Shown here: in pieces, positions 1 through 64,000 of the stretch | Layout of the letters: each line of letters starts with the position of its first letter | How positions within the stretch are numbered: position 1 is the stretch's first letter | Assembly: GCA_029862185.1 (NCBI GenBank) | Contig: JAOTXX010000009.1 | Location: forward strand, 1 to 64,000 | DNA: 64,000 nucleotides | Reading direction: 5' to 3' | Source: Myxococcales bacterium | GTDB taxonomy: Bacteria; Myxococcota_A; Polyangia; Polyangiales; Houyiibacteriaceae | The notes under the pieces: generated by a model | What the model was told of the DNA's origin: nothing | Databases searched by the model: none | What the model saw: the letters and a program-made list of their open reading frames with translations, nothing else | Translations under genes and position numbers: made by a program

Positions 1-1375
1 GTTTTTCCGCGTCCCAGTCCTCGCCTCGCTTGACGGCCGGGGGAATTCCATAGGCGCCGAGGTCGACGAACATGTCCCAGCGTTTGCCGGGTTGTAGTTG
101 ACGCGGCTTCGGCTGCAGGCCCTGGTATTCGCCGTGGTCGTAAATGCGAATCGGATAGACGAGCAGCGGGTACACCTCGAAGCGCTTATCGAACTCTTCG
201 ACGGCGAGCTTCAGCTCGCGCATCGGGACGATCACATCCTGTACCACGTGCTTGTGCACCAACTTCCAACGGACCCCTTCTGTCATGGTGCCTTTGAGCA
301 GTGAGATCTTGGGCGCGCCAAGCCAGCCGAAGCCCCAGCGCCACCAAGGCTTGCTCGAAAAGGGCATGAGCTCTTCCAGCTCCCAGAAGATCGAGCGCGT
401 GTGGCGGTGGTAGTAGTCTCTCAGGGGGATCCAGTCTTCGAACTCGCCACGCTCGAGCGCCGTGGCCACGTGATGAAAGAAGAACTGCTTGTACCAGCGA
501 TTGATGGGGTTGATCTTCGAGCGATCCGAAGGCGGGTCGTCGTACCATGCGCATTGAATGACCCCGCTGTCTTTCGAATAGATGGTCGCTTCCAAGAACT
601 CCGGCGCATCGTCGGCGACCGAAAGCGCATACGTTTTGTCGCAGAGCTCATCCATGCTGTGACAGGGGATGTACTTCATCCGTATGTACGGCTTGGCCCG
701 CTCGATTTCGAGCTCGAGCGCCACCAGGAAGCCCAGCGTGCCGTGTGACCAGGGGAGAGCATGGAACAGCTCCGGGTCGCTTTTTTCGGTCACACGCAGA
801 AGAGTCCCGTCAGCCGTCACGATCTCGTAAGCGACGACGGTCTCCTGAATCAAACCATACCGATGACAGGTCGTCTCCATGCCGAGGCCCATGCAAAGGC
901 CTCCGGCCGTGAGATCCTCCATTTCGACCATGACCTTGAGCGCATAGCCCATCGGCACGAGATATCGGCTGATCTGTCCCATGTTCGCCAACGGCTCGAC
1001 GCGGACCGTCATCCGCTCGGTGTCGATTTCGAGGATATCGCGAAGATCGATCTCGATGCGGTTACAATCTTTCTTGTAGGTCGAGGTGCGCGTGGACATC
1101 GTCAGCCAGGCTGGCCTTGCCGTGCACATAGGACGATTGGACCCCGACGCGTTCCAGGCGCGCACCTGCTCCTGAACGCGTCGCACCCGCTCATCGTGCT
1201 TCTCAGGCGATGCTCCAAAACGCGCGTAGAGCACGTCGCGTGTGACGCGTGCCCGCTCGAACAGGAAGCTCGCGGGCAGGGCGGTGGCTGCAACCACCAG
1301 GCCTCGATTGTCCGTCATCCATTGAGCAGCGCCTTTGGCGAGCTTCGTTTGTCCGAGCTTGCTGCGAATCGACAT
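1..1375 (-). CDS. DHCR24/DWF1-like delta-24 sterol reductase (3' end cut by window edge)
   Basis: FAD-linked oxidoreductase of the family that reduces the C24 side-chain double bond of sterols with NADPH (family knowledge). The ATG is at 1375 and 458 codons run leftward without a stop to the edge; vertebrate DHCR24 has about 516 residues, so only the C-terminus is missing. Visible landmarks closely resemble the vertebrate enzyme as I remember it: 'MCTARPAWLT' about one fifth in, the FAD-domain stretch 'LTAGGLCMGLGMETTCHRYG', 'PWSHGTLGFLVA', and 'PLRDYYHRHTRSIFWELEEL'. It begins 17 nt after the stop of the Rieske gene, so it is the third gene of a sterol operon. Δ24 versus Δ24(28) specificity, as in plant DWF1, cannot be read from the sequence. 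Confidence 0.9.
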   Translation of the reverse strand, partial: MSIRSKLGQTKLAKGAAQWMTDNRGLVVAATALPASFLFERARVTRDVLYARFGASPEKHDERVRRVQEQVRAWNASGSNRPMCTARPAWLTMSTRTSTYKKDCNRIEIDLRDILEIDTERMTVRVEPLANMGQISRYLVPMGYALKVMVEMEDLTAGGLCMGLGMETTCHRYGLIQETVVAYEIVTADGTLLRVTEKSDPELFHALPWSHGTLGFLVALELEIERAKPYIRMKYIPCHSMDELCDKTYALSVADDAPEFLEATIYSKDSGVIQCAWYDDPPSDRSKINPINRWYKQFFFHHVATALERGEFEDWIPLRDYYHRHTRSIFWELEELMPFSSKPWWRWGFGWLGAPKISLLKGTMTEGVRWKLVHKHVVQDVIVPMRELKLAVEEFDKRFEVYPLLVYPIRIYDHGEYQGLQPKPRQLQPGKRWDMFVDLGAYGIPPAVKRGEDWDAEK

Positions 1376-1392
1376 GTTCTTCCTTACGTTGG

Positions 1393-2505
1393 CTATTCAG
1401 CCGATCTAGACGCGGCTGGGTAAAACTGTGCGTACCAGCGGCGAAGCTGGTGAATGGGGCCATCCGCGCGCGTGAGCATCGGGTTCTTGCGATAGATCTT
1501 TCGCTCCCAAATGCCGATGTCCTGGCGCCACTGCGACACCCAGTTCCCGACGATGAACGACGCCGAGGGCTTTGGCACGTTTGGACCGCTGAACCATCGG
1601 AAGCGGACGTGTTGGGTCATCGGAGCGATCGGCGTGTGACTTTGGTACAAGACGACGCGGCCCCGCCCCCTAGTCAGTTTGAAGTCGAATCGGATGAAGC
1701 TTCCAGGGCCCTCGATGCGAACGTCTGCGTGTGCACCGGATCCCTTGATCGCCTTTCCCCGAAATTCGAGGTTTGCGTCGTTCCCGAACCAACACACGTG
1801 CTTTTCGGTTTCATCTCGACGCCACGTCGCTTCGTGGTGGAGAGTCATCCCCGGTACGGGGATCTCCGTCCAAGGAAAACGCAAACGTCCATGGATCGCG
1901 GCGAAGTGCTGGAAGTCAGCACTGTTTTCGAGGAACTCGAGCAAGTGCATTTGCACCAGCCCTGCATCGTGGTCTCCCCGCCAAATCAGATCGCCCTCAT
2001 CGATCTCAGGCATGCGTTCCAAGCGGTACGGTGGCTCGGGTGCCGGGCCATCGCTTGTGACATCATGGCGGTGGTAGACGAGCACCCAGCCTTGAAGCTC
2101 TTCGACCGCCCAGGACCTCGTGCGATGCCTGGGGTCTTGGCGCTCACCGTTGCTTTGACCGACGACGGACCCGTCCCCGCGGATCTTCCAGCCGTGGAAC
2201 GGGCACTCGACGCAATCACCCTGCATCTTGCCATCGGCCAGGTTGGCGCCGAGGTGCGGGCAATAGGCATCGACCACGTGAGCCTTCCGGGAAGCATCGC
2301 GAAACACCACCCATTGGTTGCCGACGCATTGCACGAACGTCGGTCGGTCCCGGAAGTCAATCGATCGGCCAACGACGTACCATCCCTCGGGATAGGGCGG
2401 CGGATAGGTCGACTCCCGTGCCGACTCCACCAAAGGATGCAGATCCCTTTGGCCGCGTCGTCTCGACAGTGCGTGCAGCGGTGCCTGGACAGCACCGATC
2501 ATCAT
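1393..2505 (-). CDS. Rieske-type oxygenase, cholesterol C7-desaturase (Neverland/DAF-36)-like
   Basis: 370-residue Rieske non-heme iron oxygenase. The [2Fe-2S] ligands are C82-x-H84 ('CPHLGAN') and C101-x2-H104 ('CPFHGW'), with the usual 16-residue spacing. The mononuclear iron site is D197-x2-H200-x4-H205 in 'ENSADFQHFAAIHG'. The layout resembles Neverland/DAF-36 enzymes, which introduce the 7,8 double bond into cholesterol, and the KshA group. Its ATG overlaps the methyltransferase stop in an ATGA; a second ATG follows directly. Sitting between a sterol C24-methyltransferase and a Δ24-reductase makes a sterol-ring substrate likely. 7-desaturation rather than 9α-hydroxylation is inference. 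No reductase partner is visible in the window. Confidence 0.85.
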   Translation of the reverse strand: MMIGAVQAPLHALSRRRGQRDLHPLVESARESTYPPPYPEGWYVVGRSIDFRDRPTFVQCVGNQWVVFRDASRKAHVVDAYCPHLGANLADGKMQGDCVECPFHGWKIRGDGSVVGQSNGERQDPRHRTRSWAVEELQGWVLVYHRHDVTSDGPAPEPPYRLERMPEIDEGDLIWRGDHDAGLVQMHLLEFLENSADFQHFAAIHGRLRFPWTEIPVPGMTLHHEATWRRDETEKHVCWFGNDANLEFRGKAIKGSGAHADVRIEGPGSFIRFDFKLTRGRGRVVLYQSHTPIAPMTQHVRFRWFSGPNVPKPSASFIVGNWVSQWRQDIGIWERKIYRKNPMLTRADGPIHQLRRWYAQFYPAASRSAE

Positions 2506-3533
2506 TCCTCCGGTCGCCGTGCCAGGACGAAGTAGTTGGGCGTGAAGATTCCGAGCTCACCGCCCGCGATGAGGGCCTCCGCCGCCGCGCCCAGCATCCT
2601 GCTGACCTCGGTCGAACCCTTCGGTGCGATCCGCAGCGCCTCTAGCGTTCGGATGGTGCGGCGTGCCATGAAACGTCCCGCACGGCCGCGTCGAAGGGCG
2701 AGCAGGCTCTCGGTTTCGCCTACGAGAGGCAGGTACCAGGGTGTTTCGGGGTCGCAGGTGCCCGCGGCATCATGGCTTTCGACCACCTCGAACCCCGCGG
2801 CGCGAACCGCCTCGAGGGTTTCGGGAATCGTCGCGATGTCCGGAAGACTGTCTCCTTCTTCGATGCCCTTTTTCGTCCTTTGGTGCTCGGCGCTGTTCGG
2901 TTCGAACTTGCTCGTCATGCACCACTCATAGGCCGCGAACAGGCCGCCGGGCTTCAACGTGCGGCGGATCTCCTTGAACACACCTACCTTGTCCGGCGCG
3001 TGGCAGGTGGCCTCGAATGCGTATGCGGCATCGTAGGTTGCGTCCGGCACCTGGAGGTTCATGAAATCCCCCTTGAAGCCGGAGCATCGGGCGGCGAGAC
3101 CCGCTTCTTCGTTGTACTGCTGCACCTTGGTCAGCTGGTAGTCGTTGTTGTTGACGCCTTCGATCGTGGCCCCCGAAAACCGAGCGATGCTGCGCATGGG
3201 CCCGCCCACGCCGCATCCGACGTCGAGGACCTTCATGCCTGGTTTCAGGCCGAGCTTTAGCGCGAAAGAATGCTCCGAGCGCGCGAGCGAGGAGTCGAAC
3301 GACTCACCCTTGAAACGTGGCGCAAAGTGAAATGACTTGGCCCAGCCGTGCTCGTAGAAATCGGTGACGAGATCGTAGTAGTGGTTGATCATCGTCGTGT
3401 AGCCAGCTTGGCGAGCCTTCACGTCGCCGCCGTTCGACTCGTCGAAGAAACCAAGGTACTCGTTGATCGCGCCGCGGACGCGGCCGCGAGTTCGCTCGTC
3501 CGAATAGAACCGATTCACTGCTTGCTCTTGCAT
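2502..3533 (-). CDS. Sterol C24-methyltransferase (ERG6/SMT family)
   Basis: SAM-dependent transfer of a methyl group to C24 of a Δ24 sterol. All four signature blocks of sterol methyltransferases are present: region I 'YEHGWAKSFHF' (60-70), SAM motif 'LDVGCGVGGP' (103-112), region III 'YAFEATCHAP' (171-180) and region IV 'YEWCMT' (202-207). At 343 residues it is close to the family length of 340-380. An in-frame start exists at 3569, but the ATG at 3533 is preceded by an AGAGGGG ribosome-binding site at good spacing and is preferred. It is the first gene of the leftward sterol operon, facing away from cls. The C-terminus contains an alanine-rich stretch typical of the sterol-methyltransferase C-terminal domain. 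Confidence 0.93.
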   Translation of the reverse strand: MQEQAVNRFYSDERTRGRVRGAINEYLGFFDESNGGDVKARQAGYTTMINHYYDLVTDFYEHGWAKSFHFAPRFKGESFDSSLARSEHSFALKLGLKPGMKVLDVGCGVGGPMRSIARFSGATIEGVNNNDYQLTKVQQYNEEAGLAARCSGFKGDFMNLQVPDATYDAAYAFEATCHAPDKVGVFKEIRRTLKPGGLFAAYEWCMTSKFEPNSAEHQRTKKGIEEGDSLPDIATIPETLEAVRAAGFEVVESHDAAGTCDPETPWYLPLVGETESLLALRRGRAGRFMARRTIRTLEALRIAPKGSTEVSRMLGAAAEALIAGGELGIFTPNYFVLARRPEE

Positions 3534-3619
3534 GACACCCCTCTTTGAATGAGGCGTTTGCGATATCATGATTTGTGCGCGCCAACATCAACGAACTCGG
3601 CTTCACGGGTGCGCGCGGA

Positions 3620-3636
3620 GTACACAGTCTGTAAAC
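3620..3636. promoter_or_regulatory. 17-bp palindrome between the sterol operon and cls
   Basis: The half-sites GTNNACAG and CTGTNNAC face each other around one central base in the ~200-bp divergent intergenic region. This is the size and symmetry of a TetR/GntR-type operator. No regulator gene is adjacent, so the role is inference. Confidence 0.3.
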
Positions 3637-3739
3637 TTACGAAGCGCGAAACGGCTCAGCTCACCCGCATGACCATTCGCACTCAGTCCCGTACGATTCG
3701 CGCTCGGTGGCTGAGCAGAGAAAGACTCGGAGGGGACGA

Positions 3740-5155
3740 ATGATTGCCGCGATCGTTGTGCTTTTTCATGTGTTGGGTTTCACCTCGTCGATTCACGCCG
3801 TGATGAGCACGCGCACCTCCCAAGGGGCGATCGCTTGGGCGGTTAGCCTCAACACGTTTCCGTATTTAGCCGTCCCCGCCTACTGGGTGTTCGGACGCAG
3901 CAAGTTTGAAGGCTACGTCGTCGCCCGGCGGAGCACCGATCATCGTACCTTGCGAATCGAGCAGGAAGCGGTCGAAACGGTAGCTCCGTATCGAGTGCCG
4001 GAGAGCGAACGGCTAGAAGCCACCAGCGCCGCGGAAGGCCTGGCGGGGATGCCGGTGCTTCGCGGCAACCGAGTGAACCTGCTGATCGATGGCGCCGCGA
4101 CGTTCAAGAGCATCTTGGACGGCATCGACGAAGCCCAGGAGTACGTTTTGGTGCAGTTCTACATCGTGCACGACGACGGCCTGGGGCGCGCGCTCAAGGA
4201 CCATCTTCTCGCCAAAGCAAAGCAGGGCCTGCGTGTGTATTTTCTTTACGACGAAATTGGAAGCCACGATCTCCCAAACGGCTACACGCAAGAGCTCCGC
4301 GAGGCGGGCGTGGAAATCTACGAGTTCAATACGCGCAAGGGGCGTCGCAACCGATTCCAACTCAATTTTCGGAACCATCGCAAGATCGTGGTCACGGACG
4401 GACGAGTGGCTTGGATTGGTGGCCACAACGTCGGCGACGAATACCTGGGCAAAGATCCGAAATTTGGTCATTGGCGCGACACCCACGTCCGCATCGAAGG
4501 GCCCGCTGTCTTGAAGGCGCAGATCTCGTTTGCCGAAGATTGGTACTGGGCGACCGAGACGCTGCCGAAGCTCAACTGGGTTGCTCAGGGCGCTCCCGAT
4601 GGAAGCGACAGCCGTGTTCTGATCATTCCCACCGGCCCCGCTGACGAGCTCGAAACCGCGAATCTGATGTTTGTCCATGCGATCAACTCGGCCCAAAAGC
4701 GCATTTGGATCGCCAGCCCCTACTTCGTACCGGAGCAGTCCGTGATCGTTGCATTGCAACTAGCAGGCTTGCGAGGCGTAGACGTGCGCATTCTGATCCC
4801 GGACAAGCCCGACCACATGCTGGTCTATTTGGCCGCGTACTCGTACTTCGATGACGCCGGCCGCACCGGCGCGAAGTTCTATCGGTATCAGCGCGGCTTC
4901 CTTCACGAGAAGGCCATGTTAGTCGACGACGACGTGGCTACGATTGGAACGGCTAACTTCGACAATCGTTCGTTCCGGCTGAACTTCGAGATCACGGCAG
5001 CCATCGCCGATCCGACCTTCGTCTCCAAAGTCGAAGAGATGTTCGAGAACGACTTCAAGCACGCTCGGCTGATGGAGCAGGGCGAGTACGACCGAAAGCC
5101 ATGGTGGTTTCGCCTCGCCGTCCGCTTCGCCCGCCTCACAGCCCCCATCCAGTAA
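3740..5155 (+). CDS. cls: Cardiolipin synthase (phospholipase D superfamily)
   Basis: Membrane enzyme that joins two phosphatidylglycerols into cardiolipin. 471 residues, within the usual ClsA range. The N-terminus has two hydrophobic segments (about residues 1-22 and 32-55, PLD-nuclease N-terminal type). Two HKD motifs follow: 'NHRKIVVTDGRVAWIGGHN' and 'FLHEKAMLVDDDVATIGTAN', each with the downstream G/S and N residues of the family. The ATG at 3740 is preceded by GGAGGGG about five bases upstream; a GTG 33 bases further up is possible but less well placed. It is a single gene, divergent from the sterol operon and convergent with the gene at 5453. Confidence 0.93.
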   Translation: MIAAIVVLFHVLGFTSSIHAVMSTRTSQGAIAWAVSLNTFPYLAVPAYWVFGRSKFEGYVVARRSTDHRTLRIEQEAVETVAPYRVPESERLEATSAAEGLAGMPVLRGNRVNLLIDGAATFKSILDGIDEAQEYVLVQFYIVHDDGLGRALKDHLLAKAKQGLRVYFLYDEIGSHDLPNGYTQELREAGVEIYEFNTRKGRRNRFQLNFRNHRKIVVTDGRVAWIGGHNVGDEYLGKDPKFGHWRDTHVRIEGPAVLKAQISFAEDWYWATETLPKLNWVAQGAPDGSDSRVLIIPTGPADELETANLMFVHAINSAQKRIWIASPYFVPEQSVIVALQLAGLRGVDVRILIPDKPDHMLVYLAAYSYFDDAGRTGAKFYRYQRGFLHEKAMLVDDDVATIGTANFDNRSFRLNFEITAAIADPTFVSKVEEMFENDFKHARLMEQGEYDRKPWWFRLAVRFARLTAPIQ

Positions 5156-5452
5156 AGGGGATTAAGCCCCGGAGCCCCGCGGACGACGCGAGCGTCGACT
5201 TGGCGGGGCCCCATAAGACAGTCCTGACCGTCGTTGCCGTGGGAACTAATGTTGAGTCGAACCCCTACAATTTACTAGTAGGTGGGAGCGGATATCGTAC
5301 GCTTTAGGCCCCCCGATGACGCTAGCCGGGTCCGCACACCACGCACGTTGAAGCACCCTAATCGACCTAGTCAGGGATTCACTACTCCTTCCTCACCTGC
5401 AACCACAGAGGGACTACTCATCAAGGTAGAGCCGAGGTTCCCGGCGGTCAAC
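5156..5452. other. Convergent intergenic region without a recognisable gene
   Basis: 297 bp between two 3' ends. Apart from the hairpin just after cls and a short CCTAC/GTAGG inverted repeat near 5266, I see no coding frame with convincing codon use, no tRNA and no repeat copy. Composition is less GC-rich than the flanking genes. Confidence 0.5.
5174..5209 (+). terminator. Hairpin downstream of cls
   Basis: GCCCCGC (5174-5180) pairs with GCGGGGC (5203-5209), and inside it GACGC (5185-5189) pairs with GCGTC (5192-5196). It begins 18 nt after the cls stop. There is no U-tract, so intrinsic termination is uncertain. Confidence 0.4.
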
Positions 5453-7282
5453 TCACTGCTTGACCGGGCTGGCTTTGAGCGCCGCGCGCCCTTCTTTCAC
5501 GTACACCGTGAAGCGCACGGCTGGCGCATTGTGGCGTTTCATGACCTGGTCACGCGCGGCATGAAGTTTGCGTACGAACTTGTCGAAGGTGAGCCCCGAG
5601 ACCGACGCGCCGCATTCGTTTTGCGTTGCGATGAACTTCTCGAAGACCTCACGGAAGTGCCCCTCCTCGCCTTGGTCGGCGGGCGCAGAGGCCTCGATGA
5701 GCTCCTGCGGCACGTGCTTCACCTGGGTCGACTCCTCCGCCTCGTCATCGTACTCCGAGTACGAGTCGACTATCGCGTTTGGCCTCGTCGGTGGGTCGTT
5801 GACCTCCGACATGACTGGCTCTCCGCCGTGTCGAACGGTAGCTGCGACCGCTTGCCGCGAAGAGGTCGATCGGTTTGGCCAAGATGACGGCGACCGCTTG
5901 GGCCGAGACGAAGGTGAACGGCCCGGGCGCGCCGTCGTCGCAAGCGTACGCGAGTCCACGGAAGGGCTGCCCGGCGGCGTTGCCGTCGGGATCGCATCCG
6001 CAGGGGCAATCGGTGCCATCTGTGGCGTCTTCTCAGCTGGCTTGCTCGATGCCGCTGGTTCGAGCGCCACCTGCTTGGCCGTCGGCGCTTCCGTCGAGAC
6101 ACCGAAGTAGCCCGCGTTCGCGCTGTCTCGCGTAGAGCTCAAAATGTGGTCGAGGTCGACCGAAGAGCGCTTGGCGGCCCCTTCTTTGAAGCCGACGCCG
6201 GCACGCAAGGCTGTGTTGAGGTTCTCCGCGATCTTCCGATAGTGACGCCGGAGCTGACCGGCCGGAAGGCTGTCGAGCTCGGCTTTGGACAGGCTCTCGC
6301 TCGTTTTCCGCAGGATCACGACTCCCTTGTCATGCTCCACGTAGAGAAGGGCCAAGCCCAGAACGAGGAGCAGCAGCGGAAGCCCGATGACCAACAGCCA
6401 GGGAAGCGAAGCGACGTCTTCTTTGAAGGTGTTTGCAAAAAGCCCACCAAGCCCGACCGTGCTTCCCCGACGGCCGATGACATAGCCAACCCCAGCGTCC
6501 CCGGCTTCGCCTCGAATTCGTGCTGCGATGGCGCGCGTTCGTTCGCCCACTTCCACCGAACCTTCGCCGTTTTCCATCTTGGCAAGCGCAGGGGCGAGTC
6601 CGCTTTTCAACTCTGCGCTGCTCGGCGCTTTGGCTCCACCGACGTGAGACGCGATCAAGCGATCACGAAAGAAGAATACCACGGTCGCGTTCGGCAGCTT
6701 GGCTGCGAGACGTTTCGCGAGCCCGTCCCCAATCGCCATCCCATGAACGACTGCGCCGACGTATCGGCCGCCGTCGAAGACCGGGCGCGCCGCCATTCGA
6801 TAGACTTCACCGTTATAGACCCAGACATCGTCTCGCATGAACCCTCGCAGCGCATCACGTACGAGCGGCATCTTGTCGAGCTGGACCGAATCCATGTCGT
6901 TTTTGTCGAGCGTGGCTACGACTTCACCTTCGGTATCGATCGCGAAGACCAGGTCTCCCTTGCCCTCTTCGAGCTTGGCGTTGAGGGAGTCGAGTTTTTG
7001 GCTGAGGCGCTTTCGAGTGCTCGATCCTGGCGTTCCCGTGCGTCCACTCGAGCTCCGTAGCGTTTGGCGAACCTCTGAATCGACCGCGACAGAGGCCAAG
7101 GCGTCGAGTCGAAGTCGAGCGTCCAGGCGCTGCCAAAGCTCGGCCTCGACGTGGTCCCTGCGTAGCTGCTCTTCGAGCTGAAATTCGGCTTCTCGGCTCG
7201 CCGCTGACTTGTTCAAGAACGCACCCGCAAGCGCGCCTCCCACGGCCAAGGCTAGAATCAGGTACCAAAGGCGCGACAACAT
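5453..7282 (-). CDS. Membrane sensor-like protein with MXAN_5187-type C-terminal domain
   Basis: 609 residues with an N-terminal membrane anchor (about 4-24), an extracytoplasmic region resembling a Cache-type ligand-binding fold ('FAIDTEGEVVATLDKNDMDS', 'RPVFDGGRYVGAVVHG'), a second membrane segment near 'LLVIGLPLLLLVLGLALLYV', then a cytoplasmic part. After a Ser/Pro/Ala-rich linker, the last ~70 residues resemble the C-terminal domain named after Myxococcus MXAN_5187; I recall this family but cannot align it here. No kinase, GGDEF or MCP output domain is visible. It starts 3 nt after the stop of the secreted-protein gene at 7286, so the two are co-transcribed. The function is unknown; it is probably a sensor or scaffold at the inner membrane. 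Confidence 0.8.
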   Translation of the reverse strand: MLSRLWYLILALAVGGALAGAFLNKSAASREAEFQLEEQLRRDHVEAELWQRLDARLRLDALASVAVDSEVRQTLRSSSGRTGTPGSSTRKRLSQKLDSLNAKLEEGKGDLVFAIDTEGEVVATLDKNDMDSVQLDKMPLVRDALRGFMRDDVWVYNGEVYRMAARPVFDGGRYVGAVVHGMAIGDGLAKRLAAKLPNATVVFFFRDRLIASHVGGAKAPSSAELKSGLAPALAKMENGEGSVEVGERTRAIAARIRGEAGDAGVGYVIGRRGSTVGLGGLFANTFKEDVASLPWLLVIGLPLLLLVLGLALLYVEHDKGVVILRKTSESLSKAELDSLPAGQLRRHYRKIAENLNTALRAGVGFKEGAAKRSSVDLDHILSSTRDSANAGYFGVSTEAPTAKQVALEPAASSKPAEKTPQMAPIAPADAIPTATPPGSPSVDSRTLATTARPGRSPSSRPKRSPSSWPNRSTSSRQAVAATVRHGGEPVMSEVNDPPTRPNAIVDSYSEYDDEAEESTQVKHVPQELIEASAPADQGEEGHFREVFEKFIATQNECGASVSGLTFDKFVRKLHAARDQVMKRHNAPAVRFTVYVKEGRAALKASPVKQ

Positions 7283-7285
7283 CGG

Positions 7286-7975
7286 TTATTTCCTCCGATT
7301 CTTGCTGAGGGTGACCGGATCAATCTGGAGCGTTCGGCCCGCCGGAACCGTGATGCGACGCGATGCGACTTGCTCCGGACCGCGCAAAATTCTCAATGAG
7401 TAGGGACCGGGCGGAACGTCCTGGAAATTGAATCTTCCGTTGGCATCGACGGCCGCGCAGGCAACTAGCTCGCGCATCGAATGCAGGTAACCTTCGACAT
7501 GCCCGTAGATGCGGTCACCGAGCGCCCATGGCCCACCCGCGGGAACTGGAATCACCCGAGCCTTTCCAGGACCGGCTTCGAGCGGCGTGAACCCCGCTAG
7601 CCCTTCGACTGAAAGCTCATGCGTAAAAGCATCTCGATTCTCCACGCGGATGGTCGTGCCAGAGCGCGCAACAATCGTCGAAGGACTGAGCCCGCCTCCG
7701 CGGAAGGCGAACTTGCAACCGATGGCCGGTCCCGTGAATTTCCCCGTCAAGACCGCGAGCAGATCGTTGCGATCGTCGGTCGCCCGTTGTTCGGGCAGTG
7801 CACCATTCCAGACCTTCCAGTAGTAGTAGTCCTTCTTTTCGGATTCGGTGCTCGCATCCGCCGAGCTGCCGCGAACCGACCCCTCGATTGATTCGGCAGA
7901 TGCCGCACCGAGCGCGACCAGCGCGGCGGTGGCGCAGACGGCCCCCAACTTGATCCAGTTCTTCCCTTCCCCCAT
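7286..7975 (-). CDS. Exported protein with carboxypeptidase-regulatory-like/cupredoxin-like fold
   Basis: 229 residues from the ATG at 7975, which places a clean signal peptide at the N-terminus ('KLGAVCATAALVALGAASAE'). A TTG 45 bases upstream is in frame but would bury the signal. The middle ('TIVARSGTTIRVENRDAFTH') looks like a plastocyanin-type β-sandwich. The end ('GRFNFQDVPPGPYSLRILRG') is the typical signature of carboxypeptidase-regulatory-like domains. It lies immediately upstream of the MXAN_5187-like membrane protein, so an exported partner role is inferred. No metal ligand set typical of blue copper proteins is evident. Confidence 0.78.
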   Translation of the reverse strand: MGEGKNWIKLGAVCATAALVALGAASAESIEGSVRGSSADASTESEKKDYYYWKVWNGALPEQRATDDRNDLLAVLTGKFTGPAIGCKFAFRGGGLSPSTIVARSGTTIRVENRDAFTHELSVEGLAGFTPLEAGPGKARVIPVPAGGPWALGDRIYGHVEGYLHSMRELVACAAVDANGRFNFQDVPPGPYSLRILRGPEQVASRRITVPAGRTLQIDPVTLSKNRRK

Positions 7976-7987
7976 TGGTATTTCTGT

Positions 7988-8017
7988 ATTATTACAGCTT
8001 GATTGAGAGGGAGTTAA
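7988..8017 (-). promoter_or_regulatory. Possible sigma-70-type promoter for the 7975 operon
   Basis: On the minus strand TTAACT (8012-8017) and AATAAT (7988-7993, five of six bases match TATAAT) are 18 bp apart, in a conspicuously AT-rich patch. The predicted start site would leave only a very short leader before the ATG at 7975. Confidence 0.35.
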
Positions 8018-8045
8018 CAAAAAACCCCTTTTTTTTCGATTCCGG

Positions 8046-9059
8046 CTAGGGCGCCGAGTAGTCGATGAGCTTGACCGGCTCAGGGTGGAGCCGGGCTCGC
8101 ATGGAGCGCGTCATTCCCCCGGGATCACCCCCAATTTCAATGGGGGTCGGCTTGTCGAACTGGAGCTCGACGTCCTCGGCGTAAACGTCGATGAGATTCT
8201 CGTGCCGATACGTGCCCTTCCACGCGCTGCGCATGTGTGCAGCAACGTGAAGCGGGCTGGTCGCGACGACTCGGAGGCAGAAGCGATCTGAAGGACGGTT
8301 TTCGGCAAACGGAAACACGCGCACTCCGAATCCCCAGTACGGAATCGTCGAAACCAGCGCCGCGATGCAAGAGCCTTCGAAGATGACCTCGCCTTCTTCG
8401 ACAGGCGGCCCGTGGGGCTGACCGTGCAGGTCGAGACGTTCTGCGGCCCCGCGGTTGACGATCCGAACTTCCAGTCGCGGTCGAAGCGCGAGCTCGGGGA
8501 TCGTAAGCATCGGGATCGAGATTGCGTAGGACATTGCACCCGTCGCCCGCTTCCCGATCCATGGAAGATGGCGAACCACCGAGCGAACTTCGTGAAAGTG
8601 CTTGAGACCGAGCGCATCGAACCCGGCGCCTGCAAAGGGTGTGAGTAGATCCTGCGCTTCGATCAGACGCACCTCCCGATGAGCGCTGTCGTGACGCAGT
8701 CGGGCCAAATCGGCGAACACACCTTTTCGCGAGGTCCCAGCGCCAAGTGCCCAGGCGAGCGAGTTACCGGTGCCCAGTCTCAGGAGACCGAAGCTGGGTG
8801 GCTCCCGATTGCGGCTTCGCGCCTCCTTGCTGATCGAGGTGACCATCTGTACGAAGGTCCCGTCGCCGCCTCCCGTCAGCACCACCGGATAGCCGGATTC
8901 AACGATTTCGAGTGCAATTCCGTGTGCCTCGTCAAGGCTCCGCGACAAGAACAGATCGCCGCTCCCGACCAGTTGGTCGAAGCTTTCAACGAGCTCGTCC
9001 GTTACCTGCCTGGCGTTGCCGTTCAGGACGACGGCCACGCGATCGGCCTTGGACGACAA
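8046..9059 (-). CDS. Diacylglycerol kinase/sphingosine kinase-like lipid kinase (YegS/LCB5 family)
   Basis: ATP-dependent lipid kinase fold. The nucleotide-binding signature 'VLTGGGDGTFVQMV' lies in the N-terminal third, followed by 'GLLRLGTGNSLAWALGAG', matching the family GTGN block. 337 residues from the TTG at 9059, which lies 4 nt after the fabH stop and puts the conserved 'RVAVVLNGNAR' near the N-terminus. A TTG at 9107 is in frame but would overlap fabH by 44 nt. The substrate (diacylglycerol, sphingoid base or another lipid) cannot be told from sequence. Coupling to fabH suggests a lipid-synthesis context. Confidence 0.85.
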   Translation of the reverse strand: MSSKADRVAVVLNGNARQVTDELVESFDQLVGSGDLFLSRSLDEAHGIALEIVESGYPVVLTGGGDGTFVQMVTSISKEARSRNREPPSFGLLRLGTGNSLAWALGAGTSRKGVFADLARLRHDSAHREVRLIEAQDLLTPFAGAGFDALGLKHFHEVRSVVRHLPWIGKRATGAMSYAISIPMLTIPELALRPRLEVRIVNRGAAERLDLHGQPHGPPVEEGEVIFEGSCIAALVSTIPYWGFGVRVFPFAENRPSDRFCLRVVATSPLHVAAHMRSAWKGTYRHENLIDVYAEDVELQFDKPTPIEIGGDPGGMTRSMRARLHPEPVKLIDYSAP

Positions 9060-9063
9060 GGCG

Positions 9064-10062
9064 TTAGAGCCGCAGAAGTGCGGCGCCCCAGGTGAATCCA
9101 GCGCCAAACGCAGGCATGAGAATCAGGTCGCCTTTCTTGGCGCGCCCTTCCTGCACGGCTTCGCTCAGCGCGAGCGGAATGGAAGCCGCCGTGGTGTTCC
9201 CGTACTTCTCGATGTTGTGGACGACCTTCTCGGGCGCGATTTTGAGCTTCTGCGAAACGAACTCGTTGATTCGTTTGTTGGCCTGATGGGGAACCATGAG
9301 GTCTAGCTCGTCAACCGACACGCCGTTGCGTTCCAACACAGAGAGACTGACCTCAGGCATTTTCGCGGTCGCCCATCGGAACACACTGCGCCCGTTCATC
9401 GCCGGATGCACCGTCTTGTCGTCGATCATTTCGTGCGTGAGGCGAGGCATGTACGCGCTTGCGGGGCCTTCGAGCCAAAGCTCCTTTGCCCCGCTTCCGT
9501 CGGCGTGGACTTCGACGTCGATGAGGCCCCGATTCTCGTCATCGGTCTGCCCGAGGATTGCGCAGGCGGCGCCGTCGCCGAACAGGACCGTCACGTCGCG
9601 GCCTTCATCACTGAAGTCGAGGGCAGTCGAGTGAACCTCGGCGCCGACCAAGGCGACGCGCTTGTACATCCCGCAGCGAATCCAAGCGTCGGCGATCTGC
9701 AAGCCGTAGAGAAAACCGCTGCACTGGTTGCGCACGTCGAGTGCCGGCACGCCCGTGAGGCCGAGCTTGTCGCCTAGGAAACAGCCGCTGCCCGGAAAGT
9801 TGAAGTCGGGTGAGAGCGTCGCGAAGATGATCGCGTCGATTTCCGAGACGTCGATGCCAGAGGCCTCGCACGCCATCTTCACAGCTGGCACCGCGAGGTC
9901 ACTTGCCCCGATGCCGCTTTCCTCGATGTATCGGCGCTCCTTGATACCGGTACGCTGCTGAATCCACTCGTCGCTCGTATCGAACATCTTCGCGAGGTCG
10001 TCGTTGGTCACGACCTTCGAGGGCACATAATGCCCCAAGCCCAGAATAGCGGTCCTTGTCAT
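9064..10062 (-). CDS. fabH: 3-oxoacyl-ACP synthase III family (FabH)
   Basis: Condenses acyl-CoA with malonyl-ACP to start a fatty-acid-type chain. 332 residues, normal for FabH. The catalytic triad is visible: C114 in 'NQCSGFLYG', His in 'VPHQANKRINEF', Asn in 'EKYGNTTAASIPLAL'. The N-terminal 'GLGHYVPSKVVTNDDLAK' and 'DEWIQQRTGIKERR' are classic. It is the first gene of a two-gene unit with the lipid kinase. Because it stands outside a fab operon, it may be a specialised paralogue rather than the housekeeping copy. Confidence 0.93.
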   Translation of the reverse strand: MTRTAILGLGHYVPSKVVTNDDLAKMFDTSDEWIQQRTGIKERRYIEESGIGASDLAVPAVKMACEASGIDVSEIDAIIFATLSPDFNFPGSGCFLGDKLGLTGVPALDVRNQCSGFLYGLQIADAWIRCGMYKRVALVGAEVHSTALDFSDEGRDVTVLFGDGAACAILGQTDDENRGLIDVEVHADGSGAKELWLEGPASAYMPRLTHEMIDDKTVHPAMNGRSVFRWATAKMPEVSLSVLERNGVSVDELDLMVPHQANKRINEFVSQKLKIAPEKVVHNIEKYGNTTAASIPLALSEAVQEGRAKKGDLILMPAFGAGFTWGAALLRL

Positions 10063-10201
10063 AAATTGAGCCCCTTCCAGATCTGCGCCGGAGCCTAGCG
10101 AAAGGGTCCCTTAAAGTCGACGCGGCGCGTCCCTCACGGGGCTGCGTCCTCGCCGCGGGGAATGCACGTTTGCGCGGGCCTGCTATAAGTCCGGCCGCTC
10201 C

Positions 10202-10288
10202 GGCCGAGTGGCGGAATTGGCAGACGCGCCGGATTCAAAATCCGGTATTCGCAAGAATGTGTCGGTTCGAGTCCGACCTCGGCTACCA
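10202..10288 (+). tRNA. tRNA-Leu (anticodon CAA)
   Basis: Class II cloverleaf of 87 nt. The acceptor GGCCGAG (10202-10208) pairs with CTCGGCT, closing with a G-U pair. U8 and G9 follow, then a Leu-type D arm, the anticodon stem CCGGA/TCCGG with loop TTCAAAA (anticodon CAA), a long variable arm, and the T arm GTCGG-TTCGAGT-CCGAC. Discriminator A and an encoded CCA end the gene. The first structured repeat copy begins 24 nt downstream on the same strand. Confidence 0.95.
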
Positions 10289-10312
10289 CGAGCTCTCAGC
10301 TGCCTTGAGAAC

Positions 10313-10501
10313 CGGGACACGGCGGAACGCGATGCGAGGGTTCGACGGACGGGGCGGCTTGCAAGCGTGGCCGGATGGACTGGGGGCGCGGGGCCACGCA
10401 AGCCGCCCCTCGGAGCTCGCGCCAACCGGCGGTGGTTGCTGTCATGGCCGTTTGTCACTCACACGCCGCCGAACCCCCACATCGCGTTCCGCCGCGCCCC
10501 T
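10313..10501 (+). repeat. Structured ~190-bp dispersed repeat, copy 1
   Basis: The outer arms 10320-10348 and 10466-10494 are inverted repeats matching at 26 of 29 positions. Hairpin A inside is GCGGCTTGC + 4-nt bulge + GTGGCC against GGCCACGCAAGCCGC. Hairpin B is CAACCGGC against GCCGTTTG, with one mismatch. Between A and B lies CTCGGAGCTCGCGCC, identical in all three copies. No open reading frame or transposase is present. The other copies are at 36720-36906 (+) and 11216-11405 (-). Confidence 0.85.
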
Positions 10502-10717
10502 CTGTGAGTCGATGAGAGCGTCGACGTTTGTATCATCGCGAGTGTTACTGCCAGTGCCGGTGCCTCGGGAACCGAGACTTTCGTCACAAGCGTCTCAACG
10601 AGAGCAATGGAAAGGGTACCGGAGTGTTTGTCCCTGGTGGACGAAGTCGCCCAGTTCGGATACGCACTGTTTGTGGGTTGTCCTCGATTTCTCAGTCTTC
10701 GATCCGGCGCTGCGGCG

Positions 10718-11140
10718 ATGCTCGTCCTGTTGTGCGCTTGCGGGGAAAGCGACGGCCGACCTTCGAGTGCTGGCAACACAGCCGTGCGAGTCGAGTGGCC
10801 GTTCCCCGTGCATCCACATCGCGTGGAGTCATACACCTGCTGCGGTGAGTCGGTTGAGAACTGCTTGTCTGAGCTGCTATCGGGGGAGATCGAACGATTA
10901 GTGTTCGGGCCGAACAATCCACCTGTCTCGGAACCTAGCGAGGTCACGGAGATGTTCATTGATCTTCCGGATGACTCGCGGTGCGGTGTCGCACTTTACA
11001 TCGACTGCGGAGGCGAGATCCTGTGCACGGCGTCACAGGTCTTCGACGTTCCGAGCGAGGGACTCGTTAGCGTAGACATCGTAGGCATCTGCAATCCGTT
11101 TTCCTCGGAGCAGGCGGACGCGTGCCAACGAGCGAAGTGA
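10718..11140 (+). CDS. Small cysteine-rich putative lipoprotein
   Basis: 140 residues starting at an ATG that gives a short hydrophobic signal ending in a lipobox-like 'LLCACG', followed by a Ser/Gly-rich linker. The mature part holds several cysteines ('YTCCGES', 'NCLSE', 'RCGVALYIDCGG', 'EILC'), suggesting disulfides in an exported protein. I do not recognise the family. There is no convincing ribosome-binding site and the frame stays open upstream to 10607, so the start is uncertain. It is flanked by inverted copies of the structured repeat, with no other gene between them. Confidence 0.5.
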   Translation: MLVLLCACGESDGRPSSAGNTAVRVEWPFPVHPHRVESYTCCGESVENCLSELLSGEIERLVFGPNNPPVSEPSEVTEMFIDLPDDSRCGVALYIDCGGEILCTASQVFDVPSEGLVSVDIVGICNPFSSEQADACQRAK

Positions 11141-11215
11141 TCCACGAATAGTGCCAGTGTAAGTGCGATTCTCAGTGTCACTCTCAGGGTCGGCGGCTGT
11201 GAATCTCGCGTGTGA

Positions 11216-11405
11216 AGGGGTGCGGGAAAACGCGTCATGGGGTGGAGTCGACGTAGCGAGTGACAATCTGCAAGACAGCAACCACCGCAGATTGGGCGCG
11301 AGCTCCGAGGCGAGGCTTGCGTGGTCCAAGCTTTCAAGTGCAACCGACCACATTTGCAAGCCGAGCCGTTCGACGTAGCCCCGTGTCGCGTTTTCCCGCG
11401 CCCCG
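11216..11405 (-). repeat. Structured ~190-bp dispersed repeat, copy 3 (diverged, inverted)
   Basis: On the minus strand this aligns end to end with the other copies but with different stem sequences. The outer arms (11217-11242 and 11379-11404) match at 23 of 26 positions and carry GCGGGAAAACGCG instead of GCGGCGGAACGCG on both sides. Hairpin A closes with GTGGTC/GACCAC instead of GTGGCC/GGCCAC. Hairpin B is CAATCTGC/GCAGATTG, perfectly paired. CTCGGAGCTCGCGCC and TTGCTGTC are unchanged. It begins 13 nt after the 3' end of the kinase gene at 11419. Confidence 0.8.
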
Positions 11406-11418
11406 GTTGTTCTACGAT

Positions 11419-13152
11419 TCAGCGCGCGGCGACGTGTTTTTCCATCAGCTCTTGCAGCTCTGACGGCTTCTCGTCTGGATCCTTGCCGTTGCGGCTCTTG
11501 TCGATGTCTTCGAGGAGCTCTCGGCACTCTGGCTTGTCGCGAAGGTGGTCGAGCAGCAGGCTCGAGGCGGTGCCGAAGGCGGTTTCGTAGCTGAGTGCTT
11601 CTCCGACGCGGCTGGCAATTCGTTCGCGGCCCGTTTGAAGGTCATGCTCGAGGGCCTCGCTGTATCGCTTCAACTGAGCGCGAAGCTCCTCGATTTGCTT
11701 GCGGCGCTCTGCTGCGGTCTCTTCTTTCGAGCGTGCGCGACGTTCGTAGTCGCGCGCGACCTCCGCGAGCACGTCGCACTGAGCACGGGCCACGCCAAGC
11801 GCTTCGTATCCGCGGCGGATACGCTCAACGTTGCTGCCCGCCAAGTTCACTTCGGCCTCGGCCGATTGTTGCGCTCGCTTGGCACGCTTGAGCTTGAGAA
11901 TCAGCTGGCTCAGCGAGTCGCGCTCCGACGACGCGTCACGCAGGGCGCGCGATTCCTCTCCGGCAAGATCTTCGACCTTACGTCCGATTTCAGCGCGGAG
12001 CGCTCGCCCGCGCTTCTCGATGGTCTCGAGCTTCTTGGAATGGCTTTCGAGCTCGCCCTCGAGCCGGGACGCCCGTGACGCGAGCTCCCAGATCTGGTCC
12101 GACGCGCCTTGCACCTCGGTTGGCGCGTTTCCGTCGGGGTATGCACGCGCGACAGCTCGCAGGAAGTTCGCCGCGGTCCGGCTCCACTCGACGACGCCTG
12201 GCGTCTGAGCCGGTGGCGGCAGGGGCGGCGCGACAGGAGCCACATCCGTCGACTGGTCCCATTCCCGCGAGGGAAGCGTGCGCTGCATCTCTTTGAGCTC
12301 TTCTTTGAGATGGTGCCCGTCACGAAAACGATCTTCCGGCTTCTTCTCGAGTAGCTTCAAGATGATGTTCTCGGCATGCTCCGGAATGTCCGAGCGGTAC
12401 TTGCTGGGCTTTGGCGGGGTCGCCGTTCGCTGCATGTCGAGCAGCTCGTCACGGTCGCCCGAACGGAACGGAAGGCGTCCGGTCAGCATCTCGAAGAACA
12501 GAACCCCGAGTGCATAAAGATCGCTCGACGAAATCGCATCTTCGCCTCGCGCTTGCTCCGGCGACATGTACTCTGGGGTGCCGAACACCGCGCCCTTCGG
12601 AGCGAGGCGCGGGTCACGAGTGAGTGCAGCGAGACCGAAATCCAAGATCTTCACGAAGTCTTTTCGGCCGCCGCGCGCGGTGACCATGATGTTGTCACTC
12701 TTGAGATCGCGGTGAACGACACCGAGGTCGTGCGCGCGAGCGAGCGCTGCAGTCATCTGCTCCAAGATGTCGACTGCCCGCGCGATGGGCATCGGGCCTT
12801 TTGCGATCTGAGACGAAAGCGAATCTCCGATGAGGTATTCCATCACCAGGTAGAGCTCGCCTTCCTCCGTTTCGCCGACGTCATGAATGTCGACGATGTG
12901 TGCGTGGTCGACCCGGTTGGCCGCTCGGGCTTCTCGCACCATCCAAGCGCGCAAATGCGTTTCCCCGCGAAGGTCGGGTCGAATCAGCTTCAGCGCAACG
13001 ACACGGTCGATGAGCACATGGCGCGCTCGGTAAACGACACCCATGCCCCCCTCGCCGAGGAGTGATTCCAATCGATATCGACCCGCGACGACCTTCCCGA
13101 GAAGCGGATCCTTCGATTTCTTCGAGCGCGATGCTTTGCGAACAATCCCCAT
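11419..13152 (-). CDS. Hanks-type Ser/Thr protein kinase with C-terminal coiled coil
   Basis: 577 residues. The kinase domain covers roughly 25-285: glycine loop 'LLGEGGMGVVYRA', Lys in 'VALKLIRPD', catalytic loop 'VVHRDLKSDNIM', 'KILDFGLAAL', and 'GTPEYMSPEQARGE'. A proline-rich linker leads into about 200 residues of heptad-like coiled coil ending in a charged tail. No transmembrane segment is seen, so it is probably cytoplasmic. The ATG at 13152 has GGGGGAA just upstream; a TTG 30 bases earlier is in frame but weaker. It is divergent from another kinase at 13302 across 149 bp, and followed by structured repeat copy 3. Confidence 0.93.
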   Translation of the reverse strand: MGIVRKASRSKKSKDPLLGKVVAGRYRLESLLGEGGMGVVYRARHVLIDRVVALKLIRPDLRGETHLRAWMVREARAANRVDHAHIVDIHDVGETEEGELYLVMEYLIGDSLSSQIAKGPMPIARAVDILEQMTAALARAHDLGVVHRDLKSDNIMVTARGGRKDFVKILDFGLAALTRDPRLAPKGAVFGTPEYMSPEQARGEDAISSSDLYALGVLFFEMLTGRLPFRSGDRDELLDMQRTATPPKPSKYRSDIPEHAENIILKLLEKKPEDRFRDGHHLKEELKEMQRTLPSREWDQSTDVAPVAPPLPPPAQTPGVVEWSRTAANFLRAVARAYPDGNAPTEVQGASDQIWELASRASRLEGELESHSKKLETIEKRGRALRAEIGRKVEDLAGEESRALRDASSERDSLSQLILKLKRAKRAQQSAEAEVNLAGSNVERIRRGYEALGVARAQCDVLAEVARDYERRARSKEETAAERRKQIEELRAQLKRYSEALEHDLQTGRERIASRVGEALSYETAFGTASSLLLDHLRDKPECRELLEDIDKSRNGKDPDEKPSELQELMEKHVAAR

Positions 13153-13301
13153 CGTTCCCCCGTAACTAGTGGGCAAACTCAATGATAAGCAGGAACGAAG
13201 CGCAGCCCCAAGTGTTCCGCTCTGGCTGAAACGTGGAGTAAGCTGACATCAGGTGCCCGAGCTGCCTATCATGGAGGGGTCGGTCACTAACGGAGGGATG
13301 T

Positions 13302-15302
13302 GTGAGCGAAGAACGGCCGCTGCTCGGGCCGTACCACATCGAGCGCCGCCTGGCGGCGGGGGGGATGGCCGAGGTTTTCGTTGCGCTTCGTGAAGGTCTG
13401 CATGGCTTTCAGAAGCGAGTGGCGCTCAAGCGCATTCTTCCGCAGTTTTCGAGCGATCCGGACTTCGTTTGGATGTTCATCGACGAAGCTCGCCTCGCTG
13501 CGCTTCTCGAACACCCCAACATTGTTCAGGTGTTCGACTTCGGCACGATGGGCGACGATCTCGTGCTCGTCATGGAGCTCGTCGACGGCTCGAATGTGAG
13601 CCGTCTGCTACGAGCCGCCCCTCCAGATTCTCCAATTCCCTGGGACGTCGCGCTTCACATCGCCTACCAAACGGCCCAGGCGCTCGATTACGCGCACCAT
13701 GCGGTCGACGAGCACGGTGAGTCATTGGAGTTCGTCCATCGCGACGTGAGCCCGGCAAACATCCTTCTGAGTCGCACAGGGCACGTGAAGCTCACCGACT
13801 TTGGCATCGCCACCGTTCGAAGCCGCGCGCCGACGACCGAGGACGGCCAGGTTCGTGGCAAGCTCGGCTACATGTCCCCTGAACAAGTGCTCGGGAAGGA
13901 GCTCAGCGGTAAGAGCGACGTGTTCACGCTTTCAACGGTCTTGGCGGAGATGCTAATCGGCGAACCTTTGTTTCAGGGCGAGAGTGAGCTCAACGTCTTG
14001 CTCCAGATTCGAGACGCGGACCTTCGAGTGCTCGCTCGCTGCGAACGCCGCATTCCCCAAGACATCCGCGCGGTCGTGCTTCGAGGGCTCCAACGCGAGC
14101 CAAAGGAACGCCCTACGGCCGGTGCCTTTTCCGAAGCCTGCGCCGAAGTGATGCGGCGCCGGGGGATGGGGCACGGGCCCGATCGCGTCGCGCGCCTCCT
14201 TTCGCAGCTGAACTTGATCGAAGGGGACGCTCCGGACGTTCATCTTCCGGGTGCAGACCTGCCGTCGCTCATAGACAGCGACCTCATGCACCATGCGGGC
14301 CAGGAGCTGATCGGGCCGCAGGCCGTCACCTCCCCCACGATTTACCGAGTGCAGCTGCCGGACGGGAGCGTGATGGGGCCGATGAGCTATCCGCGTCTCA
14401 TTCAGCTCCTCACCACCGGCGTCATCGACAGTCGCAGCAGCAAGATCTCGAAAGCCGACGGCACCTACATTGATCCATCGAGCCTTCCCGAGCTCACACG
14501 CTTCGTCACGTCGCCGGGCCTTCAGTGGAAGCTCGAGGAGCTCGCGCAAGCCGAGAAGCAGGGCCAGCTTCGCGCGGCAACCCTCTTGCCGGTCTTCTAC
14601 GACATCGTCGCGCGTCAGCAGACTGGCGTTCTTCATCTTTGGCAACGCAACCGGCGCAAGAAGATCTATTTCGTCGACGGTAGGCCGGAGTTCGTCGCAT
14701 CGACCGACAAATCAGAGCTTCTTGGGGAGTATCTGGTCGCGACGGGCCAATGCTTGCGCATGGAGATCGAAATGGCCTTGGCGCTCCTGCCCAAGCACGG
14801 TGGACGTCTTGGCGATGCGCTCGTAGGACTCGGGATTCTACGCCCGGTCGAGTTGTTCCGGGCGATTAGCGATCAGGTCCGAGGGCGTCTGATGGAGTCG
14901 TTCCGATGGCGGCGGGGCGAGTGGGCTTTCGTTCGCGGTGCTCGGAGTCACGAGGAAACGTTTCCCATGGGGCTGGACCCGTTCGAGCTCATCCGAGATG
15001 CCGCGAACGAAGCGCACCTCGAGGAGATCGAGTCCGTCCTCGATCCGCTTCGAGAGAGGGTGCTCGAGCGTTGCGACGACGGGCCGCCGCTACAGATTTT
15101 TCGCATGGACCGCAGCTGGGTCAGCGTGTTGGACTCGGTTTCGGGGGATACGACGCTCGGAGGCATACTGGCGCGACAGAGTGGTTCGGGGGCCGATCTG
15201 GAGCCCGCCTACCGAGCGCTCTATCTAGGGCTTGCGTGTCGGCTGGTTCGGACCAAGGTGAGTCCTTCGCAGATGCCGTTCCGTGAATTGTTCAGCGCTT
15301 GA
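13302..15302 (+). CDS. Ser/Thr protein kinase with C-terminal DUF4388-like region
   Basis: 666 residues. The kinase domain (about 10-290) has 'RLAAGGMAEVFVAL', Lys in 'VALKRIL', 'FVHRDVSPANILLS' (HRD), 'KLTDFGIATV' (DFG) and 'GKLGYMSPEQV'. The middle 'VQLPDGSVMGPMSYPRLIQL' is GYF_2-like. The region from about 430 ('GVLHLWQRNRRKKIYFVDGR', 'LGEYLVATGQCLRMEIEMAL') matches the DUF4388/PATAN style found fused to myxobacterial kinases. The GTG start follows GGAGGG. The stop overlaps the start of the next gene. No membrane segment is evident. Confidence 0.92.
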   Translation: MSEERPLLGPYHIERRLAAGGMAEVFVALREGLHGFQKRVALKRILPQFSSDPDFVWMFIDEARLAALLEHPNIVQVFDFGTMGDDLVLVMELVDGSNVSRLLRAAPPDSPIPWDVALHIAYQTAQALDYAHHAVDEHGESLEFVHRDVSPANILLSRTGHVKLTDFGIATVRSRAPTTEDGQVRGKLGYMSPEQVLGKELSGKSDVFTLSTVLAEMLIGEPLFQGESELNVLLQIRDADLRVLARCERRIPQDIRAVVLRGLQREPKERPTAGAFSEACAEVMRRRGMGHGPDRVARLLSQLNLIEGDAPDVHLPGADLPSLIDSDLMHHAGQELIGPQAVTSPTIYRVQLPDGSVMGPMSYPRLIQLLTTGVIDSRSSKISKADGTYIDPSSLPELTRFVTSPGLQWKLEELAQAEKQGQLRAATLLPVFYDIVARQQTGVLHLWQRNRRKKIYFVDGRPEFVASTDKSELLGEYLVATGQCLRMEIEMALALLPKHGGRLGDALVGLGILRPVELFRAISDQVRGRLMESFRWRRGEWAFVRGARSHEETFPMGLDPFELIRDAANEAHLEEIESVLDPLRERVLERCDDGPPLQIFRMDRSWVSVLDSVSGDTTLGGILARQSGSGADLEPAYRALYLGLACRLVRTKVSPSQMPFRELFSA

Positions 15303-16156
15303 GCCCCCCTGTGTCTTACGTCGAGCTAACCCGCCCACACACGACTCCGAGCGCTGTTCTCGTCGAGGTGCCGCACTCGGGCCTGCAGGTTCCGCCGGAA
15401 GTCGAGCCTGAAATTCAATCGACGCCGCTGGCCGTGTTGCGCGACTCGGACATCTACGTCGATCAACTCTACCAGGGCGCACCCAAGAATGGCGCGACGC
15501 TCTTGGTGTCCCGGGTGTCACGGTATGTCGTCGATCTCAATCGCGGGCCCGACGACGTAGACTCGGCTGCGGTCCCGAGGCATCCGAGAGGGCGTCACAT
15601 TCCTGCGCGCGGCGTAGTATGGCGCGCAAGGACCGACGGCACGCCACTGCTGCGGGCTCCCCTCTCGATCGAGCAATTCAGCAGAAGACTAGAGCTCTTT
15701 TACAACCCCTACCATCAAGCGCTTCGGGAAGTCGCAGCGCAGATCTACCAGGAGCACGGACGGGTGCTGGTCCTCGCGGCGCATTCGATGCCTTCCTCGG
15801 GCCGCCGGACCATCGGCGGAGGCAAGATTCGCCGCGCGGACGTGGTGCCTGGGACGCGCGGCCGTTCCACTGCCGATGGACGTATCATCGATCTAATCGA
15901 CTCGCACTTCCGTGAAGCAGGCCTGAGCGTGAAGCATGACGATCCGTACCGGGGTGGCTGGACGACCTCGAGCTACGGAGCCCCCAAGCGAGGGCAGCAT
16001 GCCGTTCAGATCGAGCTCAACCGCGCGCTCTACGTCGACGAGCGCACGAGCGAAATCAAAAAGGAAGACTTCGCGCTGCTCCAAGCCGTGCTCGAGCAGC
16101 TCGTCCGCAAGCTGGGCAAACTATTGCGCGGCTCAGGTCAGTTCGCGACCGGCTGA
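15299..16156 (+). CDS. N-formylglutamate amidohydrolase family
   Basis: 285 residues. The family hydrolyses N-formylglutamate to glutamate and formate, the last step of one histidine-degradation route. Visible blocks are 'VEVPHSGLQVP', 'VSRYVVDLNRGPDD', 'LVLAAHSMPS' and 'QHAVQIELNRALYVDE', with His and Glu/Asp metal ligands as in the family. It starts at a TTG sharing four bases with the kinase stop; a GTG at 15311 is the alternative. No other hut genes are nearby, so the substrate may differ. Confidence 0.85.
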   Translation: MSPPVSYVELTRPHTTPSAVLVEVPHSGLQVPPEVEPEIQSTPLAVLRDSDIYVDQLYQGAPKNGATLLVSRVSRYVVDLNRGPDDVDSAAVPRHPRGRHIPARGVVWRARTDGTPLLRAPLSIEQFSRRLELFYNPYHQALREVAAQIYQEHGRVLVLAAHSMPSSGRRTIGGGKIRRADVVPGTRGRSTADGRIIDLIDSHFREAGLSVKHDDPYRGGWTTSSYGAPKRGQHAVQIELNRALYVDERTSEIKKEDFALLQAVLEQLVRKLGKLLRGSGQFATG

Positions 16157-16395
16157 TCGACCACACCCGATTCGCTGGAGCGAACTTCCAGGCGATAGCG
16201 GCTGTTTGCGGTCTGCAGGTAATAGGTATCCTGACCGCAGAGCTGAAGCACACGTTTCACAGGAGTGGTGACGTACTCGTGCAGACCATCGGCGAACTCG
16301 ATCACGACGACCGAGCCCTTGCGCGGAGGTCGCAGCAGACGTCCGATGACGGCTCGACCCGACTTGCGGCCAACTTTGCGAAGGACGACTTCCAC
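16138..16395 (-). CDS. Small conserved-looking protein of unknown function
   Basis: 85 residues from a GTG. It is basic at the N-terminus ('VLRKVGRKSGRAVIGRLLRP') and β-rich afterwards ('GSVVVIEFADGLHEYVTTPV', 'DTYYLQTANSRYRLEV'), suggesting a small β-barrel. It overlaps the convergent amidohydrolase gene by 19 nt. The frame has strong third-position GC. I do not recognise the family. Confidence 0.55.
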   Translation of the reverse strand: MEVVLRKVGRKSGRAVIGRLLRPPRKGSVVVIEFADGLHEYVTTPVKRVLQLCGQDTYYLQTANSRYRLEVRSSESGVVDQPVAN

Positions 16396-16624
16396 GCCCC
16401 GAAACTAGCATAATTGGCTTCCTGGGCAAAGTAGACTCGGAAAAATCCAGCGTTTTTGCGCATCCGCGGGAATTGCGCCTTCGGTGCAAAGCGCGCGCGG
16501 CTTGCCGCGGCGATCAGGCTGCTACGTGTGGCGAAACGCCACGGCCGCTGCGGCAAGTATCGAGAGATCTCTTAGTTTTCTTGGAAGTCTTCGTTCGGCA
16601 CGGTTACTGCATCCGCCTCGTGGC

Positions 16625-17434
16625 ATGTCGACCGCCATCACGGCCACGGCTCTGGACCGATACCGCGCTTCGCTCAAGCGGGTCGAGATCCTCGATGCTG
16701 AAACCGAACGTGAGCTTGCCCAGCGTTGGACAGAAGGCAACGAAGCGGCAGGCGTTCAATTGATCGAATCGAGCCTGCCGTTCGTGATCGCGATCGCACG
16801 CGAGTATCGGCGTTGGGGCGTGCCGCTCGAGGATCTCGTTCAGCAGGGCAACCTCGGGCTCTTGAAAGCGGCATCGAAATTCGATCCGGAAAAGAAGTGC
16901 CGACTCATCACATACGCGGCGTATTGGATTCGCGCCGAGATTCGCGACTATGTGGTCCGTTCATACCGGATCGTCCGATTGGGAACGACACGAACGGAGC
17001 GTCGCGCGATGCGGGCGTTCAGACGAAAGTCGGTCGAGTCCCCCGAGGCGCTGGCCGAAGAAAGCGGGATGCCGCTCACACGCGCCAAACAGCTTTGGCC
17101 TCTACTGGCTCGAGGCGACCTTTCTCTCGACGCCAGCGTGACCGATGCGCCCACCGCCATGGAGCGGATGAGCTACAAGCAGCCGACCCCGGAAGAGTCC
17201 GTTGCGCGTTCCGAGGCGGTGCACCACGTGCGTGCGGCCCTCGACTCCGCGATGCAGAGCTTGACCAATCGCGAGCAGCGGATCATCGAAGCACGCATCC
17301 TTTCGGACGAGCCCTGCACGCTGGAATGTCTAGGGCGGGAGATGGGAGTCAGCAAAGAGCGGGTACGCCAGCTCGAGGTCCGGGCGCGCCAAAAGTTGCG
17401 CGAGCGCTTGGAACACCTTCGACCTGCCGCCTGA
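16625..17434 (+). CDS. RpoH-like sigma-70 family factor
   Basis: 269 residues from the ATG at 16625; the frame is open another 141 bases upstream without a good start. Region 2 is clear ('PLEDLVQQGNLGLLKAASKF', 'CRLITYAAYWIRAEIRDYV'), and region 4 ends with the helix-turn-helix 'LGREMGVSKERVRQLEVRAR'. Length and order match RpoH, the heat-shock sigma factor. The RpoH-box position ('TTRTERRAMRAFRRK') is diverged from the enterobacterial form, so a paralogue with another regulon is possible. Confidence 0.85.
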   Translation: MSTAITATALDRYRASLKRVEILDAETERELAQRWTEGNEAAGVQLIESSLPFVIAIAREYRRWGVPLEDLVQQGNLGLLKAASKFDPEKKCRLITYAAYWIRAEIRDYVVRSYRIVRLGTTRTERRAMRAFRRKSVESPEALAEESGMPLTRAKQLWPLLARGDLSLDASVTDAPTAMERMSYKQPTPEESVARSEAVHHVRAALDSAMQSLTNREQRIIEARILSDEPCTLECLGREMGVSKERVRQLEVRARQKLRERLEHLRPAA

Positions 17435-17489
17435 GCCGACCTGCAACTCGCTTGACTCCGCGGGGCATCAGACCCATTTTCCGGCTCGT

Positions 17490-18629
17490 ATGCTTGGCGA
17501 CCGCAGTGATCCTTCCTTAATACCGTTCCTCGTGGCGGCCCTCTGCGTCTCGAGTCTAATCGGCTGTAAGCGCGATCTCGGCGAGTGTAATCTCGATGGC
17601 CAGACCCCCGACGGGCGCCCCATCGAAGGTCCAGCCGCGTTCGACATCGCGTATCGCGAGACCGACGGACTCCCGATGTATGAAGGTCAGGCGATCGTCC
17701 AATCGACATGTGGCGATGGCGCCTTCTGTCATGCGCCGGCAGCTGTAGGAGACGACCGCTTCGGCACGCCGAGTGGGCTGAACTTCGACGTGGATCTCGC
17801 CTGCATCGGCGCATCACAGGATTCCACCTGCGCGCAGCCGATCGACAGTTGCGAAGGCGGCCAAAACCGCACGCCCTATTGCGAGCGCCTAAGGGGCCTG
17901 CAGAACAATCAGAATCAAGTCCGAAACTGGGCCGAGGGCATGATCAAGGAGATTCGCTCGGGTACGATGCCTCCCGGTGCCGCGGGTCGAAGCGTCCGAA
18001 ACACCATTCCATGGGTTCGCAAGTCCGACGGGGGACAGCTGCCTTCCATCGATTCGAGCGAAGGGCAAGAGATCGTTCGCAACTGGCTCGCGTGCCAGGC
18101 GCCCGCGATTGCGCGGACGGAGACGCCGCCTTCCGCAGCGCTCGAGCTCGAGCCTTGTCAAAGCGTCGACGACGAGATCTGTGTGTACAGCGGGCCGGGC
18201 GACCTTCCCGATCCGAACTGGAGCGATATCTACTTCGGTATCATGTTCACCGATTGCGTGATTTGTCACGGGCCGAGCAACGACAACACCGACCAAAACC
18301 CCAACAACCCTCTGGACGGCAACATCCCGGGTGGAGCGAGCCCCGCGGCCCTGGCTGCGCTGAATCTAAGCGGTGTCGATACGGCGGACACGACAAACTG
18401 GCCGGCCGAATCCTGGTCGGCGGTCGTCGATGCACTGGCCGCCGATCCGGGTGACTGCGCAGGGCAGGGCACGCTCGTGATTCCCTTCGATCCGGACGGG
18501 TCCATCATGATTCAAAAGATGCGCAACGTGCAGACCTGTGGCGATCGGATGCCGCTTGGTGGCTCGATCAGCGAAGCCCGCATCCAGGTCGTCGAAGAAT
18601 GGATCAACCAGGGAGCGCTAAACAACTAG
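17490..18629 (+). CDS. Secreted lipoprotein with a c-type heme motif
   Basis: 379 residues. The signal ends in the lipobox 'LIGCKRD'. One canonical heme-binding CXXCH is present ('TDCVICHGPS') with a later Met region ('MIQKMRNVQTCGDRMPLGG') that could give the axial ligand. An N-terminal 'CGDGAFCHAP' looks like a degenerate second heme site with wrong spacing. Many additional cysteines suggest disulfides. It resembles Myxococcota/Planctomycete-type cytochrome lipoproteins of unknown role. It is directly followed, with a one-base overlap, by the LolB-like lipoprotein gene. Confidence 0.8.
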   Translation: MLGDRSDPSLIPFLVAALCVSSLIGCKRDLGECNLDGQTPDGRPIEGPAAFDIAYRETDGLPMYEGQAIVQSTCGDGAFCHAPAAVGDDRFGTPSGLNFDVDLACIGASQDSTCAQPIDSCEGGQNRTPYCERLRGLQNNQNQVRNWAEGMIKEIRSGTMPPGAAGRSVRNTIPWVRKSDGGQLPSIDSSEGQEIVRNWLACQAPAIARTETPPSAALELEPCQSVDDEICVYSGPGDLPDPNWSDIYFGIMFTDCVICHGPSNDNTDQNPNNPLDGNIPGGASPAALAALNLSGVDTADTTNWPAESWSAVVDALAADPGDCAGQGTLVIPFDPDGSIMIQKMRNVQTCGDRMPLGGSISEARIQVVEEWINQGALNN

Positions 18630-19441
18630 TGGCGCGCGCGTGTCTCACCGCGTCGCTCCTGCTCTTGCTGACCGCCGCGGGCTGTAAGTCGGTTCCCTCC
18701 TGTCCTCTGCAAATGCGCAGCGATGCGGGCAAGGCCCTCGACGACCATAGGGATCAACAGGCCGGCTGGCAGGCCATCAAAGCCGAAGCGCGGGTGACTC
18801 AGTGGGGGCGAGACGGCCGAATTCGAGGCACCGTCTTGATGTTCCTGCAGCGGCCGAACCGGGTGCGCTTCGATGTGATGACTCAGGTTGGGCCTGCCGC
18901 CGTGTTGACAAGCGATGGAGAGAGCTTTCAGCTGAGCGACTCACGGGCGGGGGCGTTTGTGCACGGTCCGACGTGCCCTGAGAACATCGCTCGACTGCTT
19001 GGAATTTCGGTCGATGCCGAGAATGTGCTTCGTCTCCTGACCGGCGATACGCCGATGATCGAAGCCACCGAGCAGTCCATGGAGTGCCGCGACGGGCGCT
19101 ATGTCGTGACGCTCGTCGCCGCCGATGGGACGACACAAGAAGTCTCGTTTGCCGTACACGAGGCCGACCTCGACAAGGCGCCGGCCAAGCAGCGCCTCAC
19201 CCTTCGACGCTCGGTCGAACGGGCTGCGAGCGGCGACACACGGTGGGAAGCGACTTACGACGAATACATCGAGGTCGACGGCCAATCGTTTCCAACCAAA
19301 GTACGGTTCGTCGATCAGGTCAACGATGCTGACACGTCGGTTCGGGTGAAGTCGATTTCGGTGAACCCCGAGGTTCCAGACGGCGCGTTCCAGCAAGCGC
19401 CAAGCCCCGGCATGTCGATTGAGCTCGCATCCTGCCCCTGA
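18629..19441 (+). CDS. LolB/DUF4292-like outer-membrane lipoprotein
   Basis: 270 residues from the GTG at 18629, which overlaps the upstream TAG by one base and puts the signal peptide at the very N-terminus ('ACLTASLLLLLTAAGCKS', lipobox TAAGC). An ATG at 18599 is in frame but gives an atypical leader. The mature part has the β-strand-rich pattern of LolA/LolB-fold proteins ('VRFDVMTQVGPAAVLTSDGE', 'FPTKVRFVDQVNDADTSV'). It may help insert lipoproteins into the outer membrane; this is a fold-level inference. Confidence 0.75.
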   Translation: MARACLTASLLLLLTAAGCKSVPSCPLQMRSDAGKALDDHRDQQAGWQAIKAEARVTQWGRDGRIRGTVLMFLQRPNRVRFDVMTQVGPAAVLTSDGESFQLSDSRAGAFVHGPTCPENIARLLGISVDAENVLRLLTGDTPMIEATEQSMECRDGRYVVTLVAADGTTQEVSFAVHEADLDKAPAKQRLTLRRSVERAASGDTRWEATYDEYIEVDGQSFPTKVRFVDQVNDADTSVRVKSISVNPEVPDGAFQQAPSPGMSIELASCP

Positions 19442-19481
19442 AACGCACGGCATTTCTCTACTGGTGCTAAGGTAGCGCCGC

Positions 19482-20456
19482 ATGACGGAACCGCTGCTCA
19501 GCCTGCGCCACCTGGTCACGGCGTTTGAGACGGATGAGGGCTATCTGAGAGCCGTCGACGACGTCTCGTTCGACGTGTTGCCTGGCCAGACTCTCGGCAT
19601 CGTAGGGGAGAGCGGTTGCGGAAAGAGCGTGACCGCACTGTCGATCATGCGCCTCGTCCCGAGCCCCCCCGGCTTCATCGAAGGAGGTGAGGCGCTGTTC
19701 GATGGGCGCGACCTCTTGCGTCTTCCGGAGTCGGAGATGCGAAGCCTCCGAGGGGACGAGATCTCGATGATCTTTCAGGAGCCGATGACCTCGCTCAATC
19801 CGGTGTACACGGTCGGGTCGCAAATCGTCGAAGCGATTCGGCTTCACCGGAGCGTCAGCCGTCGTGCCGCGAAGGACCGAGCAGTCGAGCTTTTGGATCT
19901 CGTCGGTATCCCGGCGCCCTCCGAGCGCATCGACTCGTATCCGCACACGCTGTCTGGAGGCATGCGCCAACGCGCCATGATCGCAATGGCGCTTGCCTGC
20001 GAGCCTCGGCTCTTGATTGCGGATGAGCCGACGACAGCGCTCGACGTGACGATTCAAGCACAGATTCTGGACTTGCTTCGCTCGCTTCAAAGTGACTTTG
20101 GCATGAGCATCATTTTCATCAGTCACGATTTGGGCGTGATGGCGGAGTTCGCGCAAGAGATTGCGGTCATGTATGCGGGCAAGATCGTCGAGCATGCGGA
20201 AACCCGGACTCTGTTTCGGACGCCGAAGCATCCGTACACCCGAGGGCTGCTGCGCAGTCTCCCGAGCGTACGCAATCGAGGGGAGCGCCTGCCGACCATT
20301 CGCGGAATGGTTCCCGACCTGCGCGAGCTCCCGAGCGGCTGCCGTTTTCAGGAGCGTTGCGACCTCGTCACCGAGGTCTGCCGGGTCGAAGAGCCGGCCT
20401 TGCAGCGGCTCGAAGAATCCGATGTCGCCTGCTTTCACGCGGAGGTGTCCGGGTGA
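19482..20456 (+). CDS. Peptide/nickel-type ABC transporter ATP-binding protein (OppD/DppD-like)
   Basis: 324 residues. Walker A '[13 protein letters not shown]', Q-loop '[12 protein letters not shown]', signature '[12 protein letters not shown]', Walker B '[12 protein letters not shown]', and H-loop '[12 protein letters not shown]'. The C-terminal oligopeptide-type extension contains '[11 protein letters not shown]' with conserved cysteines, as in OppD/DppD, which can bind an Fe-S cluster. It overlaps the second ATPase gene by four bases (GTGA). No permease or binding-protein gene is in the neighbourhood. Confidence 0.9.
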
Positions 20457-21430
20457 GCGGGCATGCGATCGTTCGCGCTGAATCCTTGCGCAAGTCGTTT
20501 AGTGGCCCCTCGCGCGGAATCGGGCGTGGGCGCGCAGAGCTTCGCGCGGTCGACGGCGTTAGCCTCGAGGTGATGCCGGGCGAAACCTTGGGGCTGGTCG
20601 GCGAATCGGGCTGCGGGAAGAGCACACTCGGCCGCTTGCTCCTGCGACTCCAGGATCCCACCAGCGGGCGCATCTATTTCGAAGGGCGAGACATTACCCA
20701 TTTGCCGCAATCGGCGCTGCGACCGTTCCGTAGCAAGATGCAGATCATCTTCCAAGATCCGTACAGCTCGCTAAACCCACGCATGACCGTGCGCGCGGCG
20801 CTGTCCGAGGCACTGCGTGTTCATTCAAAGGTGAGCTCCGCATCCGAAGAAGAGCAGCGCATCGCGGCCCTGCTCGAGCGTGTCGGCCTGCGACCCGAGC
20901 ACATGCGCCGTTACCCGCACGAATTCTCGGGCGGACAGCGGCAGCGCATCGGCATCGCACGAGCGCTCGCGGTATCCCCCACCTTCATCGTGGCCGACGA
21001 ACCGGTCAGCGCCCTGGACGTTTCCATCCAAGCGCAGATCGTCAACCTGCTCCGCGATCTTCAAGAAGAGCTCGGGCTGAGCTACCTCTTCATCGCACAT
21101 GACCTTCACGTCGTGGAGCACGTGAGCCGTCGCGTCGCGGTCATGTACCTCGGGCGCGTGGTCGAGCTTGCGACGTCAGAACAGATTTACGCACGACCTC
21201 GTCATCCCTATACCCAGGCTCTCCTCAGCGCGGCGCCCGAGCCCGACCCGACCGCGCGTCAACATCGGCTCTTGCTGAAGGGCGACGTGCCGAGCCCCCT
21301 CGATCCACCGAGCGGCTGTGCGTTTCATCCTCGCTGCCCCATCGCGAAGAAAGGACTTTGTGATCGGGAGGTTCCGGGGCTTCGGGTCATCGAGGCTGGA
21401 CACGAGGTCGCCTGCCACCTCGCACAATAG
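20453..21430 (+). CDS. Peptide/nickel-type ABC transporter ATP-binding protein (OppF/DppF-like)
   Basis: 325 residues from the GTG that overlaps the upstream stop. Walker A '[15 protein letters not shown]', Q-loop '[16 protein letters not shown]', signature '[12 protein letters not shown]', Walker B '[11 protein letters not shown]', H-loop '[12 protein letters not shown]'. The OppF-type C-terminus '[18 protein letters not shown]' is present. It pairs with the preceding ATPase as the two nucleotide-binding subunits of one importer. The membrane subunits must be encoded elsewhere. Confidence 0.9.
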
Positions 21431-21469
21431 CGGTTGCGGCGCTTCGGCCTCCTGGGGTAACCAAGCCGG

Positions 21470-22123
21470 ATGGTGGAATCGGCCGAAGAGCTTGGAATCG
21501 AAGGGTACCGCCGCAGCTTCTCTGCGGGGGCGACTCTCTTCTACGCGGGAGCGCCGGCCACCGAGCTCTACTTGATCCGCGAGGGCCGGGTGCAGCTGTT
21601 CAAGCGGGCGCGCGGCGTCGAGCGCAGTATCGGCCTCTATGGGGCGGAAGAGCTGGTTGGCGAAGAAGCGTTGCTGCCAGGGGCGCATCGCAGCGCCACC
21701 GCCCAGGCGATCGAGCAGACGAGCGCCCTCGTTATCGAGAGTGACACTTTTCGCGCGCTCGTTCGGCGCCGGCCGGAGCTGGGCGAGCGTGTCATGGAGC
21801 AGCTCGTACGCCGCCTGCAGCGGACCGAGGAGCAGCTCGAAAACTTCCTCCTCCCAGATCCCACCATCCGGGTCCTGAACACGCTTCTCCGAGCGGTCGA
21901 CGACGGCGGCGAGGGGTTGCTCGAGCTCTCGCCCCTCGAATTATCCACCCGAACTGCACTGGGCCTCGATCAGGTCAAAGCCGTGGTCAGTCAGCTGCGC
22001 GATCGCGGCTATTTGTCGTTAGGTGATCAAACGATCACCATTAATCATCCATCCGCACTTCGCCAGCTTCATGCGCTGCTCGCCCTGAAAGAGGACGTTC
22101 AGCACGGCCTGAGCTGTCGGTAA
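21470..22123 (+). CDS. Crp/Fnr-family transcriptional regulator
   Basis: 217 residues. The N-terminal cyclic-nucleotide-binding-type barrel shows 'FSAGATLFYAGAPATELYLI', 'REGRVQLFKRARG' and 'LVGEEALLPGAHRSATAQAI'. A long dimer helix is followed by a C-terminal winged helix ('LSTRTALGLDQVKAVVSQLR'). No Fnr-type cysteine cluster is present, so redox sensing is unlikely. The phosphate-binding Arg-Ser pair appears as 'HRSATAQ', so cyclic-nucleotide binding is possible. Target genes are unknown. Confidence 0.85.
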   Translation: MVESAEELGIEGYRRSFSAGATLFYAGAPATELYLIREGRVQLFKRARGVERSIGLYGAEELVGEEALLPGAHRSATAQAIEQTSALVIESDTFRALVRRRPELGERVMEQLVRRLQRTEEQLENFLLPDPTIRVLNTLLRAVDDGGEGLLELSPLELSTRTALGLDQVKAVVSQLRDRGYLSLGDQTITINHPSALRQLHALLALKEDVQHGLSCR

Positions 22124-22172
22124 ACCGACACCCCTTCTTGACCAGGCACCAAGCACTAAGTAGACCCACTTC

Positions 22173-22964
22173 GTGGTGCGTACTTGGGGATTCGTTTGGC
22201 TGGCCTGCCTAGCCATGGGCTGTGTCACGACGTCGGCGGCGGGCACCCCCGACGGCGAGCGCTCGTATCGCGAATTTCAGCTTGCAGCCAGCCTTCGCAA
22301 CGAGGGGCAGACCGCGAGCGCGATTGAACATCTGCGCAAGGCGCTCGAGCTCGACCCCGAAAATGCCGAAGCCCACCTGCTTCTCGGCTTCATCCAGATG
22401 GAGCGCCGAACCTACCAAAATGCGGAGCCGCACTTGGCCACGGCGATCAAGCTTCTCGAAAAGCAGCCGAGCGGCGGCTCCACGCTTGCGGAGGCTCGCA
22501 ACATCTACGGGCTGTGCCTGATCGAGCTCGGTCGTTACGACGAGGCCGTCGTCGTCCTTCGGGAGTCCGCAAGCGATGAGCTGAACACAGCTCCACATCT
22601 TGCCTGGGGTAATCTAGGGCTGGCACAATTTCACCTGACGGAATATCAAGAGACGGTGACCTCGACGATGGAGGCGGTCCGCATACAGCCACGATTCTGC
22701 GTCGGGTACTACACCATGGCGCGAGCGTTTTGGCATCTGCAGCAGTTGAAAGACGCCGAGCGCGCGCTCGTAGGCGCGCTCGAGGCGGACCCGTCTTGTT
22801 CGAAGAGCGCGGAGCTTCAGGGAGCCTGGCGGTTGCGCGGGGAGGTCCGCGCGCGTTTGGGTCATCGTCGAGATGCCGTTGCCGACTTGGAGCGTTGCGT
22901 GGAGCTCGACCCGTACTCGAACCACGGACGAATGTGTCAAACCCTCCTCGAGGACGCACGATGA
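22173..22964 (+). CDS. TPR lipoprotein, Tgl/PilF-like
   Basis: 263 residues. A lipoprotein signal ('VWLACLAMGCVTT') is followed by about six tetratricopeptide repeats ('AIEHLRKALELDPENAEAHL', 'YGLCLIELGRYDEAVVVLRE', 'GNLGLAQFHLTEYQETVTST', 'DAVADLERCVELDPYSNHGR'). This is the architecture of PilF/PilW and myxobacterial Tgl, the pilotin that helps the type IV pilus secretin PilQ assemble in the outer membrane. There are no other pil genes here, so the assignment rests on architecture. The start is one of two tandem GTG codons. Confidence 0.78.
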   Translation: MVRTWGFVWLACLAMGCVTTSAAGTPDGERSYREFQLAASLRNEGQTASAIEHLRKALELDPENAEAHLLLGFIQMERRTYQNAEPHLATAIKLLEKQPSGGSTLAEARNIYGLCLIELGRYDEAVVVLRESASDELNTAPHLAWGNLGLAQFHLTEYQETVTSTMEAVRIQPRFCVGYYTMARAFWHLQQLKDAERALVGALEADPSCSKSAELQGAWRLRGEVRARLGHRRDAVADLERCVELDPYSNHGRMCQTLLEDAR

Positions 22965-23452
22965 GGGCGGATTCGATCGGCTACTGGTTGAAGACGGAGC
23001 GTGAGACGCGCCATCTTTCGATCGAGGAGGTTGCGAGCACGACACGCATACCCCGCAGGACGCTCGAGTCGCTCGAACAAGATCGCTTCGAAGATCTGCC
23101 TAGCGGCGTGTTCGTTCGTGGATTCATCAAGGCGTACGCAACTGCGGTCGATATCGACGCGGACGAGGTGCTTGCCCGTTTCGACTCGGAGCGCCCGGAA
23201 GCATTGCCACCTGCGCCGCTCGCGACGGTGCAAAGCCGCCGCAAATACGGGGCTTTGGTGCTGGCGATCACGACCGCCGCGCTTTTCGCGATCATCGTGG
23301 CCACCTTTTCCCTCGTTCGCCGCGCGCCTGCACAGGACGATCCGATTGAGCTATCCTCCGCACTGCCGTGCCGAGTCGAAGCCGCCAAAGCCGAGCGCTC
23401 CTATTGCGGTCCGTCGACTATCGCGACTCCGACCGAATCGTCACGCTCCTAA
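22961..23452 (+). CDS. RodZ-like helix-turn-helix membrane protein, short
   Basis: 163 residues. An N-terminal HTH_25-type domain ('GYWLKTERETRHLSIEEVAS', 'TRIPRRTLESLEQDRFEDLP', 'VFVRGFIKAYATAVDID') is followed by one transmembrane helix near 100-120 ('GALVLAITTAALFAIIVATF'). This is the start of a RodZ/cytoskeletal-type protein, but the usual periplasmic DUF4115 domain is absent. The last ~28 codons overlap recO in another frame. The ATG overlaps the Tgl-like stop (ATGA). Confidence 0.78.
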   Translation: MRADSIGYWLKTERETRHLSIEEVASTTRIPRRTLESLEQDRFEDLPSGVFVRGFIKAYATAVDIDADEVLARFDSERPEALPPAPLATVQSRRKYGALVLAITTAALFAIIVATFSLVRRAPAQDDPIELSSALPCRVEAAKAERSYCGPSTIATPTESSRS

Positions 23453-24126
23453 CCGAGGACTACGGCAAGCTTTCCGCGCTTGCCCGGGGCGCGCGAAAGA
23501 GTCAGCGCCGATTCGGCGGAGCCCTGCAGCCCTACGTCTTGATGAACGCGCATTTCCGCCCTGGCCGCGGTGAGCTCGCGCACCTCGAGCGGGTGTCGGT
23601 CGACCGCTCGTTCCACGCCATCCTCCGGAACCTCGAGGCGATTGGTGCCGCCGGTGCAGCCCTGGCTGTCATCCGAGAGCGCGTGCCGGACCACGAGCCC
23701 GAGCCGGCGGTCTTCGACACTGTGGTGCGCTTGCTGACGGCGCTCAACGACGGCGCGCCCCCCGAAGAAGCCTTGCTTTCGCTCCAGATTCGAACGCTCG
23801 CGATACTGGGCTTTGCGCCCACGCTCGATCGCTGCGTCCTGTGCGGTAAGACGCCGGCCCCAGGGCGATCTGCGTCGTTTGATGCTGCGCGGGGGGGAAT
23901 CGTGTGTCGAGCCTGCGGTGGCGGGCGGCTGGTTCTGTCAGCGGCATCGCTTCGTCGCTGGGTTGTGGTTCAGGCGACTTCCGAGCTCGCCGAGCAGCCC
24001 TGGCCCGATCGCGAGCGCCAAGAGATCCGCGACGCGCTCGCACAGCTCGACGCAAACCATGCCACGGTCACCGTTCGAGAGCGCACCGCGGCAGCTTCGA
24101 GCAGCTGGGAAGGCCGGCCCTCGTGA
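23368..24126 (+). CDS. recO: DNA repair protein RecO
   Basis: 252 residues. RecO binds DNA and helps RecR load RecA on SSB-coated single strands. The N-terminal OB-fold starts with 'RALLLRSVDYRDSDRIVTLL' and 'GKLSALARGARKSQRRFGGA', the family hallmarks. The zinc-finger cysteines are 'CVLCGK' and 'CRACGG'. Because conserved sequence begins at residue 9, the GTG at 23368 is probably right even though it overlaps the RodZ-like gene by 85 nt. It is followed by the DUF971 gene with a GTGA overlap. Confidence 0.9.
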   Translation: MPSRSRQSRALLLRSVDYRDSDRIVTLLTEDYGKLSALARGARKSQRRFGGALQPYVLMNAHFRPGRGELAHLERVSVDRSFHAILRNLEAIGAAGAALAVIRERVPDHEPEPAVFDTVVRLLTALNDGAPPEEALLSLQIRTLAILGFAPTLDRCVLCGKTPAPGRSASFDAARGGIVCRACGGGRLVLSAASLRRWVVVQATSELAEQPWPDRERQEIRDALAQLDANHATVTVRERTAAASSSWEGRPS

Positions 24127-24464
24127 GCGACGCTTTGGAGCCCATCGAGCTGCGTGCGCCCCGCGGCGCTCGAGTCATGGAAATCGACTGGGCCGACGGG
24201 CACCGGAGTGTCTATCCGCATGAGCTCTTGCGCGGCTTCTGTCCTTGTGCGCAGTGCCAAGGTCATGAAGGTCCGATTCGGTTCGTGGAGGGCGGCAACC
24301 TGGAGTTGAGCGACGTTCAATCCGTCGGGAATTACGCGGTCAGACTCGTTTGGCACGACGGTCACCAGACGGGGATCTACAGCTATCGCTTCCTACGGAG
24401 CCTGTGCGCCTGTTCATCCTGCGCCGCAGATGAGCCCACATCTCGCTCGTTCTGGCGTGAATAG
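24123..24464 (+). CDS. DUF971 (gamma-butyrobetaine hydroxylase-like N-terminal) protein
   Basis: 113 residues. The fold is seen in 'RVMEIDWADGHRSVYPHELL' and the cysteine motif 'RGFCPCAQCQGHEG', plus 'GNYAVRLVWHDGHQTGIYSY'. A second cysteine group, 'LCACSSCAAD', ends the protein. DUF971 proteins often sit near Fe-S/ApbC-type genes and are thought to bind metal. The GTG start overlaps the recO stop. Confidence 0.85.
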   Translation: MSDALEPIELRAPRGARVMEIDWADGHRSVYPHELLRGFCPCAQCQGHEGPIRFVEGGNLELSDVQSVGNYAVRLVWHDGHQTGIYSYRFLRSLCACSSCAADEPTSRSFWRE

Positions 24465-24514
24465 AGCGGGTCTCCCCCTCTTTGTCTCTGTTATCCTGTC
24501 CGTGGGGGTTTCGG

Positions 24515-24904
24515 GTGACATTTCACACACTCATCGTCGATGACAGCAGCGCCGTGCGCGCATTCGTTCGTGCGGCTTTGGAGGACGCCGATTTCGCGAG
24601 GGTGCGAGAGGCCGAAACCGGCTTCGAAGCCCTCCAGCTGCTCGCCTCGAACACGTTCGACGTTGTCATCGTCGACGTCAACATGCCCGATATCAATGGG
24701 CTCGAGCTCCTTGCCTTCATGAAGAAGAGCCCCCGGCAGCAAGGGGCTATCAAGATCTTGATCAGCACGCGAGCCGATGGCCTGGACGCCAAGCAGGGCG
24801 CCACGCTCGGCGCAGACGCCTTCCTCGCGAAACCGTTCGAGGTCGACGAGCTTCGCAACCTGATTCGGGGCTTGGTCGATGGAATCGAAGGGGTGTCGGG
24901 GTGA
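24515..24904 (+). CDS. cheY: CheY-type response regulator (first gene of chemosensory operon)
   Basis: 129 residues, receiver domain only. Acidic pair 'VDDSS', phospho-acceptor D54 in 'VIVDVNMPDINGLE', switch Thr in 'ILISTRAD', Lys in 'FLAKPFEVDEL'. The GTG at 24515 is chosen because it follows a GGGGG run and places the receiver at the N-terminus; a TTG at 24482 is in frame. Its stop overlaps the cheA start. Confidence 0.9.
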   Translation: MTFHTLIVDDSSAVRAFVRAALEDADFARVREAETGFEALQLLASNTFDVVIVDVNMPDINGLELLAFMKKSPRQQGAIKILISTRADGLDAKQGATLGADAFLAKPFEVDELRNLIRGLVDGIEGVSG

Positions 24905-26973
24905 GTGATCCGCGCGACAACGTACAGCAGGAGTTCTTGGCTGAGGCCCAAGAGCTCGTCGAGGCGTTGTCGCGCGACCTCTTGCTGCTCGACGAGGCCC
25001 ATCAGCGCGCTGAGCGTCCCGCTTCGTCACTGATCAACGGGATTTTCCGCAGTGTTCACACCCTCAAGGGCATTGCCGGGATGTTTGGGTACAAGCACGT
25101 GGGCACCATCGCCCACGCGCTCGAAGACTTGCTGGACGACCTGCGTCTCGGCCGAGCCGAGATCGGCGACCCATTGCTCGACGTGCTCTTCGATTCGGTC
25201 GAGCGGTTTCAACGGCTCTTGGCGCTCGAAGACCCACAGGCGGCCGAAGAAGCTCCCGGAGTAGACGCCTATGTGGCAGCCGTCCGTTCGGTTGGCACTC
25301 AGCCGGCGGTGGAGGACGGCGATCCTCTGCATCAGTATGCGATCGGGCAGGCGGTCCTTTCGGTCCTCACGGAGTACGAAGAACATCGGCTTCGCGCGTG
25401 CATCCGAGAGGGGATGCAGCTCTATCGTCTCCGTGCGACCTTCGATCTGACTGCGATCGACGACTCAATCGAAGCCCTGCGCGACGTTGTGCACGACGAC
25501 GCTGAAATCATCACCTACTTGCCGAGCCTGGAAGGCGGCAATGACGAGTCCATCGAGCTCGTGGTGCTCCTTGCCAGCCGGGTTCCGGAGCCAGAGCTGA
25601 AGGCACACTTCGAAGGCGGTTACGGGACGGTGGAGGCGATCGAAGAGCAAAAGCATCTGCCGACGATTCCTCCAAATCTCACCTCGATCCCCCCCGGTGC
25701 GCAAAGCCTTCTGCCCCAGCCCGAGGACGAGATGGGCCAGGCCTCACTTCGTTCGGTGGCGAACTCAGTTCGTGTGGACATTCGCAAGCTGGACGACCTG
25801 ATGAACGTCGTGGGCGAGCTTGCCTTGGTGCGCAGTGCCGTGGGTCGTGCAGTTGCCGGGCTCGACGGGGATCCCAAGCACAGGCATTCGCTTCGGGAGC
25901 TCGATCGACTGGGCCGCGGTTTCGAACGTCAGCTATCCGAGCTGCGCACGAGGATCCTCGATGTTCGCATGGTCCCGTTGGGTCAGGTATTCAGCAAGTT
26001 CGGGCGCATCGTGCGGCAAGCCGCCAGGGAGCACGACAAACAAGTTCGCCTCGTCGTGACCGGCGCGAACACGGAGATGGACAAGCTAATCGTCGAGGAG
26101 CTGGCCGACCCACTGATGCATCTGGTCCGCAATGCCATCGACCATGGTATCGAGTCGGTCGACACGCGAATGCGCCTCGCCAAGCCGGCGGAGGGCACGC
26201 TTGCTCTCAACGCGTATCACAAGGGCAGAAATGTCGTCATCGAGGTCGAGGATGATGGTGGCGGCATGAATGCGCAGAAGCTACGTGAGAGAGCGGTGTC
26301 GCGCGGCTTGCTGACCGCGGAGGCCAGCCAGGATCTCACTCGCCAGGACATGTTGAACCTAGTTTTCCTTCCAGGCTTGAGCACGAACGTTGAAGTGACC
26401 GATCTGTCCGGCCGTGGCGTGGGTATGGATGTCGTGAAGACCAACATCCTGCGAATGGGTGGGGTGGTTTCGATTGCGAGCGAGCAGGGCATTGGCACCA
26501 AGATCACGGTGACCCTTCCGATTACTCTGGCCATCATACGCGCCCTCATCATCACGGTGGGTCCGCGCCTCTTTGCGCTTCCGATCAGCGCGGTTCGCGA
26601 AGCGATCCCCTTTGCGCCGCAAGACGTCCGCACGATCCAAGGCCGCAAAGTGATCACCATGCGCGGCGAGACACTTCCAATCTGCGATCTCGCCCGCTTG
26701 TTTGGTCTGCGAGGGGCCAAGCCACAGGAAAGCCGATTCGTGATCGTCTGCGAGATGGGCAATCGGGAGCTTGGATTCGTCGTCGACGAGCTCGTCGGCC
26801 AAGAGGACGTGATCACCAAGTCGCTTGGTTCAACCCTGTCTTCCGTTCGCGGCTTCGCTGGAGCCGCGGACTTGGGGGATCAGAAGCTAGCGCTGGTGCT
26901 CGACGTGCCCGCGCTCTTCTCCGAGTACTTCGACGGTGCCGAGGCCCTTCCATCGGCGGAGGCACGCGCATGA
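24901..26973 (+). CDS. cheA: Chemosensory histidine kinase CheA
   Basis: 690 residues. The P1 HPt domain has phospho-His H53 in 'RSVHTLKGIAGMFG'. A P2-like middle follows, then the dimerisation domain, the HATPase ('LVRNAIDHGIESVD', 'EVEDDGGGMNAQKL', 'LSGRGVGMDVVKTNILRMGG') and a C-terminal CheW-like P5 ('FALPISAVREAIPFAP'). There is no fused receiver domain, unlike FrzE. It phosphorylates CheY and CheB in response to receptor arrays. Start and stop overlap its neighbours by four bases. Confidence 0.95.
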   Translation: MSDPRDNVQQEFLAEAQELVEALSRDLLLLDEAHQRAERPASSLINGIFRSVHTLKGIAGMFGYKHVGTIAHALEDLLDDLRLGRAEIGDPLLDVLFDSVERFQRLLALEDPQAAEEAPGVDAYVAAVRSVGTQPAVEDGDPLHQYAIGQAVLSVLTEYEEHRLRACIREGMQLYRLRATFDLTAIDDSIEALRDVVHDDAEIITYLPSLEGGNDESIELVVLLASRVPEPELKAHFEGGYGTVEAIEEQKHLPTIPPNLTSIPPGAQSLLPQPEDEMGQASLRSVANSVRVDIRKLDDLMNVVGELALVRSAVGRAVAGLDGDPKHRHSLRELDRLGRGFERQLSELRTRILDVRMVPLGQVFSKFGRIVRQAAREHDKQVRLVVTGANTEMDKLIVEELADPLMHLVRNAIDHGIESVDTRMRLAKPAEGTLALNAYHKGRNVVIEVEDDGGGMNAQKLRERAVSRGLLTAEASQDLTRQDMLNLVFLPGLSTNVEVTDLSGRGVGMDVVKTNILRMGGVVSIASEQGIGTKITVTLPITLAIIRALIITVGPRLFALPISAVREAIPFAPQDVRTIQGRKVITMRGETLPICDLARLFGLRGAKPQESRFVIVCEMGNRELGFVVDELVGQEDVITKSLGSTLSSVRGFAGAADLGDQKLALVLDVPALFSEYFDGAEALPSAEARA

Positions 26974-27467
26974 CCGCTGGTGCACAAAGAGCCACTCTCG
27001 TCCCCGATCCGGCTAGCGAAGACGCGGCGATCCCTGTGCTTGCGGTGTCTGCTGGGAGCGAGACCTACGGTTTTCCGTTGTCCACCGTCCGAGAGATTCT
27101 GATGCCACCGCCCCTGACCGAGGTCCCCCGTTCGGCCAAGCACTTCCTAGGGGTCATCGCTGTGAGAGGCGAAATCATCACACTGGTCGACCTGCCCACG
27201 CTCTTGAATCTCGAGGTGCTCGATCGACAGCCGCTCGGACGCGTCATTCTGGTCGACGTCGGTGAAGAGCTCATCGGGGTCGCAGTGGATCGCGTGGTTC
27301 AGGTGTCTCAATTGCAGCCCGATGAGATCGAGTACGCCAGTACCATGAGTGCTGACCTCTCCGAGTACGTCGTCGGAGTTGCCCGTGTTCCATCCCAGTC
27401 GCCGGGTGACGCCGATGAGATGGTGATTCTCATCGATCCGCGAGCGTTGCTGGGAGGTCTGACGTGA
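26970..27467 (+). CDS. cheW: CheW-type scaffold protein (first)
   Basis: 165 residues. Single CheW SH3-like domain: 'TYGFPLSTVREILMPPPLTE', 'HFLGVIAVRGEIITLVDL', 'GVAVDRVVQVSQLQPDEIEY', ending 'MVILIDPRALL'. It links CheA to receptors. It has an N-terminal extension of about 25 residues before the domain. Translationally coupled to cheA and to the second cheW. Confidence 0.92.
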   Translation: MTAGAQRATLVPDPASEDAAIPVLAVSAGSETYGFPLSTVREILMPPPLTEVPRSAKHFLGVIAVRGEIITLVDLPTLLNLEVLDRQPLGRVILVDVGEELIGVAVDRVVQVSQLQPDEIEYASTMSADLSEYVVGVARVPSQSPGDADEMVILIDPRALLGGLT

Positions 27468-27964
27468 GCGAGAGCAAGACCTACGGTCTGTCGCTCGCCA
27501 GAGACCTCATCCGAGTCGAGGTTGATTCGGTCATGTATGCACTCGAGATCGCGCGCATTCGCGAGATCGTAAACCCGCTTCCGCTCATTGAGCTGCCCCG
27601 CGAGCATCCCGCTGTTCTGGGGGTTTCCGACTATCGCGAGGTAGTCGTGGCCGTCGTCGATTTGCGGTGCCTTTTTGGCTTGGCGCCACAGGAGCCCACA
27701 CGGCGCACGAAATGGCTGATCCTCAAGACTCGTAGAGGGTTGGTCGCGGTCGTCGTGGATGCGGTCCACGACGTCTTTTCGTCGGAGAACGACCGGCAGC
27801 GCGAAGTTCCCATCTTGGATGATCGCCATCTCGAGCGAGGCATCAAGTCGGCTTACCGGTATCACGAGAGGCTCGTGTTTCTGCTCGACGCAGACCGGGT
27901 CGCCCAGCCTGGCTTCGACGTCGCGCCCGACGAGATGCCGTCCCTGCCTTCGGAGACGCCATGA
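27464..27964 (+). CDS. cheW: CheW-type scaffold protein (second)
   Basis: 166 residues. A second CheW domain: 'MYALEIARIREIVNPLPLIE', 'HPAVLGVSDYREVVVAVVDL', 'GLVAVVVDAVHDVFSSEND'. It differs clearly from the first CheW, so the pair is not a recent duplication. Two CheWs may serve different receptors or alternate in the array. GTG start inside a GTGA overlap. Confidence 0.92.
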   Translation: MSESKTYGLSLARDLIRVEVDSVMYALEIARIREIVNPLPLIELPREHPAVLGVSDYREVVVAVVDLRCLFGLAPQEPTRRTKWLILKTRRGLVAVVVDAVHDVFSSENDRQREVPILDDRHLERGIKSAYRYHERLVFLLDADRVAQPGFDVAPDEMPSLPSETP

Positions 27965-29985
27965 GCGAAGATGGGCTCGACGAGGCGTTCCACTCTGCCG
28001 ATCCGGACGTCCGCCGTCGGGCCGTCCAAGGGATGAGCCTTCGTCCCAGGGGGACGCCGCTAACATTGATCGTCGATGCGCTGTCGGACTCGGACTGGCG
28101 GGTGCGCCGTGAAGCAATTTCCCTGGCTGCACAATCGGCGGAGAGAGATGCACTCATCGATTCGCTCCTCGCTTGCTTGGTCGAGACCGACAACACCGGT
28201 CTCCGCAACGCGGCGATCGAAGTGCTCGGGATGGTGGCTCAAGGGCAGGCGCACAAGTTCGCCGACGCGTTGGCTGCTGCGGGGGGAGGTGCCCAGAAGT
28301 TCCTCGTGGAGGCGATGGGCAAGACGCGAGACCCCCGCATGATCGATCATTTGGAACCGCTGGTGCGGGGTCCCGACGGGAACGTGGCGGCTGCGGCCGT
28401 CGAAGCCCTGGTTTGCATCGGTGGCAGCCGCGCGGAGGGTCTTCTCAAGGAGCGCCTTTCGACGCCGAACCTGTTTCTTCGCATTTCCGTTCTCGAAGGG
28501 CTTACCCGACTCGGCACGCGGTTGACTTGGACGGAGCTCGCTCCGGCGGTGGATGACGCGATCGTCCGTAGAATCTCCGCTGAGCTTCTTGGAAGGACCG
28601 GCGAGCCCGACGCGCTGGAGTTCCTTCTCGACCTCGCCGCCGATCCGTCACCTCAAACCTCGTCCGCAGCCCTTCGCGCCATTGCGGTGCTTGCAAGTGA
28701 AACCCAGGCTGACCGCGACGATCTGATCGAGCGATTGAGCGCATCAAGCGAATCGTTCCGGCCCGCGCTTCACGAGGCTCTGCTACACGGCGATACTCCG
28801 ACCCGGCAGGGGGCCGCCTACCTCGCAGTACTGTGCCGGGACGAGAGCTCGCTCGAAGCAGTCCTCCAAGCGGTTGCCGATGACGTGGTCAGCCCGGAAA
28901 CGGTCGTAGCCCTTCGGGCGTCGGGAAGTGCGCTCATCGATCCGCTTCTCATGCAACGGGGCGCGGAGCCACGGGTTTGGGCGATCGCGCTCGAGCTCGC
29001 TGCCGAGCTCAGCTACCGGCATCTGGACGAGGTGCCGGCCGCCACCCGCGATCGGATTCGAAGCCTCATCGAGCGAGACCTGGCGGACGCGACGGACGCT
29101 GTCCGGGCGGCTGCCGCAGAGAGCCTTCTGTGGTGGGGCGACCCGCGCGATTGCCGAGCACTCGTCCAATGCCTGAGCAGTCCGTCTCATCAGGTTCGCG
29201 CCGCGGCGACCAGCGCGCTCGAAGGGCTTGCGAAGCGAGTGCCCGACGCCGTCGAGGAGGCGCTTCACGAGGCCGATCTCGATGGGCCTGGCGGCGCCGA
29301 CATCGCGCACGTTCTCTCGCGGCTCGATTCGCCTCGCGCCGAAGAGCTTCTCAAACGCGGCCTGCACAGCGGGGAACCTCGGACGCGCAGAGCCGCGGTG
29401 CAAGCACTGGCGATCGCGAACGCAAGCGACATGGCGCAGTTGATCGGATACGCGGTCGCCGATGAAGACATCGACGTTCAAATCGCGGCAGTACGATCGC
29501 TCGGCCAGATGAGCACGAGGGAGGCCGATGCCCCTCTTCGTACCGCGCTCGACTCCCCATTTGCTCCGACGCGCGCTGAGGCGGCTCTGGCCCTCGGACG
29601 GCGTGAAGCCAATGGGGCCATCCCCCGCATCCGCGCGCTGTTGGAAGACAGGGAGCCGGTTGTCGTATCCGCAGCGCTGGATGCCCTCGCTTGGTTGGGA
29701 GATTCCGAAGTAGCGACTGCCGTCGAGCGTGCGCTTTCGCATGCGGACGACGAGATTTTTCAAGCCGGCCTTCGCGCTGCCCGAACATTGCCCGTCCGTC
29801 ACGCCGAGCGGCTCGTGAGCCGAGGCCTCGTGCATCCGGCCTGGAACGTTCGCATTTTGGCGATCAAGTTGCTGCTCGACCTCGACACTGAGTATACGCG
29901 CCAGCTCTTGCGCCGCGCCTTGACGGACGAGACCGATTCCATGGTCAGGCACGCGATCGAGAGCGGCCTTCGGCTAGGTGCGTGA
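27961..29985 (+). CDS. HEAT-repeat protein of the chemosensory operon
   Basis: 674 residues built almost wholly of HEAT/PBS-lyase-like helical repeats ('LSDSDWRVRREAISLAAQSA', 'GPDGNVAAAAVEALVCIGGS', 'SSPSHQVRAAATSALEGLAK', 'DEDIDVQIAAVRSLGQMSTR'). No membrane segment, signal or catalytic motif is visible, so it is likely a cytoplasmic scaffold or adaptor. It is locked between cheW and cheR by start/stop overlaps. I recall a HEAT-repeat protein in a Myxococcus Che cluster (Cpc7 of Che7), which may be comparable. Confidence 0.9.
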   Translation: MSEDGLDEAFHSADPDVRRRAVQGMSLRPRGTPLTLIVDALSDSDWRVRREAISLAAQSAERDALIDSLLACLVETDNTGLRNAAIEVLGMVAQGQAHKFADALAAAGGGAQKFLVEAMGKTRDPRMIDHLEPLVRGPDGNVAAAAVEALVCIGGSRAEGLLKERLSTPNLFLRISVLEGLTRLGTRLTWTELAPAVDDAIVRRISAELLGRTGEPDALEFLLDLAADPSPQTSSAALRAIAVLASETQADRDDLIERLSASSESFRPALHEALLHGDTPTRQGAAYLAVLCRDESSLEAVLQAVADDVVSPETVVALRASGSALIDPLLMQRGAEPRVWAIALELAAELSYRHLDEVPAATRDRIRSLIERDLADATDAVRAAAAESLLWWGDPRDCRALVQCLSSPSHQVRAAATSALEGLAKRVPDAVEEALHEADLDGPGGADIAHVLSRLDSPRAEELLKRGLHSGEPRTRRAAVQALAIANASDMAQLIGYAVADEDIDVQIAAVRSLGQMSTREADAPLRTALDSPFAPTRAEAALALGRREANGAIPRIRALLEDREPVVVSAALDALAWLGDSEVATAVERALSHADDEIFQAGLRAARTLPVRHAERLVSRGLVHPAWNVRILAIKLLLDLDTEYTRQLLRRALTDETDSMVRHAIESGLRLGA

Positions 29986-30868
29986 CGTGACCTTGTTGCA
30001 CGACGCAGGGCCGAGTCTGAAACTCAAGGAATTCCGTCTCATCCGGGATTTCATCAATAGGTTCTGTGGCATCTACTTCGCCGACGACTGCGCGTACGTC
30101 GTCGAACGGCGACTTCGCGAGCGACTTCGCGAGCTGGGAGTCGAAGATTTCAGGGAGTACTACCGCTACTTGCTGTACCACCCAAAGGCGGAAAGAGAGG
30201 TCGAAGCAGCGGCCGAGGTTCTGACGACCAACGAGACCTATTTCTTCCGCGAAGCGTACCAGCTTCGAGCCTTCACCGATGAGGTCCTCCCGGCCGTCCG
30301 GGCGCGGGCGCTTGCACGCGGCTCGAAGCGGCTCGACGTTTGGAGCGCGGGATGCTCGAGCGGCGAAGAGGTCTTTACGATCGCGATGCTCCTCGATGCC
30401 AGCGGACTCTTCGATGGCTGGGACGTCCGTGTCTTCGGAAACGACATCTCGCGCCGGGTCCTGAGCAAGGCGCGTGGGGCGACCTACGGCGCCGCGAGCT
30501 TCAGGGCTATGATTCCCGAGTACGCGAAGTACTTCATCGAAACCGATGAAGGCAGGCAGGTACACCCGCGCATCCGTGCGATGTGCCACTTCGGTCATCT
30601 GAACCTGATGAATCAGCGGCGCGCCGCAATCGTTGGGCGCGTTGACGTGACCTTCTGCCGAAACGTCCTGATTTATTTCGACGATGCGTCGCGCAGAAAA
30701 GTATTGGAGACCATCTACCAGAGGCTGAACCGTGGAGGCTATTTGCTCCTCGGCCACAGCGAGTCGCTCCTTCGTTCCAGCACGGCGTTCGAGATCACGC
30801 AGCTCACCACTGAGATCGTCTACCGGCGCCCGATCCCATTCACCGACATGCCCCCGAGGCTCGTTTAG
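29978..30868 (+). CDS. cheR: CheR receptor methyltransferase
   Basis: 296 residues. CheR methylates receptor glutamates with SAM. The N-terminal helical domain contains 'RRLRERLRELGVEDFREYYR' and 'EVLTTNETYFFREAYQL'. The SAM site is 'LDVWSAGCSSGEEVFTIAML', followed by 'VFGNDISRRVLSKARG' and 'DVTFCRNVLIYFDD', all family hallmarks. The GTG start overlaps the HEAT gene by eight bases. No receptor gene is in the operon to be its target. Confidence 0.93.
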   Translation: MRDVTLLHDAGPSLKLKEFRLIRDFINRFCGIYFADDCAYVVERRLRERLRELGVEDFREYYRYLLYHPKAEREVEAAAEVLTTNETYFFREAYQLRAFTDEVLPAVRARALARGSKRLDVWSAGCSSGEEVFTIAMLLDASGLFDGWDVRVFGNDISRRVLSKARGATYGAASFRAMIPEYAKYFIETDEGRQVHPRIRAMCHFGHLNLMNQRRAAIVGRVDVTFCRNVLIYFDDASRRKVLETIYQRLNRGGYLLLGHSESLLRSSTAFEITQLTTEIVYRRPIPFTDMPPRLV

Positions 30869-31945
30869 GTGAGAGAGCTCCGCGCGCTCGTCGTAGACGA
30901 CTCTTCGTTGAATCGCCGCACCATCGCAGCAGTTCTCGGAGACATTGCCGGAATCTCGGAGGTCGACGTTGCGCGTGACGGTGCAGAAGCCCTGCGAGTG
31001 GTCGAAGCCAGACCACCCGACTTCATCACTTTGGATCTGGACATGCCGCGCCTGGACGGCTTCGAGTTCCTTCAACTTCTGATGGACCGTCACCCACTCC
31101 CGGTCGTCGTGGTGTCGGGTCTATCGGCAAAAGAAAACATCTTCCGCGCGCTCGAGCTCGGGGCGATCGATTTCATCGAAAAGCCACATGGGGTGGACGC
31201 TCCTCTGGAGAGCTTGCGAGACCAGCTCATCGAGAAGGTGCGTGTCGTCCAGCAGCTATCGCCGCTCGCGCTCCAACATGACCTGGCGGATGTCTTTGGA
31301 CTCGATGCGGACCTCGGTACGCCGACGCTTCGAAGGCGCGAGCCTACCGTACTCAAGAGGGTGCCCTCCAAGGTCATCGTGATCGGCGCATCGACGGGCG
31401 GGCCCCGCGCGCTGGTCACGCTATTCCGTCACCTGCACGACGATCTCGACGCAGCACTGGTGATCGCTCAGCACATGCCCCCTCGGTTCACGCGCACGTT
31501 CGCAGATCGGCTCGACAAGACTGGCGTTACCAAGGTTTCAGAGGCCAAAGGCTATGAGCGACTCGCTCGAGGGCACGCGTACGTCTGCCCGGGAGGTCGC
31601 TGTATCGAGCTCGTTCCCTCAAACCGCGGCCCGGCAATCCGGGTCGTTGCGCCCGATCGAGGGTCTCACTACGTCCCCTCGGTCGATCAGCTCTTCAGCT
31701 CCGCAGCTCGCGTGCTCGGTGACAAGGCTATTGGCGTTGTGCTCACCGGCATGGGAGACGACGGCGCGAAGGGAGCACGCGACATCTTCGCGCAAGGAGG
31801 AAACGTTCTGGTCGAGGCCCCCGAAACCGCGGTGGTTTCGGGCATGCCCATGGCCGTGCGGCGGACCGGGGTGCAACACCATTCACTCGGGATTTGGGCT
31901 CTGGGCGACATGCTCGCAGAGCTCACCCGGCCAAGCAGGCGATGA
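30869..31945 (+). CDS. cheB: CheB methylesterase with receiver domain
   Basis: 358 residues. The receiver has D10-D11 and phospho-acceptor D56 in 'ITLDLDMPRLDGFE', with Lys in 'DFIEKPHG'. After a linker the methylesterase domain shows the triad: Ser in 'IGASTGGPRAL', His in 'IAQHMPPRFT', Asp in 'LTGMGDDGAKGARD'. The GTG start directly abuts the cheR TAG. It removes methyl groups from receptors to reset the array. Confidence 0.94.
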   Translation: MRELRALVVDDSSLNRRTIAAVLGDIAGISEVDVARDGAEALRVVEARPPDFITLDLDMPRLDGFEFLQLLMDRHPLPVVVVSGLSAKENIFRALELGAIDFIEKPHGVDAPLESLRDQLIEKVRVVQQLSPLALQHDLADVFGLDADLGTPTLRRREPTVLKRVPSKVIVIGASTGGPRALVTLFRHLHDDLDAALVIAQHMPPRFTRTFADRLDKTGVTKVSEAKGYERLARGHAYVCPGGRCIELVPSNRGPAIRVVAPDRGSHYVPSVDQLFSSAARVLGDKAIGVVLTGMGDDGAKGARDIFAQGGNVLVEAPETAVVSGMPMAVRRTGVQHHSLGIWALGDMLAELTRPSRR

Positions 31946-31993
31946 GGCGCGAACTTTGAGCACGCCGGTTCCTATCGTAGGATTGAGTTAGCC

Positions 31994-32368
31994 ATGCAAC
32001 GGTACCGCTGCCTCGTAGTCGAAGACTCCAAGACGATGCGCAACATGTTGGCGGAGTCCCTGTTGCGAATTCCTGGAATGGAAGTCGTGGAGGCGGACAA
32101 TGGCCTCGCGGGTATCCGCGCGTTGGCTGCAGGGCAGTTCGATCTGGTCTTGACCGACGTCAACATGCCGGTGATGGATGGACTCAAGCTCGTGCGGCAC
32201 GTCCGAGGCGACCCACGACATGAAAAGACCCCAATCGTGATTATCACGACGGAGAGTGCGCCGAACGATCGCGACCGCGCGATGGCGCTCGGAGCCAACG
32301 CCTACATCGAGAAACCAATTCAAGCGCCGCGAGTGATTCGTGCGGTCAGGAAGCTTCTCGAGGTTTGA
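31994..32368 (+). CDS. cheY: CheY-type response regulator (second)
   Basis: 124 residues, receiver only. Acidic pocket 'VVEDSKTMR', phospho-acceptor D55 in 'LVLTDVNMPVMDGLK', Thr pair in 'VIITTESA', Lys in 'YIEKPIQAPRV'. It is closer to classical CheY than the first regulator. The ATG lies 48 nt after cheB. The stop overlaps the possible TTG start of the next gene. Confidence 0.92.
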   Translation: MQRYRCLVVEDSKTMRNMLAESLLRIPGMEVVEADNGLAGIRALAAGQFDLVLTDVNMPVMDGLKLVRHVRGDPRHEKTPIVIITTESAPNDRDRAMALGANAYIEKPIQAPRVIRAVRKLLEV

Positions 32369-32373
32369 CGACC

Positions 32374-33111
32374 ATGCGCGACGAAGACGCCCCGTCAGTG
32401 GGACAAGGCATCTTGCATCCCGAGGGCATGCAAGCAACGAGAGACGTTGCCGCCGGCATCGTTCATGAAATCAACAACATCCTCGGTGTCATCATCGGCA
32501 ATGCGCATCTCGCCAAGAAGAACGCTTCAGACCCTGCTGCGATCGAGAAGTACATGGGCGAGGTGCGGAACGCCGCAGAAGAGGGGCGCGAGCTCATGCG
32601 TGACCTCGCTGCTTTCGCTGGCGACAATCCACTCCAAACGCGTGTCCTTTCTCTGAACGACCTCGTGAGAAACGCGGCATCGGACCTCGAGGTCGGCATC
32701 ACGCTCGACCTGTGTGCCCGAGATCCAGTGGCCCGGCTCAACCTCTGGTTGGCCCAGGACGCCCTCGGCAGGCTGATTCAATTCATGGCAGCGACGAAGA
32801 CCGTCGCATCGATCCGACTCGCAACCCGCGTGGTTGGCTCTGCGGCCGTGTTGACGATCGAAGACGACGGCGTGAGCCCGAGCGAACAAGACCTTAGAAC
32901 GATATTCACGCCGTTCGCCAAGATCGACCGCCGCCCGAATGTGAAGCTCGGGCTCGCCAAAATGGCGGACTTGGCATTCCGCTCGGCTGGTTTCGTCACC
33001 GCTGGCGTGCGTGAACCGCACGGACTTCGCATCGTCTTGACCCTGCCCGTCGACCGGGATGCGCCCTCAGGTGACGGTCCAGGTATGCCCTTGCCGCAGC
33101 AGGGCGTGTAG
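32374..33111 (+). CDS. Degenerate histidine kinase-like protein
   Basis: 245 residues from the ATG; a TTG nine bases earlier overlaps the cheY stop and is the alternative. A DHp-type helix pair carries H31 in 'AAGIVHEINNILGVIIGNAH', as in NtrB-class kinases. The ATP-binding half is damaged: the N-box Asn is missing ('ALGRLIQFMAATK') and the G1 box reads 'IEDDGVSPSE' without the second glycine. It may act as a phosphotransfer protein or adaptor rather than a kinase. Its 3' end overlaps the convergent korB by 45 nt. Confidence 0.82.
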   Translation: MRDEDAPSVGQGILHPEGMQATRDVAAGIVHEINNILGVIIGNAHLAKKNASDPAAIEKYMGEVRNAAEEGRELMRDLAAFAGDNPLQTRVLSLNDLVRNAASDLEVGITLDLCARDPVARLNLWLAQDALGRLIQFMAATKTVASIRLATRVVGSAAVLTIEDDGVSPSEQDLRTIFTPFAKIDRRPNVKLGLAKMADLAFRSAGFVTAGVREPHGLRIVLTLPVDRDAPSGDGPGMPLPQQGV

Positions 33112-34077
33112 ATCCGGCCCTCCGAAACGCTCTTCGGCCAGCTCGCGCTGCGTTTCGACGCTCTCGTTGTAAACCGGACCCCGGTTACGGTAAAGAACAC
33201 CGAGGGCGACGACGTCGGGGAGGTCGGTGAGCATCCAGGCGAGCTGGTGGTTGGTCTCGTCGTGGATGATGATGTCCTGCTCTGTCACGCCGTCTTCGCC
33301 GATGGTCACGACGTCGAGGCTGAGTGTCTTGGCGTTGAAACGAAGGCCCTTCTCCCCGTTGGCACCGAACATCATTGGCTGCCCGTGCTCGAGCCACAGT
33401 TGGTAGGCAGGGCCGGTCTTTCGATCGGTGACGAGATCGAACACGCCGTCGTTGAACACTGGGCAGTTTTGGAGAATTTCGATGAATGCGGCGCCCTCGT
33501 GCTCTCGCGCCGCGGTCAGTGCTTCGGGAAGCTTTTTCGAGATATCGAACGCGCGCGCTACGAAGGTCGCGCCGGCGCCCAATGCAAATCGCGTCGGTAC
33601 GACGGGCTGATCGATCGAGCCGAGCGGGCTCGACGGCGTGACCTGCCCGACCTGCGAGGTGGGCGAGTATTGCCCCTTGGTGAGGCCGTAGATCTGGTTG
33701 TTGAACAACATGACCTGAAGATCGATGTTTCGTCGAAGCACATGGAGAAGATGGTTGCCTCCGATGCTCAGGCCGTCGCCGTCACCGGTGATTACCCAAA
33801 CGTCGAGCTCGGGGTTCGCGAGCTTGACACCGGTCGCCACCGCAGGCGCGCGCCCATGAATCGTGTGAAAGCCGTACGTGTTCATGTAGTAGGGGAAGCG
33901 GCTCGAGCAGCCGATGCCCGAGATGAACACTGTGTTCTCCGGCGTCGACCCGAGGCTCGGAAGGGTGCGTTGCACCGCTGCAAGGATCGCGTAATCGCCA
34001 CAGCCGGGACACCAGCGCACCTCTTGATCGGAGGTGAAGTCCTTGCGCGAGTATTTTTCCGGAGAGTTGGTGCTCAT
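33067..34077 (-). CDS. korB: 2-oxoacid:ferredoxin oxidoreductase, beta subunit (KorB-like)
   Basis: 336 residues. The thiamine-diphosphate-binding subunit that, with KorA, converts 2-oxoglutarate + CoA to succinyl-CoA with ferredoxin as electron acceptor. Visible: 'RWCPGCGDYAIL', 'GIGCSSRFPYYMNTYGFHTI', TPP motif 'ITGDGDGLSIGGNHLLHVLR' and 'LFNNQIYGLTKGQYSPTS'. Four-base overlap with the alpha gene upstream. No ferredoxin gene is adjacent. Confidence 0.93.
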   Translation of the reverse strand: MSTNSPEKYSRKDFTSDQEVRWCPGCGDYAILAAVQRTLPSLGSTPENTVFISGIGCSSRFPYYMNTYGFHTIHGRAPAVATGVKLANPELDVWVITGDGDGLSIGGNHLLHVLRRNIDLQVMLFNNQIYGLTKGQYSPTSQVGQVTPSSPLGSIDQPVVPTRFALGAGATFVARAFDISKKLPEALTAAREHEGAAFIEILQNCPVFNDGVFDLVTDRKTGPAYQLWLEHGQPMMFGANGEKGLRFNAKTLSLDVVTIGEDGVTEQDIIIHDETNHQLAWMLTDLPDVVALGVLYRNRGPVYNESVETQRELAEERFGGPDLHALLRQGHTWTVT

Positions 34078-35951
34078 TCGGCGCTCCGTTGAAGTCGTTC
34101 TTCCACAGCTTCGACGAGGCCGGCGACTCGGAAAGGCTGTCCTGTCACTCGCGTGAGGCTCTCGGCAGGGACGAGGAACTCCGCCCGAAGCAGCATCGTG
34201 AGCTGTCCGAAGTTGAGCTCCGGGACCAAAACGCTGTTGAAGGAGCGAAGTAGATCGCCAAGCCCTTCGGGAAGCGGCCAGATGTTGCGGAGGTGGAGAT
34301 GGGAAACGTCGTGACCTCGTTCGCGCAGGACCTCCACTGCCTGACTGATCGCGCCATAGGTCGAGCCCCAGCCGACCACCAGCAAGTCGCCTTCACCCTC
34401 GCCCTGATCGACTTTCGCACGCTCGATGTCCCTCGCGATTCCAGCCACCTTTTGGTGACGAATCTTGGTCATCCGGTGGTGGTTGTGCGGGTCGTATGAA
34501 ATGTGTCCGGTGGTGCGGTCTTTTTCGAGGCCGCCAATGCGGTGCTCGAGGCCGGGCGTGCCCGGAACCGCCCAAACGCGAGCGTGTGTCTGCTCGTCGC
34601 GAAGGAACGGATGGAAACCCTCCGGGTCACGATGGAACTGGACCGGGAATGGTTGCAGCGCGTCGAGGTCGGGGAGCGGCCATGGCTCCGCGCTGTTCGC
34701 CAGATAGCCATCGGTCAGCAAGATGACCGGTGTCATGTATTTCACGGCCATTCGAACGGCTTCGATCGCCATGTAGTAACAGTCACCGGGCGTTGCAGCG
34801 GCCAAGACCACGAGCGGCGCGTCGCCGTTGCGCCCCACGACGGCCTGGAAGAGGTCGGACTGCTCCGTCTTCGTCGGCAGCCCTGTCGACGGCCCACCTC
34901 GCTGCACGTTGATGATCACCAAGGGCAACTCGGCAGCGATCGCCAAACCGATGGCTTCGGATTTCAACGCGATGCCTGGTCCCGATGTCCCCGTCACTCC
35001 GACCGAGCCGCTGAAGCTCGCGCCAACCGCGGCGGCAACCGCCGCGATTTCGTCTTCGGCTTGAAAGGTCGTCACGCCAAAATGCTTGAGGCGCGCCAAC
35101 TGGTGCAAGAGGCTCGAGGCGGGTGTGATCGGGTAAGAGCCGTACATCATCTTCAGGCCGGCAAGCTGTGCACCGGTGACGAGCCCCCAGGCGGTGGCTT
35201 CATTGCCGCTGACGTTTCGGTACTCGCCGGGCGTCAAATGCGCAGCCGGCACCTCATAAGCGTGGATGCCGTGCGGCAATTCCGCGTTCTCGCCATAGAT
35301 GTGACCGGCATTGAGCGCGGCGATGTTTGCCTCGGCCACCTTGGGATTCTTCGCGAACTTGTGCTTGAGCCACGCGACCGTCTGGTCGCGCTCGCGACCG
35401 AAGAGCCAATACATGAGTCCGAGCGTCCACATGTTCTTGCAGCGATTGGACTCCTTCGCGCCGAGACCGACATCTTTGACCGCGTCGAGCGTCATCTTGT
35501 TGATGTCGAGCGACAAGATGCGAAAGCGATCCATCGAGCCGTCTTCGAGCGGGTTGCTGTCGTAGCCCGCCTTCTTGAGGTTGTTGGTGCTGAATGCGCC
35601 GGTGTTGACGACCAGCAGGCCACCGGGCTTGAGCACTTCGCTGTTCACTTTGAGCGCCGCAGGGTTCATGGCCACCAGCACGTCGGGGGTGTCACCCGGA
35701 GTCAGCACGTCGTGCGACGCAAATTGAATCTGGTAGCCCGACACCCCGTACGTCGTGCCGGCCGGAGCGCGAATCTCCGCCGGGAAATCTGGAAATGTCG
35801 CCAGGTCGTTTCCCGCGTCTGCCGTGGCAGTCGTGAACTGACTTCCGGTGAGTTGCATTCCATCGCCCGAGTCGCCGGCGAAGCGAATCACGACGGAGTC
35901 TAGAGTTTCACGCGGACTGGGCTCAACGCGCGCAGCGGCAGTTGTTTTCAT
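34074..35951 (-). CDS. korA: 2-oxoacid:ferredoxin oxidoreductase, fused gamma-alpha subunit (KorA-like)
   Basis: 625 residues. The N-terminal gamma domain ('VIRFAGDSGDGMQLTGSQFT', 'PAEIRAPAGTTYGVSGYQIQ') is fused to the alpha domain ('GLKMMYGSYPITPASSLLHQ', 'FQAEDEIAAVAAAVGASFSG', 'VTGTSGPGIALKSEAIGLA', 'RGGPSTGLPTKTEQSD'). This is the KorA form of aerobic bacteria such as Mycobacterium, in which KorAB can replace 2-oxoglutarate dehydrogenase. First gene of the korAB pair. Confidence 0.93.
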   Translation of the reverse strand: MKTTAAARVEPSPRETLDSVVIRFAGDSGDGMQLTGSQFTTATADAGNDLATFPDFPAEIRAPAGTTYGVSGYQIQFASHDVLTPGDTPDVLVAMNPAALKVNSEVLKPGGLLVVNTGAFSTNNLKKAGYDSNPLEDGSMDRFRILSLDINKMTLDAVKDVGLGAKESNRCKNMWTLGLMYWLFGRERDQTVAWLKHKFAKNPKVAEANIAALNAGHIYGENAELPHGIHAYEVPAAHLTPGEYRNVSGNEATAWGLVTGAQLAGLKMMYGSYPITPASSLLHQLARLKHFGVTTFQAEDEIAAVAAAVGASFSGSVGVTGTSGPGIALKSEAIGLAIAAELPLVIINVQRGGPSTGLPTKTEQSDLFQAVVGRNGDAPLVVLAAATPGDCYYMAIEAVRMAVKYMTPVILLTDGYLANSAEPWPLPDLDALQPFPVQFHRDPEGFHPFLRDEQTHARVWAVPGTPGLEHRIGGLEKDRTTGHISYDPHNHHRMTKIRHQKVAGIARDIERAKVDQGEGEGDLLVVGWGSTYGAISQAVEVLRERGHDVSHLHLRNIWPLPEGLGDLLRSFNSVLVPELNFGQLTMLLRAEFLVPAESLTRVTGQPFRVAGLVEAVEERLQRSAE

Positions 35952-36096
35952 GCTCTATCATCGATTCTAGTCCCGCAGGAGCCCCTGCGCCCGTGTTCCG
36001 GGTCCGGCTGGTTGCCCTTTTAGAACCGGGGTCCTCGATCGGCAAGCGCCCCCGTGCTGGTTGGACGAAGAGACGGTGTCGGCCCATCCTCCGGAC

Positions 36097-36708
36097 ATGA
36101 CCGAGGTCAAAATCTGCGGGTTAACCACCGTTGACGACGCACTGCGTTGCATCGAGGCCGGCGCCGACTCGATCGGCCTCAACTTCTGGCCGGCCTCTCC
36201 CCGATGCGTCGATGCTCGGATGGCCCGCGCGATCGTCGAGACCGGGGGTGATCATGTCCAAATGGTCGGGGTATTCGTCGATTTCAGCCGGGAGCAGGTC
36301 CGCGAAATCTTGCGCGAAACCGGCATCGGTTGGGCCCAGCTACATGGGGCAGAGCCGCCCGAGCTGCTCGCCGCGCTATTGCCCAATGCGTACAAGGCGA
36401 TCTCTGTGAAGGACGGCTCCGCCATCGTGCTCGCACGGAGCTACCCCGGCGGGCATATCCTCCTCGATGCCAGTGTTCCTGGCATGCCCGGTGGCACCGG
36501 CAGAACCTTTGACTGGGCGATCGCCGCCGAGGTCGCCAAAGAGCGCAAGCTGACCCTCGCCGGCGGCCTGACACCCGACAATGTCGCCGAAGCCGTGCGC
36601 GCGGTGAAGCCGTTCCGAGTCGACGTCGCATCAGGGGTCGAATCGAAGCCGGGTCGCAAGGACCCCAATTTGGTCAAACGATTCATCGACGCGGCGAAGG
36701 GCGCCTAG
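36097..36708 (+). CDS. trpF: Phosphoribosylanthranilate isomerase
   Basis: 203 residues. Third step of tryptophan synthesis from anthranilate (Amadori rearrangement). The N-terminal 'EVKICGLTTVDDALRCIEAG' carries catalytic C7, and the C-terminal 'FRVDVASGVESKPGRKDPN' carries the catalytic Asp and phosphate loop. The ATG at 36097 is standard for the family; a TTG at 36061 is in frame. It stands apart from other trp genes. Structured repeat copy 2 begins 11 nt after its stop. Confidence 0.94.
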   Translation: MTEVKICGLTTVDDALRCIEAGADSIGLNFWPASPRCVDARMARAIVETGGDHVQMVGVFVDFSREQVREILRETGIGWAQLHGAEPPELLAALLPNAYKAISVKDGSAIVLARSYPGGHILLDASVPGMPGGTGRTFDWAIAAEVAKERKLTLAGGLTPDNVAEAVRAVKPFRVDVASGVESKPGRKDPNLVKRFIDAAKGA

Positions 36709-36719
36709 CGCGCGCGTAG

Positions 36720-36906
36720 CGGGACGCGGCGGAACGCGACACGGGAGTTCAACGGACGGGGCGGCTTGCAGATGTGGCCGGATGGACTGGGGACCTAGGC
36801 CACGCAAGCCGCCCCTCGGAGCTCGCGCCAATCGGGGCGGATTGCTGTCTTGCCGATTGTCACTCACACGCCGCCGAACCCCCGCATCGCGTTCCGCCGC
36901 GCCCCT
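36720..36906 (+). repeat. Structured ~190-bp dispersed repeat, copy 2
   Basis: Outer arms 36727-36755 and 36871-36899 match at 24 of 29 positions. Hairpin A is GCGGCTTGC + bulge + GTGGCC against GGCCACGCAAGCCGC. Hairpin B is CAATCGG against CCGATTG, different from copies 1 and 3 but still fully paired. CTCGGAGCTCGCGCC and TTGCTGTC are conserved. It follows trpF directly on the same strand. No coding capacity. Confidence 0.85.
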
Positions 36907-36927
36907 GAATCCATATCCATTCAATAG

Positions 36928-37043
36928 GAGAACGGCTCGGGATGGGCAGCACAGGGATTGGGTCGAGCCTAGCCGTGGGTCGTCTTGAGGAATAGGGGGC
37001 GAGTGGGTCCCAATCCCGAGCACGACCGTCGCGAGCCGTTCTC
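36928..37043. repeat. Nested inverted repeats upstream of the amidohydrolase gene
   Basis: GAGAACGGCTCG (36928-36939) and CGAGCCGTTCTC (37032-37043) form a perfect 12-bp stem. Inside it GGGATTGGG (36954-36962) pairs perfectly with CCCAATCCC (37009-37017). An alternative pairing CTCGGGAT/ATCCCGAG (starting at 36936 and 37013) competes with both. The structure ends 72 bp before the amidohydrolase ATG. Only one copy is seen in the window. Confidence 0.7.
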
Positions 37044-37115
37044 TGATCGTATGGTGGACCGTTGCCATGGCCACCAGTGACGTCAGTGGTAGCGACGGAT
37101 TGGGGGATTCGCGGT

Positions 37116-38585
37116 ATGGTTCGTCTCGTGAAGAAGAGCTCGCCTGAGTTTCCGATTGAGTCTCCGATTCCGTTTCGGACTGGTTCGAACGGCGAGTTCG
37201 AGCCTCCTGTGCCTACGAAGCGCGACCGAATCGCCGAGGAAACGTTTCATCGTCTGAGCGCTGACAAAGCAAAACGGATAGGGGTTTCTCGGCGCGACTT
37301 CGTTTCGAGCACGATGGGTACGGCGTCGGCGCTTTGGGTGATCAATCAGGTGTATGGCTGTTCGAAAAGCGGCGGAGCGGCCGGATACGACGTGGACGCA
37401 GGGATGATGGAGGACGCGGGGGCTTGTGCGCCGCTCGAAGGGGACGAGTTCATTTTCGATGTTCAGACCCATCACGTGAATCCTGACGGCGCCTGGCGAG
37501 ACGGAGGCGGCTTCGAGGGTGCCCTTTCGACGTTTCCGCAGGCCCGATGCGGGGAGCTCGACTTCGTCGACTGTTTCGATGCCGACCACTACATCCGGGA
37601 GGTTTTCGTCAACAGCGACACCGCGGTGGCGGTCCTGTCCCAGGTGCCGGCAGTCCCGGGGGACAATCCGCTCGAAACCGACGAAGCCGCCGCGACTCGA
37701 GAAATCGTCAATCGGATGGCCGGCTCCGAGCGCATGGTCATCCATGGAATCGTCGTCCCAGACCGTGGACCCGAGCAGCTCGAGGGAATGCAAGCGCTCA
37801 AAGAAGAGCAGAGCATCGCAGCCTGGAAGGTGTACACCCAGTTCGGCGGTTGGCGCCTCGACGACGCGGCCATCGGAATTCCATTCATCGAGAAGGCGCG
37901 CGAGCTGGATGTCAAGCTCATCTGCGCCCACAAGGGCCTGTCGCAGTTTGGATTGGATCCTTCGATCTCCTCCGCTGACGACATCGGCGTCGTCGCGCCG
38001 ATGTATCCCGACGTGAACTTCATCGTCTACCATTCCGGCTTCGAGGTGAACGTGCCAGAGGGGCCGTACGACCCTAATTCGACTCAGGGCGTCGACACCC
38101 TGGTGAAGGCGGTGCTCGAGAACGAGATCGGCAAGCAGGGCAACGTCTACGCCGAGCTTGGAAGCACTTGGCGCTTCGTGATGACCCGGCCGGAAGCAGC
38201 CGCGCATGTCCTCGGCAAGCTGCTTTTGTATCTAGGCGAAGATCGAATCCTCTGGGGCACGGACTCGATTTGGTACGGGACCCCGCAAGATCAGATCAGC
38301 GCGTTTCGCGCGTTCGAGATTCCGGTCAGCATGCAAGAGATGTACGGATACCCTGCGCTCAGCACCGAGGCGAAAGCAAAGATCCTCGGGCTCAACGCGG
38401 CGGAGGTCTACGGCATCGACGTAACCGCGACGCGTTGCGCGATTGCAGAGGACGATCTGTCGAAAGCAAAGCTCGCCATCGACGAGGACCCTGTGCTGCG
38501 GCGACCGTCCCACCGGCGAGCTGGGCCGCAGAGTCGGCGGGAATTCCTGACATATCTGCGGCTGCACGCGGGGCAACCCGGGTAG
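37116..38585 (+). CDS. Amidohydrolase (PF04909-type) with internal Tat-type signal
   Basis: 489 residues. A ~65-residue leader precedes the twin-arginine motif 'GVSRRDFVSSTMG' and a hydrophobic stretch ending 'VYGCSKSG', which could be a lipobox. The catalytic region shows metal-binding-like 'FDVQTHHVNPDG', 'KLICAHKGLSQFG', 'NFIVYHSGFEV' and 'DRILWGTDSIWYGTPQDQIS', typical of the amidohydrolase-2 (decarboxylase-like) fold. The ATG at 37116 follows GGGGGA; an earlier ATG-less extension to 37062 is less likely. The substrate is unknown. The signal lies unusually far from the start. Confidence 0.82.
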   Translation: MVRLVKKSSPEFPIESPIPFRTGSNGEFEPPVPTKRDRIAEETFHRLSADKAKRIGVSRRDFVSSTMGTASALWVINQVYGCSKSGGAAGYDVDAGMMEDAGACAPLEGDEFIFDVQTHHVNPDGAWRDGGGFEGALSTFPQARCGELDFVDCFDADHYIREVFVNSDTAVAVLSQVPAVPGDNPLETDEAAATREIVNRMAGSERMVIHGIVVPDRGPEQLEGMQALKEEQSIAAWKVYTQFGGWRLDDAAIGIPFIEKARELDVKLICAHKGLSQFGLDPSISSADDIGVVAPMYPDVNFIVYHSGFEVNVPEGPYDPNSTQGVDTLVKAVLENEIGKQGNVYAELGSTWRFVMTRPEAAAHVLGKLLLYLGEDRILWGTDSIWYGTPQDQISAFRAFEIPVSMQEMYGYPALSTEAKAKILGLNAAEVYGIDVTATRCAIAEDDLSKAKLAIDEDPVLRRPSHRRAGPQSRREFLTYLRLHAGQPG

Positions 38586-38597
38586 TCCGTGACTGTC

Positions 38598-39461
38598 TCA
38601 AAGCGCTGCGAAGGTCTGCAGCGTGGCCTTGGATCGGTTCAGTGTGTAGAAGTGGATGCCTGGGGCGCCGTTCGCCAGCAGCGCACGGCATTGTTTCGCC
38701 GCGAAGCTGACGCCTGCTCGAAGTGCAGCCTCGTCATCATCTCCGGCTTCGCGGAGTGCATCTTCGAGCTCGGCCGGAATGCTTGTCCCAGGCGAAAGCG
38801 AAGAGATGCGCTGCAGGTTCGTCAGGTTGAGAACAGGCATGATTCCCGGAACCACGGGGACTTCGATGCCCTCTGCGCGAACCCGCTCGACGAAGCTCCA
38901 GTACTTGTCGTTGTCGAAGAATAGCTGGGTGATCAGGAACTCTGCGCCGGCCTCGACCTTGCGCTTGAGATTTTGGATGTCGGCGGCAAGGCTCGACGCC
39001 TCGTGGTGCTTCTCCGGGTAGCAGGCGCCACCGAGGCCAAGCGAAAATCGTTCGCGAACGAAGGCGGCGAGCTCGTCTGCGTGCGAGAAGCCCCCTTCGA
39101 CAGGCGTCCAGTCGGTCGCACCCCTCGGCGGATCGCCGCGCAGGGCCAAAATGTTGTCGATACCGTTGGCCTGCATGTGCCGCAGGGTTTCCTCGAGCTC
39201 GGACTGCGTGGTGCCGGTGCAGACCAGGTGGGCCATCGCGGTGAGCCCGAACTCCTTTTGCAGCTCGATTGCCAAGTCGGCCGTTCGCTCCCGCGTCGTG
39301 CCAGCCGCCCCGCAGGTGATCGAGACGAAACCCGGCTTCATCGCTTGGAGCCGTTCGACGGCCCGAAATAGCGCTTTGCGCCCTGCCTCGTTCTTGGGTG
39401 TGAAGAACTCGAGGGAGTAAACGGGCCCGACGTCGGCCGCGTACAAATCCGCGATACGCAT
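38598..39461 (-). CDS. metF: Methylenetetrahydrofolate reductase
   Basis: 287 residues, normal for bacterial MetF. Reduces 5,10-methylene-THF to 5-methyl-THF for methionine synthesis, with FAD. Motifs: 'YSLEFFTPKNEAGR', 'FVSITCGAAGTTRERTADLA', 'AHLVCTGTTQSELEETL', 'NILALRGDPPRG' and 'GAEFLITQLFFDNDKYW', ending 'GIHFYTLNRSKAT'. Single gene convergent with the amidohydrolase. No SAM riboswitch-like structure was recognised upstream. Confidence 0.95.
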   Translation of the reverse strand: MRIADLYAADVGPVYSLEFFTPKNEAGRKALFRAVERLQAMKPGFVSITCGAAGTTRERTADLAIELQKEFGLTAMAHLVCTGTTQSELEETLRHMQANGIDNILALRGDPPRGATDWTPVEGGFSHADELAAFVRERFSLGLGGACYPEKHHEASSLAADIQNLKRKVEAGAEFLITQLFFDNDKYWSFVERVRAEGIEVPVVPGIMPVLNLTNLQRISSLSPGTSIPAELEDALREAGDDDEAALRAGVSFAAKQCRALLANGAPGIHFYTLNRSKATLQTFAAL

Positions 39462-39470
39462 GGCGCCTCT

Positions 39471-40211
39471 CTATACGAGCAAGCGTTGCCTGCGGGCAAG
39501 ACGACCCAGGAAAATAAGTAAGAGGAGTGGAAACGCTCCAAGCTCGGCGATGGTCCCATTTCCGACGCTGCAGCCGCCGCCACCGCCCGAACCGGCCTCT
39601 GCACCCGTGCGCCGACCAGCGTCAGTGCCAGTGCCAGTGCCAGCGTCAGTGCCAGCGGCAGTGCCAGCGTCCGTGCCAGTGCCGGCGTCGGTGCCAGCGT
39701 CCGGCGACGTTTCCGCTTCGCGGAGCACCAGGTCGGCGCACTGGTAGTAGATGTCGTTGCCCGGCGTCGTGTACGGAGGCTTGTCGTACATCACTTGGAT
39801 GACCTGAAGCGTGCAATTGTCGCAACTCAGCTCCGGTAGGGTGACGGTTGCCACGTAGTCGCGCTCCCCTTGACCTCTGTCGGTGATCCCGTCGAGCAGC
39901 ACGGCGTCGTTGGAGTAGAGCTCCATCATCGTTGCGGGATCCACGAAATCGTCAACGCCGTCGTCGTCGAACGCAATTCGATAGTGCCCTGGGTGATCGA
40001 CGTATTCGTCCCAACGCACCTCGATCGTCTCGCCGGGTTCGAAGTACGTCACGTTGGTCGTTCGTTCGCCGCCGGCGACTCCGCAGGGACCGGTCTTGAG
40101 GGTGTCGGGACCGTAGCGCGACGTGGGCACGTCTAGACCCAAATGGGCGCGCGCCCCCGCCGGTGAAAGCATCGCGAAGGTAACGAAGAGCGCGAGGCAC
40201 GAAAACCGCAT
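39471..40211 (-). CDS. Secreted LPMO-like protein (SCE4755-type) with MYXO-CTERM-like anchor
   Basis: 246 residues. A signal peptide ends 'AGARA', leaving a mature N-terminal His ('HLGLDVPTSRYG'). A second His lies in 'YVDHPGHYRIAFDDD', which together could form the copper histidine brace of lytic polysaccharide monooxygenases. After the β-domain comes a low-complexity Asp-Ala-Gly-Thr repeat, then Gly-Gly-Cys, a hydrophobic helix and 'RLARRQR', the layout of MYXO-CTERM sorting tails. I recall this as the 'SCE4755 polysaccharide monooxygenase-like' family. Catalytic activity is unproven. Confidence 0.8.
   Translation of the reverse strand: MRFSCLALFVTFAMLSPAGARAHLGLDVPTSRYGPDTLKTGPCGVAGGERTTNVTYFEPGETIEVRWDEYVDHPGHYRIAFDDDGVDDFVDPATMMELYSNDAVLLDGITDRGQGERDYVATVTLPELSCDNCTLQVIQVMYDKPPYTTPGNDIYYQCADLVLREAETSPDAGTDAGTGTDAGTAAGTDAGTGTGTDAGRRTGAEAGSGGGGGCSVGNGTIAELGAFPLLLLIFLGRLARRQRLLV
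39619..39705. repeat. Short tandem repeat inside the LPMO-like gene
   Basis: Imperfect tandem repeats of a 6-nt core (gtgcca/gcgtca variants) encode the Thr-Asp-Ala-Gly linker between the secreted domain and the C-terminal anchor. The units are contiguous with no spacers, so it is a coding minisatellite likely to vary in length. Confidence 0.75.
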
Positions 40212-40296
40212 CGGAACATCCTAACTTAGCGATCGGTGGCAGGCACGCTTCCGCGGCGCCTTGATCGTATCCTCTTCACGGGCCAAACCACGCGTT

Positions 40297-40836
40297 ATGT
40301 TGCGGATTGCCATGATCCTGTCGCTTCTTCTAGCTGCGCCGGCGTGCACGGGCTCGAAGCTAAATCAAGCAAAGTGGAAGGCGGCAGGTGCCGAAGCGGT
40401 GCTTCCGTTCAAGCAGCGCCTCAAAGGCGCGCTGGTCAGCGGCCTGGAGGATGGACCGGTGGCCGCGATTTCGACGTGTCGAGTCGAAGCGCCAAAGCTC
40501 GCCGCCGAAGCGAGCCTCGGGGGCGTCGAAGTCGGCCGCGCCAGCGGGAAGCTTCGCAACCCGAGCAACGCTGCCAAACCTTGGATGCAATCGATCCTGG
40601 ACGTCTACGAGACGGACCCCGAGCGCCGAGAACCGGCGGTCGTCGCGATCGACAAGAACACCGTCGGCTATGCCGAGCCGATTTTCATGCAGCCGCTCTG
40701 CGTCACTTGCCATGGTGCGACCCTCGCGCCGGACCTTCAAACGAAGCTCGACGAGCTCTACCCCACCGACCAAGCGACTGGCTACGCAGCAGGTGACTTC
40801 CGCGGAATCTTTTGGGCAGAGCTTCCTCGTAATTAG
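40297..40836 (+). CDS. DUF3365/Tll0287-like heme lipoprotein
   Basis: 179 residues. The lipobox 'LAAPACTG' follows a short signal. The body resembles Tll0287-type DUF3365 domains, which bind c-type heme in a PAS-like fold: 'LRNPSNAAKPWMQSILDVYE' and the heme site 'PLCVTCHGATLAP'. The C-terminus 'GYAAGDFRGIFWAEL' is also family-like. It may be a periplasmic redox or gas sensor. No kinase or other output is fused. ATG at 40297 chosen over an upstream in-frame codon because it starts the signal peptide. Confidence 0.82.
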   Translation: MLRIAMILSLLLAAPACTGSKLNQAKWKAAGAEAVLPFKQRLKGALVSGLEDGPVAAISTCRVEAPKLAAEASLGGVEVGRASGKLRNPSNAAKPWMQSILDVYETDPERREPAVVAIDKNTVGYAEPIFMQPLCVTCHGATLAPDLQTKLDELYPTDQATGYAAGDFRGIFWAELPRN

Positions 40837-40850
40837 TCGAGCCGCCCTGC

Positions 40851-41246
40851 TCAGCCCATCGCGGCGACGCGCTCGGGCTCGATGTAGTAGAGGACGCGGA
40901 CTTCGCCAGGTTGTCGGAATGGGTATTCGTCGACCCCCATGTACTTCTTGGCCATTCGGTTGATGTGCTCATCCGCGCCGTCGTTGGTGATTTTCGCGAC
41001 GCGGCCACGAATCATGAGCGAGCGGTAGGGGTTCTCCGGGTCGGTCACGGAGATGGCGACCCGGGGGTCACGGCGGACGTTGCGGTCTTTGAGCCGACCT
41101 TCCGCCGTGTTGACCAGGATCGTCGGCCCGTCGGTGTCGACCCAGACTGCGCTCGCCTGCGGGCTCCCATCGGGCATCAGCGTCGACAAGTGCGCAAAAG
41201 CGGGCTTGTCGAGAATGTCTGCATGGGATTGAGGTATCTGCTTCAT
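40851..41246 (-). CDS. PPOX-class (pyridoxamine 5'-phosphate oxidase-like) flavoprotein
   Basis: 131 residues. Split-barrel fold binding FMN or F420: 'AFAHLSTLMPDGSPQASAVW', 'GPTILVNTAEGRLKDRNVRR', 'VAISVTDPENPYRSLMIRGR'. It resembles the F420-dependent TIGR03618-type subgroup more than true PdxH. The ATG at 41246 follows GGAGAACCC; an in-frame extension to 41291 is unlikely. Cofactor and substrate cannot be read from sequence. Confidence 0.87.
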   Translation of the reverse strand: MKQIPQSHADILDKPAFAHLSTLMPDGSPQASAVWVDTDGPTILVNTAEGRLKDRNVRRDPRVAISVTDPENPYRSLMIRGRVAKITNDGADEHINRMAKKYMGVDEYPFRQPGEVRVLYYIEPERVAAMG

Positions 41247-41339
41247 TGGGTTCTCCTGCGGCTGTTGCTGATCACGGCGTGACTCTAACATGCGCGGTTG
41301 CGCCTGGTCATGGAGGATCGGCCGCGGTTGGGGCGGTTG

Positions 41340-43538
41340 CTAGGTTCCGCCGAGTGAAACGCCGATGGTGGAACCGTCGGCGCCGCTCGCCTGGAAGCTG
41401 CCGCTGTCGGTGACGACGATCACGGTGACCATTCGCGCCGGCCTTTCGCGCTCACCTTCTTCCGACGCGACGCCGACTTCGACCCGATCACCCGACTGCA
41501 CGGCCGAGTACGTAGTGAGTAGGTAGTCACCGGTCTGGTAGCCGTAGCCTTCGCCATCGTCTTCGTAGAGAACGCCTGTCGCCCGGCCTTCGGCATCCAG
41601 GGAAACCATCAAGGTAAGCGGGTCGAGAAGCGCTTCGGTCGTGCTTTGAACCACCCGGCCCAAGGGTAGGATCGCACCGCCGCGGAGCTTCATGACCGGG
41701 AGCTCGGGGGTCGATGAAGGATCCTCGCCGACCATCGTGAGCTCGCGCCAAATACCCGAGGGGATTCTGAACTCGTGGGGATCGGCTTCGGTGAGCACCG
41801 GCTCCACCAAGACGTCGGCGCCTATCAAAAAAGCATGGTCTTCTTCACGAAGCGATGCGTCGGCCGGGTCAGCGAAGAAGACCGGTCGCCAGACCGGCAA
41901 GCCGCTGAGCGAAGCCTCGCGAAACAAGGTGTAGAGATACGGCAGCATACGGTAGCGTCGCTCGATCGCCATGCGAGCGATGGCTTCGACCTCCGGTCCG
42001 TAGGACCAGGGCTCCTGAGGTTCAGAGAGCTGGATCGTGTGCGTTCGACTGAAGGGGAAAAAACCACCGACACCGATCCAGTGCGCGTAGAGCGAAGGAC
42101 TCGGCGAGCCGAAAAAGCCACCGATGTCCGGGCCAGCGAACGGCTGCCCGGACAGGCCCATGTTGAGTGTCATCGTCACCGACCAATGGAGATGGTCCCA
42201 TCGTGCGGAGTTGTCCCCCGTCCACATGGCGGCGTACCGGTGTCCACCGAGGAAGCTGGAGCGGGAGAGCAGGAACGGGCGGCGCTCCGGGCGCGCCATC
42301 TTCATGCCGTCCAGCGTTGCCTCGGACATCAGAAGGCCATAGGCGTTGTGGTAACGCGCATGCGTATCGGGCGGAAGGCCTCCGCCGCCGACGTGCAGAA
42401 GGTCGCCCGGAAATGGAACACCGGGTGGGAAGACGATCGAAGGCTCGTTCAGGTCGATCCAGAGGCCGTCGATTCCGTTGCCGAGGAGGTCGGGAATGTA
42501 GCTTGCCCACCAGGCCCGGGTTTCGGGATTGGTGTAGTCCGGCCAGACCGAATCGCCGGGCCAGCTGCCTTCGACGAAGAGCTCGCCCTCGGGCCTTCGG
42601 ATAAAATGGTCGCCCTCGAGCCCTTCGTCGTACACGAAATAGCCCGGCTCGACCTTCACGCCTGGGTCGAGAATCCACACCGACTTGAAACCGGTTGCAT
42701 GGAGGTAGTCGTTCAGCCCGCTCGGATCTGGAAAGCGCTCCTCGTCGAACGTGAAGATTCGAAAGCCGTCCATGTAGTCGATGTCGATCCAAAGAACGTC
42801 GCAGGGAATCGAGCGGGCGCGGAACTCGTCCGCGACTTCCCGGACCTTCGCGTCCGGAATGTAGGACCAGCGCGCCTGCTGGTAGCCGAGCGACCAGAGA
42901 GGCGGCAGCTCGATGGTACCCGTGAGCTCGCTCAGCCGCGTCAGCACCTCCTGCGGTGTCGCGCCTTCGATGACGATGACCGGGAACGCCACATCGGCCG
43001 AGAGCTCGATCCCGGAGGTCAGGTCGATTCGCGTGCGGTAGGTCGTGTCGGCGAGTACGCCAAAAGAAGAACCATCCGCCCGCACGGCCAAGACCCAGGG
43101 GTGCGCCTGATACAGGTTGAGGAAGTCGTCATCATACTCGAGCGGAGACAGGCCCGTGGGCGGCGGATTGCGGAATGGTTGCTCCGCCCAGGTTTCGGTG
43201 ATGGCTCCGTTGCGCAATAGCGGCCCCGCGGTTTCGCCGGTTCCATACAAGCTGGTGCCCGCCTCGATTGAGACGGTGGCGTGAGCCCTGTCGCCATCGG
43301 TCGAGAATGTCGGCCGCGTGCGCCACTCCGCCGGGATGGAGCCTTCGACGAATCGAGGTTCGACCAGCGCCATCGATGCGGGGAGCGCAGAGCACGACAC
43401 AGCAGCGGGGGCGAAGCGGGCAACCCCGTCACCGATGAGCCCTGTGGCCTGCGGGCAGGGCTGGGAGGCTTTGGTGCACGCAGATGCGAGAACTGCCAGC
43501 GCGGTGCAGACGCCGAGGTAACGTCGATTTGAGAACAT
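41340..43538 (-). CDS. GH31 alpha-glucosidase family lipoprotein
   Basis: 732 residues from the ATG at 43538, which provides a lipoprotein signal ('VCTALAVLASACTKA'). The GH31 TIM barrel shows the nucleophile Asp in 'GLWIDLNEPSIVFP' and the acid/base Asp in 'AAMWTGDNSARWDH'; also 'PCDVLWIDIDYMDGFRIFTF'. A C-terminal β-domain follows ('GGAILPLGRVVQST', 'VLYEDDGEGYGYQTGDYLL'). Likely a surface or periplasmic exo-acting α-glucosidase or α-xylosidase; the exact sugar is unknown. Divergent from the gene at 43667. Confidence 0.92.
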   Translation of the reverse strand: MFSNRRYLGVCTALAVLASACTKASQPCPQATGLIGDGVARFAPAAVSCSALPASMALVEPRFVEGSIPAEWRTRPTFSTDGDRAHATVSIEAGTSLYGTGETAGPLLRNGAITETWAEQPFRNPPPTGLSPLEYDDDFLNLYQAHPWVLAVRADGSSFGVLADTTYRTRIDLTSGIELSADVAFPVIVIEGATPQEVLTRLSELTGTIELPPLWSLGYQQARWSYIPDAKVREVADEFRARSIPCDVLWIDIDYMDGFRIFTFDEERFPDPSGLNDYLHATGFKSVWILDPGVKVEPGYFVYDEGLEGDHFIRRPEGELFVEGSWPGDSVWPDYTNPETRAWWASYIPDLLGNGIDGLWIDLNEPSIVFPPGVPFPGDLLHVGGGGLPPDTHARYHNAYGLLMSEATLDGMKMARPERRPFLLSRSSFLGGHRYAAMWTGDNSARWDHLHWSVTMTLNMGLSGQPFAGPDIGGFFGSPSPSLYAHWIGVGGFFPFSRTHTIQLSEPQEPWSYGPEVEAIARMAIERRYRMLPYLYTLFREASLSGLPVWRPVFFADPADASLREEDHAFLIGADVLVEPVLTEADPHEFRIPSGIWRELTMVGEDPSSTPELPVMKLRGGAILPLGRVVQSTTEALLDPLTLMVSLDAEGRATGVLYEDDGEGYGYQTGDYLLTTYSAVQSGDRVEVGVASEEGERERPARMVTVIVVTDSGSFQASGADGSTIGVSLGGT

Positions 43539-43666
43539 ATTCCGAGCATGCCCAAAGCGCTCGTTTTGGGCTAGCCCAAACACCGATCCTGAGACGGCTG
43601 GAGCAGGCCGAGCGGTCCCCATCACTGCCTCATGGTACAAAGCCAACAGCCAAGCTGGCAGCGCCC

Positions 43667-44689
43667 ATGCAGAGTCATTTCTTCAATCGCTACGTCGAGC
43701 TCGACCCGTTTCTCGATGAGGCGCACGCGCGCTCGCTGGTTCAGCTCTGTGAGGATTTCGGCAGCTACGGCATGTACTCCGAGGAGGGCCTCAACGACGG
43801 TATCGGAGAGGGGCTGCCGCAGCGTTTCGACGCTGCCTTCAACTTCCTACGCACCGGCGGCCGGTTGGGGCTTCGTGATGCGGATCTCGGTACGCTCGTC
43901 GCACGCACGAACTACTTCCGCGAGACATACGCTTACGGCGATCAGGTTTTCGCGCCGGGCATCGAGGCCCTGTACCAGAACCAACGCCTCATAAAGGCGG
44001 CCCGAGCAATCTTCGATCGCCCCATCATCGAGCCCGCCATCGTTTATGCAAACCTCTTGCTTCCGGGGCAGGAGCTCGCTGTCCATACCGATGTGCCTGA
44101 GTTCCGCGGACTCAATCGGAAGCTGCATCCCCAGTGGCTCATCGTCGTTGCGCACCACTCGGGTCTCTTCGACGACTATCGCATGCCCATAGCGACCTCC
44201 GTCTCCTGGTACCAAGATACAAACGGCGGCGAGTTCGCGTTCTATCCGGATGGGATCGACGGTGCGGCGCGAGCCTATGACGTGCACTTCAACACCGCGG
44301 TCATCATGGACACCGACAGCGTATTTCACGGCGTCGATCGCATGATGGAGATCGACCGCCCGATTCCCCGATTTCTGCCACGCATGCGCCTCCACCCTGA
44401 AGGCGATGGCAACTGGGTCGTGCGCGACGGCAAAGCGGAAGTCGGCCGTTATCAATGGGACGATATGCGTTTTTCGATCTCGTGGAAGGCCTACTGCTTC
44501 CGAAATGAAGCCGAGCGTGAAGCCTGGCGAAATCGGACGTACGACTTGGACGCGAATACCGTGCTCGACACCCTCTGCGCCGACCTGAAGAAGCGCGGCC
44601 GCATAGAAGGCGAACGCCCTCCAAACCGCGAGCTCGCCGAGCTTCTCGTCGACGAATACGTGAAATTTCCTCCCCCCTCCGTGAGTTGA
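43667..44689 (+). CDS. Putative 2OG-Fe(II)-type oxygenase, unknown substrate
   Basis: 340 residues from the ATG at 43667; the frame stays open upstream into the GH31 promoter, without a better start. Possible iron ligands are His-x-Asp in 'LAVHTDVPEFRG' and a distal His in 'DSVFHGVDRMME', with an Arg in 'PRFLPRMRLHPEG' that could bind 2-oxoglutarate. This is the HxD...H...R pattern of the cupin-type dioxygenases, but I do not recognise the exact family. No signal peptide. The stop overlaps a possible TTG start of the next frame. Confidence 0.7.
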   Translation: MQSHFFNRYVELDPFLDEAHARSLVQLCEDFGSYGMYSEEGLNDGIGEGLPQRFDAAFNFLRTGGRLGLRDADLGTLVARTNYFRETYAYGDQVFAPGIEALYQNQRLIKAARAIFDRPIIEPAIVYANLLLPGQELAVHTDVPEFRGLNRKLHPQWLIVVAHHSGLFDDYRMPIATSVSWYQDTNGGEFAFYPDGIDGAARAYDVHFNTAVIMDTDSVFHGVDRMMEIDRPIPRFLPRMRLHPEGDGNWVVRDGKAEVGRYQWDDMRFSISWKAYCFRNEAEREAWRNRTYDLDANTVLDTLCADLKKRGRIEGERPPNRELAELLVDEYVKFPPPSVS

Positions 44690-44748
44690 GGACCCGACCG
44701 GGCGAGGCTCGGGCGCGGGACCCCTCGAGCTGGTACACCTCCGAGCAG

Positions 44749-45366
44749 ATGGGTTTCTACGATCGCTACATCCTCCCCCGAGCCGTCAACCTCGCTTGCT
44801 CGTCCAAGCCGAACATGAAGCAACGCCAGAAAGTGGTGCCGCTTGCCGAGGGCGAGGTTCTCGAGATCGGAATGGGAAGCGGCCTAAACTTGGGTTTCTA
44901 CGATCGCAACAAGGTCGACAAAGTCTGGGGCCTCGAACCTTCCGAAGGGATGCGCCAGCTCGCGCGAAAGAACTTCGATGGCGCCGATCTCGAGCTGGAA
45001 TTCATCGACCTGCCTGGCGAAGAGATCCCGCTCGACACGAACAGCGTCGACACGGTGGTGGTGACCTATACGCTGTGCACGATCACTGACGCGCGCCGCG
45101 CGCTTCATGGCATGCATCGCGTTCTGCGCCCCGGCGGTAGGCTGCTCTTCTGCGAGCACGGCTTAGCCCCAGACGAGGCTGTTCAGAAGTGGCAGAACCG
45201 AATCAATCCGGCATGGCGCAGGTTTGCCGGCGGCTGCAACCTGAATCGGGACATTCCGCATTTGCTGCAATCGAGCGGTTTCCGCGTCGAAGTCGACGAG
45301 CGAATGTACATCCCGGGCTTGCGTTTTCTCTCCTACAACTACTGGGGTAGCGCGCTTGCCGGCTAG
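44749..45366 (+). CDS. Class I SAM-dependent methyltransferase (METTL7/phospholipid-methyltransferase-like)
   Basis: 205 residues. Starts 'MGFYDRYILPRAVNLACSSK', the usual N-terminus of this group, so the ATG at 44749 is preferred over the TTG at 44686 that overlaps the previous gene. SAM motif I is 'VLEIGMGSGLNLGFYD', then 'VWGLEPSEGMRQLARKNF', 'VVVTYTLCTITDARRALHGM' and 'VLRPGGRLLFCEHGLAP'. Probably acts on a membrane lipid or a small thiol; the substrate is inference only. Confidence 0.85.
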   Translation: MGFYDRYILPRAVNLACSSKPNMKQRQKVVPLAEGEVLEIGMGSGLNLGFYDRNKVDKVWGLEPSEGMRQLARKNFDGADLELEFIDLPGEEIPLDTNSVDTVVVTYTLCTITDARRALHGMHRVLRPGGRLLFCEHGLAPDEAVQKWQNRINPAWRRFAGGCNLNRDIPHLLQSSGFRVEVDERMYIPGLRFLSYNYWGSALAG

Positions 45367-45386
45367 ATCCGCTATGCTGCGGCTCA

Positions 45387-45770
45387 GTGGGGAAGCTGGT
45401 CGCATCGTTGTGCCTGGTCGGCGGCATTGCCGCCTGCGCGGCTTCGCTCGGGCTTCTGCCTGAGGACTACATCATCTTCGCGGCGCCCCGACAGGTCGTC
45501 TTCGGCGCTGGAGCGGTGTCCGTTCTGTTCGGTTTCTTGCTACTCGCACGCGACCACCGGGCCGCCGATGCGGTCACGACCGTCACCTTGTTGAGCGTCG
45601 CCGCGTTTGCCGGCTGGCTCACCTTCTATGCCCCGGACGGGACCATCGAGCGCTATCTCCCGTTCATTCCCACCGAGGTCAACGACGCGCTTGCGCGCTT
45701 GCTGTTCGGTCTAGGCGCGGCGGCGACCTTTGGCATCGCCATCTGGGCGGTGCGTCGCCTTTTCCGTTGA
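45387..45770 (+). CDS. Small membrane protein of unknown function
   Basis: 127 residues with four predicted hydrophobic segments (about 4-22, 37-54, 63-82 and 102-123) and short charged loops. GTG start 21 nt after the methyltransferase stop. The family is not recognised. The third-position GC bias and spacing fit a real gene co-transcribed with its neighbour. Confidence 0.6.
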   Translation: MGKLVASLCLVGGIAACAASLGLLPEDYIIFAAPRQVVFGAGAVSVLFGFLLLARDHRAADAVTTVTLLSVAAFAGWLTFYAPDGTIERYLPFIPTEVNDALARLLFGLGAAATFGIAIWAVRRLFR

Positions 45771-45817
45771 CATTTTCGGCTGACTCGGCGCGATTTGATA
45801 GGGTCGGGCAAGCACGC

Positions 45818-47044
45818 ATGAGCCTAGCACCCAAATCGATGGCCCCGACCTTTCCGCTCTCGGCCGTCAACTTGCTTGGCGACCCGCTGCGCAAACCGCT
45901 GATCCGCATCGACGCCGACCGCGTGATGAAGCTCGCCGAGCGGCTCACGGGGCTTCACGACTACGGCGACAGTGACGGCAGCTTCCGGGGCCGATTGAAC
46001 GAGACGATCGACGCGGTCCTAGAGACGGATTGGAACACCGTCGGCCGCTTCGGGATTCGCTACATCCTACACTGGCACCTGAGCAATCGTTTGCGTCTGG
46101 TGGAGCTGCTGAAGCAACGCCCCGACATCGAGGACATCGAGATCGTGCGCCCGCTCGTCATCACCGGGCTTTTTCGCACCGGAACCACCTATCTTCACAA
46201 CGTATTGGCGGCCGACCCGAGCAGTCGCGTCGGGCGAATGTGGGAGTTCGCGCATCCAGTGGGTCGCAGTCGTGACTTGCTCGGGGACGGAAAGTGGCGA
46301 CGTTGGCGCGCCGGGCACGAAGTTGCGATGGACGATGTGATGATCCCGGAGCAGGCCGTGGCGCACAAGGTCACGGTCGAGGCATACGAAGAGGATTTCT
46401 TCCTTCTCGAAAACGACATGGCTCACATGAAGCTTTTCGTAGGGCTTGGCGCCTATGGCCTCGGCAGACGCACACTCGACTGGGACATGGTCGGGCCGTA
46501 CTGCTGGCACAAGCGCCAACTGCAGATTCTCTGGGCCCAGCGTTCAGAAGAGCGATGGCTTCTCAAGTCCCCGTGGCACCTATGGAACTTGCCGGCGCTC
46601 TTCGCCGTGTACCCGGACGCCCAACTGATTCAGACACACCGCGACCCCGTTGACGCGATCGGGTCCCAGTGCAGCTTGAGCGCACGCATCGCGTCGAAGT
46701 TTCAACGGCGCCTCGACCTGCACGAGGTCGGTCGCTTCTGGCTCGAGTATTCGCGTCGTGGAATCGAACGGGGCCTCGAGGCGAGACGCTCCGTCCCGAC
46801 ATCTCAGATCTACGACGTGCGTCTCGGAGACCTTCGCGTGAGGCCCCTCGCAATCATTCAAGACATCTATCGCCACTTCGACCTGCCGCTCGGCGCCCAG
46901 CTGACGGAGCAACTCGGCGCCCGCATCGCCGAAGATCCGACCGCCCAGTTTGGAGAGCACGATTACGACATTGCCGACTACGGACTCACCCCGGACCAAA
47001 TTGGGGCCGAGTTCGTCGAGTATCGAGAGCGCTTTGGGGTCTGA
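45818..47044 (+). CDS. Sulfotransferase-family protein
   Basis: 408 residues. The PAPS-binding P-loop is 'LVITGLFRTGTTYLHNVLAA'; the second PAPS motif corresponds to 'AQLIQTHRDPVDAIGSQCSL'. The middle 'ERWLLKSPWHLWNLPALFAV' is typical of the bacterial Sulfotransfer_3 group, which sulfates lipids, sterols or glycolipids. ATG at 45818 chosen; the frame extends to 45767. Given the sterol operon at the left edge, a sterol substrate is conceivable but unsupported. Confidence 0.85.
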   Translation: MSLAPKSMAPTFPLSAVNLLGDPLRKPLIRIDADRVMKLAERLTGLHDYGDSDGSFRGRLNETIDAVLETDWNTVGRFGIRYILHWHLSNRLRLVELLKQRPDIEDIEIVRPLVITGLFRTGTTYLHNVLAADPSSRVGRMWEFAHPVGRSRDLLGDGKWRRWRAGHEVAMDDVMIPEQAVAHKVTVEAYEEDFFLLENDMAHMKLFVGLGAYGLGRRTLDWDMVGPYCWHKRQLQILWAQRSEERWLLKSPWHLWNLPALFAVYPDAQLIQTHRDPVDAIGSQCSLSARIASKFQRRLDLHEVGRFWLEYSRRGIERGLEARRSVPTSQIYDVRLGDLRVRPLAIIQDIYRHFDLPLGAQLTEQLGARIAEDPTAQFGEHDYDIADYGLTPDQIGAEFVEYRERFGV

Positions 47045-47121
47045 ACTGCGCCCAAGTGCGCCGTGATCATGGGTGACGCGACAGGCAAGACCCGGGATCG
47101 GCCCAGTCAGCGAGAGTAAGC

Positions 47122-48411
47122 TCAGTCTCCAGCGAGGCAGAGCGCTGACAAGTCCTCGTTGAGCTGCTGGACCGTCGCTTGGTTGACGAGGATCCCCGTG
47201 TGGGTCTCGGCGAAGCCTGACACGACGGTGGCGGCGTCTTGCGCTTCGCGGGGGAGCGCATTCCGGACCAGGACCGTGCCGTCCGTTCCCTGCTTCGACT
47301 TCTTCGAGCTGCTTCCGAATCCAAAGTAGAGGGCGTACTCGATGTCCGGCGGGAAGGGCCTATCGAACAGGGATTGAATGAACTCGCTCTTGGGGCCGAC
47401 GTCGCGCCAGGAAGGCACGACTTGCGGTGCCATCTTGACCCCGGTGTCCGCGCTCGGGATCCCGCCAAGCGGTGACGCGATAGTGGCCAGGAACCTCACG
47501 TAGCGATCGGTGCCGGCATCGACTTGGTCGCGCACCAGCTGGTGGGCCAAGAGGCCGCCCATGCTGTGGGCGACGACGCAAAGCCTTTCGAGCTTCTTCT
47601 TCGCATGGATGGTCTCGAGCATCTTGTGAAGTGCGGTCACCGCGACTTGGATGCGCACGCCGCTCGGGTACTGATATACCCAGGCCTGATACAGCGACGG
47701 GTCGAGCGCGTCGATGAGCGTGGTGAACTCCCGTGGATGCCCCGACATGCCGTGAATGAAGAGCACGGGCACCTTGTCTTCTGCGTACTCCTGCAGCATG
47801 AAGACGCCCGCGCCATACTTGTCGAAGAAATCGCGGGGCTGCCACATGCCCATCGAGCCGCTCGAAGGTTCGAAGCGCGGGTCGTCGAGCTGCGCCAGGT
47901 CGCCCATGTGCAGCTCGTAGTCGACGGGGACGTCTTGTGCTGCCAACCGGTCCAACGCCGGAGCTCGCGCCTCACTGAGCTCCATGTTCAACCTGGAGCG
48001 TTTGCTGTTGGGAGCGACGTTGAGGATCTCGAAGTCGTTGTAGAGCGCGTGAGGCTCGCCGGCGCCGAGCTCGCCGTCACGGTCCACGTCCTCGGCCGCC
48101 CCGATCATGTAGTAGCCCGGACGCACGCTGAACGAGTACTTGCCAGGCTCCTTCAGGGTCTGAAACTGGCTCACCCGGACCGGCTTTCCGACGCTCTCGT
48201 CAACGTCGAACAAATAGACGTCGATCGGGCCGCCTTTCCAGTCCCCTGCCGCGACTCGACCGGAGACCGTGCTCGCTTGTTTCATCACCTTAAGATTCTT
48301 GCGCAGTCGCCGGAAATTGGCGCAGCCGACGAGCGCGGCAGCGATGAGGAGAATGAACAGGCCTTGAAGCAGTGCGCCGGAACGAATCCCTTCGCGCGGG
48401 ACATCGGTCAT
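47122..48411 (-). CDS. Lipoprotein alpha/beta-hydrolase (esterase/lipase-like)
   Basis: 429 residues. A lipobox in 'IAAALVGCANF' anchors it. A β-sandwich-like region ('PGKYSFSVRPGYYMIGAAED') precedes the hydrolase domain: oxyanion-type 'VPVLFIHGMSGHPREFTTLI', nucleophile elbow 'CVVAHSMGGLLAHQL', and a late His in 'GFAETHTGILVN'. Its ATG lies 9 nt after the O-methyltransferase stop, so it ends the leftward operon of the pigment cluster. It may hydrolyse or transfer the polyene ester at the outer membrane; this is inference from context. Confidence 0.85.
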   Translation of the reverse strand: MTDVPREGIRSGALLQGLFILLIAAALVGCANFRRLRKNLKVMKQASTVSGRVAAGDWKGGPIDVYLFDVDESVGKPVRVSQFQTLKEPGKYSFSVRPGYYMIGAAEDVDRDGELGAGEPHALYNDFEILNVAPNSKRSRLNMELSEARAPALDRLAAQDVPVDYELHMGDLAQLDDPRFEPSSGSMGMWQPRDFFDKYGAGVFMLQEYAEDKVPVLFIHGMSGHPREFTTLIDALDPSLYQAWVYQYPSGVRIQVAVTALHKMLETIHAKKKLERLCVVAHSMGGLLAHQLVRDQVDAGTDRYVRFLATIASPLGGIPSADTGVKMAPQVVPSWRDVGPKSEFIQSLFDRPFPPDIEYALYFGFGSSSKKSKQGTDGTVLVRNALPREAQDAATVVSGFAETHTGILVNQATVQQLNEDLSALCLAGD

Positions 48412-48420
48412 GCGCGTTTC

Positions 48421-49455
48421 TCACACATTCGACTTGGCGTGTCGAGGTTCAGCGACGATCAGGCGCGCGGTGCTCGCGAGTGGAACGGTCATTGTGAGCC
48501 GGAGCCCCGCATCGTTGAAGAGCTGCCGGAACTGCGGTTTGCTTCGCTCTCGTCCCGTCCCCGACAAGACCATCATTTCCAAGTCGAGCAGGCGAGTCGT
48601 GTCTTTGCGATGTCCGGGCAGGAGGATGCCCTCGACGACGAGGACCTTGCCGCCGGGCGCCAACGCAGCGGCGCAGTTTCGGAGCACCGTCGCCGCTTCG
48701 GTGTCACCCCAGTTGTGCAGGATGTGTCGAACGATGTAGATGTCCGCGCCGGCGGGGACCCCGGAAAAGAAGTCTCCGGCCAAGCAGCTGCAACGCGTCT
48801 GAAGCTCCGCCTCCCGGAGGCGTTGCTCCGCGGCGCGAACGACATGGTCCCTATCGAACAGTACCCCGTGCAAGTGAGGCCATTGGCGAAGCAGCTCGAT
48901 GAGCAGGGTCCCCATCCCTCCGCCTATGTCGGCAACCGTCTCGATGTCGGAAAAGTCAAACACGGCGGCGAGCGCTTGCGCGTCATGCCGGGTGAATGCG
49001 TCTACGCCGGCATTGTAAATCGCGGACTCGTTCGGATGGCTGGTCAGGTAGCCGAAGAGGTCTTGTCCGTGCTCGAGCTCGAACGCGGCTTTGCCGGTCT
49101 GTACGGCGTCCTTGAGCCGCAGCCAGGGCGACCAGGAAAACGGAGCGCCGACGAACTCCGCGAGCGGTCCGAGCGCGTTCCGCCCAAGCTGGGCCCCGAG
49201 CACGGTCGTCCGAAAGCGGTCCTGCTCGTCGGTTTCCAGCAAACCCTCGGCGGCTAGCACGCCGAGCAGGCGGCCTAGAGCGCTCGGGTCACAGCTCAAC
49301 TCACTTGCGAGATCGGCCTCACTCAAGGGACGGCTCTCGAGCGCGTCTGCAATCCCGAGCTGGGCCGCGGCGGAGATGGCCGCTGCGATCCACTTGCCGC
49401 CCAGCAGCTTCAGAAGTTCCTGGGCCGCTTCTCGATCCTGCACAGAGCGGCTCAC
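48421..49455 (-). CDS. O-methyltransferase (acetylserotonin/hydroxyneurosporene type)
   Basis: 344 residues. The N-terminal dimerisation winged helix ('SRPLSEADLASELSCDPSAL', 'LLGVLAAEGLLETDEQ') is followed by the SAM domain with 'VADIGGGMGTLLIELLRQWP' and the catalytic-base region 'RHILHNWGDTEAATVL', 'GGKVLVVEGILLP'. Probably methylates the phenolic OH of the aryl head, as in methoxylated aryl polyenes. GTG start in a GTGA overlap with the flavoprotein gene. Confidence 0.9.
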   Translation of the reverse strand: MSRSVQDREAAQELLKLLGGKWIAAAISAAAQLGIADALESRPLSEADLASELSCDPSALGRLLGVLAAEGLLETDEQDRFRTTVLGAQLGRNALGPLAEFVGAPFSWSPWLRLKDAVQTGKAAFELEHGQDLFGYLTSHPNESAIYNAGVDAFTRHDAQALAAVFDFSDIETVADIGGGMGTLLIELLRQWPHLHGVLFDRDHVVRAAEQRLREAELQTRCSCLAGDFFSGVPAGADIYIVRHILHNWGDTEAATVLRNCAAALAPGGKVLVVEGILLPGHRKDTTRLLDLEMMVLSGTGRERSKPQFRQLFNDAGLRLTMTVPLASTARLIVAEPRHAKSNV

Positions 49456-51224
49456 GCTCCCGCTCGCACGCGCGGCCCCGCTTCAACCTCCAGCAGCAAG
49501 GGCCGTAGCAATGCGAACATCTGTGCTTCGTCGGTCTTGGCCGGAGTTCGACCCAGCGAGCGTTCGACATCCCTGGCAAGAGGGGAAAGGGCGCGGCGCC
49601 GGGCGAGGCCCTTTTCCTTTTCGGCTCGAATGCGATCGGCGCTGATGCGGAGCCTCCACCGTTCGATGCCGAGCTTGGACAGGAGCTCCGATGCTTTGGG
49701 CTCCCCGAGCCGAGACAGGACCTTGACGAGGAGCTCTCCGGCAATCTCTTCGGCCTCCTGAGCGCGCTTGCGGACGTACGCCAGCGTCTCGTCTGGGGTC
49801 ATCTCATCCTGGAGCGCCATGTGTGTGTCGACGAGGATGGAAGGAAATGCCGGCACGTCTTCGAAGCGAGCCTCGGGCTCGTGAGGCGCGAGCAGGGCCC
49901 ATTCGCGTAGAAGCGACTGGACGTAATTGGAGATCTCGAAGATGCGTTGGCCGGCTTCGACCTGTGCCTGGTGCTTGGCGCCGCTGAGTCGATAAATCCC
50001 CCGAAGGTAGTACTGACAAAGGAAAGTCCAATACGCGAAATTGTCCCAGTAGATTTTCGCCAACATCGCGGGCGCATGCCCGTAGATTGGCGCGGCGTCA
50101 CGGAAGATGTCGAGCGCGCCGGCGACCAGGACGCGGTATTGAATGTTGAGCTCCCGAGTCCGCGTTTCGAGGTCTTCCCCCGCCAGGTCGACTCGAATCA
50201 GCTCTTCGGTGAACGAGTTGGCCAGAGCGATGAAGTCGTTGCCAGGGCTATAGAGCGGGTCGACGAACGCGCCCGCTTCGCCGACTATGCCCCAACGGTC
50301 GTCGGACCAGCAGCGGCCTAGCGTGTGGCTGTAGTCTCTGATGCAGAGGAAATCGAGGACCTCTCGGCTTGCAAGGTGCCGGGCGAGCACTGGCTCGTGT
50401 TCTGCGATGAAATCGCGAAGCTTTTCCAAGGTCTTGAGGCGTTTGAAGTCGTGGTACTCGGAATGCGCAACGACACCAATGCTGGTGTTGCCAGACGACA
50501 GTGGGATGATCCACAGCCAGTAACCAGGTCCCATGAGGTGGTTGGTCGAACGCCATCGTTCCGAGCTGAAGGCCTTATCGTGCCAATCGCGCACGCTCGG
50601 AGGCACGAGCTCGTTGACGTCGAGCTTGCCCTTCACTCGGAACCAGCCCGACGATGATGAATGGCGAGTGCGGCGCGTGAGCTTCAATTTGCGGCGCAAA
50701 AGCGCAGCCCGTCCGGTGGCGTCGATCAGCCAACGCGACCGCAATGAAAGCTCGCCGGTCGGGCCCTCGAGCCGAACGCAATGCTCTTCATCCCTGGCGC
50801 CTAGCTCGACGTCGGTGACGGTGTGGCCTTCGAATAGCGCAATGCCGTCCTCCTCGAGCATCGCGCGCAGGTCAGACTCGAAGATCCCTCGATCGATTTG
50901 ATACGACTGAACGATCGGCTCCGAGGACGGCCCGATTTCGGTGCGTTGCTCGAGCGGGAGTTGCCCACCACCGGGATAGAAACGAAGCCCAAATTTGAGC
51001 AAATGGTTTTGCTCCAAATACTCGCGAAGGCCCAAGCGCTCGAGGTACTGAGAGCCGAGCTCCACGCTCGACTCGCCGACCTTGTGCGCCGCCTCGCGCA
51101 GAGGTCGACTCGTCTTGTCGACGGCAGCGATGCTCAGCTGCGGATGCTGACGCCGCAGTTGGCGCGCCAGCGTGAGCCCAGCCATGCCGGCTCCACAAAT
51201 CAACACATCGAACGAGGTTTGCAT
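49452..51224 (-). CDS. FAD-dependent oxidoreductase, flavin halogenase-like (first of two)
   Basis: 590 residues from the ATG at 51224, preceded by GGAGAGG at good spacing; the frame runs further to 51584 but that part looks noncoding. The dinucleotide fold has 'LICGAGMAGLTLARQL'. The halogenase-class motifs 'HKVGESSVELG' and 'YWLWIIPLSSGNTSIGVV' (WxWxIP) are present, with 'GIVGEAGAFVDPLYSPGND'. Such proteins halogenate or oxidise aryl groups. The C-terminal ~150 residues after 'YRLSGAKHQAQVEAGQR' are an extra helical part. The catalytic Lys typical of tryptophan halogenases could not be placed. Confidence 0.85.
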   Translation of the reverse strand: MQTSFDVLICGAGMAGLTLARQLRRQHPQLSIAAVDKTSRPLREAAHKVGESSVELGSQYLERLGLREYLEQNHLLKFGLRFYPGGGQLPLEQRTEIGPSSEPIVQSYQIDRGIFESDLRAMLEEDGIALFEGHTVTDVELGARDEEHCVRLEGPTGELSLRSRWLIDATGRAALLRRKLKLTRRTRHSSSSGWFRVKGKLDVNELVPPSVRDWHDKAFSSERWRSTNHLMGPGYWLWIIPLSSGNTSIGVVAHSEYHDFKRLKTLEKLRDFIAEHEPVLARHLASREVLDFLCIRDYSHTLGRCWSDDRWGIVGEAGAFVDPLYSPGNDFIALANSFTEELIRVDLAGEDLETRTRELNIQYRVLVAGALDIFRDAAPIYGHAPAMLAKIYWDNFAYWTFLCQYYLRGIYRLSGAKHQAQVEAGQRIFEISNYVQSLLREWALLAPHEPEARFEDVPAFPSILVDTHMALQDEMTPDETLAYVRKRAQEAEEIAGELLVKVLSRLGEPKASELLSKLGIERWRLRISADRIRAEKEKGLARRRALSPLARDVERSLGRTPAKTDEAQMFALLRPLLLEVEAGPRVRAGA

Positions 51225-51314
51225 CCTCCGCCTCTCCATACCAGCGCTTGGTTGTGCTCTATACACGCAAGCCGCAGCGTTGACGAGTGTATGCCCCGAT
51301 GATAGTTTCAACCC
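51225..51314. promoter_or_regulatory. Divergent promoter region of the pigment cluster
   Basis: Only 90 bp separate the two operons. It contains the inverted pair ATACAC/GTGTAT (beginning near 51261 and 51287) and a possible rightward -35 TTGACG (51280-51285) with a weak -10 TAGTTT 17 bp later. That would give an almost leaderless transcript for the acyltransferase gene. Confidence 0.4.
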
Positions 51315-52139
51315 TTGCGTAGGGCCTGGCGATTCCTTTTGGTCGTACTGTCGCTGGCGCTCTACTTCGTCGTGCTTGCACCCGTAGGCTATGCCGCGCT
51401 GACCCTCCTCAGCGTGCTTCCGACTCGCGATCCCGATGTGCGTGCGAGACGCCTCCAGAAGATCGTCTGCTGGGGCTTCCGCACCATGCACGACTGGCTC
51501 CGCGTCATTCGCATCATCGACTTCAACCCGCGAGACGTCGAGGGCAGGCTTCCGGATGGTCCCTGCATCGTTGTCGCGAACCATCGCACCCTCACCGACA
51601 TCACCTCGATCATGGCGTCCTTCGGCCCCATGACGGCCGCGGTCAAGCCAGAGATCTACCGCATGTGGTGGTTGCGGCCCTTGATCAAGAGCGCGGGGTT
51701 CATCGAAGGGGCATCTGCCAATCCTCTGGATCTAGGGAACATGGTCGATGCCGCATCAGGCAGCGCTCGGGGTGGCTCCAGGTTTCTTCTGTTTCCCGAG
51801 GGCACTCGCGCGCCAGGCGATCGCTTGCTGCCGTTCGGACGAACCGCTTTCGAAATCGCCTGCCGTGCCGACGTTCCCGTCGTGCCCGTGCTCTTGCGTT
51901 GGAAGCACCCCTGGTTGTCTAAAGAGTATCGGCTGTTTGCGATGCCCAAGGGGCGTACCGAGCTTCGCATCGAGGCCTTGCTTCCGGTCTACCCAGCCGA
52001 GTTTCATGGCTCTAGCAGGGCACTTAAGGATGTGGTAGAGAGCACCTTCCGAGCGCGTCTCAGTGTGGATTCGGGTAGGGAGTTGGAGGAGTTTAATGCC
52101 GGAATCAATCGAGAATCGGCTCAAGCGGCTCATCGTTGA
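51315..52139 (+). CDS. PlsC-type lysophospholipid acyltransferase of the pigment cluster
   Basis: 274 residues. Two N-terminal hydrophobic segments (about 6-35), then the acyltransferase motifs: 'VANHRTLTDITSIM' (H-x4-D catalytic pair), 'FIEGASANPLD' and 'FPEGTRAPGDRLLPFGRTAF'. Aryl polyene clusters carry such an enzyme to attach the polyene or a fatty acid to the lipid anchor. The only plausible start is the TTG at 51315. The 3' end overlaps the ACP gene by 44 nt. Confidence 0.88.
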   Translation: MRRAWRFLLVVLSLALYFVVLAPVGYAALTLLSVLPTRDPDVRARRLQKIVCWGFRTMHDWLRVIRIIDFNPRDVEGRLPDGPCIVVANHRTLTDITSIMASFGPMTAAVKPEIYRMWWLRPLIKSAGFIEGASANPLDLGNMVDAASGSARGGSRFLLFPEGTRAPGDRLLPFGRTAFEIACRADVPVVPVLLRWKHPWLSKEYRLFAMPKGRTELRIEALLPVYPAEFHGSSRALKDVVESTFRARLSVDSGRELEEFNAGINRESAQAAHR

Positions 52140-52404
52140 ATCGTTGATGCTCGATGATGTGGTCCCCGAGGAAATCGAGGACGAGGCTCCACTTTTCGTC
52201 GAGGGCCTGGGCTTGGATTCAATCGACGCGCTCGAGCTTGCGCTCGCGGTCCACAAGGAATTCGGGGTGCGAACCTCTGCCGAGGACGAACGCAACCGCG
52301 AGATCTTCTTCTCGGTGAAGAGCCTGTCGGAGTTCATCCGAGCGGAGCAAGCGAATCCGACCGCCGCGACAGCCAGCGAGGAGCAGCAGTCGCAAGCGCA
52401 GTGA
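52096..52404 (+). CDS. Acyl carrier protein of the aryl polyene cluster
   Basis: 102 residues. Phosphopantetheine attachment Ser42 in 'VEGLGLDSIDALELALAVHK'. The ATG is preceded by GGAGGAG at ideal spacing, although it lies inside the acyltransferase gene. It carries the growing aryl polyene chain on its 4'-phosphopantetheine thiol. The tail after residue 85 is Ala/Gln-rich and probably disordered. Confidence 0.93.
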   Translation: MPESIENRLKRLIVESLMLDDVVPEEIEDEAPLFVEGLGLDSIDALELALAVHKEFGVRTSAEDERNREIFFSVKSLSEFIRAEQANPTAATASEEQQSQAQ

Positions 52405-52413
52405 CCCAACGCG

Positions 52414-53028
52414 ATGCTTGGGAGGATTGTCCAAATCGTCGCCGCACTCGCGCTACTCCTGTATCCGTTTGCTGTATACGTTGGCCTCAGCCACTGGGAC
52501 GTCAGGGCAGCCGCGCTGGTGCTTCTGGTCTTGATCGCGCCCGCGGCGATCGCCCGCCTGAGGAAGTACCGCTCCTCGGAGGTTAGTGCGCTCGCGTTCG
52601 TCCCGCTGGTCACGGTCGGCTTGCTCGCCACGAGCGCGGCGCTCGACGCCGCTGGGTTCATCTTGCTCGTGCCGGTTTTTGTGAATTTGGGCTTGCTCGC
52701 GACCTTTGGGCCCACGCTTCGCTGGGGGCCGCCGATGATAGAGCGGTTTGCACGACTGCAGGAGCCCGAGCTGTCTGGGCCCAAGGTGAGCTGGTGTCGA
52801 ACCTGGACGTGGATTTGGTGTGCCTTTTTCTCGTTGAATGCTGCTGCCGCTGCCGCCCTGGCACTGTTTGCGCCCTTGCGGTGGTGGACGCTCTACAATG
52901 GTTTGATCGCGTACGGCCTGATCGGCGTCTTGTTCGCAGCCGAGTTCGTGCTGCGCCACTTGAAGTTTGGCCGCACCGGCAATGGCGCGATGCGCGAATC
53001 CCGGTTCACGGGGGGGCCTCGGCCGTGA
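52414..53028 (+). CDS. COG4648-type membrane protein
   Basis: 204 residues with about five hydrophobic helices ('IVQIVAALALLLYPFAVYVG', 'AAALVLLVLIAPAAIA', 'GLLATSAALDAAGFILLVPV', 'WIWCAFFSLNAAAAAALALF', 'GLIAYGLIGVLFAAEFVLRH'). Homologues of unknown role sit between the ACP and the ligase in aryl polyene clusters. Signature 'RFARLQEPELSGPKVSWCRT' matches that group. 9 nt after the ACP gene, and overlapping the ligase start. Confidence 0.85.
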   Translation: MLGRIVQIVAALALLLYPFAVYVGLSHWDVRAAALVLLVLIAPAAIARLRKYRSSEVSALAFVPLVTVGLLATSAALDAAGFILLVPVFVNLGLLATFGPTLRWGPPMIERFARLQEPELSGPKVSWCRTWTWIWCAFFSLNAAAAAALALFAPLRWWTLYNGLIAYGLIGVLFAAEFVLRHLKFGRTGNGAMRESRFTGGPRP

Positions 53029-54734
53029 CTTGCCAGTTACTCGGGGGACACGCTGCGAACGACGCAGTCGCGTTTGGAAAGGGAGGGGAAAGGTCCGCAG
53101 CGGATCTGCTCGCGGACTCCGCTCGGATCGCCGAGCAGCTTCCTCCTCCGACGGACGACTCCCACGTTCTGCTCGTGTTCAAGAGCGACCGCTACGCATT
53201 CGCGGTCTCGCTCTTCGGCGCCTGGGCTGCCGGGCACACGGTGGCGCTGCCTCCAAACACCCGTCGCGACTCGGTGCTCAGCGCGCTTCGGCGCTCCGAT
53301 GTCGTCGCCATGCTCCACGACACCGAAGCGGGAAAGCCCATTCGGATCGCGCCGTTCGGGGCGGCACGGCCGTGCGGGCCTGGCCCGGCTGCGGTGACAT
53401 TCCCTGCTCGCCCGGTCGTCGCCACCTTGTACACTTCCGGCACCGAGAGCGCCATGAAGCCTTGCCCCAAGAGCGAGGCACAACTCTTGGCCGAGGCCGG
53501 AGTGCTGGCCGAGGCGTTCGGAGCCGCCCCCGCTGCGCGACTGGTCTCCACCGTGCAGCCTACGCACATCTACGGCTTGCTGTTTTCGGTGCTCGTGCCG
53601 CTCGTCAGTGGCGGCGCCTTCCTTCGCGAGACGCCATTTCACGCCGAAACGATTGCAGGCAAAGTCAAGGCCTACGGCGCCCGCACCTTGGTGACCGTGC
53701 CCGCACACCTGCGTGGCCTCTGCCGCGTCGACACGGATTCCCTTGCGTCGCTCACGCGCGTGTTTTCGTCGACAGCACCGCTCCGGGCCGAGATTAGCGA
53801 GGGGTTTCTGGACTCACACCAAACGGCTGTCACGGAGATCCTTGGATCGACCGAGACCGGGGGCATCGCCTGGCGGGAGCGCCCACGCTCGGCAGCCTGG
53901 CAGCCTCTTCCCGGAGTCGAAGTCGATGTCGACGACGATGGGTTCCTATGGGTGAGGTCGCCGTTTTCGGCTGGGGCAGACGCGGTCCGAACCGCAGACC
54001 TCGCGAAACCGCAGCCCGACGGGAGCTTTGTTCACCTCGGTCGGTCCGACGGTATCGTCAAGATTGGGGGGCAGCGCGTGTCTCTTCCGGCGATGGAGCA
54101 GTGGCTTTGCCAGCAGCCGGGCGTGGACGATGCGGCGCTCGTGGCCGTCCAGAGCCCCGGCCTACGCGATGTGCAATTGCTCGCGGCAGTCGTCGCTCCG
54201 GATTGGACTGTCCCCCGATTGCGAGAGGCGATGGCGGCGCGCTTCGAGGCCTCCGCTCTTCCTCGCCGCATCTTGCTAATCGACCGCCTTCCCCGTGAAG
54301 ACAACGGAAAGCTCCCACGTCGCCAAGTCTTGCTGCTGTTCGAGCTCAACGCCGACGGCAAGCCGATCCGTTGGGACCTCGACTGGGGGGAGAGCGCGAA
54401 ACGCGTCGACGAAGGCCGAGTCTCTCAGCGTGTTTCCGTTCACATTCCCGACACGTACGGCGCCTTCGAAGGCCACTTCCCCGGCTACCCCATCCTGGCT
54501 GCGGCCTTCCAGCTCAACGATCTTGTACTTCCGCGAATTCGTGCCGAGCGTCCCGACCTCGGAGCTGTTCGGGGTGTTCGTCGGCTCAAGTTCCTCGGTC
54601 GCATCGTGCCAGACGACCCGCTCGAGCTCGAGCTCAACTGGACCGAAGGTGAAGCGACGGTCGACTTCGCTCTGTGGCGGAGAGACAAGGTTTGCTCGGG
54701 CGGACGCATCCTCTTCGAGGGGGCTGGCGCTTGA
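53025..54734 (+). CDS. Acyl/aryl-ACP ligase fused to an ApeI-like dehydratase
   Basis: 569 residues from the GTG in a GTGA overlap. The N-terminal adenylation domain shows the P-loop-like 'VVATLYTSGTESAMKPCPKS', 'ILGSTETGGIAWRE' and 'LGRSDGIVKIGGQRVSLPAM', ending 'LPREDNGKLPRRQ' with the catalytic Lys. From about residue 465 a hot-dog domain follows: 'DTYGAFEGHFPGYPILAAAF' (His in 'EGHFPG'), like ApeI/FabZ dehydratases. In E. coli-type clusters these are two proteins, so this is a fusion. The ligase probably loads p-coumarate onto the ACP. Confidence 0.9.
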   Translation: MTCQLLGGHAANDAVAFGKGGERSAADLLADSARIAEQLPPPTDDSHVLLVFKSDRYAFAVSLFGAWAAGHTVALPPNTRRDSVLSALRRSDVVAMLHDTEAGKPIRIAPFGAARPCGPGPAAVTFPARPVVATLYTSGTESAMKPCPKSEAQLLAEAGVLAEAFGAAPAARLVSTVQPTHIYGLLFSVLVPLVSGGAFLRETPFHAETIAGKVKAYGARTLVTVPAHLRGLCRVDTDSLASLTRVFSSTAPLRAEISEGFLDSHQTAVTEILGSTETGGIAWRERPRSAAWQPLPGVEVDVDDDGFLWVRSPFSAGADAVRTADLAKPQPDGSFVHLGRSDGIVKIGGQRVSLPAMEQWLCQQPGVDDAALVAVQSPGLRDVQLLAAVVAPDWTVPRLREAMAARFEASALPRRILLIDRLPREDNGKLPRRQVLLLFELNADGKPIRWDLDWGESAKRVDEGRVSQRVSVHIPDTYGAFEGHFPGYPILAAAFQLNDLVLPRIRAERPDLGAVRGVRRLKFLGRIVPDDPLELELNWTEGEATVDFALWRRDKVCSGGRILFEGAGA

Positions 54735-55486
54735 TCAGCGACTCGCCACAGCCATTTCGCCCCTGCGTGATCGTGCCGGCATACGACAACCCTCTCACGG
54801 TACGCGGCGTCGTCCGCCAGGCGCGGCAGCACTGCGCCGACGTGATCGTCGTCGATGATGGCAGCGACGAGCCCGGGCGTGCCGCTTGCGACGCCCTCGC
54901 CAACGAAGGCCTAGCGAACGTGACGAGGCGCGTGCGCAACGGCGGCAAGGGGGCTGCGGTGAAGACTGGGTTCGACGTCGCCCGCCAGCGAGGCTTCAGC
55001 CATGCGCTTCAGATCGATGCTGACGGCCAGCATGACCTCGAGCGAATTCCGGATTTCCTGGAGCAGGCGAGGGAGCGTCCGGATGCGCTGATCCTCGGCT
55101 ACCCGATCTACGACGCCAGCGCGCCCAAGGCGCGTCTGGTGGCGCGGGGCATCACCAAGTTCTGGGTGAACCTCGAGCTCGGTTCGCCGGACGTCGTCAA
55201 AGACGCGATGGTGGGGTTCCGTGTGTATCCGCTCGCCGCGGCCATGGGGGTTCCGGTTCGCGGCAATCGAATGGACTTCGATGTAGAAATCGCCGTGCGC
55301 ATGGCCCGCGCTGGTGTGGCCGTCATCAACTTGCCGGTGGGCGTTCGCTATTTGACTCGAGAGGAAGGCGGGACCTCTCACTTTCAGACGTTCCGCGACA
55401 ACCTGCGCTTGTCCTGGATGCATACGCGGCTCTGCGTTCTGGGGCTCTGGCATTGGGTCCGGACGAGGCTGAGGCTCGCCCGGTGA
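54731..55486 (+). CDS. Family 2 glycosyltransferase of the aryl polyene cluster
   Basis: 251 residues starting at a TTG that overlaps the ligase stop. GT-A fold motifs: 'CVIVPAYDNPLTVRGVVRQA', 'DVIVVDDGSDEPGRAA', 'RNGGKGAAVKTGFDVAR', and the metal-binding 'ALQIDADGQHDLERIPDF'. It resembles polyprenol/dolichol-phosphate-type GT2 enzymes found in aryl polyene clusters. It may attach a sugar to the lipid anchor. Confidence 0.88.
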   Translation: MISDSPQPFRPCVIVPAYDNPLTVRGVVRQARQHCADVIVVDDGSDEPGRAACDALANEGLANVTRRVRNGGKGAAVKTGFDVARQRGFSHALQIDADGQHDLERIPDFLEQARERPDALILGYPIYDASAPKARLVARGITKFWVNLELGSPDVVKDAMVGFRVYPLAAAMGVPVRGNRMDFDVEIAVRMARAGVAVINLPVGVRYLTREEGGTSHFQTFRDNLRLSWMHTRLCVLGLWHWVRTRLRLAR

Positions 55487-56388
55487 CTTGGCTCAGCCAA
55501 CGAGAACGGGGAGCCGTGCTCGGCATTCGATTCGTCTTCTGGTTCGCGACGCTATTCGGCCGTTGGCCTGCGCGTCAGTTCGTTCGGTTGCTTGCGATCT
55601 TCTATGCTGCGTTCGATCGAAATGCGAAGCGCGCCTCTCGAGCCTGGTTGGAGCGAGTCCATGCTCACCCGGCTAGCTGGTTCGATGTCTACCACCACAT
55701 TTCAATTTTCGCCCAGGTCGCGCTCGATCGAATCTTCCTGCTCAAGGGCAAAACGAAAATCTTTGACGTCAATCGCACCGGCAACGAGCACTTGATCAAG
55801 CTTGCCCGCGAGCGACGAGGCGCAATTCTTCTCGGCGCACACTTGGGGAGCTTCGAGGCGATGCGCGTCAGCGCCGAGGAGGAGTCCTTTCCGTTGAGCA
55901 TCGTCGGACACTTCGAGAACGCCCGCATGATCAACGCGCTCCTTTCCAAAATCGACCCGGAAATGGCCGAAAGCGTGATCCACGTCGGCGACGACCCAGT
56001 CGGCTCCGCGCTGGCGATCAGAGACCGGCTCGCCCAGGGGCACATGATCGCGGTTCTGGGAGACCGCGTCGGCCTCAATGAGAAGACAGTCAGCGTTGAT
56101 TTTTTCGGGAAACCTGCGCTTTTTCCGGCTGGACCTTTCATTTTGGCCGCCGCGCTTCGTGCCCCCGTTTACCTCGTGTTTGGTCTATATTACGAACCAA
56201 ATCGCTACGAGCTCTTCTGCGAACCGTTTGCAGAGCGCATCGAGCTACCCCGTGACGAGCGGGGTGAAGCCTTGCACCGAATGGTTGAGAAGTACGCACA
56301 TGCGCTTGAGCGATTCTGCCGAAAAGCACCCGACAACTGGTTCAACTTCTATGACTTCTGGGGCGAACAAGACAATGACCGCGACTGA
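55483..56388 (+). CDS. LpxL/HtrB-type lipid acyltransferase
   Basis: 301 residues. An N-terminal membrane-proximal helix ('LGIRFVFWFATLFGR') is followed by the catalytic 'ILLGAHLGSFEAMRV' (H-x4-E), 'MIAVLGDRVGLNEKTVSVDF' and 'FFGKPALFPAGPFILAAALR'. This is the lipid A late-acyltransferase fold and is standard in aryl polyene clusters. GTG start in a GTGA overlap. The 3' end overlaps the ammonia-lyase gene by 14 nt. Confidence 0.9.
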   Translation: MTWLSQRERGAVLGIRFVFWFATLFGRWPARQFVRLLAIFYAAFDRNAKRASRAWLERVHAHPASWFDVYHHISIFAQVALDRIFLLKGKTKIFDVNRTGNEHLIKLARERRGAILLGAHLGSFEAMRVSAEEESFPLSIVGHFENARMINALLSKIDPEMAESVIHVGDDPVGSALAIRDRLAQGHMIAVLGDRVGLNEKTVSVDFFGKPALFPAGPFILAAALRAPVYLVFGLYYEPNRYELFCEPFAERIELPRDERGEALHRMVEKYAHALERFCRKAPDNWFNFYDFWGEQDNDRD

Positions 56389-57934
56389 GGCCTCAGCATC
56401 GTTGCGCAACGCCATCGAGGTCGGTGGCGAGCCTTTGACCATCGACGACATTCTAGCCCTGGCAGAGGGAGTTGCCGTTCCCCAGCTGAGCCAGGCCGCG
56501 CGTGACCGCATGCAGGCGAGCACCGACGTCGTGGCGAGCCTGCACGAGGGCGAGGCACACATCTATGGCGTCACTACGAGCGTCGGCGCCTCGGTGGGCA
56601 CACATGTGCCTCGTCTGTTTTCGCGGGACCTGTCGCTCAACATCCAGCGGATGCACGGTTGCGGCACCGGGCAAGTCTTGAGCGAAGAGCAAACCGCTGC
56701 AGCCCTGGCCGTTCGATTGTCATCTTTGTCACGGGGCAAGAGCGGCGTCCGTCCTGTCGTCGCCGACCGCCTCGTCGACTTTCTCTGCCATCGAATTTTG
56801 CCACTCATTCCCTCGGAAGGCTCGGTGGGCGCGAGCGGTGACCTCACGCCGCTTTCCTATGTTGCCGCCGCGCTGGTCGGAGAGCGGGAGGTTTGGTTCG
56901 ACGGCGAGATCGTCGAATCCATCGATGCGCTCGAGGCGATTGGCGAAGGGCCCTTGGCCCTTGGTCCGCGAGAGGTGCTGGCGCTGATGAATGGCACCAG
57001 CGTTGCAACTGCCATCGCCTGTCTCGCCTGGGCGCGGGCCCGCGAGCTGAGTCGCCTGGCAGCCTGCCTAACCGCCATGTGCTCCGAGGTCGTCCACGGG
57101 AATCCGACCCACTTCGATGCGTTCGTGCACGACGCAAAGCCCCATTTCGGGCAGGTCTTGGCGGCGCGGTGGATCCGCGAAGATCTCGGCTACGATGGCT
57201 CGGCCGCTAGAGGGGGCGTGCGTCTTCAGGATCGATACTCGATCCGATGCGCGCCTCATGTCATCGGGGTCGCGGTCGACTCTTTGCGCTGGAGCCAGTC
57301 CGCGCTCGAAACCGAGCTCAATGGCGTGAGCGACAATCCGCTCGTGGATGTTGAGGGTGGGAGAGTCGTCCACGGGGGAAACTTCTATGGAAGCCATGTC
57401 GGATTCGCCTGCGACACCCTCAAAGTGGCCATTGCCAACATCGCTTGCCTTCTGGATCGCCAGCTGACGCTTCTTTGTAATCCGGCTGAGAACGACGGAC
57501 TCCCTGCGAACCTCGTCGGCGTTCAAGAAGCGAAAGCGTGCTCGCACAATGGCTTCAAGGCGGTCACCATCGCTGCATCGGCGCTGGCCGCCGAGGCGCT
57601 CAAGATGACCATTCCGGCCAGCGCGTTCAGCCGCAGCACCGAGCAACACAACCAGGACAAGGTCCCGATGGCCACCCTTGCGGCGCGGGACCTCGCCCGA
57701 ATCGTCGAGATCACCGAACAGGTTGCGGCGATGATGACGCTCGCGTGCTGTCAGGCGGTCGATCTTCGTGATGACGCCTTGAACTTCTCCGAGCGCACCT
57801 CGGCGATGCGGTCCGCCGTCCGGGACGTTGTTCCGACGCTGGGACCGGACCGGCGGATGGACATCGACATCCAAGCGGTACTGGACCTGCTTCGGCGTCA
57901 CGCGCTGCCCCTCGGTTCGGACGCCCTCACATGA
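56375..57934 (+). CDS. Aromatic amino acid ammonia-lyase (HAL/TAL family)
   Basis: 519 residues. The MIO prosthetic-group triad Ala-Ser-Gly is at 153-155 in 'GSVGASGDLTPLSY', and the catalytic Tyr lies in 'HIYGVTTSVGAS' (Y64). Also 'LMNGTSVATAI', 'GVSDNPLVD' and 'RSTEQHNQDKVPMATLAARD', typical of the family. In flexirubin- and xanthomonadin-type clusters this enzyme is thought to make 4-hydroxycinnamate from tyrosine; substrate choice here is inferred from context. The ATG at 56375 lies within the acyltransferase gene. Confidence 0.92.
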   Translation: MTATEASASLRNAIEVGGEPLTIDDILALAEGVAVPQLSQAARDRMQASTDVVASLHEGEAHIYGVTTSVGASVGTHVPRLFSRDLSLNIQRMHGCGTGQVLSEEQTAAALAVRLSSLSRGKSGVRPVVADRLVDFLCHRILPLIPSEGSVGASGDLTPLSYVAAALVGEREVWFDGEIVESIDALEAIGEGPLALGPREVLALMNGTSVATAIACLAWARARELSRLAACLTAMCSEVVHGNPTHFDAFVHDAKPHFGQVLAARWIREDLGYDGSAARGGVRLQDRYSIRCAPHVIGVAVDSLRWSQSALETELNGVSDNPLVDVEGGRVVHGGNFYGSHVGFACDTLKVAIANIACLLDRQLTLLCNPAENDGLPANLVGVQEAKACSHNGFKAVTIAASALAAEALKMTIPASAFSRSTEQHNQDKVPMATLAARDLARIVEITEQVAAMMTLACCQAVDLRDDALNFSERTSAMRSAVRDVVPTLGPDRRMDIDIQAVLDLLRRHALPLGSDALT

Positions 57935-58362
57935 CGCGCGACGAGCACGCCGTCAGCATCGAAGCCACCGTGCCGTTTCATTTCTGTGATCCGCTATTCG
58001 TCGTTTGGCACGGGAGGTACTTCGAGTACTTCGGCATGGCACGGGCGGAGCTCATGAAGAGCCGAAAGCTCGACGTTCCCGAAATTCGCGGTCTTGGGTA
58101 CCGGATGTACATGACCGACGTGCGTTGCCGCTACCTGTATCCGCTCGGTTATGGGGACGACCTGCGTGTCACGGCCTGGTTCACGGCGGCGACTCCATTG
58201 ATTCGCGTGGCCTACACGGTCACCAACCTAACGCAGGGCCGAAAGAGCGCCCGTGCGTACACCGAGATTGCAACGACCGATGCGCAGGGAGAGCTCTTGC
58301 TCCAGACTCCGTCTGTGATTCTAGAGCGCCTTCCAGCCGAGCTCCGTGGAGATGCGTCGTGA
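57931..58362 (+). CDS. 4-hydroxybenzoyl-CoA-thioesterase-like hot-dog protein
   Basis: 143 residues. Hot-dog fold with the acidic catalytic region 'VPFHFCDPLFVVWHGRYFEY' (Asp equivalent to the 4HBT catalytic Asp) and 'RCRYLYPLGYGDDLRVTAWF'. Common in aryl polyene clusters, where it may release or proofread acyl intermediates. Translationally coupled to the ammonia-lyase (ATGA) and to fabG (GTGA). Confidence 0.9.
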   Translation: MTRDEHAVSIEATVPFHFCDPLFVVWHGRYFEYFGMARAELMKSRKLDVPEIRGLGYRMYMTDVRCRYLYPLGYGDDLRVTAWFTAATPLIRVAYTVTNLTQGRKSARAYTEIATTDAQGELLLQTPSVILERLPAELRGDAS

Positions 58363-59096
58363 TAGGCAAACCGCTGCCGCGTGCGCTGGTGACCGGAGCG
58401 AGCCGTGGGATTGGGGCTGCGATCGCCAAGGAGCTGGCGTCCATGGGGCATCCGGTCATCCTCAACTACCGATCACGACGAGTGGCGGCCGAAGCGGTTC
58501 AAGCAGACATCCGAGAATCTGGCGGAGAAGCGACGCTTTGCGGATTCGACGTCCGTGACCGCGACGCATCGACGTCCGCAATCGAAACGCTCCTGGGCGA
58601 AGACGAGCGCCCGATCGGAGTGCTGGTCAACAACGCTGGCGTCGCGGCGGATGCCGCGTTTCCCGCGATGTCCTGGGATGCCTGGGAGCAAGTGACCCGG
58701 ACGACGCTGGACGGTTTCTACAACGTGACGCAGCCGCTGGTGATGCCCATGGTCCGCCAGCGTTGGGGACGAATCATCAGCCTCTCGTCGATTTCCGGCC
58801 TTCGAGGGAACCGCGGGCAGGTCAACTACGCAGCGGCGAAGGCGGGCATCGTCGGGGCGAGCAAGTCGCTCGCGATCGAGCTCGCCAAACGAAAGATCAC
58901 GGTCAACTGCGTTGCGCCTGGGCTCATCGATACGGAGATGATTCAGGAAGTCCCCGACTTCGTCCTGAAGCAGATGATCCCAGCGGCGCGAGTCGGGCAA
59001 CCCGAAGAGGTCGCAGCGCTGGTCGGCTTCCTCGCGAGCAACCGGGCTGGCTACATCACCGGCCAGGTCATCCGAGTGGACGGAGGGTTCGTATGA
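58359..59096 (+). CDS. 3-oxoacyl-ACP reductase (FabG-type SDR) of the polyene cluster
   Basis: 245 residues. Cofactor loop 'ALVTGASRGIGAAIAKELAS', 'GVLVNNAGVAADAAFP', catalytic Ser in 'IISLSSISGLRGNRG', and the Tyr-x3-Lys pair in 'VNYAAAKAGIVGASKSLAIE'. Reduces the β-keto group after each elongation step. Starts at a GTG overlapping the thioesterase stop. Confidence 0.93.
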   Translation: MIGKPLPRALVTGASRGIGAAIAKELASMGHPVILNYRSRRVAAEAVQADIRESGGEATLCGFDVRDRDASTSAIETLLGEDERPIGVLVNNAGVAADAAFPAMSWDAWEQVTRTTLDGFYNVTQPLVMPMVRQRWGRIISLSSISGLRGNRGQVNYAAAKAGIVGASKSLAIELAKRKITVNCVAPGLIDTEMIQEVPDFVLKQMIPAARVGQPEEVAALVGFLASNRAGYITGQVIRVDGGFV

Positions 59097-60283
59097 CGGC
59101 GTCGCGGCTTTGGGATGTGATCGTGGTCGGGGCAGGTCCTGCGGGCTCCACGGCTGCCGCGCTGCTAGCCGGGCGCGGCTTCGATGTGCTGGTCTTGGAA
59201 AAGGACGAGTTTCCCCGTTTCCACATCGGCGAATCGCTTCTGCCAGCTGGGCTCACCGTTTTGGATGACCTCAGTATCGAGCCTGATGACGATGTGTTCA
59301 TGTTCAAGCGAGGGGCGCAGTTTCTACGCGAGTCCACTGGCCTCTCGTCCTCGTTCGACTTTGCAGACGCGCTCGGAGGCCCTCCGCGCCACGCATGGCA
59401 CGTCGATCGCGCAAGCTTCGACACGATGCTGCGCGACAAAGCATCCGCGCGCGGTGCGCTGGTCAGGCACGGCGTGACGGTGGCCGACATGCAGGTCGAT
59501 GCAGAATTCGCCGCAGTGGAAACGTCGTACGGCACCGAGCGTGCGCGCTTCATCGTCGACGCCAGTGGGCAGGATCGCTTCGTCGCTAAGCTTCGCCAGG
59601 CTACGGTGCCGTACGCGCACTTCGGAAGGGCTGCTGCGTTCGCACATTTCAGCGGCCTGTCGGACGAAGCGCTGGAGGTCATCGGGCCGGGTAGCGACAT
59701 TCGCATCATGATGGTCGAAGGGGGCTGGCTGTGGGTGATTCACCTGCCCGGTCGACGGCTCAGCGTCGGTCTCGTGTCGAAGAAGCCGGGGCTCACGGGA
59801 CGCGCCCTCCATCGCGAAATCGCAGCGTCGCCGCTCCTGCGCTGCCTCACCCATGGCACCGAGGCGACGCCCTCCGAGCTGGTGAGCGGTTTCAGCTACC
59901 GCAACGACGCGAAGAGCGGGCCTCGCTATGCCTGCATTGGAGATGCGGCCTGCTTCCTCGACCCGGTATTTTCGTCAGGCGTGAGCCTTGCCTTGCTTGG
60001 AGCCGAAGGGCTGGTTCAACGGCTCGCGCCGGCATTGCAGGATGGCAGCGAAGCGAATGCGAATTTGTACCTCGAGGAATCGGCGAAGATGGACGAAGGT
60101 TACCGCGCCTTCGCCTTGCTGATTCACCGGTTCTACAATACACGTCTGGTCGACAATGTGGTGCTCAACTCACCAGCGGACGGCGAGCTTCGGTCGTGCA
60201 TCACGAGCATGCTTGCAGGGGACGTTTGGCGTGAGGGAAATCTCTTCCGTGACATGTTGTTCCGGTCGCGCATTCAAATCTGA
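59093..60283 (+). CDS. FAD-dependent oxidoreductase, flavin halogenase-like (second)
   Basis: 396 residues. 'DVIVVGAGPAGSTAAALLAG' is the dinucleotide fold, 'FHIGESLLPAGLTVLDDL' the GES-type halogenase signature, 'GGWLWVIHLPGRRLSVGLVS' a WxWxI-type motif, and 'ACIGDAACFLDPVFSSGVSL' the second FAD contact. It is about 190 residues shorter than the divergent paralogue. Aryl polyene clusters often carry a 'tryptophan halogenase' homologue here; whether it halogenates or hydroxylates or only desaturates is unknown. Confidence 0.88.
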   Translation: MTASRLWDVIVVGAGPAGSTAAALLAGRGFDVLVLEKDEFPRFHIGESLLPAGLTVLDDLSIEPDDDVFMFKRGAQFLRESTGLSSSFDFADALGGPPRHAWHVDRASFDTMLRDKASARGALVRHGVTVADMQVDAEFAAVETSYGTERARFIVDASGQDRFVAKLRQATVPYAHFGRAAAFAHFSGLSDEALEVIGPGSDIRIMMVEGGWLWVIHLPGRRLSVGLVSKKPGLTGRALHREIAASPLLRCLTHGTEATPSELVSGFSYRNDAKSGPRYACIGDAACFLDPVFSSGVSLALLGAEGLVQRLAPALQDGSEANANLYLEESAKMDEGYRAFALLIHRFYNTRLVDNVVLNSPADGELRSCITSMLAGDVWREGNLFRDMLFRSRIQI

Positions 60284-60304
60284 GGCAGAGAGTCGAGCAT
60301 CTCG

Positions 60305-61480
60305 TTGACGCTTACCCCGGAGCCGATTGCCATCACGGGCATGACCCTCAGCAACGCGCTTGGAGGTTCGTGCAACGAAGTTCGTAACGCTTTGGCGGGA
60401 CGCGAATCGAGGCTGCGGCCTTCCCCCATCGAGGTGCCGTTCGAAACCGCAGTGGGCGCGATCGATTCCGACCTACCGAGCCTCGATGGCCAGCTCCGTC
60501 CTTGGTCGACGCGCTTGACTCGCATTGCCGCGCAGTTGGTCGGAAACCTCGATGCCGAGCTCGGGGCCCTTCGTGGGCGCTGGAGGCCGGACCGAATCGC
60601 GGTAATTCTGGGCACGAGCACGGCGGGCGCGGAGACCACCGAAGCGGCATTTCGGCACTTCCTTGCCACAGACAGGCTACCAGCGGACTACGACCTTTGG
60701 CGGCAGCACACCTACGGCGCGGTCCTGCACGTCATGCGGGAGCTCACCGGCGCGCGGGGCCCCGGCTGGGTCGTGTCGACGGCTTGCACATCGAGCGCCA
60801 AGCCTTTGGCTACAGCACAGCGTCTCATCGGCGCCGGGCTCATCGACGCGGCCATCGTCGGCGGGATCGACACGCTGTGCGCAATGACTCTTTGCGGTTT
60901 CAACGCGCTTGGGGCGCTGTCATCCAAGCCCTGTCGCCCGTTTTCAAGAGCGCGCGATGGGATCAGCATCGGCGAAGGCGGGGCGCTGCTCTTACTCGAG
61001 CGCGGCGGCGAACCGATCGCCTGGCTCGAAGCGGTTGGTGAAAGCTCGGATGCGTATCACATCAGCGCGCCCCACCCAAAGGGCCTGGGCGCACAGCTCG
61101 CCATGCAGCGGGCGCTCGAACGAGCGCGTTGCGGCCCGGCGGATGTCGACCACATCAACGCGCACGGCACGGGTACACCCTTAAACGACAGCGCCGAGGC
61201 CAACGCGATTTCGGAGCTTTTCGGCGAGGAGGTCCCGGTGGTCTCCACGAAAGGGTATACGGGTCACACCTTGGGAGCGGCAGGCGCTACCGAAGCGGTG
61301 CTCGCCTCATTCGCGCTGACCGACGGCTGGATCCCGGCGTCGCAGGGCGCGGAGCCCGTCGACGACAAGATCGCGATCAACATCGCAACCGAACGAATCA
61401 GCGGAAAATTTCGCAGAGTGCTGAGCAATTCATTTGCTTTCGGCGGAAACAACGTGAGTGTTCTCTTGAGGGCGGTATGA
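60305..61480 (+). CDS. Beta-ketoacyl-ACP synthase (KAS II-like) of the polyene cluster
   Basis: 391 residues. Catalytic C161 in 'WVVSTACTSSAKPLATAQ', His in 'INAHGTGTPLNDSAEANAI' and His in 'TKGYTGHTLGAAGATEAV' complete the Cys-His-His triad, so it is an active condensing enzyme. It extends the aryl starter with malonyl-ACP. The start is a TTG 21 nt after the previous stop, the only real spacing gap in the rightward operon. The 3' end overlaps the chain-length-factor gene. Confidence 0.92.
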   Translation: MTLTPEPIAITGMTLSNALGGSCNEVRNALAGRESRLRPSPIEVPFETAVGAIDSDLPSLDGQLRPWSTRLTRIAAQLVGNLDAELGALRGRWRPDRIAVILGTSTAGAETTEAAFRHFLATDRLPADYDLWRQHTYGAVLHVMRELTGARGPGWVVSTACTSSAKPLATAQRLIGAGLIDAAIVGGIDTLCAMTLCGFNALGALSSKPCRPFSRARDGISIGEGGALLLLERGGEPIAWLEAVGESSDAYHISAPHPKGLGAQLAMQRALERARCGPADVDHINAHGTGTPLNDSAEANAISELFGEEVPVVSTKGYTGHTLGAAGATEAVLASFALTDGWIPASQGAEPVDDKIAINIATERISGKFRRVLSNSFAFGGNNVSVLLRAV

Positions 61481-62265
61481 CTGCATCGATGGAAGTCCGC
61501 GTTGCCGGCATGGGCCTCTTCATGCCGGACTTCCCCACCGCTGCCGATTGGCACGCGCAAAGGCGCAGCGCCGAGCCTCAGTTGCCGAGCGGGTCGCGAC
61601 TCGATCGCCGCGCGCGTGGACGTTCGAGCGTGCTCACCAAGGCCTTGGCGGAGGCGTACTTCGAAGCCGCAGACGCGGCCAGCGTCGAGCTGGGCGAAGG
61701 CTCCGCGGTTTTCGGTTCCGCGCTTGGCGAGGTCGGCACGATGCTCGGGCTCCTCAATCAGATGTGGCGCGACCGCGAAGAGCCCTCGCCCATGGCCTTT
61801 GCGTTGAGTGTTCACAATGCAGCTTCTGGCGTGGTCTCGATAGCGACGAAGAACCGAGGCTTCACCACGTCCCTAGGCGCCGATCACGACACGCCTGCAA
61901 TGGCGCTGATGGAGGCGATTGGACTCATCGCGGAACGAGGCGAACCGGTGGTCGTCGTGTGCGGAGAGGAGCCCACGCCCACAGCCCTGGTCCCGGATGA
62001 CGAATCCTGGGAGCTCGCCGCCATGGCGATTGCGCTGGCTCCCACGCGCGGCGACAACGAGACAGACTGCGTTCGGCTTCGAGGCCCGTTCAAAGCATCA
62101 GCCACCCTCGTCGGTTCTGACCTTCGAGCCGCAGTCGCGCGAAACCCACAGGTTGGGCTCTTGGATTTGATCTGCGCCGTCGAAGCCGGCAGATCGGGAA
62201 CGATCGCGCTCGACCGCGGTCGGGGCGGGGGCTGGTGTATGGAAGTGCTTTGCCCCGATGGCTGA
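61477..62265 (+). CDS. KAS-like chain-length-factor protein (Ketoacyl-synt_2 type)
   Basis: 262 residues, short for a KAS. The nucleophile region reads 'FALSVHNAASGVVSIATK', with no Cys at the active site, and the C-terminal His motifs are absent. This matches the ApeC/PF13723-type partner that pairs with the active KAS as a chain-length or stabilising subunit. ATG in an ATGA overlap with the KAS gene. Confidence 0.88.
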   Translation: MTASMEVRVAGMGLFMPDFPTAADWHAQRRSAEPQLPSGSRLDRRARGRSSVLTKALAEAYFEAADAASVELGEGSAVFGSALGEVGTMLGLLNQMWRDREEPSPMAFALSVHNAASGVVSIATKNRGFTTSLGADHDTPAMALMEAIGLIAERGEPVVVVCGEEPTPTALVPDDESWELAAMAIALAPTRGDNETDCVRLRGPFKASATLVGSDLRAAVARNPQVGLLDLICAVEAGRSGTIALDRGRGGGWCMEVLCPDG

Positions 62266-62710
62266 GGTCTATCCTTCGATTCGCGAGCTGATTCCCCATG
62301 ACGGCCCCATGGTGCTCCTCGACGAGTTGGTCCATTGGGAGCCCGGACGAGCCCGTTGCCGAATTACGATCACGCCCGGGATGCACTTCGTGTCCGATGG
62401 AGCCGTGGATACCATCGTATCGCTCGAGTACATGGGTCAGGCCGTGGCCGCCTCGTGTGGCTACGCCGCGTTTCGCGGCGGAAACGACATTCGGGTGGGA
62501 ATGATCATCGGCTGTCGGAGGATGGATATCGAGGTGCCGACGCTACGAGTTGGCGACCAGTTGCTGATCGAGGTCCGCGAGGTTCGCGCCCAGGAAGAGA
62601 TCAGCGTCTATGAATGCGACGTTCGCCGAGGGGACGAGCCCGTCGCTTCCGCTCAGCTGACGCTCTATCATGCCGACAAGCCTCCCGGCGAAGGCGATTC
62701 GTTTCCATGA
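62258..62710 (+). CDS. 3-hydroxyacyl-ACP dehydratase-like protein (ApeP type)
   Basis: 150 residues. Hot-dog fold: 'IRELIPHDGPMVLLDELVHW' (His of the catalytic pair), 'SLEYMGQAVAASCGYAAFRG', 'GMIIGCRRMDIEVPTLRVGD'. It makes the double bond after FabG reduction. It is a second dehydratase alongside the domain fused to the ligase. The ATG overlaps the previous gene by eight bases. Confidence 0.9.
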   Translation: MAEVYPSIRELIPHDGPMVLLDELVHWEPGRARCRITITPGMHFVSDGAVDTIVSLEYMGQAVAASCGYAAFRGGNDIRVGMIIGCRRMDIEVPTLRVGDQLLIEVREVRAQEEISVYECDVRRGDEPVASAQLTLYHADKPPGEGDSFP

Positions 62711-63351
62711 TGCGGCTCTCGTCATTTGCGATCGCAGCCGTCCTTCTCTCCTTGGCGGCGAGCTCGATCGCGCAGTTGACAAACGCACCGATAGAGCTCC
62801 AGACCTTGCTTTCGGCGTTTGCCAAGATGGAAGGCCTCGAGGCAAAATTCGTCGAAGAGAAGCGAATGCAACTGCTCACGGCTCCGCTCGTGAGCGAGGG
62901 CCGACTGTACTTCGCGCGCCCGGGTTATCTGCTACGCCGGATCGACGCGCCGCAGCCATCGAAGGTGCTGATTACGCCCACGACGCTCATCGTCGATGAT
63001 GGGGCGACGCAACAGGTCATCGACCTCGAAGCTAGGCAGGACGTCCGCTCGTTCGTGGGATCGTTCGTGTCCCTGCTTGCAGGTGACCAGGACGCGTTGA
63101 CCGCCGCTTACAGGATTCGCATCCGCAAGCTGGAAACCCGGCGGTGGCGGATGGAGCTCGCCCCCAGGGCCTCGCCCCTGTCCGATATCATCAGCAAGGT
63201 CTGGGTAACCGGAACGGGGCTTTCGGTGGCCGAGATCCACGTCTTCGACACGAACGGCGATGAGGCGATTACCCGCATGTCAGACGTGAATCCAAATCGC
63301 CGATTCGACGCTTCCGAACGGAAGGCTTTGTTCGGAATCGAAGCTCCATGA
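62707..63351 (+). CDS. LolA-like outer-membrane carrier protein
   Basis: 214 residues with a signal peptide ('SFAIAAVLLSLAASSIAQ'). LolA-fold pattern: 'FAKMEGLEAKFVEEKRMQLL', 'SEGRLYFARPGYLLRRIDAP' and 'KVLITPTTLIVDDGATQQVI'. Aryl polyene clusters encode such a periplasmic carrier with an MMPL exporter, presumably to ferry the lipidated pigment to the outer membrane. Tandem ATGs at 62707 and 62710; the first overlaps the previous stop. Confidence 0.9.
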   Translation: MMRLSSFAIAAVLLSLAASSIAQLTNAPIELQTLLSAFAKMEGLEAKFVEEKRMQLLTAPLVSEGRLYFARPGYLLRRIDAPQPSKVLITPTTLIVDDGATQQVIDLEARQDVRSFVGSFVSLLAGDQDALTAAYRIRIRKLETRRWRMELAPRASPLSDIISKVWVTGTGLSVAEIHVFDTNGDEAITRMSDVNPNRRFDASERKALFGIEAP

Positions 63352-64000
63352 GCTCCGAGGGATATCGACGGCTGATCGTCGCCGCTGTCGTCGCTGCGCT
63401 TCTCGCGGCATTCGTCGTGAGCCGATTTCAAGTGTCGGCCGACATCACCACGTTTCTGCCGACTGGCGATGACCGCAGCATAGGGGAGTTCTCGAGAGCG
63501 GTCGCAAGGGGGCCGCTCAGCCGCACCATGGTGCTCGTTTTGGCGGCCGAAGACCGGGCGAGCGTCGTCACCGCATCTCGGCGATTCGAGAGGGCCTTGA
63601 TCGAGCACCGCGATGTTGGTCCACATCTCGAATCGATCGAAGGCGGCTACTCCGAAGGCACCGAGCGAAAGCTTTGGGACCTGTACCATCCGCGCCGCTT
63701 TGGCTTCGTTGCACAGGATGAAGACGCCGCTCGTGCGCGGGCAAGCGACGAGGCACTCCGCTCGTCCGCCGAGCTCTTGGTCCGCCGCTTGCGACATCCC
63801 GATTCATCCGCGATCGCGAGGCTTGCCCCAAGCGATCCGCTTCTGATCCTGCCCGACCTGTTTCGACGTGTTCAAGAGGCGGCAGGCCGGCAGCTGCGCC
63901 TCGTCGACGGCCGCTTTCTCACGCGGGAGAGTCCCGAGGCCGTGCTTCTACTCACCACCTCGGCATCCGCGTTCGACGCCAGCGTCCAAGGGCCTCTTCT
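63348..64000 (+). CDS. MMPL-family exporter (3' part cut by window edge)
   Basis: The first 217 codons are present and the frame is open to the edge. An N-terminal membrane helix ('LIVAAVVAALLAAFVVS') is followed by 'SADITTFLPTGDDRSIGEFS', the periplasmic start of MMPL/RND-type lipid exporters in aryl polyene clusters. Family members are about 750-800 residues with eleven to twelve helices, so most of the protein is outside. Coupled to the lolA-like gene by an ATGA overlap. Confidence 0.88.
   Translation, partial: MSSEGYRRLIVAAVVAALLAAFVVSRFQVSADITTFLPTGDDRSIGEFSRAVARGPLSRTMVLVLAAEDRASVVTASRRFERALIEHRDVGPHLESIEGGYSEGTERKLWDLYHPRRFGFVAQDEDAARARASDEALRSSAELLVRRLRHPDSSAIARLAPSDPLLILPDLFRRVQEAAGRQLRLVDGRFLTRESPEAVLLLTTSASAFDASVQGPL

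Follow-up and report, generated by a model that had tools for sequence, protein, structure and literature searches.

The window, that is, the whole stretch of 64,000 nucleotides analysed here, contains three copies of a repeat of about 190 bp (Table 1), all of which are present as originally predicted and can be aligned end to end; the copy at 10313 is 88% identical to that at 36720 and 73% identical to that at 11216. The ORF that precedes the third copy looks, by eye, like nadC. The repeat had been described as encoding no protein, and this agrees with the finding that many of the substitutions between copies are compensatory pairs, the open frames that run over the copies looking like spurious overlaps. 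The segment CTCGGAGCTCGCGCC, described as invariant, is indeed intact in all three copies, but one subfamily of the wider family has CTCGGCGCGCGCGCC. Between the first two copies, which face in opposite directions and enclose it in a composite-transposon-like arrangement, lies an ORF of 177 amino acids (10607–11140) that starts like a lipoprotein (LLCAC) and matches nothing in Pfam; in one relative (G018; G, C and L numbers are our handles for genomes, contigs and loci) the tRNA-Leu gene lies almost directly beside the next gene, without this ORF.

Table 1. Copies of the element and a neighbouring repeat in the window.
Feature	Position	Strand	Description
Element copy 1	10313..10501	- (functional)	core 10345-10469; 28 nt downstream of tRNA-Leu (10202-10285)
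Element copy 2	11216..11405	+ (functional)	core 11248-11373; 13 nt from stop of convergent ORF 11419-13182
Element copy 3	36720..36906	- (functional)	core 36752-36874; 12 nt downstream of ORF ending 36708
5′ foot of copy 1	10498..10505	- (functional)	ACAGAGGG: NNAG, then arm
Family II long hairpin	36927..37043	+	GGAG at 5′ foot, CCGGT 3′ border; 24 genus sequences aligned

The secondary structure was derived from an alignment of 41 distinct full-length copies from the genus, set on the complement of the strand originally labelled plus. RNAalifold yields -102.5 kcal/mol on this functional strand as against -49.4 on the other, and the original strand assignment has to be reversed, the structure being held by the strands listed in Table 1. 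Standard pairs fill 98.5% of the cells of the 60-pair structure and 32 of the 60 pairs have changed on both sides; pairing as high as this was reached in none of 500 shuffles, and sliding the partners by 1–3 columns lowers it to 38–45%. One-sided changes at pairs, counted on a tree, separate the two strands clearly: read on the functional strand, G-C pairs underwent 38 events to G-U and 2 to A-C, and A-U pairs 11 to G-U and 1 to A-C. Since unpaired control columns differ at most about 2-fold (per site, C>T 2.25, G>A 1.0, A>G 1.1, T>C 2.2), mutation bias cannot explain this asymmetry, and at pairs also chosen by the fold of the other strand the count was 16 versus 2 (p 0.001). Single copies behave in the same way: on the functional strand the copies at 11216 and 10313 fold at -113.2 (z -9.9) and -128.2 (z -6.9), respectively, and on the opposite strand at -94.4 (z -5.9) and -110.7 (z -3.7); DNA energies give an identical fold with a smaller strand difference than RNA energies. 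One G-U pair does not vary at all among the 41 copies. A search for tertiary pairing beyond the nested fold yielded 19 column pairs; they include no run of adjacent pairs, and we take them as subfamily signal. The fold is under selection on one strand only, G-U being kept and A-C purged.

Read along the functional strand, the element consists of a foot (NNAG), an outer stem (P1, about 27–30 pairs), a first hairpin (P2, GUG-A/C-CAAYCGG...CCGRUUGG-CRC), the linker CCGAGG, and a second hairpin (P3) in which CUUGC-GYGGC faces GCCRC-NYYU-GCAAG with a bulge of 3–4 nt on its 3′ side, before the strand returns into P1. In this genus the ends read A-GGGG at the 5′ side and CCCC-G at the 3′ side. Core identity is 71–75% among this genus and two relatives from elsewhere in the order (G021 and G047), whose arms are unrelated. 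Within each of these two relatives, the two arms of a single copy are 95–98% complementary, yet between copies of one genome the arms are 68% identical as against 81–83% for the core; complementarity has therefore been kept while the arm sequence drifted fast. The letters of the bulge, of J2/3 and of the loops are conserved across genera. The foot precedes the 5′ arm in nearly all copies, as GTAG in 6 of 7 copies of G021, as GGAG in most copies of this genus, and as TGAG, CGAG, CAAG or GCAG in G047. The conserved part is the three-way-junction core, and what has been selected is the folded form, not the sequence of the ends.

The original prediction of a dispersed family is borne out well beyond the window, with a number of copies that greatly exceeds chance. 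A sequence search of the assembly to which the window belongs (4.29 Mb, 169 contigs) returned about 25 near-full-length matches and some ten lone arms, and a covariance model of the core found 29 copies; such counts are lower limits, since in this assembly and in those of relatives many contigs break off within a copy. The element is carried by 17 of the 18 other genomes of the genus, with core counts by covariance model of 40 (G003), 37 (G009), 34 (G005) and 31 (G001) at one extreme, and of 1 each (G014, G016, G018) or 0 (G008) at the other. Covariance searches recovered diverged relatives in five further genera, two in the same family and three in other families of the order: in the rest of the order, a model built from this genus only found 7 copies in G021 (same family, other genus) and, in other families, about 10 in G047, 4 in G042 and 1 in G040, and a broader model, applied to 379 phylum genomes with strict filters that miss weak matches, added 3 in G024 (same family). 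Most genomes of the family lack the element, and copy number runs from 0 to 40 inside a single genus. Scanned for an exact pattern, 84,980 species genomes yielded matches in three metagenome-assembled genomes only, all Myxococcota or labelled as such (JADGRE01 ‘Chersky.17_24’, JANQQS01 ‘IP29b_bin.34’ and JAPPOT01 ‘SB9155_S4_bin_12’), and the copies in the last were confirmed by covariance model. A match in a viral contig is a chance hit that the covariance model does not find.

As had been predicted, the element does not belong to a named family. No Rfam family matches it in the window at the gathering threshold, and relaxed thresholds applied to genus relatives and distant relatives gave, besides tRNA, chance matches only, far below the cut-offs; no report of such repeats in Myxococcota was found among open-access titles. 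The element is a kind of small mobile element without earlier description.

That the element moves follows from occupancy of the same site, which differs among relatives. Directly behind the nadC-like ORF, the element is lacking in G010 and represented by different variants, with different downstream repeats, in G000 and G005, and G012 has the left arm only, joined to another sequence; the spacer that separates tRNA-Leu from the next gene is as short as some 30 nt between matches in G018 and elsewhere exceeds 900 nt, with various inserts. At both sites the relatives are too diverged to reveal the exact insertion junction. G016 and G018 have one copy each, at unrelated sites, and these two copies share a homologous unit of 344 bp; units of about 200–260 bp are shared amid unrelated surroundings in G021, G042 and G047. 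These observations demonstrate that the element is mobile in multiple copies. No consistent target duplication was seen beside the copies, and none at the nadC-like site when compared with G010, where divergence precludes a letter-exact junction.

In this genus, 22 of the 32 copies for which both neighbours were called (by a simple codon-composition method) lie between convergent genes and none lies inside a gene, many copies standing 3–17 nt behind a stop codon. One flank is unique, being the end of a gene, and the other consists of further short repeats. At several loci (L002, L013, L015, L023 and others) the right flank holds two more repeat modules, CATACGGAGACA... and CATTCATATCCA..., and after them GGCAGGCGGCAGCGCGAGCCCGAAGGGCGAAGCCCGGCGCG, a repeat rich in GC. 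Examined for a bias of copy orientation towards the lagging strand, the one-contig genome in the genus (G013), a scaffold interrupted by runs of N, gives no clear skew.

The long hairpin termed family II (Table 1), one of these flanking repeats, is unrelated to the element, yet has the same boundaries, GGAG at the 5′ side and CCGGT at the 3′ side; its G-U cells outnumber A-C cells on the plus strand by 67 to 10, and it therefore folds on the strand opposite to that of the element copy at 36720. Family II is fused to the 5′ arm of the element in several loci, and in the window’s own genome (L026, L027, L031, L033, L038) element arms are attached to different cores or interrupted by family II, arm and core mosaics like those of a BOX or BIME system. 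In G047 (L143, L150) the copies are arranged in divergent pairs, with about 230 nt from one core to the other; every copy has long inverted arms of its own, and a hairpin GGGCTTGC..GAGCC stands before the foot. In G015 and G007 (L081, L082) the nadC-like gene is followed by another palindrome, of the type AAGGGG(T/A)CAG(A/T)CCCCTT.

We tentatively favour, as a first choice that falls a little short of being probable, a non-autonomous mobile element whose folded single strand is recognised, most likely as single-stranded DNA in the manner of REPs. One strand, once single-stranded, would fold into the P1 outer stem, the P2 hairpin, the CCGAGG linker and the bulged P3 hairpin; we infer that a protein acting in trans, possibly an HUH-type enzyme, recognises the folded core of the three-way junction together with the NNAG foot of P1 rather than the arm sequence, its substrate most likely being single-stranded DNA, as is the case with REPs and with IS200/IS605 elements. 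The element would then be inserted elsewhere without evident target duplication, which IS200/IS605 insertion likewise does not produce, and copies would persist chiefly in two settings, immediately after stop codons and between convergent genes.

The closest known parallels are the REP, BIME and REPIN repeats with their RAYT (TnpA-REP) HUH enzymes (PMC3733652, PMC6006769), which are also multi-copy, intergenic and found mostly behind genes or between convergent genes. REP-type repeats have a hairpin with a short unpaired tag at the 5′ foot, comparable to the GTAG of G021 and the predominant GGAG of this genus; one strand matters in both, and a single-copy Y1 gene is found in most element carriers of the genus. 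However, a REP is a simple conserved hairpin of 20–65 nt with the tag GT[AG]G, whereas the element is a branched three-way junction of 190–260 nt with a conserved core, free arms and the tag NNAG. In IS200/IS605 elements, as would be the case here, a hairpin is recognised on one strand with a tetranucleotide 5′ of its foot (PMC6006769), but their ends are hairpins of 20–25 nt flanking a gene, whereas the element is a single folded unit without one. The CIR repeats of Caulobacter and Brucella (PMC2229807) are intergenic and have a multi-arm secondary structure conserved across genera; they have two linker-joined arms and a GANTC motif, a motif not noted in the element core when inspected by eye.

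A candidate for the enzyme is an IS200-like Y1 transposase whose gene is present as a single copy in most copy-rich genomes of the genus (L102, with orthologous loci L095, L097, L098, L099, L101 and L106), between leuS and an mglA-like GTPase gene, both named by eye from sequence. The gene is absent where there are 0–1 element copies, except in G008, whose Y1 protein is of another kind. The transposase scores 59 bits against the 80-bit cut-off of the REP-associated model, related but below it. A linked RAYT gene is flanked by REPs, whereas the Y1 gene is bounded by inverted repeats of its own, GGGGACAC, unrelated to the element, so that a RAYT flanked by the element was rejected; with these borders it resembles the ‘TIRYT’ genes with GGGGWSAS ends of Di Nocera et al. 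(PMC3733652). Also against a Y1-based mechanism, no Y1 gene was found in the carriers G047 (about 10 copies) and G042 (4 copies), nor in G009 and G002, these last two being only 80% complete. The link between the Y1 transposase and the element is suggestive.

The evidence of the fold can equally be turned in favour of RNA as the working form, namely a structured non-coding RNA, bound by protein or lying in the 3′ UTR of its neighbours, whose dispersal would be incidental or due to an RNA–protein complex. The purging of A-C with tolerance of G-U on one strand, the invariant G-U pair, the bulge, J2/3 and loop letters conserved across genera, and the larger gain of the functional strand under RNA than under DNA energies would all be expected of such an RNA; a folded single-stranded DNA substrate predicts the compensatory changes and the one-strand G-U tolerance too. 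Against an RNA stand the lack of any conserved promoter or terminator in view, flanks that differ wholly between genomes, and a distribution, absent from most of the family and varying within one genus, unlike that of a housekeeping RNA. We rank this reading second and regard it as rather unlikely. Somewhat more doubtful still is a mobility in which a large folded three-way-junction core, of RNA or single-stranded DNA, would be recognised by its shape by machinery that is neither a reverse transcriptase, nor a DDE enzyme, nor the linked Y1 enzyme, with the arms drifting under mutual correction.

The original reading offered a MITE-like mobile hairpin and a structured RNA as alternatives; mobility and a structure selected on one strand are both shown, but the element is not a MITE in the strict sense, as its arms are not conserved terminal repeats. 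A DDE insertion sequence shortened by deletion and moved through its terminal inverted repeats would fit the size, the lack of an ORF, the inverted and the isolated arms, and the mosaics formed with other cores, and the element resembles known MITEs (NEMIS/Correia, ERIC, RUP, bcr1, Chunjie, QMITEs; PMC10969869, PMC2229807) in being short, non-coding, dispersed and intergenic near gene 3′ ends. Yet its arm sequence is not conserved between copies of one genome and is wholly different between genera, no target duplication was seen, and the centre is conserved rather than the ends. An arm search of the window’s own genome found no autonomous parent insertion sequence, and the only arm pair noticed kilobases apart, 4.6 kb on C20, encloses only ordinary genes and was rejected as an autonomous transposon. 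A classical MITE is thus already disfavoured, and we consider it improbable. The element stands beside REPs and MITEs in kind, failing a defining feature of each.

The placement of copies behind stop codons and between convergent genes could also mean that the repeats are immobile, kept by a host function such as nucleoid binding, protection of mRNA 3′ ends or termination, and spread by recombination. The differing occupancy of the same site among relatives, the different variants that can occur at one site, and closely similar units at unrelated sites make this quite improbable, although a host role acquired later is possible. Finally, a retro-element, whose RNA would be reverse transcribed in the manner of a retron or an ORF-less relative of a group II intron and then reinserted, would account for the missing target duplication, the RNA-type covariation on one strand and a retron-like layout of long a1/a2-type outer stem, small hairpin and large hairpin, but is very improbable given that no RVT_1 protein was found in nine genomes tested (G000, G001, G003, G005, G007, G009, G012, G015 and G021), several of them 95–100% complete and copy-rich, with one such protein in G013, and that no Rfam intron or retron matched.

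Small palindromic repeats are common in bacteria, and for most of them we know of no established mode of movement. The element described here is an unusually clean case: strong one-strand covariation goes together with freely changing arms around a core that is conserved across families, and within one genus some species hold 40 copies and others none or one. Which protein recognises the fold, and whether as DNA or as RNA, is a question that this family makes directly testable.

Follow-up and report, generated by a model that had tools for sequence, protein, structure and literature searches.

One strand of a dispersed element of about 190 nt in a Myxococcales bacterium is folded, and it is close to certain that this fold is under selection. 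The family to which the element belongs is, or was, mobile, a conclusion that is well supported by filled, truncated, and empty sites in sister species. With modest confidence, we regard it as a family of non-autonomous mobile elements that act through their folded single strand, with RNA a more likely form of it than ssDNA. The usual description of dispersed palindromic repeats is one of double-stranded DNA whose folding as RNA is incidental. Here the sequence record itself names the folded strand, and the fold outlives nearly all sequence identity of the closing stem, P1. With such defined sequences, the RNA-or-ssDNA action of bacterial dispersed repeats, and their placement at gene ends, become testable.

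The window, that is, the whole stretch of 64,000 nt that was analysed, contains three copies. They are listed below with the parts of copy 3 and with the scores of a covariance model built from the folded strand.

11217-11404, plus strand (inferred folding strand): copy 3; 203.5 bits on the plus strand, 34.0 on the minus strand
10314-10501, minus strand: copy 1; 179.8 bits on the minus strand, 25.1 on the plus strand
36720-36906, minus strand: copy 2; 190.1 bits on the minus strand, 29.4 on the plus strand
11217-11243, plus strand: 5' arm of the closing stem P1 of copy 3 (27 pairs)
11378-11404, plus strand: 3' arm of the closing stem P1 of copy 3
11252-11307, plus strand: second junction arm of copy 3; outer pairs 11252-11257 with 11301-11307
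11264-11271 and 11287-11294, plus strand: hairpin B of copy 3, in the second arm, CAATCTGC and GCAGATTG
11314-11362, plus strand: third junction arm of copy 3, GGCTTGC (11314-11320) with GCAAGCC (11356-11362)
11321-11326 and 11346-11351, plus strand: hairpin A of copy 3, in the third arm, GTGGTC and GACCAC, with a 4-nt bulge

Copies 1 and 2 are oriented opposite to copy 3, the folded strand being plus in copy 3 and minus in the other two. The structure of copy 3 is not a product of chance, because its fold is more stable than those of dinucleotide shuffles by 5.5 standard deviations, whether it is treated as RNA or as DNA, and it recurs in the window's own genome in about 28 copies according to BLAST and in 40 according to the covariance model. 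The initial annotation had described copy 3 as diverged in its stems with the pairing kept. Its outer arms, GCGGGAAAACGCG and the complement, are present as quoted and pair, as do the two arms of hairpin A, and copies 1 to 3 retain the fold through paired substitutions at all but one position. This exception lies in hairpin B, which is paired as described in copy 3 and in copy 2 (CAATCGG/CCGATTG), whereas in copy 1 (CAACCGGC/GCCGTTTG) it contains one non-standard pair (columns 117/142). The loop segment CTCGGAGCTCGCGCC had been regarded as constant; this is true of the three window copies, but other copies in the genome differ there, and a portion of the segment forms a covarying helix of its own (AGC/GCT, CGC/GCG, AAC/GTT).

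Covariation among many copies bears out the earlier suggestion that structure is selected. A total of 121 distinct full-length copies from the genus were aligned without structure information and compared with a null in which substitutions were re-dealt over the branches of the copy tree (20 simulations). This procedure follows the published R-scape idea but is not R-scape, and the copy tree is approximate, because copies within one genome may have recombined. Covariation was significant and nearly confined to the pairs of one consistent fold, as expected of a selected single-strand structure. The best covarying columns (29-163, 117-137, 42-96, 104-150, 8-184, 12-180, 37-155, 60-82, and others) are stem pairs, with 104-150 belonging to the short helix inside the supposedly constant loop, and 106-148 is the lone non-pairing combination above the largest null scores. 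Further copies thus keep the pairings rather than break them: across 49 diverse copies and 64 pairs, 95.7% of cells are paired, a value that is biased upward by deriving the structure from the same sequences. The counts of double-sided change are safer in this respect. Such change was observed at 44 of the 64 pairs, compared with 24.2 in shuffles, none of 500 of which reached 44, and with at most 23 when partners were slid. A U.G wobble enclosed by the second junction arm is fixed in all 49 copies, and the fold is kept in other genera and families. As the family is a dispersed repeat that is unstable at its loci, however, selected structure need not imply a function for the host at each locus.

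Which strand folds can be read from the pairs that were broken. In the sense of the neighbouring gene, 102 independent events led to A.C and 17 to G.U. An A.C mismatch in one reading direction is a G.U wobble when read from the opposite strand, which places the fold on the complement of the neighbouring-gene sense. Wobble is tolerated on this strand only, again as expected of a selected single-strand structure, and the polarity is also seen among events limited to single copies. The ratio of A.C to G.U is 66:10 at pairs that originated as GC and 28:6 at those that originated as AU. Strand-biased mutation was considered as the cause of this polarity and found insufficient, because the AU-origin excess runs against the substitution spectrum of unpaired sites, which predicts the opposite. 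It may nevertheless add to the A.C count of GC origin, as G to A changes are about twice as frequent as C to T changes in unpaired columns. The complement strand also forms P1 as one continuous 27-bp helix, obtains the better RNAalifold score (-189 vs -166 kcal/mol), and has the lower free energy in 45 of 49 copies with RNA parameters and in 48 of 49 with DNA parameters. Distant copies, from other genera and families, contain 27 G.U vs 7 A.C.

Within the window's genus, BLAST detected copies in 18 of 19 genomes, and in none of the 38 genomes outside it. The covariance model counts 0 to 45 copies per genome of the genus; these genomes are mostly fragmented draft assemblies, and true copy numbers are probably higher, because many copies sit at draft-contig ends (genomes G002, G005, G007, and G012). 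Public records that match an exact sequence pattern are, among the matches listed, myxobacterial MAGs, including Myxococcales bacterium SG8_38 and Polyangiaceae bins; among these matches the pattern found the window's genus only, which is a limit of the pattern and not of the family. Confinement of the element to one genus was dropped as an interpretation when covariance models later recovered it from other genera and families. A model of the folded strand (R1) identified copies in three other genera of the family (seven in G020, five in G030, and one in G023), and a second model (R2), searched on an order-wide sample of 115 genomes, extended the range to eight genera of the order, some of which belong to three other families. 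In these copies the P1 arms are only 35-56% identical to those of copy 3, near the level of unrelated GC-rich sequence, yet they pair over 20-30 bp, whereas the core is 52-64% identical and conserves GUGMCAA / UUGGCRCG, GAGG, CUUGCG / UGCAA, and CCGUC. Distant alignments are fitted to the model and hence lean towards it; the stronger argument is provided by the E-values outside the genus, which reach about 1e-26, together with the unrelated P1 sequences. No viral contigs carrying the element were found. Two genomes that are 100% complete (G016 and G018) contain one copy each (L366 and L367), which have about 343 bp in common at 87% identity and different neighbouring genes. The G020 copies (L347, L350, L352, L354, and L358) start with the GTAG tag that marks one REP super-family and follow a CATCCCA-like conserved stretch.

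The element is mostly placed at gene ends, in a fixed orientation. According to a simple codon-usage gene finder written for this analysis, a gene points at the folded-strand 3' end of 91 copies and away from it in 11, and none was called in 10. For 43 of these 91 copies, the distance from the stop codon to this end is 0-19 nt. Convergent genes border 48 of the 90 copies with both flanks readable; among the 63 copies that have a called gene on each side, these 48 are the convergent ones. A stop codon of a long ORF occurs within 60 nt of 59 of 115 copies on the folded-strand 3' side and of 11 of 103 on the other side, compared with 5.5% of random places. In the window, a kinase-like gene that runs against copy 3 (11419-13182, minus strand) has its stop codon 14 nt from the 3' end of this copy (11404), and copy 2 has its folded-strand 3' end about 11 nt beyond the stop codon of a plus-strand gene (36061-36708); that of copy 1 lies 28 nt beyond a tRNA gene (10202-10285, plus strand). 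An opposing stop codon also adjoins the folded-strand 3' side in other genera, at 13-104 nt in most cases, and in one facing pair (G057) the opposing stop codons are 32 and 20 nt away. The neighbouring genes are mutually unrelated and include those for GyrB, a tyrosyl-tRNA synthetase, and a carbon-nitrogen hydrolase.

Comparison of orthologous sites argues for mobility. Across sister species, the kinase-gene site of copy 3 is occupied by a full copy in G000, G004, and G006, by a truncated one in G011, G012, and G015, and is empty in G003, G007, G009, G016, and G018. The site downstream of the gene that precedes copy 2 is full in G000 and G005, holds a stub in G012, and is empty in most others. 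Copies that are 99% identical sit at unrelated loci, and truncated copies retain the folded-strand 3' end and miss the 5' end. No target-site duplication was recognised by eye at copy flanks. At several loci (L019/L012, L033, L006, L011, L123, and L167), a truncated copy directly precedes a full one and stops near column 49 or column 110, a pair of end points that recurs in several genomes.

Other repeats accompany the element. One, of about 100 nt and probably structured (GGCAGCGCGAGCCCGAAGGGCGAAGCCCGGCGC...GGGTGGGGGTGGGCGGG), occurs at 44 places in G000 (for example L059, 1501-1601); it stands 5' of many element copies after a linker and is also found alone. Another dispersed repeat, palindromic and about 150 nt long (GGAGAACGGCTCG...CGAGCCGTTCTCC), lies in the window at about 36905-37055 and at L002, L023, L071, L083, L272, and L280; several of its copies are nearly identical, and it is chained with the other two repeats in intergenic regions. 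An ORF for a lipoprotein-like protein of 177 aa (10607-11140) lies between copies 1 and 3, the 3' ends of which face outward. The tRNA gene adjoins the kinase gene in several sister species, with no such gene between them, and the ORF is possibly cargo caught between the two copies.

One strand folds into a conserved three-way junction made of the long closing stem P1, which is free in sequence, an arm carrying the U.G wobble (GUGMCAA/UUGGCRCG), and another arm that contains a bulge (CUUGCG/UGCAA). In the mechanism that we propose, this folded strand, more likely RNA than ssDNA, would be recognised by a trans-acting factor; insertion may be aimed at gene ends or tolerated only there, and copies cut off part-way would lack the 5' end of this strand. 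No mobilising enzyme was linked to the element within the window's genus, and a search of the region for a sigma-70-like promoter was negative. The element is also a candidate for a new structured-RNA family. No Rfam 15 family scored at or above its gathering cut-off, the best sub-threshold matches being long-hairpin miRNA models far below it; permissive thresholds gave nothing credible, and we found no description of the element in the open-access literature. More speculatively, and with considerable doubt on our part, it might represent a mobile element of a novel kind, in which a folded RNA (or ssDNA) some 190 nt long is placed antisense at gene 3' ends across the myxobacterial order. The machinery responsible would then differ from REP/RAYT, integron, retron, and group II intron systems, with the junction as scaffold and the flank past the 3' end as address.

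Several other explanations have to be weighed against a mobile folded strand. The element may serve the host as a 3'-end RNA that folds in readthrough transcripts of the convergent gene and blocks or trims antisense transcription into the neighbour, as an insulator, processing site, or stabiliser, its copies having spread but being retained for use. The fixed orientation and stop-codon distance, the enrichment between convergent genes in several families, and a wobble that is polar even among single-copy events fit this function. However, orthologous genes in sister species often lack the element, copy number ranges from 0 to 45 within one genus, and no U-tail follows P1, and we consider such a role rather unlikely. 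Somewhat less probable still is an oversized REP-like palindrome moved as ssDNA by a Y1 (IS200/RAYT-type) transposase in trans. REPs likewise lie within 20 bp of the 3' ends of convergent ORFs, in facing pairs and with G.T pairs (PMC3733652), Y1_Tnp genes above cut-off are present in 12 of the 19 genomes, and the copies of one other genus bear the GTAG start. Yet the element has three arms and about 190 nt instead of 20-40 nt, is found at none of 13 Y1 loci, and reaches 42 and 39 copies in genomes without a Y1 match, which are, however, themselves incomplete at about 80%. Furthermore, the one Y1 locus that was inspected closely has its own inverted repeats; these contain GGGGACACTCTCC and flank the transposase gene (L334, 1908-1974 and 2690-2756). 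Short palindromes of the GGGGACAGTCCCC type in other intergenic regions (L271, L313, and L316) are perhaps the repeat family of this Y1 gene.

A DDE transposase is the partner in a further, and in our judgement improbable, scenario, where the element forms a structured terminus of an insertion sequence of the ISAs1 type and the dispersed copies are its MITEs. In G023 (two loci) and in G062, which belongs to another family, the element is located 155-173 nt upstream of a divergent ISAs1-like transposase gene (Pfam DDE_Tnp_1 and DDE_Tnp_1_assoc; the two G023 proteins are 69% identical), in the same orientation each time. These copies, which are not located at called gene ends, are possible source copies. 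However, the regions in G023 share 81% identity over 1.9 kb, which leaves two independent cases at most, no element occurs on the far side of the transposase, and no such transposase is near the fetched copies of the window's genus. The element does have terminal inverted repeats, small size, no ORF, and multiple copies, as MITEs have; an ISAs1-like gene lies beside these three distant copies only. That it is an ordinary double-stranded MITE, whose arms were kept complementary by gene conversion or hairpin-templated repair and not by single-strand selection, seems very improbable. P1 is a near-perfect inverted repeat and related copies have arm variants in common, but such correction should treat the strands equally, whereas wobble is strongly polar; the internal arms covary as well, and the U.G pair never varies among the 49 sequences. 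We see equally little prospect for a relic of a retron-like or group-II-like retroelement, in which reverse transcription left 5'-truncated copies. The retained 3' ends would agree with this origin, and the reference list of one paper (PMC6868368) points to msDNA-like repeats dispersed in the myxobacterium Nannocystis. Against it, the reverse transcriptase PF00078 is absent from 17 of the 19 genomes, the window's own included, and Rfam yielded no match.

The proposed folded mobile element resembles several known systems in part. Retron msr-msd and the msDNA-like repeats of Nannocystis are folded RNAs bounded by long inverted repeats, and the latter are dispersed in a myxobacterium. The element would share these traits if its folded strand acts as RNA; it departs from retrons in the reverse transcriptase, missing from most genomes, and in matching no Rfam model. 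Integron attC sites lie just past a stop codon, and their folded active strand is antisense to the gene. The element has the same position and polarity, but neither RYYYAAC/GTTRRRY (R'/R'') boxes nor cassette arrays were seen in the flanks read, and its neighbours include core genes such as those for GyrB and tyrosyl-tRNA synthetase. With ISAs1 (H-repeat) insertion sequences it is connected by the adjacent transposase at three loci, an arrangement not seen in the window's genus. REP/BIME repeats of the GTAG and CGTC families, associated with RAYT, adjoin the 3' ends of convergent ORFs, form facing pairs, and tolerate G.T stem pairs (PMC3733652). Placement at 3' ends, often between convergent ORFs, is common to both, whereas REPs are simple hairpins of 20-40 bp with a GTAG or CGTC tag, which the three-armed element displays only in G020, and none of the 13 Y1 transposase loci is flanked by it. 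YPAL/RU-2 of Yersinia (168 bp) and ERIC/RU-1 (127 bp) are small dispersed intergenic repeats with stable RNA folds and filled or empty sites, and the effect of ERIC on the adjacent mRNA depends on orientation (PMC2229807). Size class, dispersal between genes, predicted RNA fold, and site occupancy are all paralleled here; the three-way junction, 27-bp closing stem, tight post-stop placement, and order-wide fold set the element apart, as does the target duplication, not seen here. We know of no sequence relation between the two. Although it fails testable defining features of REPs, retrons, and attC sites, the element would appear, by anatomy and placement, to work most like YPAL/ERIC and REP.
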